From Verrucomicrobiales bacterium (lineage in GTDB: Bacteria > Verrucomicrobiota > Verrucomicrobiia > Limisphaerales > CANJXF01): a stretch of DNA of 46,347 nucleotides. The position numbers and the translations under genes were made by a program. Positions 1-46,347 of the stretch are shown here, piece after piece (position 1 is the first letter of the stretch; each line of letters begins with the position of its first letter). Under the pieces are notes generated by a model. The model worked only from the letters and a program-made list of their open reading frames with translations. It was not told where the DNA came from and did not search any database. The stretch lies in contig CANJXF010000033.1 of the NCBI GenBank assembly GCA_947478865.1, positions 1 through 46,347 of the forward strand, written 5' to 3'.

Positions 1-55
1 GGTGCGGGACTCCGGTCGGCCTACGCTCCGCTTCGGCCTCCCTGCCTCCCGCACC
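1..55. repeat. Imperfect hairpin with 9-bp perfect arms
   Basis: GGTGCGGGA at 1-9 is matched by its exact reverse complement TCCCGCACC at 47-55, enclosing about 37 bases that are themselves C/T-G rich. It lies at the window edge, just before the repeats at 96-146, and may belong to a mobile or repetitive element continuing to the left. No gene is visible in 1-221. Confidence 0.4.
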
Positions 56-95
56 GCAGGTCGAAGAAAACCAAACAGCAGAACCAAACAACCAA

Positions 96-146
96 GGGGA
101 CATTCTCTCCTGAGTTAAAGAGGGGACATTTCTAAAGAGCTTTGAC
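96..146. mobile_element. Possible insertion-sequence terminus (remnant)
   Basis: GGGGACATT occurs twice in direct orientation, at 96-104 and 122-130, each followed by a T/C-rich stretch, and the block ends in TTTGACA at 141-147. Read on the minus strand it starts TGTCAAAG and then meets the repeats as AATGTCCCC. Terminal TG plus spaced internal direct repeats is the usual layout of IS21- and IS481-type ends, where transposase binds multiple sites. No transposase is present in the window on this side, so this would be the outer end of an element to the left or a solo remnant. The assignment is an inference from layout only. Confidence 0.3.
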
Positions 147-221
147 ACCTAAATGCCTCTGCAACTTGGGAAATCCAACAGTCTTGACAGTGTCAACGTC
201 CTCCCGAAAACTCCGCGCCAC

Positions 222-695
222 ATGAAATCTGATCGCCTTATAAAAATTCTTTTGATCGGATTTAGCATCGCGCTGGCAGTTTATATTGGATTCTTCAGTT
301 TGATCGAATATCGGCGCACCTATCGCGGACCGTGGCAGGTTCAATTTTCAACCGATTCGACTGGAACTCCCGCACTTTTGGTCACGCATCGAAAGCTTAA
401 CATTTCCAAATCGATTCGCTTTCCTGAAAACAAAGTTGCGTCCAGCAACACGACTCAGACCATCGTCTTTGATAATCCGACGAATGTCACAATCCCGTAT
501 GGCGATCTGGTTTTCGAGGACCTCACGTTTCTGCCGGGAACTGTCACCTTCAATTTCTTCGGACACGAGGTGGAGTTGCTTCCCCGAGTCCTGCTGGCTG
601 ACAAACTGGAATACGCATGGAACTCGCCGGAAATCGTTTCCATCGCGGGTGAAGGGAAATTCGTTCCGCACAAGACGAAACCGAAACGGCTCTGA
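222..695 (+). CDS. Membrane-anchored protein of unknown function
   Basis: The 157-residue product starts with a short basic segment (MKSDRLIK) followed by one hydrophobic segment at about residues 8-26, so it is likely an inner-membrane protein with the rest outside the cytoplasm. The remainder is beta-rich and ends in a basic tail (KTKPKRL). An in-frame ATG at 153 would add 23 polar residues before the membrane segment; the ATG at 222 is preferred because it gives a normal positive-inside N-terminus. Its TGA directly abuts the stop codon of the convergent gene at 696, leaving no room for a shared terminator. I do not recognise a family, so no function is proposed. Confidence 0.6.
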   Translation: MKSDRLIKILLIGFSIALAVYIGFFSLIEYRRTYRGPWQVQFSTDSTGTPALLVTHRKLNISKSIRFPENKVASSNTTQTIVFDNPTNVTIPYGDLVFEDLTFLPGTVTFNFFGHEVELLPRVLLADKLEYAWNSPEIVSIAGEGKFVPHKTKPKRL

Positions 696-3053
696 TTATT
701 TGTAGAGCAGGAACGCTTCACGACGCTTGCTGAACGATTCCAAATCCTTTGCGTAAAGCTGCTTGATCTCTGCGAGCGGTTTGTCCGCTTTAATTGCGTC
801 GAAAACGGCTTTGTTAATCCAGAGCAGGCTCGAGCGCTTGAAGTTGAATTGTTCCGGATACCAGCTTTGCAGGATTTTTCCAATGCTGATGCCGATATCC
901 ACAACGTCGCAATGTTCGCGGTCGGTTAAAATGATGCTAACCCCGGCGCAAGACTGATTTTTAAAAACGCTATCCTCTGGCGTGAATCGAACCGGCACAA
1001 ACCGAACCCCATTTAATCCGAGGCTATTGAGTTCGTGCGCGAACTTGATGTCGTGGATGTAAGGCGCACCAATGATTTCAAACGGTGTGCCGGTTCCACG
1101 TCCAACTGAGACGGCGCAATATTCCCAGACGCCAACTCCGGCATAGAGAGTCGCTTGAGTGAGGTTTCGCATGTTTGGTGAAAGATATCCCCAAGGCTGC
1201 GACGTTTCATCAAACCACTGTTTGCGCGACCAGCCCTCAATCGGAATTACCGTCAGGTCAGTGTTGTATTTGCGCTCCGCCTTGAACATGTGCGCCAGTT
1301 CGCCAACGGTCATTCCGTGCCGCAACGGAATATCATGAAAACCAACAAAACTCGATTTTCCACGGAGCATCGGACCATCCATCGCAATGCCGGTAACTGG
1401 ATTGACGCGATCGAGCACAAAGAATTTCAAACCGTTCCGCCCGGCGGCCTCCATCGAAAGTCCCATGGTCGAAACGTACGTGTAAAAACGGCAGCCCACG
1501 TCCTGAATGTCGAAGACAAGCGCATCCAGGCCGCGCATTTGTTCAGCGGTCGGAGCACGGTTTTTCCCGTAGAGACTGTAGATCGGCAGTCCCGTCCGCT
1601 CATCGACACTGTCCGCGACCGCTTCGTCGAGCAAACCGTAAAGCCCGTGCTCCGGCGCGAACAACGCTTTGAGTTCCACCTCGGGCGCGTTCAACAACAA
1701 GTCGATGGTAGGATAACGTTGCCGATTCTTTCCGGTGTGATTGGTAATCAATCCAATCTTCATTCCTTTCAGCGGCGCAAATTTTTGCTTTTCCAAAACG
1801 TCGATTCCATTGAGAACGCCAGGAACCTCGTTGCTCAATTGACTTCTCGGCGCGGTCTGTTTCTCACTGGTTTTCGCCGGCAACGCCTCCGGAACATAGT
1901 TGAAATCAAATTCGGTCACGGCTTCTGCGGCGACCGTTCCCAGAGATTTATAGAGCTCAAGCACATTTCCTTTGCCGTCCGGATGAACTCGATTCGAGAG
2001 CATGATCCAAAACGTTTTTGAGAATGGATCGATCCAGAACGCATTGCCGGTGAAGCCGGTATGGCCGAACGAGCCGATCGGAAATTTCTCACCGCGTGGT
2101 CGGCTGTAGGCGGAATCAATGTCCCAACCGAGCCCTCGGCGCATCGGGCTTCCCTCCGGCGTTTGCACGCTCGTCATCAGCTTCACGGTTTCAGGCTTGA
2201 AAATCCGCACGCCGTTAAGTTCGCCCTTGTTCAAAATCATTCGAGCGTAGCGCGCCAGATCGGCTGCGGTGATAAAAATCCCGGCGTGACCAGCAACGCC
2301 TCCCATGAATCGCGCCGTTGGATCATGCACGACGCCCCGCAAAATTTCTCCGTCGGTTCTTTCGGTTGGCGCCACCCGCGAAAACTTCTCCTTTGGCGGA
2401 AGGTAGCCGGTGTCCACCATTTTCAACGGCTGATAAATCTCTTTCGCAACAAACTCGTTCAATTTCATCTTGCTGACCCGCTGAACAATCTCGCCAATGA
2501 GAAATAGATTGATGTCGCTGTAAACCACTTTTTCGCCTGGTCTATTTTCGAGCTTCTCTTCTGAAGCCATGCGGATCGCAGTATTGTTCCCCTGCCATTT
2601 CGTTTTGGTGTCGATGTCCGGGCGCAATCCCGAGGTGTGCGTGAGCATCTGTTTGACGGTGACCGCCTCTTTTCCGCCGCCCTTAAATTCCGGAATATAC
2701 GTCGCAACCGGAGCGTCAAGTTTGACCTGACCGCGCTCGATCAGAATCATTATCGCCGGGGTTCCCGCGACCACTTTCGTCAGCGACGCTGCATCGAAAA
2801 TCGTGTCGCGCGTCATCTCTTCAAATTTGGGTTCGATGGCGCGATCCCCGAACGCCTTGTGATAAACGTCGCCGTCGTGTTCCACCCAAATCACGGCGCC
2901 CGGAAGTTTTTTCTCTGCGATGGCAGCATTGATCTGCGCATCCATGCGACTGAGAACGGCGCGATCCATCGGATCGGCTTGAGCAAGGGTTGGGGCAAGT
3001 GCGGCCAGAACAAAACCAGCCAGTTTCACGCAACGGCAAAGAGAACGACGCAT
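696..3053 (-). CDS. Secreted beta-lactamase-fold hydrolase fused to NamZ-type (DUF1343) exo-muramidase
   Basis: This 785-residue protein begins with a signal peptide (MRRSLCRCVKLAGFVLAALA, cleavage near AQA). The first half (about residues 30-380) is a class C beta-lactamase/serine hydrolase domain, with the S-L-T-K nucleophile motif at about 90-93, Y-S-D at about 178 and H-T-G at about 331. The second half (about 415-785) is DUF1343, with I-T-N-H-T-G, F-A-P-E-H-G and D-I-Q-D-V-G-x-R-x-Y-T-Y. In Bacillus subtilis the DUF1343 protein NamZ is an exo-beta-N-acetylmuramidase (GH171) encoded beside AmiE, a muropeptide amidase that I recall as having a beta-lactamase-type fold. The fusion would join two steps of cell-wall fragment breakdown in the periplasm; that role is inferred. 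The ATG at 3053 is chosen over one 37 codons upstream because it starts the signal peptide. Confidence 0.85.
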   Translation of the reverse strand: MRRSLCRCVKLAGFVLAALAPTLAQADPMDRAVLSRMDAQINAAIAEKKLPGAVIWVEHDGDVYHKAFGDRAIEPKFEEMTRDTIFDAASLTKVVAGTPAIMILIERGQVKLDAPVATYIPEFKGGGKEAVTVKQMLTHTSGLRPDIDTKTKWQGNNTAIRMASEEKLENRPGEKVVYSDINLFLIGEIVQRVSKMKLNEFVAKEIYQPLKMVDTGYLPPKEKFSRVAPTERTDGEILRGVVHDPTARFMGGVAGHAGIFITAADLARYARMILNKGELNGVRIFKPETVKLMTSVQTPEGSPMRRGLGWDIDSAYSRPRGEKFPIGSFGHTGFTGNAFWIDPFSKTFWIMLSNRVHPDGKGNVLELYKSLGTVAAEAVTEFDFNYVPEALPAKTSEKQTAPRSQLSNEVPGVLNGIDVLEKQKFAPLKGMKIGLITNHTGKNRQRYPTIDLLLNAPEVELKALFAPEHGLYGLLDEAVADSVDERTGLPIYSLYGKNRAPTAEQMRGLDALVFDIQDVGCRFYTYVSTMGLSMEAAGRNGLKFFVLDRVNPVTGIAMDGPMLRGKSSFVGFHDIPLRHGMTVGELAHMFKAERKYNTDLTVIPIEGWSRKQWFDETSQPWGYLSPNMRNLTQATLYAGVGVWEYCAVSVGRGTGTPFEIIGAPYIHDIKFAHELNSLGLNGVRFVPVRFTPEDSVFKNQSCAGVSIILTDREHCDVVDIGISIGKILQSWYPEQFNFKRSSLLWINKAVFDAIKADKPLAEIKQLYAKDLESFSKRREAFLLYK

Positions 3054-3280
3054 AGAATGTTGGAAAGTTCTACAGCGGATTCGGTGAAAAAGAAGGAAAA
3101 TTTCCCGCGCAGGGACTCTCGCGCAGATGCGGTTTGCGCCATTTGCGTCTGCTATTGATACCAAGCTTATGGCAATGCAGGGAGGATAATTATCATTGTC
3201 TTGTAAAACCGCGAAAAGCAGGTGCCACCCACCAAATTTTTCTGCCGACAGAACGACGGCGGCACGTTAAAACTTTCGCC

Positions 3281-4072
3281 ATGCGATTTATTTTGGCGAA
3301 CAAATGGATTTTGATCACAGGCGCTTCCAGCGGCTTTGGCGCGGCGGCGGCGCGGGCATTTGCTGCGGAAGGCGCAAAACTTCTGCTCGGCGCGCGCCGG
3401 ATGGATCGGTTGGAAAAAGTGGCGAACGACGCAAAGAGCGCCGGATCTCCCGAAGTGCACTTTCATAAATTGGATGTGTCCAAGACGGCGAACGTTAATT
3501 CTTTCGTCAATTGGGCGCGGAGGAAGATGGGAGGCGGCACCGCGTTGGATGTCTTGATCAATAACGCGGGCGGCGCACTTGGCCTGGACACGGTGGCGCA
3601 GGGCAAAGACGAGGATTGGGAAACGATGTTGCAGACCAACGTGCTCGGCGTGTTGCGAGTGACCCGGGCCGCGCTGCCGCTGATGATGAACAATCCGGGC
3701 GGCTCCATTTTGAATATCGGTTCCTACGCGGGGCATTGCGCGTATGAAGGCGCAGCCGCTTATTGCGCGGCGAAGGCTGGCGAATTGCAGATCACGCGCA
3801 CACTGCGACTGGAACTGAACGGAACCGGATTGCGCGTCAGCTCAATTGATCCGGGTCTAGCCGAAACCGAGTTTGCTTTTGTTCGCTTCAAAGGCGACGC
3901 GGTTCGCGCGAAAAAAATATACGAAGGGGTCAATCCGATTCAGGCTGAAGATGTCGCGGATATTTTGGTTTGGGTGGCGAGTCGTCCGGCGCATCTGAAC
4001 ATCGATGAAATGCTGATCAAACCTTTGGATCAGGCCTCGATGCATAAAATATTTAGACGGGCCGTAAAATAG
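3281..4072 (+). CDS. SDR-family NAD(P)-dependent oxidoreductase, YdfG-like
   Basis: The 263-residue product is a classical short-chain dehydrogenase/reductase. It has the cofactor-binding T-G-A-S-S-G-F-G at residues 13-20, N-N-A-G at about 92, and the catalytic Y-C-A-A-K (Tyr about 161, Lys about 165) after a conserved Ser region. The closest functional group I can name is the YdfG type, which oxidises 3-hydroxy acids such as L-allo-threonine or serine with NADP, but substrate cannot be read from the sequence. The protein is cytoplasmic. The start at 3281 places the Rossmann strand at the very N-terminus as is normal; the frame is open further upstream to 3134 but that extension is unlike the family. 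It is convergent with the prepilin peptidase gene, with 9 bases between them. Confidence 0.85.
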   Translation: MRFILANKWILITGASSGFGAAAARAFAAEGAKLLLGARRMDRLEKVANDAKSAGSPEVHFHKLDVSKTANVNSFVNWARRKMGGGTALDVLINNAGGALGLDTVAQGKDEDWETMLQTNVLGVLRVTRAALPLMMNNPGGSILNIGSYAGHCAYEGAAAYCAAKAGELQITRTLRLELNGTGLRVSSIDPGLAETEFAFVRFKGDAVRAKKIYEGVNPIQAEDVADILVWVASRPAHLNIDEMLIKPLDQASMHKIFRRAVK

Positions 4073-4081
4073 GATTCCCGT

Positions 4082-5230
4082 TTATGCGCCGCCGAAAGGA
4101 ATCAGGAAAATCTGGCCAAGCGTTTTCAATTGCAGCGTCCACCATTCCTGCACATTTGCGGTGCTGAAAATCCAAATGGTTGCGGCAAGCGCGATGTAGG
4201 GACCGTAGGGCAATCGACTCGACCACTCGCTGCGTTTTGCCAGAATTAAGGTAACTCCGACAATCGCGCCGATCACTGCGCTGATCAGCAGGGCGAAAAC
4301 CACCGCCGGCCATCCGAGGAAAGCACCGATTGCCGCCATGAATTTGACATCGCCAAATCCCATGGCTTCGCGCGGCAGCGTGATCGCATTCGTTGTCGCT
4401 TCGAGATAGGGAACCTCTTCGGTGTTGAACTTTGAATCGCCCATCAACAACGTTTTTGGGGTCAATCGCACCGAGGTTTCTGGAAAACAACGATCAATCA
4501 TTTCCACGCGTTTACCTTCCAGAAGGATGACGTCGGAGTTGCGATAAAACAGTTCTTCGTAGGCAATATCGTGGTCAGGCAACTTCAAACAGGTTTCCGT
4601 GAAGACGATTTTTGAATCCGCAGCGAGTTCAATCTTTTGCCGGCCGAAGAGCAGCTTTCCACCACGCAAAACGGCGTAAACGATGCCGCCTCCAACTGCG
4701 ATACCCGTTAAGCTGCTCAGCAAGGATTGCGAGGCCGTATTCGATGCGTGAAGCTGCGGAACGATGAACGAACAAATAAATCCAGCGACGATGCCGCCGA
4801 TCGTGATTTCATCGGGAATAATGAAATGTTCAAGATCGATAAAGGTGGCGACGATAAATCCGGCGAGCAAAAGGCAATAAGCCAAAGCCAGCAGCGCAGA
4901 CTGATCACCGAATTTCAACCAGCATGCGAGGAACGTGAGGCCTGTCAGCAGTTCGACTAAAAAATAGCGAATAGAAATCGGCGCCGAACAATTGGCGCAT
5001 TTTCCCCGCAAATACAGCCATGTGAACAGGGGGATATTCAGAAACCAAGGGATGGAATAATTGCAGTGGGGACAGTGGGATGGCGGACTGACCACACTCT
5101 GGTTGAGCGGCATTCGGTAGATGCAGACGTTCAAAAAGCTGCCAACCACGCAACCGAACGAAAAGAAAACCAGCGACCAAAAATGAAAAGGAACCTGCGC
5201 CCAGATTTCAGGATCAAACGTCGCTCTCAT
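4082..5230 (-). CDS. Type IV prepilin peptidase / N-methyltransferase (A24A)
   Basis: This polytopic membrane enzyme of 382 residues cleaves leader peptides of type IV pilins and type II secretion pseudopilins and N-methylates the new N-terminus. The N-terminal cytoplasmic domain carries paired zinc-type cysteines C53-x-x-C56 and C78-x-x-C81. The catalytic aspartates are D132 in I-D-L-E-H with the following I-I-P-D-E, and D294 in G-F-G-D-V-K. An insert of about 90 mostly hydrophilic residues (roughly 195-285) sits just before the GxGD loop, making the protein longer than the usual 250-290 residues. Its ATG overlaps the TAA of aroE by one base (TAATG on the minus strand), so translation is probably coupled. 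No pilin or secretion genes accompany it. Confidence 0.92.
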   Translation of the reverse strand: MRATFDPEIWAQVPFHFWSLVFFSFGCVVGSFLNVCIYRMPLNQSVVSPPSHCPHCNYSIPWFLNIPLFTWLYLRGKCANCSAPISIRYFLVELLTGLTFLACWLKFGDQSALLALAYCLLLAGFIVATFIDLEHFIIPDEITIGGIVAGFICSFIVPQLHASNTASQSLLSSLTGIAVGGGIVYAVLRGGKLLFGRQKIELAADSKIVFTETCLKLPDHDIAYEELFYRNSDVILLEGKRVEMIDRCFPETSVRLTPKTLLMGDSKFNTEEVPYLEATTNAITLPREAMGFGDVKFMAAIGAFLGWPAVVFALLISAVIGAIVGVTLILAKRSEWSSRLPYGPYIALAATIWIFSTANVQEWWTLQLKTLGQIFLIPFGGA

Positions 5231-6171
5231 TATTTTTGATAAACATTCTTCTCAAGCGCGCCGCGCATAATGGAAATCGGTGCCGGCTTTTCCGACCATA
5301 ACTCCAACGCTCTTGCGCCTTGATACAGCAACATGCCAATTCCATTGGCCGTTCGGCAACCCGCGTTTTTAGCTGCGTTGAGCAAAGGTGTTTCCGCGGG
5401 GCGATAGATCATGTCGTAAACCGCACCTGCGTCCTTCACCGAAAACTCACTCGCATCAAGCGGAGAAGCATCGCTCGGTCTCAGACCAAGCGAGGTTGCA
5501 TTGAGCAGGAGATCCACTGAATTTTTTGGATAACCAACCGTGACCGTCACACTCGGATGTTCCTCGCGAATCAGGGCGGCAATTTCCTCAGCTTTTGTTT
5601 TAGTGCGATTGACGAGAAATAAGTTTTTCACGCCTTCTGCTGCCAACTTCAATGCCGCAACTCGCCCTGCTCCACCGGCACCCAGCAAGAGAATGGAGGC
5701 GCCGTTCAATTCAATTTTCAGATCCTCCTGAACCGAACGGGTGATCGCATCGGCATCGGTGTTGAAACCATGGGAACGGATTTCAGTGATCGCGTCAGCA
5801 GGAACCCGGGCAAGCGGAACCCATTGGCCGTCGGAGTTTTCTGTTTCAAAACGAATGGTATTCACCGCGCCCCACCGCTTCGCCGACTCGTCAATAATGT
5901 CAACCATCCCGACGGCGAGCAGTTTGTGCGGCACTGTAAGGTTTAAACCGAGAAACTTCATGGCCTTGGCCCCTGCGATCGCTGAAGCAAGGTCGTCGGG
6001 ATGAACTTCAAAGGCGAGGTAGCGCCAGTTCAAGCCAAGTGCGGCGATGCCGGCGTTCTGCATCGCGGGCGACGCGGAATGCTTGATGGGATGACCATAC
6101 ACCGCGCAATAACGCGTCGAGGCATCGATTTCGGTGTTAAACGGATTCGGCACCTGAGGTTTATGACGCAC
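5230..6171 (-). CDS. aroE: Shikimate dehydrogenase
   Basis: The 313-residue product reduces 3-dehydroshikimate to shikimate with NADPH in the chorismate pathway. Family signatures are clear: Y-G-H-P-I-K-H-S-A-S-P near residue 26 for substrate binding, N-L-T-V-P-H-K with the catalytic lysine near 82, G-A-V-N-T, and a C-terminal NADP site G-A-G-G-A-G-R. The start codon is GTG at 6171; no ATG lies upstream of the substrate motif in this frame. It is followed with a 1-base overlap by the prepilin peptidase gene. The sulfatase gene upstream ends 86 bases away, so co-transcription with it is possible but not shown. Confidence 0.95.
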   Translation of the reverse strand: MRHKPQVPNPFNTEIDASTRYCAVYGHPIKHSASPAMQNAGIAALGLNWRYLAFEVHPDDLASAIAGAKAMKFLGLNLTVPHKLLAVGMVDIIDESAKRWGAVNTIRFETENSDGQWVPLARVPADAITEIRSHGFNTDADAITRSVQEDLKIELNGASILLLGAGGAGRVAALKLAAEGVKNLFLVNRTKTKAEEIAALIREEHPSVTVTVGYPKNSVDLLLNATSLGLRPSDASPLDASEFSVKDAGAVYDMIYRPAETPLLNAAKNAGCRTANGIGMLLYQGARALELWSEKPAPISIMRGALEKNVYQK

Positions 6172-6257
6172 CGAAAATCAAAGTTCAAAGATTAAAACGC
6201 AATTTTGCAAAGCTGCCTCATGCACGAAGCGTCGCAACAAGGGATAACGCGGAGATC

Positions 6258-7430
6258 TCATTTCGCGTTTTTCGGCCGAACCGCCTGTCTTGCGTAAACG
6301 TCATAACGCACCTGCAGGTCCTTCACCTTCTCCGGTTTTGTTTCCGCCAAATTCAGTTTTTCGTAGGGATCGTTCTCGAGATCAAACAGCTCAATCTGCA
6401 CTTTCGCCTGATCTCTTTTCTTCTTCGCGTTGACCTTCGCAACCTTGTCTTCGGTCTTTTCCTCGTCAAAGTCGTTCTTATTGCCATTGACAACCAATTT
6501 CCAATCACCGACGCGAATCGCTCCGCCGTCCGGCGTGGCGTTAATCAAAATTTCGAACGGACCATTGCTCGTGATCACGCCAGGTCTGGGTCCACCGTTA
6601 TCACTGGAAAAAATGAAGAGCGTGTTCTTGCGCCGGCCCGTTTCATCGACAGCAGCCACAATCTGCCCGACCATTTCGTCGAGCGCGGCAACCATCCCCG
6701 CGTAAGTTTGACGTGCGCCGAGCAGATTTGCATAGGGCACTTTGTAATTCTCTGGAACTTGCAAAGGCGCATGCACGGCGTTGAATGGCACGTAAAGAAA
6801 CAGCGGTTTGTTTTTCGGTTGTCCGTGAAGAATTCTTACCGCCTCATTGCCAACGAGGTGAGTGGTGTAGCCCAGGTCATGGTTCGGCTCGCCATCCCGA
6901 TACCAGTCAAACTTTCCATCCCGGTCGTGTTTGTAATAATCGAGCGCGCCGAAAAGGTGTCCGTAGAATTTGTCGAACCCGCGCGCGTTGGGCCAATAGG
7001 ATTTATCAAAACTGCCCAGGTGCCATTTGCCACAGATCGCGGTGGTATAACCCACTTCACGCAGGGCTTGCGGCAGCGTGCGCTCTTCGAGGGACAATCC
7101 ATAATTGGCCCAAGGGCGAATCACGCCGACCTGCAATCCATAACGCATCGGGTAACGTCCGGTCAGGAGCGAGGAACGCGTGGGCGAGCAAACGGGTTGC
7201 ACGTAGAATTGTTCCAGCTTCGCACCACGGGCAGCGAGTTTGTCGAGGTTGGGCGTCTTGATTTCGCTGCCGCGCCAACTGACGTCGTAGGAGCCAAGGT
7301 CATCGGCAAGGATAAAAACAATGTCCGGCTTTTCCGCGGCGGTGCTCAAGGCGCGCACAGCAAAAAGAAAGGTCAGCGAGCAGACCAACTTCGTGAACGT
7401 CGAAATACTGCGAAAGTTTCCATGTTTCAT
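6258..7430 (-). CDS. Secreted sulfatase with an internal deletion (probably inactive)
   Basis: The 390-residue product has a signal peptide (residues 1-32) and a formylglycine sulfatase domain. It shows I-L-A-D-D-L-G with metal-binding D43/D44, the modification motif C81-S-P-T-R, C-G-K-W-H-L-G at about 133-139, and S-S-D-N-G-G with D277/N278. After S-N-G-P at 288-291 the sequence jumps directly to E-I-L-I-N-A-T-P-D-G-G-A-I-R-V-G-D-W-K-L. In relatives these blocks are separated by about 100 residues containing the L-R-G-x-K/Y-E-G-G-x-R segment with an active-site lysine. The junction is near base 6557 and the reading frame is kept. Loss of that segment should abolish folding or activity. The gene follows the second sulfatase on the same strand, 64 bases downstream. 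Confidence 0.8.
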   Translation of the reverse strand: MKHGNFRSISTFTKLVCSLTFLFAVRALSTAAEKPDIVFILADDLGSYDVSWRGSEIKTPNLDKLAARGAKLEQFYVQPVCSPTRSSLLTGRYPMRYGLQVGVIRPWANYGLSLEERTLPQALREVGYTTAICGKWHLGSFDKSYWPNARGFDKFYGHLFGALDYYKHDRDGKFDWYRDGEPNHDLGYTTHLVGNEAVRILHGQPKNKPLFLYVPFNAVHAPLQVPENYKVPYANLLGARQTYAGMVAALDEMVGQIVAAVDETGRRKNTLFIFSSDNGGPRPGVITSNGPFEILINATPDGGAIRVGDWKLVVNGNKNDFDEEKTEDKVAKVNAKKKRDQAKVQIELFDLENDPYEKLNLAETKPEKVKDLQVRYDVYARQAVRPKNAK

Positions 7431-7494
7431 AAATTTAAAGTAGTGACCATGTTTGTTCGGAAAATGCGCAAATCTCTCCGTGTCAACGAGCTTC

Positions 7495-8835
7495 TCAAGG
7501 AAGCGATTTTCGCCAGGCTAATGCTTTTTCACTCAATCGTTTCGCCACAATGGGATTTTTTTCTGCAAGGTTTGTCTTTTCCTCACGATCCATTTTCAGG
7601 TCGTAAAGCTCCGCTCCACTGGCGTCAGCGTTAACAAGCAGTTTCCATTTACCCTCGCGAATGGCCACGTTCGGACTGCGGTCCCGCACAACCTTCGGGT
7701 AATCGAACGAAGTATTGTTGCGCCCGTATTCCCAAAGCATGGCATTTTCCCGCACGATACTTTTTCCGAAAAAAGCTTCGATCAAATCTTCCCCGTCGAA
7801 CTTTATGCCTTTCGGCAAATCAACGCCAGCCACCCTGCAAAACATCGGAAAAAAATCCACAGCATTCATTACAGTTTTTTCATCCACGCGCCCAGCCGGC
7901 GTGCGACCAGGCCAGCGCACAATCAGTGGCATGCAGGTGCCGCCTTCATACAGGCTGATCTTGCTGCCCCGCATTCCCACAGTGCGAGCGTCGTCGAAAG
8001 TCGGCAGCGGTCCATTGTCGCTGGTGAAGACGAGAAGCGTATTTTTCTCAAGTCCAAGTTCTCTCAAGCCATCCAGCAAACGCCCCACCTGTCGGTCATA
8101 TTCTTTGATGACGCATTTCAATTGCGCATGGCTAAAATCAGGCGACCCGCGCTTGTTCGCCGCGCCTTCAGGAATCCATGGGGCATGCACGTCGTCAGGC
8201 CAAAGATTCACGTAGCACGGCTGCCCTTTGTGGCGCTGCAAGAAATCCAGCGTCTTGTCGACGAAATATCCGCTGCGATCCCATCGTTTGATTTTGTCTT
8301 CCGGCGACCATATCCAATTGGTTGCGGTAATGCTCGAGTCCGGCTCAGGGCTTTCGTAAGTGCCAGCATGCTCATCGAAACCGTAATCGCGAAAGGGCGG
8401 AGCATTCGTCACATCGCGTCCGCCCCCCATGTGCCATTTTCCAATGTGCGCGGTTGCATAACCAGCCTCCTTCAATACGCGCGCAATCGATGGCGCTTTC
8501 GGATCGAGAAAGTCATTTTGACCGCACGCGCGATTGCCTGCACGGGATTGCAAATAGCTCGTGATGCGCCAGCGCGCGGGATACATCCCAGTCAGAAACC
8601 CGGTTCGCGAAGGCGAGCAGACCGGCGACGCCACATAGAATTGCGTGAATCTAGTCCCTTCTTTTGCGAGGCGATCCATGTTGGGTGTCGGCACACTGGT
8701 TCCTCCGTAACAAGAGAGATCGCCGCATCCCATATCATCGGTGAGGACAAAAACAATGTTTGGACTGGTTGTGGCGAAGATTGCTTGAGCGAATAAAAAT
8801 GTCTAAACCAGTGCAAAGACAAAACTCAAACCCAT
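7495..8835 (-). pseudogene. Secreted sulfatase interrupted by TAG in its signal peptide
   Basis: Read from ATG at 8835, the frame gives a signal peptide M-G-L-S-F-V-F-A-L-V, then TAG at 8805-8803 (codon 11), then T-F-L-F-A-Q-A-I-F-A and the mature start T-T-S-P-N-I-V-F-V-L-T-D-D-M-G-C-G-D. The rest is an uninterrupted formylglycine sulfatase with V-C-S-P-S-R-T-G, G-K-W-H-M-G, T-S-D-N-G-P and L-Y-E-G-G-T. The first ATG after the stop, at 8733, would drop both metal-binding aspartates and the first beta strand, so it cannot give an active enzyme. There is no GTG or TTG between the TAG and that ATG. The intact length would be about 446 residues, normal for the family. Nonsense mutation, read-through or sequencing error are all possible. 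Confidence 0.75.
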
Positions 8836-8936
8836 ATTGCGGTGATGCCATTGAATTATTGCGCACATATTATCCGGAGAAGATGTCGCGACCGGGAGTA
8901 TTTCGGCAAGTCGGTAATCCGATTCAAACCTTGCCC

Positions 8937-8969
8937 AAAAAGAAGCCGAAACAATTTTGTTTCGGCTTC
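8937..8969 (-). terminator. Rho-independent terminator
   Basis: GAAGCCGAAAC (8942-8952) and GTTTCGGCTTC (8959-8969) form a perfect 11-bp stem with a 6-base loop. On the minus strand the hairpin is followed by TTTTT (8941-8937). It lies 37 bases beyond the stop codon of the small secreted protein gene at 9006, whose transcript it should end. Confidence 0.85.
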
Positions 8970-9005
8970 TCTGCTTAACTCAACCGTGCAACAACATCAA
9001 CCCGG

Positions 9006-9356
9006 TTACCGATGGTGATTGTTGCCGCGACCATCCCAACCCGACCGCCCATGGTTCCAGTCCGAATGCCCTGAGTAATACGGTGGACGCGAATAGTAGT
9101 ATCGCTGAGGCACGTAAACCACTGCCGGCGGACCATAAGCCACATGCGGTGCCGGCTCACAGTAGCGTGGCGCAACATACACGGGCGCAGGAAGGCAAAC
9201 TGGAGCCCGTTCTACAATTATCGGAGCCGGGCGACTGATGATCACGCGTTCAGGATAGGGAAAAGGGAAACCGATCCCAATGTCCAAGTGAACACCTGCT
9301 TGCGACGCAACAGCCGTTCCTAGAAGAACCGCTGATAACACTAATAATTTTTTCAT
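9006..9356 (-). CDS. Small secreted Pro/Tyr-rich protein
   Basis: The 116-residue product has a clean signal peptide (MKKLLVLSAVLLGTAVASQA). The mature part starts V-H-L-D-I-G-I-G-F-P-F-P-Y-P and continues as a low-complexity chain rich in Pro, Tyr, Val and Arg (for example V-Y-V-P-Q-R-Y-Y-Y-S-R-P-P-Y-Y), ending in a Gly/His/Asn tail N-N-H-H-R. Short secreted proteins of this composition are common in Verrucomicrobia and are usually annotated hypothetical. ATG at 9356 is preferred over one 16 codons upstream since it begins the signal peptide. It is monocistronic: a terminator follows at 8937-8969. Function is unknown; an envelope location is likely. Confidence 0.75.
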   Translation of the reverse strand: MKKLLVLSAVLLGTAVASQAGVHLDIGIGFPFPYPERVIISRPAPIIVERAPVCLPAPVYVAPRYCEPAPHVAYGPPAVVYVPQRYYYSRPPYYSGHSDWNHGRSGWDGRGNNHHR

Positions 9357-9459
9357 ACGCAAGATGAGACGGGACCTGCTCAGAAATATTTCAGCCGCAA
9401 GCAACTTTCCATAACTTTAAAATTGAATAAAGCCAATCGCGCCTCGGTCTATGGCAGCC

Positions 9460-9490
9460 CTACCGAACGGTAGTATAACCCGGACGGGTT
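9460..9490. repeat. Two adjacent 5-bp tetraloop hairpins
   Basis: CTACCGAACGGTAG (9460-9473) and AACCCGGACGGGTT (9477-9490) each form a 5-bp stem with a four-base loop. They sit 43 bases beyond the ribH stop and before the promoter region of the gene at 9006-9356. There is no T run, so they are not a standard terminator. Confidence 0.3.
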
Positions 9491-9532
9491 GGAAAAGAAT
9501 GGAGAGGCCAGGGAGATCATCGCGGCCCGCAG

Positions 9533-10000
9533 TCAGGCTATCGAATTCATGACACGAGCCATTTCAATGGCGGTCTGGGCGGCTTCGGTTCCGCGGTTGT
9601 GAGTGGGACTGAGGCAGCGTGCATTCGCCTGCTCTTCGTTTTCCAGCAACAGAACTTCGTGGATAATAGGAATTTGAAAATTGATCTGGATCGTTGCCAG
9701 GGAATTGCTTACCGCTTCACCGATGTGCTGGGCATGGGTCGTCGCGCCGCGCAGGATCACACCGAGACAGACGATGCCGGAAAGCTTTGCAGACTGTGAT
9801 TTTGCCAATTTCGCTGCCACGACTGGAATCTCAAATGCGCCGGGAACCCGCACCACTTTCACCGCGGCGTTTGCTGTGGCAAATTCTCGTTTCGCCGCTT
9901 TCAACATCGCTTCGACATAGCGCGAGTTGTATTTTGAGGCAACGATCACAAAGTGATTGCCCGCGGCTTTCAGCTTGGATTTTGGATTTAGGCGTAGCAT
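9533..10000 (-). CDS. ribH: 6,7-dimethyl-8-ribityllumazine synthase
   Basis: The 155-residue enzyme condenses 5-amino-6-ribitylaminouracil with 3,4-dihydroxy-2-butanone 4-phosphate, the penultimate step of riboflavin synthesis. Recognisable elements are G-A-F-E-I-P at about 54-59 and G-V-I-L-R-G-A-T-T-H with the conserved histidine at 89, followed by the E-E-Q-A-N-A-R block near 121-127. Length matches the family, whose members build icosahedral or pentameric assemblies in the cytoplasm. It begins 5 bases after the ribBA stop, so the two form a riboflavin operon supplying both substrate and enzyme. ribD and ribE are not in the window. Confidence 0.95.
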   Translation of the reverse strand: MLRLNPKSKLKAAGNHFVIVASKYNSRYVEAMLKAAKREFATANAAVKVVRVPGAFEIPVVAAKLAKSQSAKLSGIVCLGVILRGATTHAQHIGEAVSNSLATIQINFQIPIIHEVLLLENEEQANARCLSPTHNRGTEAAQTAIEMARVMNSIA

Positions 10001-10005
10001 GTGAC

Positions 10006-11205
10006 TTAAATCAGATGACCGAGTTTTTCGCGCTTGGTCTTCAGATATTTGGCGTTGTGGGGATTCGGTTTCACTCGAATGGGAACCTGTTCAACAATTT
10101 CCAAACCGTAACCATCCAGGCCAACCACTTTCTTTGGATTATTCGTGAGCAAGCGAATGGTCTTCAGTCCCAGATCAACCATGATTTGCGCACCTAAACC
10201 ATATTCGCGAAGATCCATTTTAAATCCAAGTTTCAGGTTCGCTTCGACCGTGTCGTAACCATTTTCCTGCAACTTGTAGGCCGCAATTTTTGGCCCGAGG
10301 CCAATGCCTCTGCCCTCCTGTCGCATGTAAACAATGACCCCACGACCTTCGTTGGCAATTTGCCTCATGGCCTGATGCAACTGAGGTCCGCAATCGCAAC
10401 GACGTGATCCAAATACATCGCCGGTGAGACACTCGCTATGAACCCGGACCAAGACCCCTTTTTTACCTGCAACATCTCCACGCACCAACGCGATGTGGTG
10501 TTGGCTATCCAGGTTGGATCGATAGAGATACAAATCGAAATCGCCGTAATCCGTCGGCATTTTGATGACTTCAACCCGTTCGACCAATTTCTCACGCGTG
10601 CGGCGAAACTTAATTAGCTCTTCAATCGTGCAAATTTTCAAGCGATGCCGCTTGGCGAATTTGCGCAACTCCGGCAGCCGCGCCATCGAGCCATCGTCGC
10701 TCATGATCTCGCAAATCACACCCATGCTGCGGAAACCGGCGAGCTTCACGAGATCCACCGCCGCCTCCGTGTGGCCGGCGCGCTGCAGGACTCCGCCCGC
10801 TTTGGCCCGCAGCGGAAATACGTGCCCCGGCTGAATTAAATCGTTGGGTAACGCGGTTGGGTCCGCCATGACCTTGATTGTTTCCGCACGGTCACCAGCA
10901 CTGATGCCGGTGGAAATATTCTTCGCCGCATCGACGCTTACCTGGAAATCGGTTTTAAACGTGTCGCGATTTTGCACGACCATTTGTTCGATCCCGAGTT
11001 GCTTCAGGCGCTCGGAAGTGGTCGGCACACAAATTAATCCGCGCCCGAATTTCGCCATGAAGTTAACCGCCTGGGGGGTCACCATCTCTGCCGCCATGAT
11101 CAAATCGCCTTCATTCTCACGGTCGGCGTCATCGACCACGATCACCATTTTGCCTTTTTGCAGATCGGCGAGAACAGATTCAATTGAATCGAAAAATTTC
11201 TTCAT
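10006..11205 (-). CDS. ribBA: Bifunctional 3,4-dihydroxy-2-butanone-4-phosphate synthase / GTP cyclohydrolase II
   Basis: The 399-residue protein makes both starting units of riboflavin. The N-terminal domain (1-200) has the acidic loop D-D-A-D-R-E-N-E-G-D (25-34) and H-T-E-A-A-V-D-L (from about 145) of the ribulose-5-phosphate-using synthase. The C-terminal GTP cyclohydrolase II domain (about 210-399) has the zinc ligands C259, C270 and C272 in S-E-C-L-T-G-D-V-F-G-S-R-R-C-D-C, and R-Q-E-G-R-G-I-G-L for GTP hydrolysis. It heads a two-gene unit with ribH. The short leader between the upstream terminator (11250-11279) and the ATG is only about 45 bases and has no FMN riboswitch. Both domains look intact. 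Confidence 0.96.
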   Translation of the reverse strand: MKKFFDSIESVLADLQKGKMVIVVDDADRENEGDLIMAAEMVTPQAVNFMAKFGRGLICVPTTSERLKQLGIEQMVVQNRDTFKTDFQVSVDAAKNISTGISAGDRAETIKVMADPTALPNDLIQPGHVFPLRAKAGGVLQRAGHTEAAVDLVKLAGFRSMGVICEIMSDDGSMARLPELRKFAKRHRLKICTIEELIKFRRTREKLVERVEVIKMPTDYGDFDLYLYRSNLDSQHHIALVRGDVAGKKGVLVRVHSECLTGDVFGSRRCDCGPQLHQAMRQIANEGRGVIVYMRQEGRGIGLGPKIAAYKLQENGYDTVEANLKLGFKMDLREYGLGAQIMVDLGLKTIRLLTNNPKKVVGLDGYGLEIVEQVPIRVKPNPHNAKYLKTKREKLGHLI

Positions 11206-11249
11206 TCAGCGGAGGCAATCTAGCGAAGGAAAAACCAAGTGCCAGCAAC

Positions 11250-11279
11250 AAAAAAACCTCGCCCTGGACGGGCGAGGTT
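11250..11279 (-). terminator. Rho-independent terminator
   Basis: AACCTCGCCC (11255-11264) and GGGCGAGGTT (11270-11279) make a perfect 10-bp stem with loop TGGAC. On the minus strand it is followed by a run of T (11256-11250). It ends the transcript of the small cysteine-rich protein gene, whose stop codon is 20 bases away, and insulates ribBA from it. Confidence 0.92.
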
Positions 11280-11299
11280 GAATTGGAAAAGCTTTTCGC

Positions 11300-11533
11300 T
11301 TAATTCGCTCGTTGCGCTTCGGCGGCTTTTGGGGTCAGCAAGGCCTGTTTGGAATTGGATTGGCTGCAAGCCGTCTTGCTGGCGCAGCAGGCCTTCGCAG
11401 CGGCAGTTTTGGAGGGACATTCCATCTTGGCTTTGTCAGGGCAAGCGGCTTTGTCTTTGGCGGCGTTCTCAGCAGCAAACACCGGCAAAGCGGCGATGGC
11501 GCTCAATGCGAAACAGACGAGGAGTTTTTTCAT
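11300..11533 (-). CDS. Small secreted cysteine-rich protein
   Basis: The 77-residue product starts with a signal peptide (MKKLLVCFALSAIAALPVFA). The mature part of about 57 residues is Lys/Ala-rich and has five cysteines: C31, C39, the pair C49-C50, and C56. The odd number and C-C pair suggest metal binding or disulfide-linked dimerisation outside the cytoplasm, but no family is recognised. The ATG at 11533 is selected because it opens the signal peptide; the frame is open upstream without function. A strong terminator 20 bases after the stop shows it is transcribed as its own unit, which argues that it is a real gene in spite of its size. Confidence 0.75.
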   Translation of the reverse strand: MKKLLVCFALSAIAALPVFAAENAAKDKAACPDKAKMECPSKTAAAKACCASKTACSQSNSKQALLTPKAAEAQRAN

Positions 11534-11703
11534 AGTTATTAGGTTAAACACTAATTTTGTTTTTTCTTCAAGAACTTGCTTTCGATATCTTTTGACTCGG
11601 CAGGGTGATCTTTGTTCAGTTTTTTCTGCATGAAAAGTAACTGAACCCGGCTGGAGCGCCAGCGCTCTGCCGGGCATGCATCTCAAACCGCGCTATTTCT
11701 GTT

Positions 11704-12618
11704 TCAGAATCGCCAAATCAAGTCTGCCGTCACGCGGCTTTCGAATATGCCAACTGGCTTGGATACGCCGGCCTCATAGGCAAATCCCAGATCAACGTTC
11801 TTCGTCAGTTTAGAGCGAAAACCCCCGCCCACAGTGACCTGCGTGGTGCCTTGTGCGTCGGTGCTCCCGAAGTTAATCAGGTCGTACATCTCGGTGTTCA
11901 ACGGAACTGCGCCGAGCAATTTCTCGTCGCCTTCGCTCAAAACCGTGTAGCCGTTGGCGACGACAAACGGGATGAAGTAACGATGCAGAAAGTAATCAGC
12001 CTGCAGGCTGTAGTGCAGTTGCGCAGTCTGCTTGCTGAAGTCATTTGGAATTCGTGCGCCGAAGTTTCCGGTGAGGTGAAAATCACCAAATCCTTTTTCA
12101 GCAGAGACGAACGGATTCCACTCGCCCTTTCCGCGACCTTGCAGGACGTCCGTGTTGCCGGTGGGAATCTCAAAGGTGAAACCAGGAGTAACGATCAATT
12201 GCTTTTCACGATTGTCGACCAATGCGTATTTTAATCCGGCAGCAATGTTCGCCCAACCGCTTTCATGGCTCAACGTGTGGTCCGGCTTCATATCGATGTA
12301 ACCATCCTTGGTCGCAATCAAGCCGAGGCGTTCGGTCAATGCGTAGCGCAATTGGACGGCGTAAACCTGCAAGTCTCCGCCGAGTGGCGCTTTGCCGCCT
12401 TCGAAATGAAACGTCTCCGGCAGCCAATGGTTGATGAAGACCGGACGAACTTCGCTCGTAATGCGAGGATCTTCAAAAAAGATCGGGTTCGCCACGGGAG
12501 AAATTGCCTTGTCCTGCCAGCTATCCTGCTGCCCGGAAGCCGCTGTGGCGCAGGTTGTCAACGCAGCGATGCCCGCCGCCGTAAATGTCAGACTTTGTAA
12601 GTGTTTGGTAAATGTCAT
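11704..12618 (-). CDS. Putative outer-membrane beta-barrel protein
   Basis: The 304-residue product has a signal peptide (to about ATAASG) and then alternating short beta segments with aromatic girdle residues, for example L-Q-V-Y-A-V-Q-L-R-Y-A-L and F-G-D-F-H-L-T-G-N-F-G-A-R-I-P. It ends in L-I-W-R-F, a C-terminal aromatic typical of barrels inserted by BamA. The pattern resembles MetA-pathway/phenol-degradation transporter-like barrels (Pfam 13557 type), but that is only a resemblance. ATG at 12618 is taken as the start; a TTG three codons upstream is also in frame. A role as porin or channel is inferred, with no substrate indicated. Confidence 0.6.
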   Translation of the reverse strand: MTFTKHLQSLTFTAAGIAALTTCATAASGQQDSWQDKAISPVANPIFFEDPRITSEVRPVFINHWLPETFHFEGGKAPLGGDLQVYAVQLRYALTERLGLIATKDGYIDMKPDHTLSHESGWANIAAGLKYALVDNREKQLIVTPGFTFEIPTGNTDVLQGRGKGEWNPFVSAEKGFGDFHLTGNFGARIPNDFSKQTAQLHYSLQADYFLHRYFIPFVVANGYTVLSEGDEKLLGAVPLNTEMYDLINFGSTDAQGTTQVTVGGGFRSKLTKNVDLGFAYEAGVSKPVGIFESRVTADLIWRF

Positions 12619-12919
12619 ACGCGTCAAATGAAAAATGGATGGCTCGGTTTTGGCTCACCGCACTTTGTCTTTCGCTCAACATTTCTTGAAATTGGGATCG
12701 CTCGCCTGGGATTCAAATACTCCCGCGTGCTTGCTAAAAGATTCCTTAGAGGGCAAAATGGATCAGATGAAAGAGATTATTTCTGCTGCCAAGACTCGCG
12801 ATGAGAAACGCGGGTTTGTGGCACGCTGGGATGATTTCACGTCGCAGTCGGTTTTCTGAGCGGGTTGAAGTGCCTCTCGGTTTCACAACAAAGTCAGCAA
12901 TAATTATTACTCGTAATCC
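12619..12919. other. Divergent intergenic region, about 300 bases
   Basis: This separates the divergently transcribed barrel-protein and ABC-F genes and must hold both promoters. A plus-strand frame of 74 codons at 12635-12859 crosses it, but it has no signal, domain or ribosome site and is not called. No hairpin followed by a T run was seen. Confidence 0.5.
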
Positions 12920-14866
12920 ATGTTAACTCTTTCTGGCCTGAGCAAAGCTTTCGGTGGACGCGTCCTTTTTTCCGATGTCACCCTGCAAATCAATCGTGAG
13001 GATCGCATCGGATTGGTCGGTCCAAACGGTGCAGGCAAGACGACCCTGTTTTCCATGATCCTTGGCAACGAAGGTTCGGATGCTGGAAAAGTTATCATCG
13101 AACGCGGTATCACGCTCGGCTACTTGCCGCAGGAAAGCGCGCCCATCGGTGACGAAACGATCATCGAACTCGCCACCGCGATCACGCCGGAATACACAAA
13201 ACTTCGTCGCATCGTCATGGCTTGGGACGCGGAGCATCCCACGGAAGTCGCAGCGCATCCGGAAGAAATTCATGACAACGTCCACGACCGTTTCAACGAG
13301 CTTGGCGGCTATCGTCTTGATGCCAAAGCGAAACAAATCCTCGTTGGACTGGGTTTCAAAGAAAAGGATTTTGAACGTCCCGCTCGCGAATTAAGCGGTG
13401 GCTGGGTGATGCGTGGACACCTCGCGCGCTTGCTCGTGCAAGAGCCCGACTTGTTGATGCTCGACGAACCGACGAACCATCTTGATCTGGAAACACTCCT
13501 TTGGTTTCAGGAATATCTAATTCACTATCCCGGCGCGATTGTTGTCATTTCGCATGATCGCGAGTTCCTCAACAAACTTGTCGGCAGCATCGTGGAAATC
13601 CGCCAGAGCAAACTTGTTCGATACCGCGGCACCTACGACGAATTTCTCGTGCAACGCGAAGCCAAGGAGATCCAACATCTCGCCGCCTATAACAATCAGC
13701 AGAAAGAAATCGAGCACTTAATGGATTTCGTGAATCGATTTCGCGCGAAAGCTTCCAAAGCCGCTCAAGCGCAAAGCAAGTTGAAACAGGTCGAGCGCAT
13801 GGAAAAACTCGAGCCGCCGACCAGCGCCGACAAACAAGTCAGCTTCTCATTTCCACAGCCGCAGCGCAGCGGGCAGCGCGCAATTCGCCTGAAAGATATT
13901 CATCAGGCTTACGGCGAAAATGTGGTCTATCGCGGAATGGATTTCGAAGCGGAACGCGGTCAGCGCATCGTGTTGGTCGGACCGAATGGCGCGGGCAAAT
14001 CGACTTTGATCAAGATTCTCGCCGGCGTGGTTGTTCCTCAAAGCGGCACCGTCGAGCTCGGTCACAACGTGACGCCCGGTTATTTTTCGCAGTATCGCGG
14101 TGACATGCTCGATGCCGGGCGCACCGTTTTGGAAGAAGCGATGGATACGGAGCAACGCACGACAGAGCAAAACATTCGCACGCTCCTCGGCTGCTTTTTG
14201 TTCAGCGGCGATTCCGTTTTCAAAAAAGTGAGCGTCCTGAGCGGGGGAGAAAAAAGCCGTCTCGCACTCGTCAAACTATTGCTCAATCCGCCCAATTTGT
14301 TGCTCATGGACGAACCGACCACGCACTTGGATATGTCCAGCATCGACGCGCTGGTCTATGCCTTGAAGCAATTCGAGGGAACGCTGATTTTCATTAGTCA
14401 CGACGTTTATTTCATCCGTGCGTTGGCGAATAACGTTTTGCACGTCAACGCTGGGAAACTCACGCCCTACGCGGGCGACTACCAATATTACCTCGATAAA
14501 TCCAAAGCCACTTCAGCGCGTGAAGCGTTGACGGCGGGCGCAAAAGAAGAAGTCAAAGCCCAGAATAAAGCGCGTCCGGGCGAAAGTCGTAAGGATCAAA
14601 AACGTCGCGAAGCCATGGAGCGGCAAGCCCGTTCCAGCGGAAGTCGAGACCAGCACCAGGTCGTGCGACAGCTTGAAAAACAGATTCAGGAATTGGAGAA
14701 GAGCCAGACCCAACTCACCGCTGAACTGGAAAAATCGGAAACCTATGAGCAACCCGGTCGTGCGAATCAGGTGAATCGCGAATTGGTCACCGTGCAGAAT
14801 GACCTCGCGGATCGAACCCGGCAATGGGAGGAAGCATCAACGAAGCTGGAAAGTGTGGATGCCTGA
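12920..14866 (+). CDS. ABC-F family ATP-binding protein (Uup/YheS type)
   Basis: The 648-residue cytoplasmic protein has two ATPase domains and no membrane segments, which defines the ABC-F class of ribosome-associated factors. Domain 1 has Walker A G-P-N-G-A-G-K-T at 34-41, signature L-S-G-G-W near 158 and Walker B with D-E-P-T-N-H-L-D near 183. Domain 2 has G-P-N-G-A-G-K-S near 353, L-S-G-G-E-K-S-R near 442 and D-E-P-T-T-H-L-D near 465. The linker between them is rich in Lys, Gln and Ala as in the P-site tRNA-interaction motif. The C-terminal 90 residues form a predicted coiled coil (heptads around L-E-K-Q-I-Q-E-L-E-K). Members resolve stalled ribosomes or act in translation quality control; resistance forms exist but nothing here points to one. 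Confidence 0.92.
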   Translation: MLTLSGLSKAFGGRVLFSDVTLQINREDRIGLVGPNGAGKTTLFSMILGNEGSDAGKVIIERGITLGYLPQESAPIGDETIIELATAITPEYTKLRRIVMAWDAEHPTEVAAHPEEIHDNVHDRFNELGGYRLDAKAKQILVGLGFKEKDFERPARELSGGWVMRGHLARLLVQEPDLLMLDEPTNHLDLETLLWFQEYLIHYPGAIVVISHDREFLNKLVGSIVEIRQSKLVRYRGTYDEFLVQREAKEIQHLAAYNNQQKEIEHLMDFVNRFRAKASKAAQAQSKLKQVERMEKLEPPTSADKQVSFSFPQPQRSGQRAIRLKDIHQAYGENVVYRGMDFEAERGQRIVLVGPNGAGKSTLIKILAGVVVPQSGTVELGHNVTPGYFSQYRGDMLDAGRTVLEEAMDTEQRTTEQNIRTLLGCFLFSGDSVFKKVSVLSGGEKSRLALVKLLLNPPNLLLMDEPTTHLDMSSIDALVYALKQFEGTLIFISHDVYFIRALANNVLHVNAGKLTPYAGDYQYYLDKSKATSAREALTAGAKEEVKAQNKARPGESRKDQKRREAMERQARSSGSRDQHQVVRQLEKQIQELEKSQTQLTAELEKSETYEQPGRANQVNRELVTVQNDLADRTRQWEEASTKLESVDA

Positions 14867-14875
14867 CCCGTTCGT

Positions 14876-15130
14876 TCAGAAGTTCGTTTTGTAGGCAAAC
14901 TCTCCCAGGCCCAGATGAAGAAAGATCAGCAGGGAAAATAGTGCGCAGATCCGCGCGCTCCAGCGCCCGCAGCAAAGTCCGGAGATTGCAAACCAGAATC
15001 CGATCGCGCCGAAAATCATGGGAAGCATGTAGCCCAGGCAATTGAGAAAGGTCACGGTCAGCAGGGGCACCATGGTAAACGGCAAAGAATAATATCCCAC
15101 GAAATCTTTGAAGTTCTTCTTCGTTTGCAT
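14876..15130 (-). CDS. Small integral membrane protein
   Basis: The 84-residue product has a polar start (MQTKKNFKDFVGYYSLP) and two or three hydrophobic segments at about 18-48 and 56-76. It contains F-G-A-I-G-F-W and a C-C-G-R-W turn. Such short two-helix proteins are often left unnamed in this phylum; no function can be assigned. It is convergent with the ABC-F gene (9 bases between stops) and divergent from the PQQ-like gene at 15310, with a shared 179-base promoter region. A longer frame on the same strand at 14787-15185 overlaps it but lacks any membrane or signal pattern, so this one is preferred. Confidence 0.6.
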   Translation of the reverse strand: MQTKKNFKDFVGYYSLPFTMVPLLTVTFLNCLGYMLPMIFGAIGFWFAISGLCCGRWSARICALFSLLIFLHLGLGEFAYKTNF

Positions 15131-15309
15131 GAGGAAGTTTCAGCAAAAACAGGGCCAATGGCAATGAAGCGGGATTCGTAAACAAATCGGAATAACCCGT
15201 CTAAAATCGCGACACTCTTGCAACAAATTGAGCCAATGAAATTGAGAAATGTTCTTTGGCAATGTGCGCGAATCCTGCCATAACCTTCCGACAGATTTTT
15301 CTAACCGTT

Positions 15310-16698
15310 ATGAATATGAATTTCCTCTGGCTTAGTGTTGCAACCTTGGTTCTTGTTCAAAGCTCAACTGGGGCTTCCTCTGCCGATTCGAGAAATTCCT
15401 GGCCGCAATGGCGCGGGCCGCTCGCCACGGGTGTCGCGCCGGATGCCGATCCACCGTCGCAATGGAGCGAAACTAAGAATGTAAAATGGAAAATCAAAAC
15501 GCCAGGATTCGGCACTTCCACGCCGATTATTTCAGGTAACCGCATTTTCATTTTGACGGCCATTCCTCTCACGGCCAAGACCGACAAAAATAAACCCGAG
15601 ACCTCCACTGCTCCTCCCGCTCAAAAACCCGGCGCACCCGAAGGTCGCCCGCGTCGCGGCGGCGGTCCCGGCGGGCCTCCTCGATCCGAAACGCCCAGCG
15701 ATAAATATCAGTTCGTCGTTCTTTGCCTCGACCGCAGCACTGGGAAAACGCTCTGGCAAAAAATCGCGCGCGAAGAAGTTCCGCACGAAGGCCACCATCG
15801 CGATCATGGTTTTGCCTCGGCGTCGCCGGTCACGGACGGCGAACTTCTCATCGCGCATTTCGGTTCGCGCGGCCTGCATTGCTACGACTTCAATGGGAAT
15901 CTGAAGTGGCAAAAAGATTTTGGCCACATGCAGACGAAAAATAGTTTTGGCGAAGGCGCATCGCCCGCGCTTTACGGCAACACGGTTGTGATTAACTGGG
16001 ACCACGAAGGCGAAGATTTTATTGTGGCGCTCGACAAACGCAGCGGCAAAGAACTCTGGCGCACGCCGCGCGACGAAGGCACCGGCTGGTCAACTCCGCT
16101 GATTGTGGATTACGCGGGCAAACCGCAAGTCGTCGTCAACGCGACTGGAAAAGTGCGCAGCTACGATCTCGCGAACGGAAAGGAAATCTGGTCGTGCGCC
16201 GGCCAGACCGTGAATGCGATTCCCACACCCGTCGCCGACAAAGAAACGGTTTATGTGATGAGCGGTTTTCGCGGCAGTGCGTTGCAAGCCATCCAGCTCG
16301 GTCGCACGGGAGACCTCACCGGCACCGACGCGATTCGTTGGAGCCACAACAAAAGCACTCCCTACGTTCCATCGCCGTTACTCGCGGATGACTTGATTTA
16401 TTTCGTGGCGAACAACGACGCGAAACTTTCGTGTTTCGAAACGAAAACGGGAAAGGCACTTTACGAAGCAGAACGGCTGGAAGGACTTTTCGGTATTTAT
16501 GCCTCACCTGTAGCGGCCAAAGATCGCATCTATGTTCTTGGTCGGGAAGGCACCTGTCTCGTGTTGAAGAAAGGATCGAAGTTGGAAATTTTGGCAACGA
16601 ACAAGATTGATGACAAAACCGATGCCACGCTCGCCCTCGTCGGCAATGAACTATTTCTGCGCGGGCATCAGAGCCTTTATTGCATTGAAGGGAAGTAA
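15310..16698 (+). CDS. Secreted PQQ-like beta-propeller protein
   Basis: The 462-residue product starts with a signal peptide (MNMNFLWLSVATLVLVQSSTGASSA). The mature protein opens with W-P-Q-W-R-G-P, a hallmark of the Planctomycetes/Verrucomicrobia outer-membrane-assembly-BamB-like propeller family. Repeating blade motifs follow, such as D-R-S-T-G-K-T-L-W, D-K-R-S-G-K-E-L-W and D-L-A-N-G-K-E-I-W. A Pro/Gly/Arg-rich insertion of about 35 residues (about 98-132) interrupts the first blades. Despite the name, the residues for PQQ catalysis are not evident, and these proteins are more likely scaffolds or polysaccharide-linked proteins. The start codon at 15310 is chosen for the signal peptide; an ATG at 15256 is in frame upstream. 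Confidence 0.85.
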   Translation: MNMNFLWLSVATLVLVQSSTGASSADSRNSWPQWRGPLATGVAPDADPPSQWSETKNVKWKIKTPGFGTSTPIISGNRIFILTAIPLTAKTDKNKPETSTAPPAQKPGAPEGRPRRGGGPGGPPRSETPSDKYQFVVLCLDRSTGKTLWQKIAREEVPHEGHHRDHGFASASPVTDGELLIAHFGSRGLHCYDFNGNLKWQKDFGHMQTKNSFGEGASPALYGNTVVINWDHEGEDFIVALDKRSGKELWRTPRDEGTGWSTPLIVDYAGKPQVVVNATGKVRSYDLANGKEIWSCAGQTVNAIPTPVADKETVYVMSGFRGSALQAIQLGRTGDLTGTDAIRWSHNKSTPYVPSPLLADDLIYFVANNDAKLSCFETKTGKALYEAERLEGLFGIYASPVAAKDRIYVLGREGTCLVLKKGSKLEILATNKIDDKTDATLALVGNELFLRGHQSLYCIEGK

Positions 16699-16731
16699 TC
16701 ACTGTCACGACATGATTTCGTTTGCATCACC

Positions 16732-18162
16732 TTGTCACAATCGACGCTACGATTTGTGACTTTCTCACGCTCAAAGTTTGCCATTCTCATTGGCGTTATA
16801 ATTTTGCTGATTTTGATGACGGCAATCTATGTCCGACGTCGCGGGCATCAAAATGAGCTGGCAAGCTACAAAGCGGAATTAAGGAGCAAAGGCGAACTTT
16901 TGACCCTCGGCGATTTGCCTCCGCCGGTCTGCACGAATGGAAATCCGAACCTTGCGAAGCTGACAAACGCGGTTGCTAAACTTCATTCCCGCAAAACGGA
17001 CGTGGACTTCGCAATGATGAAAAGCACTAGGCCCGGATTCGCGCGTATTGCATGGCTACAAGATGAACTGGTTGATCATAGTGGGAGCACGAATGACTGG
17101 GAAGATTTGGCGCAAAGCTTGATTGAGAATACCGCAGAGTTAAGATCAATTCGTCAGTCGTTGGAAAAACCTGAACCTGACACCGGCTGGTGTCGGACTA
17201 ATATTTTCGATTTGCCCAGGGCTCTTGTAGCTCGCCGAAGCACTGCGCGATGTCTAGCAGCGGCCACGCTCAGCGCACTTCATGAAAAGCAATTTCTCTC
17301 TGCTTTGGAAAACCTACATCTAATTTTTCAGTTAGCGCGGGTCCAAAAAGACGATTTTGATTTCATCAACCAGATGATCTGTGTTGCAGTTGTGAACTCG
17401 GCGATTTCTGTGACTTGGGAAGCTTTGCAACATGCTGATTGGAGCGACGACCAGATGATGCGATTGCAGAATGATTTGAGTTCCATAAATTTGGTTGAGG
17501 CGTTCGAAAAGGGATTGGTGGGTGACCGGATTTTGGGAAACGAAGCATTTCAGTCAATGAACCGCCTAAACCAGACAAATTTTTTTGTCGATCTCCCTCG
17601 TCCAATCCTGGTTACTGGATTAAACGGCATCTTCAAAGATGATGAATTGTACTACTTAAAGGCGACGCAACAGCGTATTGAATGTTTTAGGCTTGTTCTG
17701 AAGGGGACGCCGTGGCCAAAAGTCAAACAAACGCTTGAAGAGGGGGCAATCCACCACAGAGAACTATCGAGTTCGTACCGGAGATATCTGCATCTGCTGT
17801 CCATGGTAATGATTCCTCAGACTCAACTAGCTGCGCAGAAAGCTGTTCAGGTAGAAACGCAGCGACAAATGGCATTAGCCGCAGTGGCATTAAAACGTTA
17901 TCAATTGCGCCACAGCAAACTTCCTTTCGATCTTGCATCATTAGTGCCAGAATTTCTTTCCGAGTTGCCCCGAGATTGGATAGATCAAAAGCCGATTAAA
18001 TATCGACCGACTGCGACCAGTTTCGTGCTCTACTCGGTTGGCGAAGACGGTCTTGACGATGGTGGCAACCCAAATCCGCCAGCGCCTCTGGGCAAAAAGG
18101 AATATGAATTGTGGGACGGTAAGGATGCGGTTTGGCCTGCCGCGGAATTGAAAACACCGTAG
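16732..18162 (+). CDS. Membrane-anchored protein of unknown function
   Basis: The 476-residue product has one transmembrane helix near the N-terminus (about residues 17-34, F-A-I-L-I-G-V-I-I-L-L-I-L-M) followed by R-R-R, which fits an N-in anchor or uncleaved signal. The body is largely helical. The C-terminal 80 residues have the pattern A-A-V-A-L-K-R-Y-Q-L-R-H-S-K-L-P, D-W-I-D-Q-K-P-I-K-Y and Y-S-V-G-E-D-G-L-D-D-G-G-N, which recalls the calcium-loop end of GspG-type pseudopilins. That end is commonly seen on unnamed Planctomycetes/Verrucomicrobia proteins. The start is a TTG at 16732 with no visible ribosome site; GTG at 16756 is the alternative. It ends 25 bases before convergent rsmH. Confidence 0.7.
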   Translation: MSQSTLRFVTFSRSKFAILIGVIILLILMTAIYVRRRGHQNELASYKAELRSKGELLTLGDLPPPVCTNGNPNLAKLTNAVAKLHSRKTDVDFAMMKSTRPGFARIAWLQDELVDHSGSTNDWEDLAQSLIENTAELRSIRQSLEKPEPDTGWCRTNIFDLPRALVARRSTARCLAAATLSALHEKQFLSALENLHLIFQLARVQKDDFDFINQMICVAVVNSAISVTWEALQHADWSDDQMMRLQNDLSSINLVEAFEKGLVGDRILGNEAFQSMNRLNQTNFFVDLPRPILVTGLNGIFKDDELYYLKATQQRIECFRLVLKGTPWPKVKQTLEEGAIHHRELSSSYRRYLHLLSMVMIPQTQLAAQKAVQVETQRQMALAAVALKRYQLRHSKLPFDLASLVPEFLSELPRDWIDQKPIKYRPTATSFVLYSVGEDGLDDGGNPNPPAPLGKKEYELWDGKDAVWPAAELKTP

Positions 18163-18187
18163 ATTTGAAACTGCTCGGGTAGAACGA

Positions 18188-19240
18188 CTACTTCCGCGCC
18201 CAGCGCAACTTCGCCGGGCTGGAACGCGGATTAGCCCGTCGTTCTTCCGAAGACGGGCGGAGAATTTCCGGCGCGATTTCGGAATACAAACCCGACTGCA
18301 ACCCCATTTGAAAACTTTTCTTCACGCGCCGGTCTTCCCCGGAATGAAACGTCAGGATTGCGACACGCCCGTTGGGATTCAAGCAGGCCGGCAGATTGCG
18401 GAGGAAAGATTCGAGCGCGGAAAATTCATCGTTCACCGCGATGCGCAACGCTTGAAAAACCCGGCGCACGGTGAGGTCAGCCTCGTCCTTGTGCAGGCGC
18501 GGCAAGGCGGAGCGGATCGCTTTCGTCAACGCGCTGGTGGTGGTGAATATTTTTCCCGCGAGCAGCGGCGCAAGCGTTGAGGCGCGTGGCTCATCGGCAT
18601 TCTCGACCAGCAAAGCGGACAAGGCATCCGCGCTGATTCGCTCGAGAAATGCGGAGGCAGGCTGGCCGCGCTGCGGATTCATTCGCATATCCAGCGGACC
18701 ATGCTGCTTGACGGAAAATCCGCGCGACGGATCGTCGATTTGCATCGAGGAGAGACCGAGGTCGGCGAGAATGATGTCCGCTCCGGAAATTCCCATTGCG
18801 CCCAGCGCCTGGGCAAGTCCGGCAAAATTGCTGCGTTGCACGGAAAAAACTTCTTCACCAAAACCGAGCGCACGAAGACGCGCTTCGGTGCGCGGTAATT
18901 CAATTGGGTCCGCATCGAAACCGATGAGGCGTCCGCCGGGCTGAATGCGCGCCAAAATTTCCTGGGCATGCCCGCCAAAACCCAGGGTGCAATCGACAGC
19001 GATTTCGCCCGGTCTGGGCGCGAGCACTTCGAGAATTTCCGCGACCATGATGGGCCGATGCATTCCGGCTGGCGTTTTTCCCGAAGCCAAAACTTTCGCG
19101 ACGGTTTCCGCGTAGCGCTCCGGATTGTGCTCCTTGTATTTTTCCTCAAAACGACGCGGATTTTTTCCCGAGTAACGCGGGCGGCGGCGATGCGGCACGG
19201 GCAAATCTGACGATGGCTGGACTGGATTCTGTTCGTTCAC
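18188..19240 (-). CDS. rsmH: 16S rRNA (cytosine(1402)-N(4))-methyltransferase
   Basis: The 350-residue enzyme methylates N4 of C1402 in the 16S rRNA decoding centre using S-adenosylmethionine. The core starts with M-H-R-P-I-M-V-A-E-I-L at about residue 60 and has the SAM loop D-C-T-L-G-F-G-G-H (about 84-92), the acidic G-F-D-A-D-P, A-D-L-G-L-S-S-M-Q and the C-terminal F-H-S-G-E-D-R. About 58 extra residues at the N-terminus are Arg/Lys/Pro-rich (R-R-R-P-R-Y-S-G-K-N-P-R-R-F). This type of extension appears in Verrucomicrobia relatives. The start is GTG at 19240. Unusually there is no mraZ, ftsL, ftsI or mur gene next to it. Confidence 0.95.
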   Translation of the reverse strand: MNEQNPVQPSSDLPVPHRRRPRYSGKNPRRFEEKYKEHNPERYAETVAKVLASGKTPAGMHRPIMVAEILEVLAPRPGEIAVDCTLGFGGHAQEILARIQPGGRLIGFDADPIELPRTEARLRALGFGEEVFSVQRSNFAGLAQALGAMGISGADIILADLGLSSMQIDDPSRGFSVKQHGPLDMRMNPQRGQPASAFLERISADALSALLVENADEPRASTLAPLLAGKIFTTTSALTKAIRSALPRLHKDEADLTVRRVFQALRIAVNDEFSALESFLRNLPACLNPNGRVAILTFHSGEDRRVKKSFQMGLQSGLYSEIAPEILRPSSEERRANPRSSPAKLRWARK

Positions 19241-19264
19241 GTGGCGCCTAGTTTGATTTAAACG

Positions 19265-20224
19265 ATGCGCTTTTCAATCGAGAACCGATACACTGCGCTG
19301 GTGAAATTCGGTTTGATTCTATTCGTCGCACTGATGCTCGGCTCGCCCGCATTTGCGCAGGATCAATTGATTGTTCCCGCAGAGGTGGTCGAATCGGCTG
19401 ACCAATTCCTGCGCGAGAACGTGGATAGCTCGGTTCTCGACGCGCTTGGCATCGATGAGGAACGCGCTCGAAAATTTCTCGCGGAACTGGAGCGTCAGTT
19501 TCAAGGTGCCTACGTTTACGACCTTGGCGCGCTCCGGGAGACGGCAAAGCAAATCCTTCCCCTGCTCCAACAATACGAAGAAACCCAGCCCTACGCCGTG
19601 TGGCTGAAATCGCGCCTCGATTATTTCGAGGTCGCAGAAAAGTTGCGCAACGACGCGAGCCGCATTTCCACCAATGCCGCACGCCTTGCGCAACCGACGC
19701 CGAAGGTCGAACGCAAAGCGTGGATTGACGTCATCGAACAACGCCCGATGCCGTCGCTGGCGTTTCAGCAAGTCGCGCAGCTAAAGAAAATCTTCATCGC
19801 AGAACGGGTGCCGCCTGAGTTGGTTTGGATTGCCGAAGTGGAGTCGTCATTCGATGCGAAGGCCCGGAGTCCCGCGGGTGCGGCGGGGCTATTTCAACTT
19901 ATGCCGGTCACTGCGCGGAGCTTGGATCTGTCCGTTGGACTCTTGCGGGACGAACGGTTGCACCCGGAAAAAAACGCGCGCGCTGCCGCACATTATTTGC
20001 GTCAGCTCCACAATCGTTTCCGAGACTGGCGCCTGACTCTGGCCGCCTACAATGCGGGCGAAGGCCGTGTCGCCGAACTCCTCCGGAAACAGAAGGCGCG
20101 CACCTTCGATGAAATCGCCCACCGTCTTCCGGCGGAAACGCAAATGTACGTCCCAAAAGTTGAAGCCACGATTCGCAAACGCGAAGGCCGCTCGCTGGCT
20201 GATTTAAAAATGCCGAAAGCGTGA
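19265..20224 (+). CDS. Periplasmic lytic transglycosylase (SLT domain)
   Basis: The 319-residue product has a signal peptide ending near S-P-A-F-A-Q (31-32). A helical region (about 35-160) precedes a C-terminal SLT domain of the MltD/Slt lysozyme-like fold. The catalytic glutamate is E193 in A-E-V-E-S-S-F-D-A-K-A, followed by S-P-A-G-A-A-G-L-F-Q-L-M-P and later L-A-A-Y-N-A-G-E-G-R-V. These enzymes cleave the MurNAc-GlcNAc bond of peptidoglycan leaving 1,6-anhydroMurNAc. No LysM domain is present. It is divergent from rsmH with only 24 bases between their start codons, so the promoters must overlap or lie inside the genes. Confidence 0.9.
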   Translation: MRFSIENRYTALVKFGLILFVALMLGSPAFAQDQLIVPAEVVESADQFLRENVDSSVLDALGIDEERARKFLAELERQFQGAYVYDLGALRETAKQILPLLQQYEETQPYAVWLKSRLDYFEVAEKLRNDASRISTNAARLAQPTPKVERKAWIDVIEQRPMPSLAFQQVAQLKKIFIAERVPPELVWIAEVESSFDAKARSPAGAAGLFQLMPVTARSLDLSVGLLRDERLHPEKNARAAAHYLRQLHNRFRDWRLTLAAYNAGEGRVAELLRKQKARTFDEIAHRLPAETQMYVPKVEATIRKREGRSLADLKMPKA

Positions 20225-20281
20225 AGTGGGTGAATTAGGCGATTTCAGTTGAGCGGATTTTTTCCACTTTTAAACCGCGAA

Positions 20282-20899
20282 TCAGATTCCGCGCGATCCT
20301 TTGGCATCACCCTTTTGAATCTCATCAAAAAGCCACGCGCGAGCATAGACCCACCAGCGTTTGGCCGTGGCTTCCGAGATGCCAAGAACTTCGGCCGCTT
20401 CTTCAATCTTCAGGCCTACAAAATAACGGAGCTTAACGAGGTCCGCCTGCTGCGGTTCGAGCGCGGCAAAGCGATCGAGCGCATCATTAAGCGCAAGCAA
20501 TTGGTCGTCGGGCGCGGGGCTGGCGATCTCGATTCCATCCAAATCCAGATGTTCCGCCCCGGAACCGCGCCGTTGCCGGCCTTTGCGCCGGGCGCGGTCG
20601 ATGAGAATCCGCCGCATCGCCTCGGCAGCAGCGCCAAAAAAGTGCGCGCGGTTCTGCCAGGATTGCGCGGGAGAGTCCACCAGTTTTAGCCAGGCCTCGT
20701 GGACAAGCGCGGTCGGCTGAAGGGTGTGGCCGGCAGGCTCATTGGACATTTTGCACGCGGCCAGGCGACGCAGCTCATGGTAAACAATCGGCAGCAATTC
20801 GTCAGTGGCCTTGGCGTCGCCCTGCTCGATCGCGGTGAGGATGTGTGTGACGTCGCTCATTTGGCGCTTCGTCCACGATGGCGGTTGATGCGGCGGCAT
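20282..20899 (-). CDS. ECF-family RNA polymerase sigma factor
   Basis: The 205-residue protein belongs to the sigma-70 ECF group found in Planctomycetes and Verrucomicrobia (Pfam 07638). Region 2 lies at about 15-95, with D-E-L-L-P-I-V-Y-H-E-L-R-R-L-A and L-Q-P-T-A-L-V-H-E-A-W-L-K-L. Region 4 lies at about 140-190, with L-R-Y-F-V-G-L-K-I-E-E-A-A-E-V-L-G-I-S and T-A-K-R-W-W as the recognition helix. A second ATG at 20860 begins M-S-D-V-T-H-I-L, the usual start for this group, and may be the true one. It is the last gene of a unit whose first gene encodes a Ser/Thr kinase. No anti-sigma factor is adjacent, so control by the kinase is a reasonable inference. Confidence 0.92.
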   Translation of the reverse strand: MPPHQPPSWTKRQMSDVTHILTAIEQGDAKATDELLPIVYHELRRLAACKMSNEPAGHTLQPTALVHEAWLKLVDSPAQSWQNRAHFFGAAAEAMRRILIDRARRKGRQRRGSGAEHLDLDGIEIASPAPDDQLLALNDALDRFAALEPQQADLVKLRYFVGLKIEEAAEVLGISEATAKRWWVYARAWLFDEIQKGDAKGSRGI

Positions 20900-20921
20900 G
20901 ATGCAAGCCTAAGGAGGATCG

Positions 20922-23291
20922 TCATGGCGCAATGGGAATTGTGATTTGGAGCGGAATTTCGCCGCGCAGCATCCTGGAAGCTTCGCTGGCGAGGCGGAGA
21001 TACCAGTCACTCGGCAAGTTGTTGCCATCAATGTCCAACGGCACCCACGAGCCTTGGGCGGGTAGTTCGTTCGCAGTAGGAGCGAGCTTATACATCGCCG
21101 TGCCTTCGTCCACTTCGTCGAACATGGCCCCGTAAATCATCGTGGAGCCGGAGAGTTTCGCGTTGTAAGCCTGCCGCCAGTAGAACGTCCCACCATTGCG
21201 GGGAATCTGGTTCAGCGGGCCGCTATTCAAATTGAACCAGGAGAAGCCCGGAAAAATAACGGGCATATATTCGCGTCCATTTGCGGCGACTTCCGCTAGG
21301 TCGGGCACGATAAGATTTTGGCGGAAGTTGTCCGCGCCGGCGACGTCACCATATCTTCCGACGGACCAGGGGCTGATGATGTCAAACGACCGGAACACGG
21401 CTGCCCAGGCCGGGTCCGATTGCGCATCGTTGTTGAGCGTGCGCCAGTAAGTCGGCAAGCCGCCCATAACCGCCAGACCGGCGCCTTTGAAGAAATTGAT
21501 TACTTCCTGCGCTTGCTGCGGCGTGTCCTGCCGGCCCGAAAATCCAAAACCCCACACCGCGACGACTGGCTTCCCGTTGTGGCGCAGGTAACGGGAGCTG
21601 TTGGTGATTTGGAGCGTGTTCACCAGGTAAAGCCAATCATTGATCAACGCGCTGACCAATGTGTTGGTCGGATGTCCGGAAATATCATACATCAAGGCGA
21701 AGACCCGGCGATAGGCGTCAGCTCCCGCGCGGACGTTGCCCGCCACCTTGTTCATCCGCGCGAAGGTGCTGGCGTCGGAAACCCCGCTGCTAAAGCGTTG
21801 CAGGAAGACGCCATCAAGATGATTGTCTCGCATCCATTTGAAATGTCGAAGCACAGTTTTGGCGTTGTAAGCTGAATAAAGTTTGGCCGGAGCGCCGTTG
21901 GGATACATCATGCTGGTGGAGAAAAGCTCGTCGGGGTCGAGTTCGGAAACATCCGGCCAGAAATCCACCGTCGCATCGGCAGCGGTCGGATTCTGACTGC
22001 GAAACCAGTGAATCCAGCCACTGCTGGCCGAACCATCACCCGGGCAGCCGAACCATCCCTGGTATCCCATCAGCAGCTTGCCAGTCATCGTGCTCGCATC
22101 CACCTCAGGTGCCAGCCGGAAGAATTGCGGTGTGGCGGCAATCGGCAGCGTGAGAACGTTGGAGGAATCGATTGCCTGGATTGCGTTGGTAACATTTGTC
22201 CAGGCGACCGATAAACCGAGGTTGGATGTCCTTTGCACGATCATGCCATCGCCACTCGATGGCCACGACAGAACCGCTTGGCCGCTCACCAGTGTGATAT
22301 TTAGCGCTGGGGCCTGAGGCGGCGCGCTCACACTTACCGAAACGGGCGCGGAGACGGTGGTCGCACCCGTATTGTCGGCGGCAACCGCGGTCAGGACATA
22401 GGAGCCGGAGACCGGGTTGCTCCAAAACGCGGTCCAGGGGCTGGCAAAACTCTCTCCCACTTTGCTGGTGCCAGCAAAGAATTGAACGTTGGTAATTGTG
22501 CCATCCAGATCGGTGGCGTCGGCAGTAATGGGGAGGGCGGCTCCCGAGGCATAAGCGAACGAGCTATTCGCTGGACTGGTAATTCTCACGAGTGGACGCA
22601 ACGTCGCGGTTGAAGCACTGGATTGCGGCGCGGCAAAGTTCACGCTTTTAGTAATCGCGAGATTATCCCATTGCGCCGTAACGGGGTAATACCCCGGCGC
22701 GGTACCGGTCCCGGCAAAGCCATCGTAGAAAATGCGGACGGTGACATTGGTGCCAGTGGAAGAAGTGTTGAAACTCCGATAAACGAAATAGCCTTTGGCG
22801 GCTTCGGAATCGCTGAAGCTGAGAACGATCTGCGGTTCGGACGGGGCATCGTTCAGATCCATGACCGTGCCCGCGTGATTGATTGCATCGCCCATGTTCC
22901 ACAGGTAGGCGCTGAACACATACGCCGTCGCTGGATCGAGGCTGACGGTCTGGCTGAAGCCGGTGGCCGGAGCACTGCTGTTCACCTGCGCGCGGGCAAC
23001 CACACCGCTGTTCATCTCCACCATGTTGGATCCCGAATTGGCATACATGTCCACCGAGCTGCTCCAGCCGGACGGGAAGGGATAATTGGTTCCCACCAGA
23101 GGTCCTTGAAACTGGAAGTCGCCATTGTTGATCAGTTGCACGCGTTCCGTCCCGGGCTTGATGGTGGACAGCTTGAGTTTCGTCTGCGCGACCGCCGGTA
23201 CGGCGAGCATTAACAGGAGGCATGCGAGCATCGCTCGACACGCCAGCAGTGAACTGGTCGGGAATCGTTTTATCCAGGTATCTATTTGCAT
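20922..23291 (-). CDS. Secreted multidomain GH71/GH99-like glycosidase
   Basis: The 789-residue product has a long n-region and signal peptide ending at V-P-A-V-A-Q (about 36). Four parts follow: a carbohydrate-binding-like beta sandwich (about 50-215, starting L-I-N-N-G-D-F), an Ig-like domain (about 230-325, I-T-S-P-A-N-S-S-F and V-Q-F-F-A-G-T-S-K-V-G), a short module ending in F-F-R-L (about 330-395), and a catalytic GH71/99-like domain from about 405 (M-G-Y-Q-G-W-F-G-C-P-G-D-G-S, D-G-V-F-L-Q-R-F, and I-Y-G-A-M-F-D-E-V-D-E-G-T-A). GH71 enzymes act on alpha-1,3-glucan and GH99 on alpha-mannosides; the substrate here cannot be told. It lies between kinase and sigma genes, with gaps of 40 and 22 bases, which suggests coordinated expression. 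Confidence 0.85.
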   Translation of the reverse strand: MQIDTWIKRFPTSSLLACRAMLACLLLMLAVPAVAQTKLKLSTIKPGTERVQLINNGDFQFQGPLVGTNYPFPSGWSSSVDMYANSGSNMVEMNSGVVARAQVNSSAPATGFSQTVSLDPATAYVFSAYLWNMGDAINHAGTVMDLNDAPSEPQIVLSFSDSEAAKGYFVYRSFNTSSTGTNVTVRIFYDGFAGTGTAPGYYPVTAQWDNLAITKSVNFAAPQSSASTATLRPLVRITSPANSSFAYASGAALPITADATDLDGTITNVQFFAGTSKVGESFASPWTAFWSNPVSGSYVLTAVAADNTGATTVSAPVSVSVSAPPQAPALNITLVSGQAVLSWPSSGDGMIVQRTSNLGLSVAWTNVTNAIQAIDSSNVLTLPIAATPQFFRLAPEVDASTMTGKLLMGYQGWFGCPGDGSASSGWIHWFRSQNPTAADATVDFWPDVSELDPDELFSTSMMYPNGAPAKLYSAYNAKTVLRHFKWMRDNHLDGVFLQRFSSGVSDASTFARMNKVAGNVRAGADAYRRVFALMYDISGHPTNTLVSALINDWLYLVNTLQITNSSRYLRHNGKPVVAVWGFGFSGRQDTPQQAQEVINFFKGAGLAVMGGLPTYWRTLNNDAQSDPAWAAVFRSFDIISPWSVGRYGDVAGADNFRQNLIVPDLAEVAANGREYMPVIFPGFSWFNLNSGPLNQIPRNGGTFYWRQAYNAKLSGSTMIYGAMFDEVDEGTAMYKLAPTANELPAQGSWVPLDIDGNNLPSDWYLRLASEASRMLRGEIPLQITIPIAP

Positions 23292-23331
23292 TTTGACGCC
23301 TTAGTGTTGAATTCCAACTAAATCGTTACGG

Positions 23332-26300
23332 TCAGTTTTTTTGGGCAGCGGCTTTCTCCCCGGCTTCGGCCGGATCGAACTCCGCCAGCTTCTTTCGCCA
23401 TTCCGTGGTTTTCCCTGATTGGTCCGTGGCCTCGTAGAGTTGCACCAGGCGTTGAATGCTTTCCTGCAGACGAATTTTGCCCTTGGCGACGATTTTTTCC
23501 TCGCGCCGCTTCATGCCTTCATAACCAGCGAGCAGCAATGGCCCGGCTTCGACGAATTTCTTCTGCCCAAGCAGGCTGCCACCGAGCATGCTCCGGGCGT
23601 TGCACGTCCGCCAGTCGTCGGGAAGGATCTGTTCGCGGAGGGTCAGGCACTCGCGGGCGGGCGGCTCGGCATCGGCGTACTTTTGCTGGACCAGCAGGGT
23701 CCGCGTTAGTTCTGCGAGCACAGCGGTGAGTTGATGAAGGGAATTGGTGACGAACGGATGGTCGTCGCCCGACAGCTTCCTTTCCATGGCCAGCTCTTCG
23801 CGCCACACAGCTCCGGACTCGGCGAGCTTTCCGCCTTGGTAGAGGACATTTGCCAGTGCGCCCAGCGCGACTTCAACCTCGCGATGAACATCGCCAAAAA
23901 GCTTTTTCCGCCTCGCTAATTCCTCGCGCCAAAGGGTTTCCGCCTCCGCCAGCCTGCCTTGCGCGCGGAGGAGGTCAGCCAGCAGGTTGAAAGACGCGAC
24001 TACGTCGGGATGCTCATTCCCGAAAACCTTTCGACGGATTGCCAACGCCTCGCGGATACTGCTTTCTGCTTCGCTCAGCTTCCCTTGATCACGGAGAAAG
24101 ATGGTCAGGTCCGCGAGCGTCCAAGCCACATCGCGATGTTCATTGCCCGATAGTTTCCGCCAAATCGCCACTTCCTCGCGCGACAGCGCCTCGGCTTCTG
24201 CGTGCTGGCCTTGCAGATTGAGGTTCCATGCCAGTAGATGCAGTGACTGGGCCACATCGGCATGTTCGTCGCCCAGAAGTTTCTTGCGGATCGCCAAGGC
24301 TTCACGCGCCTCGGTAACCGCCTCCGGCAGTTTGCCTTGCTCCCGGAGCAGAAAGGATTGACCGCAGAGAGCTGCGGCCACATCGAGATGGTCGCTGCCT
24401 ACCAATTTTATTCGTGCCGCATTCACCTTTTCAGAAAGAGCAATCGCCTGGAGATAGTCAACGGCGCCGGCACGGCCCACCTGTTCTAGCATGGCTACCA
24501 GAGCGCGGGTGGTGTGATGCACCTGATGGTAATAAAATAGTTTCTGAGGCATCTCGGCGGCCAGCGCCGCATACAGCTCAATAGCCGCCCGGTAGTGGCG
24601 CTCGGCCTCCTCCGCTCGTCCGAGTTCGTTGACCACGCCAGCAAGAAACCGGTGGCTGAACGCCTGTTCCTGCCGAAAGTAAGGCTCGGCCGGAAAATCG
24701 TGGGTCGCCTTCTCAAAAACCTGCAGAGCTTCCAGAAACACTCGCTCGGCCTCTACGGCCCGTTGGGTCCTATTCAGCACCTGGCCAAGCTCCCACTGGC
24801 TGTGTCCAAGATGTATGGGGTATTCGGCCACCTGCGTACTATCCTGCACCAGTTGTTTGAACAATACTATGACCTCGCGAAACAGGGGCTCAGCCTCACG
24901 CAGTTTTCCTTGATCCCGAAGGGAGCCCGCCAAGTCGTTCAGCAATGTCGTCACCACCGGATACCCATTGCCCGGCAGTTTTCTGCACCTGGCCAGTTCC
25001 TCGCGGATGACAGACTCAACCTGGCGGGAAACTTTCTCGACCTCTGGTTGCCGACCAGTCCTGGCCAGCAGTTCAACCAACTTCTTCTGGTAGGCGGAAA
25101 CCGTGGGAAAGTCCGCCGCCAATGATTCGTAAAGGCCGATGGCCAAGCCATAAGATTCCCTAGCCTTTTCCATTTCTCCCTGATGCTGCGAGGCATTGCC
25201 CTGCTTGAAATAGGCGGTTGCCATCGCGGACCTGTCCCAGGGGTCCGGCAGTCCCAGGAGGGCCGCCGCCTCCGCCTGATGTTCGCGCAGCGCAATCTCC
25301 TGCACTTCGTCCATCCAACCGATGGATTTGCAGAACCAAAAACGGGCCTCCTCCTGCTTGCCCAGGTGCAAATCGGCCATGGCCATGAAAAACCACTGCC
25401 ATGCACTGCCGCCTCGTTGATTGCATTTTTCAAAGGTCGCCAGCGACGCCTGCCATTCCCCGGCTTTAAAGTGCGCATACCCCAAATCGTGCCACCGGTG
25501 TGTGTTTTGCGGCTCTGCCTCGACCGCTTCCTTGGCCCGCTCGATCGCCGGGTCCGGATGCAGTCGCCACAGCTCTTGGGCCTCCCGAAACAAAGGGTCG
25601 GCCTCGGAATGTTTTCCTTGAGCGCGGAGGGAGAGAGCCAAGTTGTGAAGGGTTCTGGCCAAATCTGGATGCTCGTTGCCCGGCAGCTTTCGGCGCACCG
25701 CCAGTTCCTCGCGATACAGAGTTTCGACCTCGGCTTGCTTGCCTTGACTCTTGAGCACGGCGGCCAGGTTGTTCAGCGACTCAGCTACTTCCGGATGGTC
25801 TGGACTGAACAGCTTTCTCCGCCTGGCTAGAGCTGCGCGGTGCAGGGTTTCCGACTCGGCCAACTTGCCGACAACTTGGAGCAGTTTGGCCAGTTCATCA
25901 AGCGACTCAGCTACAGTTGGATGCTCCTCACCCAACACTTTTCTCTGCATCGCCAGCGCCTCGCGATGCAGGGTTTCGGCCTCAGCCAACCTGCCTTGCC
26001 GGTGCATCACCATTCCGAGGAGGTAGATCGAATCTGCGACGTCTCGATGCTCGTTGCCGAACTGGCTCCGGCGGATCGCCAGTGCTTCGCGACCCAACAT
26101 TTCCGCCTCGGTAAACCTATTCTGACGCAAAATCACCCAGCCCAAAACGTTGATGGATGCGGCCGTGCTCGCATGCTCGTTGCCCAAGGTTTTCCGCTTC
26201 AGCGCCACTGCTTCGCGCAAGAATTTCTCGGCCTCAATCTGGTCGTCAAGGCGCGATCGGGCATCGCCGATCTGATGCAAGGCGTCAGCCACTGCCGGGT

Positions 26301-27981
26301 GTTCCTCACCCAAGCGCGAGCGGCTGACACGCAGGGTTTCACGAGCCATTTCCTCCCGCTGCTTGAACAGCCACAACTCCTCGTAAGTCAGCGTCAGGAT
26401 GGCGCGTAACTCCACTTCCACCTCGGGCTGGTCTTTAAGGTCTTTTCCAATGCGCTCGACGGTCTTATCCAAAATCTCGCGCAACAGGGTCGTGTCCCGA
26501 CCCAACGCGACTGACGGCCCGACGCCTTTGAGCATGTCCTTCATGAATTGGGCGACCTGCTGGCTTTTGGCTGCCTCCGCCTTCGCCTTCGTCTCATTGC
26601 CTTGGGCTTGTTGGCGCAGTTCGCGTTGCAGGTTCTCGGCTCGCGTCGCCCGCATCGCCTGCCAGGTGCTCCCCACCATTCCGAGCACCAGCGCGGTCGC
26701 CACGGCGCTCGCGGCGGCGAAAGCGAGTTTGTTCCGCCGCACCAGCTTCTGAAAGCGATAGCCCGCGCTCGGCGGACGAGCCACCACCGGTTCGTTGTCC
26801 AAGTGCCTTTGGATGTCCGCCGCCAGGCCGTTGGCGGTTTCGTAGCGGCGGGTGCGGTCCTTTTCCAGCGCCTTCATTACGATCCAGTCCAGATCGCCGC
26901 GCAGCAGCGTCCCAAGCCTCGCGGGTTCCGCCTGACGATGCCGGGCCACCGTGGTAAGGTCGGCGGCCAGCAGCGTGCTCAGTCGTGTGGAGGGTCGGGC
27001 CGGCTCCTGCTCGAGGATGATGTGACGCATCGCATCCAATCCGAAGGCCATCAGTTCCTTGGCGTCGAACGGCGTCCGGCCGGTGAGCAACTCGTAGAGC
27101 AGCACGCCGAGCGCGTAAATGTCGGTGCGGGTGTCAATGTCCAGGCTCGTCATCATCGCCTGCTCCGGACTCATGTAAGCGGGCGTGCCCATGAACTGCT
27201 CAAAGGCAGTGAATACGGTCTTGTCGGTCAGGCGCTGCCCGGTGGTGGCCTTGGCAATGCCGAAATCAATCACCTTGGGACATCCGGGCGAACCAGGGTC
27301 GCTGACCGTAACCAGAATGTTCGAAGGCTTGATGTCCCGGTGGATGATCCCCTTCTGGTGCGCGTGCTGGATCGCCTGGCAGACTTGCGTGAAGAGCTTC
27401 AGTCGCTCTTCGGTGGAAAGATTATTCTGGTCGCAGTAATCGGTGATTTTGATCCCGCGCACCAGTTCCATGACGAAGTAGGGCCGGCCCGTCTCCGTCG
27501 CGCCAGCGTCGAACACCTTGGCAATGTTCGGATGATCCATCAGCGCCAGCGCCTGTCGCTCCGCTTCGAAGCGCGCCATCACCGACTTCGTATCCATCCC
27601 CATCTTGATAACCTTGAGCGCAACGCGGCGGCGGACCGGCTCCTCCTGCTCGGCCATGTAAACGACGCCGCAGCCGCCTTCTCCGATTTGCTGGAGCAAT
27701 TTATACCGCCCGATCCGGTCACCCGGCTTCTCGTTGAATCCAGTCAGAACCATAGTTGATGCGTCGCTGATCGACAGATCTGTCGGTGGATGTTCGAGAA
27801 AATCTCCGGCGTTCTCAGCGGAGCGGAGCAAGGCCTCGACGCGACGGCGCAACGGCGTGTCCTTCCCGCAAGCTCCATCGAGATACGCCGCGCGGGCCTC
27901 CGGCGCCGGACGCAGGAGCGCCTCGGCAAACACGGATTGTTCAGGCGATGCAGGTTTCATGGAATTAAGTTCATCGCCCAT
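23332..27981 (-). CDS. Membrane-anchored Ser/Thr protein kinase with long TPR array
   Basis: The 1549-residue product has a helical N-terminal segment (1-80) typical of kinases encoded beside ECF factors in this phylum. A Hanks-type kinase domain covers about 88-395: G-E-G-G-C-G-V-V at 100-107, K123 in A-L-K, H214-R-D216-I-K-P-S-N221, D239-F-G and S-P-E at 271-273. One transmembrane helix lies at about 418-440. From about 530 to 1500 there is an array of kinesin-light-chain-like TPRs of about 42 residues (G-N-E-H-P-D-V-A, L-A-E-A-E-T-L, R-E-A-L-A-I-R-R-K), broken in the middle by a less regular stretch. The TPR part is outside the membrane and probably senses or binds partners. An alternative ATG is 7 codons in, at 27960. 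It heads the kinase-glycosidase-sigma unit. Confidence 0.93.
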   Translation of the reverse strand: MGDELNSMKPASPEQSVFAEALLRPAPEARAAYLDGACGKDTPLRRRVEALLRSAENAGDFLEHPPTDLSISDASTMVLTGFNEKPGDRIGRYKLLQQIGEGGCGVVYMAEQEEPVRRRVALKVIKMGMDTKSVMARFEAERQALALMDHPNIAKVFDAGATETGRPYFVMELVRGIKITDYCDQNNLSTEERLKLFTQVCQAIQHAHQKGIIHRDIKPSNILVTVSDPGSPGCPKVIDFGIAKATTGQRLTDKTVFTAFEQFMGTPAYMSPEQAMMTSLDIDTRTDIYALGVLLYELLTGRTPFDAKELMAFGLDAMRHIILEQEPARPSTRLSTLLAADLTTVARHRQAEPARLGTLLRGDLDWIVMKALEKDRTRRYETANGLAADIQRHLDNEPVVARPPSAGYRFQKLVRRNKLAFAAASAVATALVLGMVGSTWQAMRATRAENLQRELRQQAQGNETKAKAEAAKSQQVAQFMKDMLKGVGPSVALGRDTTLLREILDKTVERIGKDLKDQPEVEVELRAILTLTYEELWLFKQREEMARETLRVSRSRLGEEHPAVADALHQIGDARSRLDDQIEAEKFLREAVALKRKTLGNEHASTAASINVLGWVILRQNRFTEAEMLGREALAIRRSQFGNEHRDVADSIYLLGMVMHRQGRLAEAETLHREALAMQRKVLGEEHPTVAESLDELAKLLQVVGKLAESETLHRAALARRRKLFSPDHPEVAESLNNLAAVLKSQGKQAEVETLYREELAVRRKLPGNEHPDLARTLHNLALSLRAQGKHSEADPLFREAQELWRLHPDPAIERAKEAVEAEPQNTHRWHDLGYAHFKAGEWQASLATFEKCNQRGGSAWQWFFMAMADLHLGKQEEARFWFCKSIGWMDEVQEIALREHQAEAAALLGLPDPWDRSAMATAYFKQGNASQHQGEMEKARESYGLAIGLYESLAADFPTVSAYQKKLVELLARTGRQPEVEKVSRQVESVIREELARCRKLPGNGYPVVTTLLNDLAGSLRDQGKLREAEPLFREVIVLFKQLVQDSTQVAEYPIHLGHSQWELGQVLNRTQRAVEAERVFLEALQVFEKATHDFPAEPYFRQEQAFSHRFLAGVVNELGRAEEAERHYRAAIELYAALAAEMPQKLFYYHQVHHTTRALVAMLEQVGRAGAVDYLQAIALSEKVNAARIKLVGSDHLDVAAALCGQSFLLREQGKLPEAVTEAREALAIRKKLLGDEHADVAQSLHLLAWNLNLQGQHAEAEALSREEVAIWRKLSGNEHRDVAWTLADLTIFLRDQGKLSEAESSIREALAIRRKVFGNEHPDVVASFNLLADLLRAQGRLAEAETLWREELARRKKLFGDVHREVEVALGALANVLYQGGKLAESGAVWREELAMERKLSGDDHPFVTNSLHQLTAVLAELTRTLLVQQKYADAEPPARECLTLREQILPDDWRTCNARSMLGGSLLGQKKFVEAGPLLLAGYEGMKRREEKIVAKGKIRLQESIQRLVQLYEATDQSGKTTEWRKKLAEFDPAEAGEKAAAQKN

Positions 27982-28282
27982 ACATGCGCCATTTAGCGGG
28001 AAAAAGGCTCACGACACACGAAAAGAAAGAAAAAGAAAAATAGCGTGAGCCCTTTGGCCGGAATTTGGCGCATTAAGGGGTGGGACACGATGAGCGTGCT
28101 CCGGCTTGTGCGAGGGCCACCCGGGCGGAACACAGCAAAATCATTACGAAAACCTTATGAAAACAAACTGCATATCGGGCTCCTTGCGGAACCACATTCA
28201 AACTCCGAACCGCGCCGCGGTCATTGCGGATACCGGTCCGTTTCCAAACACATCAACCCAAAACCAGAACCAGAACCAACGT
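27982..28282. other. Divergent region between kinase unit and HAF gene
   Basis: About 300 bases with no confident gene. It holds the nested inverted repeat at 27984-28073 and then a stretch at 28157-28282 that is open in the HAF frame and begins with ATGAAAACAAACT, the same 13 bases as the true start at 28283. The repeat of the start segment suggests a local duplication or an alternative upstream start. Confidence 0.5.
27984..28073. repeat. Nested inverted repeat at the 5' end of the kinase gene
   Basis: Outer arms ATGCGCCA (27984-27991) and TGGCGCAT (28066-28073) enclose inner arms GGCTCACG (28006-28013) and CGTGAGCC (28044-28051). The central 30 bases are almost all purine on the plus strand. 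The outer arm starts two bases upstream of the kinase ATG, so in the mRNA it would occlude the initiation region; as DNA it could be a two-part operator. Either role is inferred. Confidence 0.5.
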
Positions 28283-29476
28283 ATGAAAACAAACTCACTC
28301 CAACTGATCCGCAGTGTCGGCGCGGCCGCACTCCTCGGCCTCATCGCCTCATCCGGCAACGCCCAAACCGCGCCGGACACCGCCGGGCAGCCTGTGAAAG
28401 CCCACCTGACGATCCTGCCGGGCGGCGACCCCGGCACGCCCCGCGGTCTAAAGCTACCCTATGCCATTAACGACCAGGGAACGGTCGTCGGATACTCTCA
28501 GCAAGACGACTTCGTGTACATTGGTGCCCCGGCTGAGCTAACAGCGTTCACGGGGGCTGCGCTCTGGAGCGGCAAAGGCTTTGATTTTAGCATCCTCCCC
28601 GAACCGCCGGAGTCGCCGGCGAGGAGATTCCTGTTCGGTTCGGCCAGCGGGATCAACAACAAGGGTGTCGTCGTCGGCCGCGTAACAGATGATAGCAACT
28701 TTGGTATGGGCTCTACTTCTTCGCGCGCCGTTCGCTGGGACAACGGTGTGCTCACAGACCTCGGAGTGGTCCCCGGTTACGGCCACTCCAGCGCTCGTGC
28801 GATCAACAACGCCGGGGAAATCGCGGGCTCAATTGGAGAGTGGCTCATGACACAGGCGGTGCGCTGGACGCCCTCCGGGCAACTTCAGCAGCTCGACCTG
28901 CTCCCCACCCATAACGCCAGCTATGCCTCTGGCATCAACGCCGCCGGACGGATCGTGGGCTACAGCGGGTTCGAAGACGGCGACTTCACCACGGAACGTC
29001 GCCCAGTCTATTGGGACGGCACGAGCGTGACCGAACTGGCCACATCCGCCGGCTTCAACCAGGGCCAGGCCAACGCCATCAACGCCGCCGGAACCATCGT
29101 CGGCCACTCGGCCGCCTTCGACCTGGACATCTACGACTACACCGCGGTCCGAGCCACGATCTGGACTGAAGGCGTGCCCTCGCTCCTCCCCCTCCTGCCC
29201 GGCTTCTCCGCGAGCTCCGCGTCCAGCATCAATGCCAGGGGCATGGCGATTGGCGCCTGTTACCCCGAACCCTATGAAGCCATCTATGGCTTTGGCGGAG
29301 TCCCCGTCCTCTGGGACAACGGCGAGGTGATCGACCTCCGTCCGCTGCTCGAGCCGTTCTTCCCGGAGGGCTCGCAGTTTTCCGTGAAAGACATCAACTC
29401 CGCCGGACAGATTATAGGGGCTGCCTACGGCCAGGGCTTTGTGCTCACCGTCCCTGCGGCCGCCCATCGCCACTGA
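28283..29476 (+). CDS. Secreted HAF-repeat protein
   Basis: The 397-residue product has a signal peptide (MKTNSLQLIRSVGAAALLGLIASSGNAQ). The mature chain has at least seven copies of the HAF motif, in forms such as A-I-N-D-Q-G-T-V-V-G-Y, G-I-N-N-K-G-V-V-V-G, G-I-N-A-A-G-R-I-V-G and D-I-N-S-A-G-Q-I-I-G-A, spaced roughly 50 residues apart. Between them the chain has phrases like A-V-R-W-D-N-G-V and P-V-Y-W-D-G-T-S-V. Such repeats make extracellular propeller-like proteins of unknown function. No PEP-CTERM or other anchor is seen at the C-terminus. The ATG at 28283 fits the signal peptide; an in-frame ATG at 28157 would precede it by 42 residues without any signal character. Confidence 0.8.
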   Translation: MKTNSLQLIRSVGAAALLGLIASSGNAQTAPDTAGQPVKAHLTILPGGDPGTPRGLKLPYAINDQGTVVGYSQQDDFVYIGAPAELTAFTGAALWSGKGFDFSILPEPPESPARRFLFGSASGINNKGVVVGRVTDDSNFGMGSTSSRAVRWDNGVLTDLGVVPGYGHSSARAINNAGEIAGSIGEWLMTQAVRWTPSGQLQQLDLLPTHNASYASGINAAGRIVGYSGFEDGDFTTERRPVYWDGTSVTELATSAGFNQGQANAINAAGTIVGHSAAFDLDIYDYTAVRATIWTEGVPSLLPLLPGFSASSASSINARGMAIGACYPEPYEAIYGFGGVPVLWDNGEVIDLRPLLEPFFPEGSQFSVKDINSAGQIIGAAYGQGFVLTVPAAAHRH

Positions 29477-29533
29477 TCGTGGAATGTTTTGAACCCAGGC
29501 GGGCAAACACGCCGGCGTCCGAAGCTTAGCTCT

Positions 29534-31018
29534 ATGAAAACCAACTACTTCTCCTTACTTCTGGCGAATGCCATCTGGGCCATTGCGGTCTTCGGACTCA
29601 TCCCGGTGGCAACCGCACAAACCTTCACGAACCTGCATGACTTCAGCAGCGCGCCCGGCGATGGAGGGATACCCAATGGCGGAATCATCTTGTCGGGCAG
29701 CAAGCTGTATGGAACGACCGCTGGTGGCAGCTCGGGTTACGGCACCGTGTTTACCATCAACCGGGATGGCACGGGTTTCACCCTCCTGCATGACTTTACG
29801 TCAACCGGAGGGGTGATTCCGCGGGCCGGAGTGATCTTGTCCGGCAACGCTCTTTACGGAACAACCACCGTCGGGGGCAGCAATGACAGCGGAACGGTGT
29901 TTTCCGTCCAGACCAATGGCACAGGCTTTAATGTCCTGCATCATTTCGCGACTGCTTCCCCTACTCCTACCGGTCTTTACACCAATAGCGAAGGGTTTAG
30001 CCCGGCCGGCCGCTTTATTCTGGCAGGCGACACGTTCTATGGCACCGCCTATCGGGGCGGCAGTTCGGACAATGGCACCGTGTTCGCCATCCGCACCAAC
30101 GGCACCGGTTTTACAAACTTGCATAGCTTCACGGCCACCTCCGGCGCTACCGCAACGAACAGCGAGGGCGCTCGTCCAACCGGCGGTTTAATATTGGCGG
30201 GCAACACTCTCTATGGGCTGGCGCGTTGGGGCGGAAGTTCGGGCAGCGGCACGGTGTTCAAGATCAACACCAACGGCACAGGCTTTACCAACTTACACAG
30301 CTTTACGGCGCCTTCTGGTTCCAATCAAGCGAACAGCGACGGAGCCGATCCGTCCGGTGAATTGATTTCATCGGGCAACACTCTCTACGGAACGGCAGCC
30401 CAAGGTGGCAGTGCGGGTTCGGGCACGCTGTTCGCCGTCAACACCGATGGGACCGGCTTTACGAACCTGCATCATTTCACGACCGTGCCTCCCATTCCAG
30501 GTCCCTACACTAACAGCGGCGGCGCTGTTCCGTGGGGCGGTTTGACTTTGTCAGGCGGCAAGCTGTTCGGGGCAACAATCAGTGGCGGCAGCCAAGGCTC
30601 GGGCACGCTCTTCGCGATCAACCTCAGCGGCACCGGCTTTGCCACCCTGCTTAATTTTGATGAGGTTGCGGAGGGAGGTGTTAATGGCACTGGAACATAT
30701 ATCCCTGGCAGCTTTTTTTTATCGGGCAACACGCTGTATGGCACCGCTCAGCAGGGCGGCAGCCTGAATTATGGCATGGTCTTCAGTCTTACCCTGCCGA
30801 CGCCACCACCACTGACCGTGCTTCGTTCCGGAGCCAATGTTTTTTTAAAATGGCCAACCAATAGCAGCGATTACCGGTTCACGCTCGAATCCACCACAAG
30901 CCTTAATGTGCCGATAATCTGGAGCAGCGATTTCCCCGCGCCAATCGTTGTCAGCGGTCAGAATTCTGTCACCAATACCATATCCGGCCCGCAGAAGTTT
31001 TACCGACTGGGCCTGTGA
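29534..31018 (+). CDS. Secreted GloVer-repeat protein
   Basis: The 494-residue product starts with a signal peptide (MKTNYFSLLLANAIWAIAVF, cleavage near A-T-A-Q). It then carries about eight repeats of 50-60 residues with the pattern F-T-N-L-H-x-F-T, P-x-G-G-L-I-L-S-G-N-T-L-Y-G-T and G-G-S-S-G-S-G-T-V-F-x-I-N-T-N-G-T-G. This is the Gloeobacter/Verrucomicrobium repeat (TIGR03803), forming a secreted propeller. The last 70 residues are a separate module (V-F-L-K-W-P-T-N, L-E-S-T-T-S-L, Q-K-F-Y-R-L) also found in two other proteins of this window. It follows the HAF gene by 57 bases on the same strand with a similar start (ATGAAAAC-AAC), so the two may be expressed together. Function is unknown. 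Confidence 0.88.
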   Translation: MKTNYFSLLLANAIWAIAVFGLIPVATAQTFTNLHDFSSAPGDGGIPNGGIILSGSKLYGTTAGGSSGYGTVFTINRDGTGFTLLHDFTSTGGVIPRAGVILSGNALYGTTTVGGSNDSGTVFSVQTNGTGFNVLHHFATASPTPTGLYTNSEGFSPAGRFILAGDTFYGTAYRGGSSDNGTVFAIRTNGTGFTNLHSFTATSGATATNSEGARPTGGLILAGNTLYGLARWGGSSGSGTVFKINTNGTGFTNLHSFTAPSGSNQANSDGADPSGELISSGNTLYGTAAQGGSAGSGTLFAVNTDGTGFTNLHHFTTVPPIPGPYTNSGGAVPWGGLTLSGGKLFGATISGGSQGSGTLFAINLSGTGFATLLNFDEVAEGGVNGTGTYIPGSFFLSGNTLYGTAQQGGSLNYGMVFSLTLPTPPPLTVLRSGANVFLKWPTNSSDYRFTLESTTSLNVPIIWSSDFPAPIVVSGQNSVTNTISGPQKFYRLGL

Positions 31019-31097
31019 ATCCTTGGAGCATCAAAGCAATTCCTGTCGGCAACCAGCAACAAATGAACAAACACCCCTTGGAAGCGCAAAAAATCCC

Positions 31098-31285
31098 ATG
31101 AAAAATTCCTGTAAACTGCAAATGACAGCCATCTCTCGCCGTCCTGCTTCGTCCTGCCTGATCCTCCTGATGCTCGCGTTGTGGCTCGGGCCGGGCTCGG
31201 TCCTCGCCCAAGGCAGCGCCACGCTGCTGACCACCTTCACCAATCCCACTTCGGCGTTCGGTGCCAATTTCGGCACCGCAGTGGC
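31098..31285 (+). pseudogene. 5' fragment of a secreted FG-GAP-like repeat protein
   Basis: About 63 residues of a sensible protein start here: a signal peptide (MKNSCKLQMTAISRRPASSC then a hydrophobic core, ending V-L-A-Q) and T-L-L-T-T-F-T-N-P-T-S-A-F-G-A-N-F-G-T-A, followed by V-A-A. In relatives this leads into V-G-x-D-x-V-L-I-G-A, the FG-GAP-type repeat. Instead, after A-V-A-A the sequence becomes the antisense of another gene (31285-31772). The plus-strand frame stays open to 31724 by chance. The gene has thus lost its 3' part at a junction near 31285. Its position, third in a row of secreted repeat-protein genes on one strand, fits its original identity. Confidence 0.65.
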
Positions 31286-31772
31286 GGCAAGGGTTGAGGC
31301 CCGATACGGTTTGTTTCAACGTCACCGGGCCGTCGGTCGGCTTGGGCACAATCACCGGGGCGGAGGCAAAAGTGACCAGGCCATTATTCGCCTCCGTGGG
31401 AAACGGATTAACCATCGCCATGATTCCCCCGCCGAAATACAGACCATTCGTGCCGTGAGGCAACGGGGCGCTGTTATTAATCCCCCCAAGCCCATCGCTA
31501 CCCCAAACCGCATAGCTGCCGACCTGGCCGGAAGCGGTCCAGCCGGAGAGGGACACGGTCGGCGAGAAACCTGTGCCGGTGGCCCAGTAGGAGTAGTTGG
31601 TCGCCACGCCTCCGTCCGCCTCGAAGCTGCCGTTGGAAATCAGGTTCGCAGGACGATTGCCGACGAGGGTGTCGTTCCCTGTGACAGAGAGGATCGATGC
31701 TCTAGAGCACGCCACGCCGGTTGACAGAGCAATGATAAATGCCATTCGGACGGGGAGGTAAGGAATCTTCAT
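31285..31772 (-). pseudogene. 5' fragment of a secreted protein (PEP-CTERM-like N-terminal domain)
   Basis: The first 160 or so residues are coherent: a signal peptide (M-K-I-P-Y-L-P-V-R-M-A-F-I-I-A-L), then L-I-S-N-G-S-F-E-A-D-G-G, W-T-A-S-G-Q-V-G-S-Y-A-V-W and L-K-Q-T-V-S-G-L-N-P. This is the beta-sandwich N-terminal domain (DUF642-like or CBM-like) found in PEP-CTERM-sorted proteins. After S-G-L-N-P it turns into C-R-H-C-G-A-E-I, which is only the antisense of the fragment at 31098-31285. The rest of the gene, including any sorting signal, is missing. ATG at 31772 or 31778 can start it. The frame runs on to 30969 by chance. Confidence 0.65.
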
Positions 31773-31785
31773 AAACATATTATCT

Positions 31786-32197
31786 GCTGCGACCAACAAA
31801 CCGTTGTGCGAGTTGCGCGCATTTTTCCGGGGTATTCCCTGCGGCAAGCAGAGGCGTGAAATCCCCAAAAAGGGCAAGCGCATTTCGTTGTTGATTGAGT
31901 GAGTGAATCTCACGATTGAACGGGAATTGCAAGGGTTTCTGTTTCGCTCGCCAGGAAATTTTGCTCGCGTCTCCGTTGTCACCCGCCCGCAACCGCCGTA
32001 TTCAACAAAAGACGAGGGTGCGCTATTTCTCCAGCGGCACGACCCAGTTGTCCATAATGCAATCTTTGCGCTCCGGCGTGTTCGACTTTTCCCAGGCGCA
32101 TCTCTAGCGCCGCCGAGTCGTGCACGATGTCTTCAAACTCAAAACGGGCAAGCCGGACACCTGCACGAAATTGTTCCGCTTCCGATTGGTGTTGAAT
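31786..32197. other. Gene-poor stretch with a possible decayed fragment
   Basis: About 410 bases without a confident gene. On the minus strand from about 32187 to 32110, a frame reads A-G-V-R-L-A-R-F-E-F-E-D-I-V-H-D-S-A-A-L-E-M-R. A change of frame near 32100 continues it as W-E-K-S-N-T-P-E-R-K-D-C-I-M-D-N-W-V-V-P and ends L-E-K at a TAG (32025-32023). Both halves read like protein and would form one C-terminus if a single-base indel is assumed. The family is not recognised. Bases 31786-32022 hold nothing I can identify. Confidence 0.25.
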
Positions 32198-32980
32198 TTA
32201 CTTCGTCGGCGAATAATCGGTCGGCACGAGGAAGACGGATTTAACACCATCTTTCACGGTGAGCGAGCCGCCCGCTTTTTTCTCGCTCGCCTCGCGCGCG
32301 GCAACCCAGGTCGGGTCCTTGCGAAAAGCGTCGAAGGAAGCTTTGGCGGCATCCTGCGATTTGTGGGAAAGGAAATAGAGCAACGTCGCATTGGCCTCGG
32401 GTTGTCCCGCCGCTTTGTGGAAATAAGCCCAGTTCTTCATCCCGTGCTTTTGGAAAAGAGCGACGGTGTGGTCGCGAAAACGGGCGTCGAGATTGGGCAG
32501 CAGTCCGGGAGGGGTTGTGTAAGTGCGCATTTCAAAAACCCCGCCTTTTGAAATATTTCCAGTTTTTACCATCGGCGAGAAGTCAGTCGGTTGCAGGAAT
32601 ATCTGCTCCACTTTGGCGACGAGCTTTCCGTTCATCTCGCTCTTTTGCTGTGCCGTTTTCCATTCGGGATCAGCCATGAACTCTTTCCATGAAACATCGC
32701 GCGCAGCGCGGGTTGGATAGCGCAACAGATAAACCAGCTTGTTCTCCTGGTTATCAACCGGAACCCAGTAGCCGATGTTTTCGATGCCGTGTTTTGGGAA
32801 TAGCTTGGTGGTGTGATCCCGGAAACGCGCGTGGAGATCATCCAGTTTTCCCGGCGGCGCGTAATAAACCCGCATCTCGTAACAGCGCGTGTCAGCGGTG
32901 GTTTTGGTGGAGGTGGCGCAGCCGGTCATGCCGACGAGCAAGGTCGCGAACGCAGCGGCGGATAAGATTTGAAAATTCAT
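32198..32980 (-). CDS. Lipoprotein with two NIPSNAP domains
   Basis: The 260-residue product has a lipoprotein signal with lipobox V-G-M-T-G-C (Cys21). Two copies of the NIPSNAP dimeric alpha/beta-barrel domain follow, at about 33-135 (Y-E-M-R-V-Y-Y-A-P-P-G-K-L-D-D-L) and about 147-258 (F-E-M-R-T-Y-T-T-P-P-G-L-L-P-N-L). Each has A-R-F-R-D-H-T and a W-V/Y-F near the end. Such proteins are frequent in Planctomycetes and Verrucomicrobia, often near sugar-metabolism genes, but their biochemical role is not established. It starts 57 bases after the stop of the acetolactate decarboxylase-like gene on the same strand, so they may share a transcript and both act outside the cytoplasmic membrane. Confidence 0.88.
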   Translation of the reverse strand: MNFQILSAAAFATLLVGMTGCATSTKTTADTRCYEMRVYYAPPGKLDDLHARFRDHTTKLFPKHGIENIGYWVPVDNQENKLVYLLRYPTRAARDVSWKEFMADPEWKTAQQKSEMNGKLVAKVEQIFLQPTDFSPMVKTGNISKGGVFEMRTYTTPPGLLPNLDARFRDHTVALFQKHGMKNWAYFHKAAGQPEANATLLYFLSHKSQDAAKASFDAFRKDPTWVAAREASEKKAGGSLTVKDGVKSVFLVPTDYSPTK

Positions 32981-33037
32981 GGCTGAATTGCGCCGGATGT
33001 GAACCGAGGTGTCAAATGAATTGCGGAATTTGAACGA

Positions 33038-33817
33038 TTATTTTTCGACTTTTTCCAATTCCTTGGAGCGATCGCGGCTAAAATCAATTCCACCCAGCAT
33101 TTCGGGGTTTTTCGGCAGCAATATTTCCATGCGCGAAGATGTGGCGATCTCCAGCGTTCCGCCCTCGGTGGTGAAGGCCAGCACGTGGCCTCCCGCCTGG
33201 CGATCATCGGTTAGAAAATGCGCGTGAAAGCCGGGCACGTTGATTCCCTTCACGAACTCCGGCATGCGAAAACCGACCATGGCGCCGCTCTTTCCATCAA
33301 GTTCGAAAACGGCCTGTTCGCGCGTGACTTCAATCAATTGGCGATACGGTTTGCTTTGCGCGGGAACGCTGCGCGTCCGCATCTGGCGAAAGGTTCCGTT
33401 GAACCGAAACGCGCAAAGGACATTGGTGTGCGGCAACATCTCATCAACGAGTTTTTGGAACTGCGGATAGGTCAATCCCGCCGGAACAGAGCGGGATTTT
33501 TCCGGACGAAAATCAATCACCGACGCGAATGGCGTGGTCACATTTCGATCCGGCGAATAAACCTTTCCGTCAGATCGGACCTGATAAACGTGGCCGTCGA
33601 GCAAAACCATTTCGCCATCGAGTTTGTTGAAAGTACCGATACCCATGTCGCCGCGACGGGTTAAGGTCCGGCACGGCATTTCCCCCTCGTATGCGCCCGC
33701 GAGGAGCGCATCGATCGTGCAGAATTGCGTGATAGTATTTCGCGGCGTCGTGCAACCGGTGACGCAAAAGGCAAGGGCCAGAATGCTTGAAAAAAATTGA
33801 ATGCGGACCAATTTCAC
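33038..33817 (-). CDS. Acetolactate decarboxylase-family lipoprotein
   Basis: The 259-residue product matches alpha-acetolactate decarboxylase, which turns 2-acetolactate into acetoin. It has G-D-M-G-I-G-T-F-N-K-L-D-G-E-M followed by V-L-L-D-G-H-V-Y, P-F-A-S-V, and the zinc motif F-H-A-H-F-L-T-D-D with the third histidine 11 residues on in A-G-G-H. The N-terminus from a GTG at 33817 is K-L-V-R-I-Q-F-F-S-S-I-L-A-L-A-F, then C-V-T-G-C, a lipobox at Cys22. A lipid-anchored extracytoplasmic form is unexpected for a cytoplasmic fermentation enzyme. An ATG 28 codons upstream (33901) is also possible but would bury the signal. No budB or acetoin genes are near, so the physiological substrate is uncertain. 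Confidence 0.85.
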   Translation of the reverse strand: MKLVRIQFFSSILALAFCVTGCTTPRNTITQFCTIDALLAGAYEGEMPCRTLTRRGDMGIGTFNKLDGEMVLLDGHVYQVRSDGKVYSPDRNVTTPFASVIDFRPEKSRSVPAGLTYPQFQKLVDEMLPHTNVLCAFRFNGTFRQMRTRSVPAQSKPYRQLIEVTREQAVFELDGKSGAMVGFRMPEFVKGINVPGFHAHFLTDDRQAGGHVLAFTTEGGTLEIATSSRMEILLPKNPEMLGGIDFSRDRSKELEKVEK

Positions 33818-34028
33818 GCCAGCCAAGCTACCTAACGCTGAGAGATTCCACCATCGCAAACCGACAGGCGTTTCTCCGTGGGCTTTCTTGAACGAAATCA
33901 AAACTCCGACCCTTTCCTGAACTGGCTATTGCCGCTCAACTTGAATAAACAGTTCCGCCGAAACCGGATTTCCTATCATCCGTATGGCGGCTGATGGAAT
34001 TAGATTCCTGCAACGACCGGTGCAGCGC

Positions 34029-34505
34029 TCACAGAAATTCCCAACGATCAAACATGGCAGCCTGGCCACAGATCCCGCCGTTTTCGCCGATCAGATTCCA
34101 AACGGTCGCGCGGGCGATGCGGAAACGCCGCCCGCTTTTCGAAATGCGGACGCCGGAATAATCGTCGATAAAGCCACGTTCGGCAACCGCAGTGAGCAGG
34201 CGCGCACGCTCCTCGCGGTTCGGCGCTTCCGCCGTGAGTCGTGAAGGCGTTCTTGTGAATTCCGGCCACGGCATTTCCCATAAGCCGAGGGCGGTCCGGT
34301 TTCCGTAATTTAAGATCGGGTCAGCCTCGATGCCATGTGAAACGAGAACGAACGGCGCATCGTAAATTTTTTGCGCCAGTTCTTTTTCATCGGAAACTTC
34401 GGGCAATAGTTCGCGCCCGGTCCAGTGGCGAAGGCTGCGCGCAAGGATGGAAGCGTGCAGGACCGCAAACTCGGGTTTCCAAATGTGAACGAAATCATTG
34501 ATCAC
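34029..34505 (-). CDS. MEKHLA domain protein
   Basis: The 158-residue product consists of one MEKHLA domain (Pfam 08670), a PAS-like module first described at the C-terminus of plant HD-ZIP III proteins and found alone in bacteria. Identifying phrases are D-P-I-L-N-Y-G-N-R-T-A-L-G-L-W-E, S-R-L-T-A-E, R-E-E-R-A-R-L-L, G-F-I-D-D-Y-S-G-V-R-I-S-K-S-G-R-R-F and A-T-V-W-N-L. It has no signal peptide and is likely cytoplasmic; a ligand-sensing role is inferred from the PAS relation only. The start is GTG at 34505. It is divergent from the lipoprotein gene at 34593. Confidence 0.85.
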   Translation of the reverse strand: MINDFVHIWKPEFAVLHASILARSLRHWTGRELLPEVSDEKELAQKIYDAPFVLVSHGIEADPILNYGNRTALGLWEMPWPEFTRTPSRLTAEAPNREERARLLTAVAERGFIDDYSGVRISKSGRRFRIARATVWNLIGENGGICGQAAMFDRWEFL

Positions 34506-34592
34506 GATTGAATCATGAAGCCCGCGGCCACCGGGCGCAATACCACCTTGAAGTTACGGTTGATGAATTCCCGACCTGAGCCAGCTTATTAT

Positions 34593-35141
34593 ATGAATGC
34601 GAAGTTGCTTCTTATGGCGGGCACAACCGTGATGTTATTTGCCGGATGTGCGACACCACTTCCACCAGGCGCGGAACGAGGGCCTGACGGCACCATGGCT
34701 TACGATGTATTGGTCGAGGCGTCGGCGCCCGGAGTTCGGATTGAAGCCAACGGAGAATCCATAGGCGAAGCGCCAGTCCATTTAAAAATCTATGGCGACC
34801 CTGACGGAACATTTCACGATTTCGGCGGCTACTATTACGGGATCAGGGCGTTTCCTCCTTCTGGCATGACCAATCTGTTTGTGCAAACTCGAATCTTTCA
34901 GACCGGTCATATGTTCAGTCCCGAGGATCGAATCCCAGAAAGGATCTACTTCGACATGACTCAACGTCCTGCAACCTACCTGCCCTATCCGGTTTACGTC
35001 TACCCTCCCTCATATAATTACTACTACGGACCCGGCTACTATTATGGATGGTCGTTCTGGGGACCCAGCTTCCGGTTTGATATGGGGCCACACTATTATC
35101 ATGGCTATCGCGGGCACTCCTATGACGGTCACCATCGGTAG
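34593..35141 (+). CDS. Lipoprotein with PEGA-like region and Tyr/Gly/His-rich tail
   Basis: The 182-residue product starts M-N-A-K-L-L-L-M-A-G-T-T-V-M-L-F-A-G-C, a lipoprotein signal with lipobox F-A-G-C (Cys19). Residues about 40-85 (V-L-V-E-A-S-A-P-G-V-R-I-E-A-N-G-E-S-I-G) resemble a PEGA-type small beta domain that packs on surface structures. The C-terminal 60 residues are very rich in Tyr, Gly, Pro and His (Y-N-Y-Y-Y-G-P-G-Y-Y-Y-G-W, H-Y-Y-H-G-Y-R-G-H) and end D-G-H-H-R, similar in style to the small protein at 9006. Function unknown; probably attached to the outer membrane. The ATG at 34593 begins the signal; upstream in-frame codons to 34515 are not needed. Confidence 0.75.
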   Translation: MNAKLLLMAGTTVMLFAGCATPLPPGAERGPDGTMAYDVLVEASAPGVRIEANGESIGEAPVHLKIYGDPDGTFHDFGGYYYGIRAFPPSGMTNLFVQTRIFQTGHMFSPEDRIPERIYFDMTQRPATYLPYPVYVYPPSYNYYYGPGYYYGWSFWGPSFRFDMGPHYYHGYRGHSYDGHHR

Positions 35142-35305
35142 CGATGCTCGGTTTTAACCGTTGGTCCCTCGGCAAAGGCGGCGCAAATTCCGCGTCATCA
35201 CTTGACTCGCCCATTCCTTCTGATTAAAACCCGCCTCGCAAATCTTCCGTGAAGTGCGCTGCCTTAACAGGTATCGTTCGCGCCGATTCCGGAAGGCCAA
35301 AGAAT

Positions 35306-36190
35306 TTGAAAACAAAAATACCAGACGAACTCAAAACCGATTTACCCCAAACGAAATGGGGCAAAGTTCTCAGCGCGACACCTGTAATTATGACCGTCAT
35401 CGCCACGATGCTCGCCGGGTTGTCATCCAGCGAAATGACTCGCGCGCAGTATGACCGCTCTCTCGCCGCCCAACAACAATCCAAGGCCGGCGATCAATGG
35501 AGTTATTTCCAGGCAAAAAAAATGCGCAGCGCACTCCAGCACAACACGCTCGATCTCCTCAGCGCAACCACCCGGATTCAACCGTTGGATTCCGCGAAAT
35601 TACCCGTTCCAATCGATGCAACGGTTCTTGCCGCGCTGCAGAAAAGCTCCCTGCCCTCCATTCCCGCGCCAGCACCGTTGGATGCACCGGTGCAGACCGC
35701 CCTCGACGCAATCGAAAAACAAATTCCCGAGCAGGATATTTCCCAGTTGCTGGCCAGCGTCACTCCTGTTTCTCTCGAAACCGCGCTGAATGAAGCGAAG
35801 GACCGGACCGTCGCATTCGATGCCGCGACGAGGCCTGTCAATCTGAGAATCGACGAGCTGGAAAAATCCGTCGGCGGCGATCCATCTGTGAGCGACAGCT
35901 TCATCGTGGCGCGCTTGCGCTACAACTCCGCGCGTTACGATGCCGAAGCGCGCATGAACCAAACCATTGCCAATCTGCTTGAACTGCAAGTGCGCAAAAA
36001 CAACCTCTCGGCGGAGCGCCATCATCGGCGCAGCTCGAAATTTTTCTACGGCATGCTCGCCGCGCAGATGGCGGTGATCATCGCGACTTTCGCGATCGCA
36101 GCACAAAAACGAAATGTGCTGTGGTCAATTGCAGCATCAGCCGGTCTGGCCGCCGTCCTGTTTGCGGTTTACGTGTTTCTGAAGGGTTGA
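35306..36190 (+). CDS. DUF4337-like membrane protein
   Basis: The 294-residue product begins K-I-P-D-E-L-K-T-D-L-P-Q-T-K-W-G-K-V-L and then T-P-V-I-M-T-V-I-A-T-M-L-A-G-L-S-S-S-E-M-T, the N-terminal membrane segment and sequence typical of DUF4337. D-Q-W-S-Y-F-Q-A-K follows. A long soluble helical middle precedes two hydrophobic helices at the C-terminus (about 240-262 and 268-290). The TTG at 35306 is chosen because GGAAGG lies 9 bases upstream, one of the few clear ribosome sites in the window; the frame is also open to a GTG at 35249. Function unknown. The middle is longer than in the usual DUF4337 protein of about 190 residues. Confidence 0.75.
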   Translation: MKTKIPDELKTDLPQTKWGKVLSATPVIMTVIATMLAGLSSSEMTRAQYDRSLAAQQQSKAGDQWSYFQAKKMRSALQHNTLDLLSATTRIQPLDSAKLPVPIDATVLAALQKSSLPSIPAPAPLDAPVQTALDAIEKQIPEQDISQLLASVTPVSLETALNEAKDRTVAFDAATRPVNLRIDELEKSVGGDPSVSDSFIVARLRYNSARYDAEARMNQTIANLLELQVRKNNLSAERHHRRSSKFFYGMLAAQMAVIIATFAIAAQKRNVLWSIAASAGLAAVLFAVYVFLKG

Positions 36191-36216
36191 ATCGGCGAAC
36201 AGATCGTGCCCGGCGC

Positions 36217-37287
36217 TTATTTTTCCAAATGCCGTGGCAATTCATCGGACGACTTGAAAACGGACCACGAATCTTCCGGAAGATCCTGGAATGCTTTCCG
36301 ATAGCGCTCGCTTGATTTTGTCTCGCCGGTGACGTCACGGATGAAAATTTTCACGACGCGCTTCGGATGTCGGCGGAGTAAATCCGCGCAGATTTCCGGA
36401 TCGCGTTCCCCCGAGTCGCCCACCAGAACAAATTGGCGATCAGGCAAACGCGCAAACAATTCTTCGATCATTGTTCGCTTGTGAACATCGGGAGTTTTCA
36501 GCAATTCCATGGCGGAGCTGTCCAACAGCCGCACGTTGCGAAGGTGCCATGATCCTTCAGGAAAACGGTTCGTCTCGATGAACGTCTGGAGGGCCGGAAG
36601 CAATTGCCACGGACTTCCGCTGACATAATGAAATTGCACGGCGGAATGGGTGAACCACTGCTGGTAAACGTCCGCCATCCCATCGACCGGACGAAACGGA
36701 CGCAAAAACGTATTGCGCATGAGTTCCTCCCGATCGCGCACCTGGCTGATTTTGATCGTGTCATCGATGTCGCTGACTACGGAAATTCCCTTTTCCGAAA
36801 CCGCGCAAACCTGCACAAAATTGCTCACGACACGACCATTGGCGAAAACGACCGCGTGCAACGCTTGTTGCTGGCCGGCGCGCAACGTTTGTCTGGGTAA
36901 ATGAATCGTTGCTCCGAAGTGTCCGTTTGGGCCGGTTTCTCCAAGATCGTGTCTCGCGCCAAAAAGGTCCACTTGAACTCTCTTACCTCGTTCGTCATCG
37001 GCGAAAAAGCGTTGGGTGCGTTCGCGGAAGATCGCCCGCTCTGCCGGGCCAATTTCCTCGTGTGAAAACCCAAGAAGCTTGCGCGCAAGCCATGATAACG
37101 CCGGACGGCTTTCATCCTCGCTGATCAATCCCGAAAGCGTGACTTGCCAGCCATCCCGGTCTGGAGTGGCGAGCGCAGGAAACCATAGCAGCCGTTCATC
37201 AGCCGCAAGCGGTTTGGGCTGCGCCGTTCCGGCAGCCTGTCCAACCATCAGGATCGCGAAGGTCAGTCCAATAATTTTGAAAATCAT
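36217..37287 (-). CDS. App1-like phosphatase domain protein (DUF2183), secreted
   Basis: The 356-residue product has a signal peptide (M-I-F-K-I-I-G-L-T-F-A-I-L-M-V-G, cleavage near A-G-T-A-Q). The central and C-terminal part is a DUF2183 domain, the HAD-type catalytic domain of yeast App1, a Mg-dependent phosphatidate phosphatase. The nucleophile motif is D-I-D-D-T in V-V-S-D-I-D-D-T-I-K-I-S, and the late motif is V-G-D-S-G-E-R-D-P-E. F-H-Y-V-S-G-S-P-W-Q-L lies between. The N-terminal 150 residues have beta segments and F-G-A-R-H-D-L-G-E. ATG at 37287 is preferred to a GTG at 37308 for the signal peptide. A role in phospholipid turnover is inferred. It is convergent with the DUF4337 gene. 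Confidence 0.85.
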   Translation of the reverse strand: MIFKIIGLTFAILMVGQAAGTAQPKPLAADERLLWFPALATPDRDGWQVTLSGLISEDESRPALSWLARKLLGFSHEEIGPAERAIFRERTQRFFADDERGKRVQVDLFGARHDLGETGPNGHFGATIHLPRQTLRAGQQQALHAVVFANGRVVSNFVQVCAVSEKGISVVSDIDDTIKISQVRDREELMRNTFLRPFRPVDGMADVYQQWFTHSAVQFHYVSGSPWQLLPALQTFIETNRFPEGSWHLRNVRLLDSSAMELLKTPDVHKRTMIEELFARLPDRQFVLVGDSGERDPEICADLLRRHPKRVVKIFIRDVTGETKSSERYRKAFQDLPEDSWSVFKSSDELPRHLEK

Positions 37288-37511
37288 CACATCCGCATAA
37301 GCGGCCACACAGAAGACAACTTCATCGCGCCCACATTACACAAACCCATCCGCAGAGCCAGAGTTCAAACTTAAATTCGAGCAGGTGAATGATTGCCAAG
37401 GCCCAAGGGTTCTGGCAGGAATTGCGGCCAATGCAAACCGGCTTCCAAAATCATTATGAGCAGCGTTTTCCCTGTTCTCTCGCAAAGCAGGTTCTTAACA
37501 ATTGCCGCAAG

Positions 37512-40500
37512 ATGCTGAAGAAGATCTGTTCCGCCATGAGCCTGCGCCAAGGTTTTCTCTCCGCCTTTGCCGCTCTCCTGACCGCATGTGCAATGGATGC
37601 GCGCGCGGAATCCGTCGAGCTTCGCCCGGTCTTCATCGAAACGAATCGCAATATCGGCATCGAATATCGTTCCGGCGAAGCCGTTGTCGGGCGCTCAAGC
37701 CAAGGGGCGCCTGCTGGCGTTGAGATTTTGATTCCGGGAGCCAAGTGGGCTCCAGTTCAGTTCCATTCCAAATCCCAGGGCGATGGGCCCATCGATCTGG
37801 GGCCAACGAAGGTGGACAAATTTCTGTTGAAGCTGCGGATTCGGCAGATCACGCCTTCGCTAATCGAAAGAACCCTGGAAGTCACTGCGACCGCTGCAGG
37901 GCAATTCGCGGTCACATTTTCGCTCGATGGCGTCCCGGAGGGCGAATTTGCTTCCTTCTCCGGCCCGGAGAAAGCGCGCACCCTTTTTGATACGGCGCGC
38001 GGATCCGCCAAGACCGAGACTTTTCCCGTCGTCATGTCGCGGTCGTCCGACAAGGTCTTTGGTCTGATTGCCGATTCGCCAGGCTTGTGGGAGAACCGTT
38101 GCCAGGTTCTTCTTGATCCTCCGGCGCGACGGTTGGCGATTCTCACCGGCGATGGCCGCGATCCTTATCCGCAGATCATCAAGCCGCCAGAGGACGCCCG
38201 TGACACTTACCAATATCAAATGGACGGATGGCAAACGTTGGCCGCCGGTGAAACACGCCGATTCACCACGTGGGTCTTCAGCAGCCCGGCGCGCAATCAT
38301 TACGATGCGCAGGTTGCCGCGCACATCGCTGTGGCCAACGGCAAAGGCTGGAACTCCTCGATGCTTGAGGCGATTCTGCGCAACACCTCGCTCTATCTGC
38401 TCCGTCGCAATCTCGCACTCGATGCCAACAGCCAGCCCCGCGACGGCCGGTATATTTTTATTTCTGGCCCTGGTTACGGTTGGAAGCAATGGGTCAGCGA
38501 TGGTTTCTACACCGCCCTTGGACTGGACGATCCCGAGAAAACCATCGAGTCCAATCGCGCGGTGTTTTGGACGCGCATGGATTACGAGGATAATGCGCAA
38601 TACTACCTGATCTGGGCCGTTTTGATGAAACGCGCGGGCGGCACGGTGAACGATGCTCTCGTTCGCAAGGCGTATGAATTCCTCCGTCATCATGAAAAGG
38701 ACGGACTTTACATTCCGCCGTCACTGCCGGGGTCACCGAATCCAAAAGGGTGGAAAACCTACCACGATGTGTTGCCTTATGATGAGGACGACTGCCCGGC
38801 GAGCGACCAAGGTTTTCATTGTGGCGCATTGCTCGCGGCGAAGGAGCTGGGACTTGAAATTTCTGATCAAGATATTGAGCGGGCCATTAGCGGTTATCGT
38901 TCGCTTTTCAACAAGGAACGCGGCTTCATGCCGACGAGTCGCAAACTGCGCGACACGCTGGGCCAGGATACCCTGTATGGCGCGACCTTGACCTATGCGG
39001 TGTTTGGTAAAAAACTTCTCACCGACGAACAAGTGCTAACTCACTTCCGCACGTCCGAGAAAGTAAAGACCCCTTACGGTTTGCGCGTTATTTCCCAGGC
39101 CGACGGCTCGCTGCTGCCCGGCCATAGCGGAGTGTATTGCTACGGTGGTTCGTGGTTTTTAAACGACGCGGCGAATTATCTTCTCGCGGGCGTTCACGGC
39201 TTGCCCGCCGCTGAGGTGGACGCGCTGCTGGTCGAGCGTATCAAGCGCGAGGTTGCTCAGGTTCCCGCCTTCAACGAATCCATCAGCACCGTGGATGGTC
39301 ACCCTTATGGTCATATCCTCTACTCATGGAATTCAGGTTTCTGGTGGCTGAGGAAAGAAATTCGCAAACGAATTGGGCAATCCGGCGTAGACCCGGTTGG
39401 CGCAGCGATTGACCGTCAATTAGGCGTCGTGAAGGAGAATGGCGCGTTGAAGCTGAATCGCGAAAGTGCTGCAAGCGCTGCTAAGTTAGCCGCCGCCATT
39501 TTGCCACCGGATCAGCTGGTCGGTTACACCCAGTTGCGCACCGACCTGCCCGGCGGCCGGCACGCGAATGTCCGCACGATGCGGGCGATGGTGGTCAAGG
39601 CCGATGGTTCGGGCCGGCGCGAGTTGGCCGGAGAACTCGCACAGGAACCCGATACATGGACGCAATTCGCCGGTTGGTCGCCGGACGGAAAGCAGGCAAT
39701 CATTTACCGCTGCTGGAATGATCCCGAGAACGGGCGATGGGAGGAGGAACACAAAACCTTCCGCATGGATGCCGGCAAGTGGGCGCTCGATTCGTGTCTG
39801 CTCGATCTGAAGTCGGGAAGCGTCACTAACTTGACCGCCGTGGAAAGGGTTAGTCATTACAATGCGGGACTGTTCTTTCTACCCACGGGACGAGGCCTGG
39901 CCTTTACGCCGCTCATCAACGGTGTATCCAGACCGTATATGATGGATCTGAACGGCCGGAACAAACGCGACGTTTCCGGCAAGGCTGAAGGGTTTTCCTA
40001 TGGCTACAGCGTTTCCCCGGATGAAAAACTCATCAGCTATCACGAGGATTACCAGATTGTCATTGCGAACGCGGACGGGTCAGGAAAGAAACGCATCGAG
40101 ACGGGTAATCCTTTTAACTTTGGCCCGAGTTGGTCACCTGACGGACAATGGCTGATGTTCGTCAGCGGTGTCCGCGGTCAAAGCAATCCATACCTTGTGC
40201 GCCGGGATGGAACCGGGCTGCGAAAGCTGGCGGACCTGAATGGATACCAAGGCTGGATCCTGGTGCTCGATGTCCCGGATTTTCACGAAGGCAGCAGCGA
40301 CACGCCAATTTGGTCTACCGATGGAAAGTCGGTTTTTTACACAGCTCGCGTGGCGAACAATGTCGAGTTATTCCAAGCGACCGTGGATGGAAAGACGGAG
40401 CAATTAACCAAGTCCCCGGATGGAACCCTGCACTATCACCCGAAAGTTTCTCCAGACGGCCAGTGGGTCGCCTATGGTTCAAAGCGCGACGGGGTGCGGC

Positions 40501-40601
40501 AACTCTACATCATGCGTTTATCCGACCATCTCGAACGGCGCATCACGGATTTGAAACCCGGCCACGCCGCGGTTTGGCCGTGGTGGCAACCGATGCCCTG
40601 A
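37512..40601 (+). CDS. Secreted alpha/alpha-toroid protein fused to TolB-like propeller
   Basis: The 1029-residue product has a signal peptide (MLKKICSAMSLRQGFLSAFA to about A-R-A-E). Residues about 30-270 form a beta-sandwich region. About 270-620 are helical with aromatic-rich hairpins (W-K-Q-W-V-S-D-G-F-Y, F-H-C-G-A-L-L-A-A-K, Y-C-Y-G-G-S-W-F-L-N-D), the look of a six-hairpin glycosidase. From about 650 a PD40/TolB-like propeller follows, with W-S-P-D-G-K-Q, W-S-P-D-G-Q-W, W-S-T-D-G-K-S and V-S-P-D-G-Q-W. I cannot name a GH family. A role in breakdown of plant or microbial polysaccharide is inferred from the fold. The divergent region upstream (37288-37511) separates it from the App1-like gene. 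An ATG at 37389 is in frame but lacks signal character. Confidence 0.75.
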   Translation: MLKKICSAMSLRQGFLSAFAALLTACAMDARAESVELRPVFIETNRNIGIEYRSGEAVVGRSSQGAPAGVEILIPGAKWAPVQFHSKSQGDGPIDLGPTKVDKFLLKLRIRQITPSLIERTLEVTATAAGQFAVTFSLDGVPEGEFASFSGPEKARTLFDTARGSAKTETFPVVMSRSSDKVFGLIADSPGLWENRCQVLLDPPARRLAILTGDGRDPYPQIIKPPEDARDTYQYQMDGWQTLAAGETRRFTTWVFSSPARNHYDAQVAAHIAVANGKGWNSSMLEAILRNTSLYLLRRNLALDANSQPRDGRYIFISGPGYGWKQWVSDGFYTALGLDDPEKTIESNRAVFWTRMDYEDNAQYYLIWAVLMKRAGGTVNDALVRKAYEFLRHHEKDGLYIPPSLPGSPNPKGWKTYHDVLPYDEDDCPASDQGFHCGALLAAKELGLEISDQDIERAISGYRSLFNKERGFMPTSRKLRDTLGQDTLYGATLTYAVFGKKLLTDEQVLTHFRTSEKVKTPYGLRVISQADGSLLPGHSGVYCYGGSWFLNDAANYLLAGVHGLPAAEVDALLVERIKREVAQVPAFNESISTVDGHPYGHILYSWNSGFWWLRKEIRKRIGQSGVDPVGAAIDRQLGVVKENGALKLNRESAASAAKLAAAILPPDQLVGYTQLRTDLPGGRHANVRTMRAMVVKADGSGRRELAGELAQEPDTWTQFAGWSPDGKQAIIYRCWNDPENGRWEEEHKTFRMDAGKWALDSCLLDLKSGSVTNLTAVERVSHYNAGLFFLPTGRGLAFTPLINGVSRPYMMDLNGRNKRDVSGKAEGFSYGYSVSPDEKLISYHEDYQIVIANADGSGKKRIETGNPFNFGPSWSPDGQWLMFVSGVRGQSNPYLVRRDGTGLRKLADLNGYQGWILVLDVPDFHEGSSDTPIWSTDGKSVFYTARVANNVELFQATVDGKTEQLTKSPDGTLHYHPKVSPDGQWVAYGSKRDGVRQLYIMRLSDHLERRITDLKPGHAAVWPWWQPMP

Positions 40602-40662
40602 GAATGTGGTGAGCGGAAAAAGCAATCAAACCTAGCTGGGTCATATCCCTGCCATCATGAGG

Positions 40663-42282
40663 TCAATTCACCTGCAACACTCGATAAAACCTCTGGGCGC
40701 TGCCGGCGAAGCTATTGGTAACCGAGAGACTTGTTCCCGCTGCCACCAGATCGCCGGTGAAATCAACCCAGGCGGCGTCGGTCAGATTTGTTTTGGACTG
40801 AAGCCGGTACTTTTTTGCCGGATAGGTCTGCCACGTCATAATTAAGTTGCTGCCGCTTGGAGTAAAAGATGTGAGGCGAGGTGGCGGCACGGTAATTACG
40901 GCGAAGGTCCTGGCACTGCTCATCGAAGGTGACCCGTCGTCTGTTACCCGCACCGTTATACTATTTGTGACCGGTGCCTGATTCTGCGGAGTTGCCCAGG
41001 TGAAGACGCCGCTGCTCGATCCAACCATTGCGCCCGACGGGGCGCCAGGATCGAGGCTGAAACTCAGGTTGTTGGCAGGAAAGTCCAGGTCGGTCGCGCT
41101 GTTTGTAAACGACAATATAGAATTCGCGTTAACAATCCGGTTGGTGATTGTAGTCAGGCTCGGGGCTTGGTTCGGGCCGGCATCTACTCCATCGGGATGC
41201 GGATCCAAATGGCCGTCCACGCAATACCATTTGAGGTAGTTCTCATAATGTGTGTCGAGATCCGTTTGGTTCGTCATGAGGTTCCAGGTGTTGGTGCCGG
41301 GAGTCCAGGTGTAGTTGCCTACCCCGTTTCGGAGCACTGCCTGCAAGTTGGTGTCAATCAACGAATGATCACTGGTGTACCATCCATTGGCCAGAAACCA
41401 GAATTGGCGGTTCAAGAATTTATAGAAAGGTTTGGTGGTTGTGCCATTGGCGTCGCCGAAATTGGCCACGGCAACGATCGGCATCAGGCGGGTCGGCGCA
41501 ACACCGGCGGTGAGCCATTGCCGGATCGGCGCCACAAACCGGTTGACCAGGTAAGCGTCATTGGTTCCCCGGTAAACGCCGGGTTGATCTCGCTCGTAAC
41601 CCGTGGTGAATCCTTCCTGCGTGACGTAAACCTCGAGCGCAAGAAATCGCAAATAGTTCTTCGCGCAATACACGACATTTGTGTAATTGCCGATATTCGC
41701 CGTCAACGAAACGGACCGCCCGGCATATCCGATAATATCATTCCGACTCGCCCCTGAATTAGTCAGGTAGAGCCGAAGCGCTTCCTGCAAGGCAGGGCCC
41801 TGGCCCGCAACAGTAAAACCGGTTGCAATCTCATCCAGCAGGATGATTTTCGGAAAGCCTGCTGTTGCCGCCGACACGCCAGTCCACGTATCACCCTGTC
41901 CATGCATGAGTTTGTACCAACGGTCTGCGGCGAACGCCGGAGTCATCGGGTTGACGCTGTTGCCGATGTTCTCCACATAGCCATCATGGTATGAATACGG
42001 AATGGGATTGTTGTCCTCTGGATTTAATCTCTGCGTGTTTTGTGACCACCAGTTAGTTCCGGTGCGAGTCGAGAGACGGATCGCGTCAGTCATAGCCGCA
42101 TTGGTGGAATTGAATCCGAAGTGAACGCTCTCCACTCCAGATGCCGAGACGACGAGCGACAGTGGAAGCAGGATGATTAAAAACTTAAATGAAAGGCGGC
42201 TCAACGTTGTGGAACTCTGATAGCACGTTCGAAGTCGCGGTGAGCCAGAGGCAACTTGCGGTCGTAGCACACCTTCCTCCAT
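40663..42282 (-). CDS. Secreted protein of unknown function with Ig-like domain
   Basis: The 539-residue product has a hydrophobic segment F-L-I-I-L-L-P-L-S-L-V-V-S-A preceded by about 30 residues. A TTG at 42204 gives a more normal signal peptide and may be the true start. The N-terminal 350 residues have alternating hydrophobic and charged parts (I-I-L-L-D-E-I-A-T-G-F, L-A-L-E-V-Y-V-T-Q-E-G-F) that would fit a TIM-barrel glycosidase-like domain, but no family is recognised. A cadherin/Ig-like domain (about 375-480, N-Q-A-P-S-L-T and V-T-D-D-G-S-P-S) and the shared end module (Y-R-L-Q-S-K-T-N-L, Q-R-F-Y-R-V) follow. It starts 7 bases after the DUF1080 stop, so the two are in one unit. Confidence 0.7.
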   Translation of the reverse strand: MEEGVLRPQVASGSPRLRTCYQSSTTLSRLSFKFLIILLPLSLVVSASGVESVHFGFNSTNAAMTDAIRLSTRTGTNWWSQNTQRLNPEDNNPIPYSYHDGYVENIGNSVNPMTPAFAADRWYKLMHGQGDTWTGVSAATAGFPKIILLDEIATGFTVAGQGPALQEALRLYLTNSGASRNDIIGYAGRSVSLTANIGNYTNVVYCAKNYLRFLALEVYVTQEGFTTGYERDQPGVYRGTNDAYLVNRFVAPIRQWLTAGVAPTRLMPIVAVANFGDANGTTTKPFYKFLNRQFWFLANGWYTSDHSLIDTNLQAVLRNGVGNYTWTPGTNTWNLMTNQTDLDTHYENYLKWYCVDGHLDPHPDGVDAGPNQAPSLTTITNRIVNANSILSFTNSATDLDFPANNLSFSLDPGAPSGAMVGSSSGVFTWATPQNQAPVTNSITVRVTDDGSPSMSSARTFAVITVPPPRLTSFTPSGSNLIMTWQTYPAKKYRLQSKTNLTDAAWVDFTGDLVAAGTSLSVTNSFAGSAQRFYRVLQVN

Positions 42283-42289
42283 GAAAAAA

Positions 42290-43015
42290 CTATTTCTTCG
42301 CATTGATCGGACGAAGCTTGATGTTGCGGAAGGAGACTTGCCCGTGATCACCTTGGAGAGCGAGGTAGCCGATGTTGGACTTGGCGAACAGCGGCATTTC
42401 CCCAAATTTGCTCTTGGCCACTCTTGCCTTGAAATCTTCGCTGCCGAGCACGTAGTCGAAATATTTCACGCCGTTAACAATGTGTTCGCACTTCTCCGGC
42501 GTAATGACGATACGGAGATGATTCCACTCGCCCGCGGGTTTCGTGGCGTCGATGGGTTTGTTCGTCTTGGGATCAACCGGCGGCCGATAAAGCGCGTAGA
42601 GCCACCCGCACCGCTCGGGATCTCCTGCTTTCTTGTTGTCTTCGAGCTGAATCTCAGGACCGGTCTGCCAGGGTCTGTCGCCTTCGTCTGTAACATGAAA
42701 CATGATCCCGCTGTTGCCTCCCACGGCGATTTTGTAGTCCAGTTCCAATTCGAACCAATCAAACTTGTCGGTGGTGACGATGTCTCCGGCGTTGTGAGGA
42801 TCGACGCAGGCAAGAGTTCCATCCTTCACCTGCCAACCTTTCTGAACACCCCTAGCCTTGAAGTTGTGCCAGCCGGTAAAGTCTTTGCCGTTAAAAAGAA
42901 GTTTCCATCCGGCCTTTTTTTCGGCGGAGGTCAGAAGATCGTTCGTCGCGGCATCGGCAGCGAAAAGTCGAAAAGTCGCCGTGAGAGCCAGCGCGAATGA
43001 TAGTAGCCATTTCAT
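42290..43015 (-). CDS. Secreted DUF1080 protein (3-keto-disaccharide hydrolase-like)
   Basis: The 241-residue product has a signal peptide (MKWLLSFALALTATFRLFAA). The mature part is a single DUF1080 domain, a concanavalin-like beta sandwich: G-W-K-L-L-F-N-G-K-D-F-T-G-W, W-Q-V-K-D-G-T-L-A, N-S-G-I-M-F-H-V, E-I-Q-L-E-D-N, G-E-W-N-H-L-R-I-V and F-R-N-I-K-L-R-P-I at the end. The domain is now named for 3-keto-disaccharide hydrolases, which split oxidised sugars, so a sugar-related role outside the cell is plausible. It sits between the interrupted PQQ-like gene and the secreted unknown. The ATG at 43015 opens the signal peptide; the frame extends upstream to 43258 only by chance. Confidence 0.88.
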   Translation of the reverse strand: MKWLLSFALALTATFRLFAADAATNDLLTSAEKKAGWKLLFNGKDFTGWHNFKARGVQKGWQVKDGTLACVDPHNAGDIVTTDKFDWFELELDYKIAVGGNSGIMFHVTDEGDRPWQTGPEIQLEDNKKAGDPERCGWLYALYRPPVDPKTNKPIDATKPAGEWNHLRIVITPEKCEHIVNGVKYFDYVLGSEDFKARVAKSKFGEMPLFAKSNIGYLALQGDHGQVSFRNIKLRPINAKK

Positions 43016-43130
43016 GTCGAACGATTTATCCGAAAACAGTCGCCGCGACAACCAGAATGCGTGGTTCGATCCATTTTCCATAAAAATGCAAATGCTCCCC
43101 TGACTTTCGTTACGCGACCGACGCTCGCAA

Positions 43131-44489
43131 TCAATTACCCACCGCCGCCAACGACGCACACACAATTTCCTTATCGTTCCGCGCATAAACTGATTTATTT
43201 GCGAACGCCGGGTGTGTCCACACCACGAGACGGCGCGGGTCATTGTTCGTTGCATCAATCAAGTGCTCGCGGCTGATCTCATCGTATTTTCCGGGGCTGA
43301 GTTTCGCGATGATGAGGTCGCCCTTTTCGTTGAACAGAAAACTGCGGTCGCCATTCTTCACAATGAACGCGTTGCCCCAACGCTCGGACTTCCCCGTGGT
43401 CGGGGCGAACGTTTCCCAGATGCGCTCGCCGGTGTCAGCCTTCAGGCAGCGGAATTGTCCGTAGCTGCACGGGCCATAAATGTAACCGTTCTCGATCAGC
43501 GGCGTCGCAAAGACGCTGTGCAAACCGTCAGTCTCTTTTTCGCTCACCTTTTGGCTCGCCCAGACCAGCGACGTTTGGTCGGAATCCACGCGCAACATCA
43601 ACGAGCCGTTGTAAAATGACGTGAGAAATAATTTGTCACCCGCTTTGCGCGGTGTGGAAATCGTCACGCCCGACTGCACCGCGCGCGTGAGCGGATAACT
43701 CCAAATGACTTGACCCGTCTCGGGATCGAGCGAGTTCACCGCCTCGGGATGCCAGAGGATGAGTTGCCGTTTGCCCGCGAACTCATAAATCATCGGCGGC
43801 GCGTAACCCGGCTCCTTGGCGCTGAGCGCGCGCCAGAGTTCCTTGCCCGAATCCTTGTCGAACGCCACCGCCACGCTGCCGTCGCCGCCCGCGAGACAAA
43901 TCAGTTTTTTTTCGTCCACCAGCGGATGAGCGGCAAAACCCCACACCGGAGTCTTGACGCCGAAATCTTTTTTGAAATCGTGCGACCAAAGCAACTTGCC
44001 ATTGGTCGCATCGAGGCAAACGAGATTTCCCTCCGCGCCAAGCGTGTAAACTTTCCCGTCGGCAACTGTCGGCGTGGCGCGCGGGCCGGACGCATAACTC
44101 ACCGTGTAAGCGCAATCATACTCGTGTTACCAAAGAATTTTCCCGTCCGCTTCGTTGAGGCAAAGGACGCGCTCGCTGCCGGGAATTTCGCCGCGCGCAA
44201 AGGCATTCACTGGATTCGTCGCGCCCTTGGCAAGCTGTCGATCCACGACATAAACGCGACCGCGCGCCACGGCTGGCCCGGCATAACCGCCGCCAATCGG
44301 AACGCGCCATCGCACCTTCACCCCGCTCTCTGGAAACTTTTCAACAATCCCCGACTCTCGCCAAACCGCATCGCGCTGCGGGCCGAGCCATTGCGGCCAA
44401 TCGTCGGCGCGCAGCGCGGAGATCGCGAGTGCGAAAAATCCAAATGCAACAACGAGTCGCTCGCAAAAGAGAGATGGAAAAAATTTCAT
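43131..44489 (-). pseudogene. Secreted PQQ-like propeller protein interrupted by one TAA
   Basis: From ATG at 44489 the frame gives a signal peptide (to about A-L-R-A), W-P-Q-W-L-G-P, then blades to G-K-I-L-W, where TAA (44129-44127, codon 121) stops it. The same frame continues without loss as H-E-Y-D-C-A-Y-T-V-S-Y-A-S-G-P-R-A-T-P-T-V-A-D and runs to 43131 with further blades (D-A-T-N-G-K-L-L-W, D-P-E-T-G-Q-V-I-W). In homologues the interrupted site reads L-W-K-H-E-Y-D, so an AAA-to-TAA change is the simplest explanation. Whole, it would have about 450 residues, as in its paralogue at 15310-16698. Translation could restart at ATG 44102, but without a signal peptide. It could also be a sequence error. 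Confidence 0.75.
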
Positions 44490-44613
44490 AACAATGGAGA
44501 TAACGAATTGAGCTAAACAGCGGACGCGAATGCAGTCAAATAATTAGGGTTGCCGAGACTTTGTTAGAACAGATCGTTCCCCTTTTTGAATACATTCGAT
44601 AGCATTGGACGCA

Positions 44614-45792
44614 ATGAAACTGATGCTCCTTCTTGGATCGGGAATTTCGTTACCTAGTGGGCTTCCTCCTGTCGAGACGATTACCGAGCAAATCTTGAAT
44701 GGCGACTGGCATGGTCACACTGACTCGAATTTTTATAAGGGACTGTTACAGCCTGGGCAGCGTGATTGGAAAGTTGAAAGACAGAAGAAGTTTTTAAAAT
44801 GCTTGAAAGAGCATGCCGATCAATATCAACAGCACCGCCGCTGGAACGGAGCAAACTATGAGGATTTGTATTATCTGGTTCGACAAATTGAGGATGAATT
44901 TCTTGGAGAAATCGACAATCCGGCAATTCGGCCTTTTGTTGAAGCGCTAAAAAAAGAAACGCGTGAGTTATGTGAGCCAAAAGCGACTGAGACGGAATTC
45001 AGTCTTCGTGAATTAGCAAGTGAATCGCAGGATTATATCTCAAGCATCGTTTGGCATCTGTTGGGAAATAAATCTATACCGCAAAATTTGGATGCAGTCC
45101 GGCATCTCGCGCAATTTGATTCAGTTGAAAAACTCGATATTGCTTCATTGAACCATGATCTCCTGATCGAAAGCCTCCTTCAGCAGAGCGGAATCAATTT
45201 TGTAGATGGGTTTGCTGATGCCGACGGGGATGTGCGGCACTTTGAGCCCGAAACTTTTGATAACCCAGTGGCGACAGTCAATCTCTACAAACTTCATGGC
45301 TCCATTAATTGGTGGCGCTTTGTTGAAACGAAAAATCGCCGGGATGTCATTCGTTACGGCATCCATCTCCGAATGCCACCATGGGATGGCAAAAATTCTC
45401 GCGGCACGCAACTTCACGAACTCGACCCAAGACCTGTGTTTTTATGTGGCTCTTACAACAAGCTGTTCGATTACCGCTATGGAATTTTTGCCGAGTTGCA
45501 TTTTAGATTCTTTCGTCTTCTCCGGCAGCATGAACTGATCGTCATGTCAGGTTACGGTTGGAATGATCGTGGTATTAACGGCTGGCTATCGGAATGGCTT
45601 TCTTCGGGACGAAAAAATAAAATTATATTGCTGCACAATCATCCGGAACATATTCGCGACAATTCAAAAAGTTTTATGTGGCATCGTTACGCATCTTTGC
45701 GAAAGCAAGGCCGATTGATTGTAGTGCGTAAATGGCTAACCGATATCTCGGGAGAGCAATTGGTCAAAATTATTCGGGACGGAAGCCGGTAA
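44614..45792 (+). CDS. Stand-alone SIR2-like (SIR2_2-type) protein, candidate defence NADase
   Basis: The 392-residue product is related to the SIR2_2 type of NAD-binding domain. It has L-L-L-G-S-G-I-S-L-P-S-G-L-P at 5-18 (NAD phosphate loop), S-L-N-H-D-L-L-I-E for the T-x-N-x-D motif near 180-190, Y-K-L-H-G-S-I-N-W with the catalytic-type histidine near 229, and V-M-S-G-Y-G-W-N-D near 310. The zinc-binding C-x-x-C pairs of deacetylase sirtuins are absent, so it is more likely an NAD-consuming or NAD-binding effector. SIR2-like domains act in several anti-phage systems, but always known partners such as HerA or Argonaute are not seen here. The ATG at 44614 is used; a TTG 3 codons earlier is possible. 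The gene is AT-richer than its neighbours. Confidence 0.75.
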   Translation: MKLMLLLGSGISLPSGLPPVETITEQILNGDWHGHTDSNFYKGLLQPGQRDWKVERQKKFLKCLKEHADQYQQHRRWNGANYEDLYYLVRQIEDEFLGEIDNPAIRPFVEALKKETRELCEPKATETEFSLRELASESQDYISSIVWHLLGNKSIPQNLDAVRHLAQFDSVEKLDIASLNHDLLIESLLQQSGINFVDGFADADGDVRHFEPETFDNPVATVNLYKLHGSINWWRFVETKNRRDVIRYGIHLRMPPWDGKNSRGTQLHELDPRPVFLCGSYNKLFDYRYGIFAELHFRFFRLLRQHELIVMSGYGWNDRGINGWLSEWLSSGRKNKIILLHNHPEHIRDNSKSFMWHRYASLRKQGRLIVVRKWLTDISGEQLVKIIRDGSR

Positions 45793-45933
45793 TGACAGCT
45801 CGGACGACGCACATAACTGTGGGGACGTTTTTCTGATTTGCAAATTCGTTAAGAGTTGCCCTAGAACGCGCCAACTGTTTTTGATAACTATTGACTGTAA
45901 CGCAACGAGAGGGGCTTAATTTCCTCACTGATT

Positions 45934-46227
45934 ATGAAGAAATACCGATTGCCCCTATCCGTGGCCATTTTCACTGGAAGCCTCTGCTTTAGCTATGCCG
46001 GTCAGATTACACTCACTGTCGGCCCGATAGAAGTAAGCCAAAATAATTATACGAACAAGACAGTGGACCAAGTGATTGTGAAAACAAATGAAGTAGCCCA
46101 AATATTGAGTTTTTACACATCTGGAACGGCCGGTATTGTAATAACTAAAGACACTATTCCATACATTGTTTCCACCAACTTTTTGGCGACACAGCCGAGT
46201 GGGCTTGTATACTTAGCAAACGCATAA
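45934..46227 (+). CDS. Small secreted protein, possibly truncated by an insertion sequence
   Basis: The 97-residue product has a signal peptide (MKKYRLPLSVAIFTGSLCFS, cleavage near S-Y-A-G). The mature 74 residues have a beta-rich look (Q-I-T-L-T-V-G-P-I-E-V-S, Y-I-V-S-T-N-F-L-A-T) and no cysteines. No family is recognised. The last five codons overlap the 3' end of the minus-strand transposase fragment, so its present C-terminus may have been created by the insertion. The nucleotide composition is AT-rich as in the SIR2-like gene before it, with 141 bases between them. Confidence 0.5.
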   Translation: MKKYRLPLSVAIFTGSLCFSYAGQITLTVGPIEVSQNNYTNKTVDQVIVKTNEVAQILSFYTSGTAGIVITKDTIPYIVSTNFLATQPSGLVYLANA

Positions 46228-46347
46228 AGTTTGGGACAGGTGGCGATAGATGAGACGCTTGCCCTGGATGCATCCGACGAATTTCGCCAGGCGAATTCCA
46301 TCGGAGTCATGGCGCGTGTTCCAGCGGAACGCGAATTCGTTGGCGTA
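46213..46347 (-). mobile_element. 3' end of an IS1595/ISXO2-like transposase gene
   Basis: The minus strand from the window edge encodes Y-A-N-E-F-A-F-R-W-N-T-R-H-D-S-D-G-I-R, then G-C-I-Q-G-K-R-L-I-Y-R, and ends at TAA (46215-46213). The phrase Y-x-x-E-F-x-F-R-W-N is the conserved C-terminal end of ISXO2-type DDE transposases of the IS1595 family. The 44 visible residues are the tail; the rest lies beyond the window. The left end of the element, and any terminal repeat, should be within or just left of the small gene at 45934-46227, but I could not define it. Confidence 0.65.

Follow-up and report, generated by a model that had tools for sequence, protein, structure and literature searches.

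Two secreted-protein genes truncated at a common point in a Verrucomicrobiales contig, with a recent deletion as the favoured explanation

Comparison with homologues, at both the protein and the DNA level, confirmed that gene A on the plus strand and gene B on the minus strand are truncated at the same point of the window (the whole stretch of DNA that was analysed, 46,347 nucleotides). We consider that the best reading of this structure, favoured on balance, is a recent deletion associated with a microhomology, which would have joined the stumps of A and B. The features concerned are the following.

31098-31289, plus strand: 5' stump of gene A, a secreted protein with FG-GAP-type tandem repeats, of which the signal peptide and the first half repeat are left (55% identity to its best relative, G002 C176).
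31290-31778, minus strand: 5' stump of gene B, a large secreted protein of which the signal peptide and about 163 residues are left (71-77% identity to its orthologues at loci L048 and L049).
31281-31288, no strand assigned: 8-base microhomology GTGGCGGC, common to A relatives and the closest B relative in DNA alignments.
31098-31724, plus strand: hybrid open reading frame, A stump followed by B antisense, open up to the stop at 31724, with a negative coding score beyond 31290.
30969-31778, minus strand: hybrid open reading frame, B stump followed by A antisense, open up to the stop at 30969, with a negative coding score past the join.

Two gene stumps and their common break point

Gene A begins with an ATG at 31098 and is coherent as far as F-G-T-A-V-A-A at 31289, where the start of an FG-GAP-type array is recognisable (LLTTFTNPTSAFGANFGTAVAA). 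Its best relative, a 1118-aa open frame, is 55% identical over residues 12-64, continues with A-L-G-S-D-R-V past the break point of A (ALGSDRVIIGSPW) and carries 7 FG-GAP_2 repeats. The A homologues in general go on with (L/V/M)GSDRV and about seven FG-GAP repeats; an intact A would be expected to read FTNPTSAFGANFGTAVAA and then (L/V/M)GSDRV. The 64-residue stump is single-copy in the genome and matched no Pfam family, FG-GAP_2 (PF14312) included; 7 such repeats are found in its homologues. Judged from these homologues, gene A is the stump of an FG-GAP_2 gene and not a working member. The gene directly upstream, at 29489-31018, is intact and encodes a GloVer tandem-repeat protein (TIGR03803, E 6e-72); A thus adjoined another gene for a repeat-rich secreted protein.

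Gene B begins with an ATG at 31778 or 31772 and is coherent up to V-S-G-L-N-P at 31290. Its two orthologues, in PSRM01000251.1 (L048/G266, 1695 aa) and JALOTZ010000006.1 (L049/G080, 2011 aa), are 71-77% identical over the stump, contain HYR_4C and HYR domains according to Pfam, and pass straight through the break point with (S/A)ATY(V/L)LDFWTSGED, the continuations being SATYVLDFWTSGED and AATYLLDFWTSGED, respectively. In tblastn, the two full-length orthologues matched the window at 31736-31290 and nowhere beyond 31290. Shorter B-like proteins also read past this point, both in genome G103 (TSATYLLDFWTSAED) and in a paralogue on contig C21 of the same genome (PAPSYELSFWVSGEN). The final portion of the B orthologue in PSRM01000251.1 recurs about 1.2 kb downstream (L048:5357-6769), and apparent small toxin-antitoxin-like genes lie between the two copies.

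The homology of both genes to their relatives breaks off at 31281-31289. In the DNA alignments, the A relatives match up to 31288/31289 and the closest B relative from 31281. A 301-base DNA query spanning the join found matches in 19 other genomes, none of which crossed the whole join: the A-type matches end at or before 31289, with the exception of a few bases; among the B-type matches, the closest likewise begins at 31281. These results bear out the initial annotation in its statement that two half genes meet at one point, and its placing of that point at 31270-31295 was correct. Homologues that either end at the junction or span it, which it had named as contrary outcomes, were looked for, and the count was zero for both. 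The window contains no Ns, no notable repeats were found around the junction, no insertion sequence copy lies at it, and the pattern of insertion sequence ends is absent from the whole contig.

Codon usage changed at the same place. The score of the A frame fell from +14.1 bits over 31098-31289 to -10.3 beyond it, that of the B frame fell from +46.8 to -14.4 beyond the join, and the frame switch was placed at 31285. A control scan over 800 kb of the same genome returned 25 sites that scored above 5, four of which equalled or exceeded the junction. The seven best control sites, as well as site 15782 in the window, all lie within single long intact open reading frames, in which the antisense strand mimics coding sequence. 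The scan was therefore rejected as independent proof; evidence of the kind used by the initial annotation is not enough on its own, and it is the homologues that decide and on which the reality of the junction rests.

The mechanical open reading frames across the join are 208 and 269 aa long, and what each of them reads after the join is for the most part the antisense strand of the other gene. We do not think that the two hybrid frames encode real proteins. This calls for caution in annotation: both would be called as proteins despite the large antisense portion in each.

Microhomology at the join and the age of the B stump

At the break, A relatives have GTGGCGGC or CTGGCGGCA. The closest B relative (G080) encodes G-L-N-P-A-A-T there, with GTGGCGGC as the complement of the A-A-T codons, and in G266, the other B orthologue, the match at this place amounts to only about 6 bases. 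The presence of GTGGCGGC on both sides, in A relatives and the closest B relative alike, thus supports the guess that a microhomology near G-L-N-P-A-A-T had been used, with the caveat that, measured against this B relative, the join holds one base in excess of the product expected from exact recombination in the 8-base repeat.

Changes between the B stump and its orthologues fall mostly in the third codon position (86 vs. 37 and 29), and the two intact orthologues differ from each other in a similar manner (79 third-position changes vs. 36 and 32). More protein-changing codons than in the pattern of the B stump were counted for the G103 homologue. By these counts, the surviving half of B is free of decay, indicating that the join is either recent or artefactual.

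The missing 3' parts and the origin of the join

The genome that was searched comprises 4.40 Mb in 114 contigs and is 97.3% complete. A query with the FG-GAP array for the 3' part of A returned only the stump, and a query with the 1528-residue tail of B returned only paralogues, with identity of at most about 50%. It had been proposed that the missing 3' halves be sought elsewhere, possibly joined to each other; neither half was found in this assembly. Plasmid records gave no match. Contig C106 was rejected as the site of the 3' half of B, as it holds a complete 677-aa paralogue. Contigs C21 and C103 were likewise rejected as lost halves, since they carry one separate B-like gene, about 44% identical, that is split by an ISL3-type element. 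The A and B families never occurred together in 320 genomes of the order at the thresholds used, and neighbouring copies of A and B were found in no relative, which counts against a deletion.

The split gene on these two contigs is an observation in its own right. A B-like secreted-protein gene is interrupted by an ISL3-family insertion element between L146 (the end of C103) and L136 (the start of C21); each contig reaches about 148 bases into the element, and GGCAAACA on both flanks is a candidate 8-base target duplication. A near-complete copy (L145 360-1694, C25:57259-58593) has the ends GGTTCCTCGACGTTTGTAATGGGTA and GCTTCTTCGACGTTTGTAATGGGTA and encodes a 424-aa transposase with DDE_Tnp_ISL3 (E 8e-59). 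Matches to the element ends numbered 23, most of them near contig ends, indicating that such elements cause many assembly breaks.

From a stump-to-stump arrangement of half genes alone, neither an inversion nor a chimera follows, because a deletion between convergent genes suffices; what distinguishes deletion from the other two is whether the 3' halves are present. In the proposed parent state, A on the plus strand and B on the minus strand would have been convergent neighbours. A deletion from within the first repeat of A to within B would then have removed both 3' parts together with the intervening DNA, some 6-9 kb if A and B had the length of the long forms seen in relatives, and would have fused the two 5' stumps head on. 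Two copies of GTGGCGGC on the plus strand would be direct repeats, and a break in or beside this 8-base repeat would fit a deletion by replication slippage or microhomology end joining. Such a one-step deletion gives the structure seen and leaves no 3' halves, which matches the genome: the segment that would have been deleted is absent from the assembly. The former convergence of A and B, the presence of the join in cells and the repair route are inferred. The undecayed B stump suggests that the event was young, although its freshness fits an artefact just as well. Had intact alleles been common in the reads, they would presumably have forked the assembly path and broken the contig here. The initial annotation held that the structure needs an inversion or a chimeric join, a claim that finds no support, since deletion between convergent neighbours yields the same product without a reciprocal one. 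It omitted deletion, the simplest of the four processes (deletion, inversion, chimera and natural ends) and genome damage of an ordinary kind.

A chimeric join of two unrelated loci is a serious but tentative alternative. It could have arisen by template switching during library preparation or amplification, by contig extension or by gap closing, the 3' parts then residing in unbinned or uncovered sequence. Microhomology is also typical of the joins in template-switch chimeras, and its occurrence here speaks for an artefact in that respect, as does the undecayed state of both stumps (the codon-position counts were made for B). The genome is fragmented, and for species at low or intermediate coverage the formation of chimeric contigs has been documented (PMC7881036). 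In relatives, some of the A homologues are located at the ends of contigs (G002 C176, G122 C122 and G032 C185), so this type of gene may assemble badly. Furthermore, the tetranucleotide shift at the join reached the 98th percentile of random places at 5 kb and the 95th at 10 kb, but it was ordinary at 15 kb (77th percentile), and the contigs of the bin themselves range from 50 to 60% GC. A foreign origin of one side, as judged from tetranucleotides, was rejected on the same figures. Along the window (18188-32000), the G+C content climbs from about 52% to reach 58-61% in the stretch from about 18 kb to 31 kb, and drops to 54% past 32 kb; the junction does not coincide exactly with the change.

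Other observations count against an artefact. Each of the seven best look-alike sites in 800 kb proved to be an intact gene, so joins of this kind are not abundant in the assembly, and a minority chimera would normally be expected to lose to the real path. Contigs ending in copies of one ISL3-type element have 147-149 identical terminal bases in common, which suggests that the assembler relied on very long overlaps, whereas the A and B sequences compared share no 17-base word. An error of word-overlap assembly is therefore unlikely; a chimeric library molecule is possible.

An inversion with its ends in A and B is improbable. The geometry is compatible with it, and had B once been on the plus strand, the 8-base repeat would have been an inverted one. 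However, an inversion should leave both 3' halves joined elsewhere, and the absence of both from the assembly counts against it; the reciprocal join would have to lie in an assembly gap that hides both halves, or to have been lost later in a second event. It is very unlikely that the two short frames represent true short genes with overlapping 3' ends: both frames are open past the join and short B-like forms exist (the C21 paralogue and G103), but every homologue, these short ones included, extends past the join, and the coding scores of both frames are negative beyond it. There is an equally slight chance that the locus is strain-variable or switches between states, of which the join would be one: large secreted repeat proteins would be exchanged or lost, and the sampled population would thereby vary its surface proteins. 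Nothing seen requires this, and the only hint is the other B-like gene of the same genome broken by an insertion element.

Comparison with known systems

What remains of A corresponds to the signal peptide and initial half repeat found in Verrucomicrobia FG-GAP repeat secreted proteins (PF14312 FG-GAP_2), as represented by G002 C176. Unlike these proteins, A keeps only half of one repeat, and the stump alone reaches no Pfam model. In the same manner, the first 163 residues of B are 71-77% identical to the N termini of large Verrucomicrobia HYR-like secreted proteins (PSRM01000251.1 and JALOTZ010000006.1), but B is without the part that contains HYR_4C and HYR, which comprises 1,500-1,800 residues in the relatives. 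With regard to the event itself, the locus departs from the model of deletion between short direct repeats in that the original A-B arrangement is unseen in any relative and the join has one extra base. It resembles the short-direct-repeat deletions that truncate two convergent genes in its abrupt double truncation, in the putative short direct repeat at the join and in an assembly that holds no reciprocal product.
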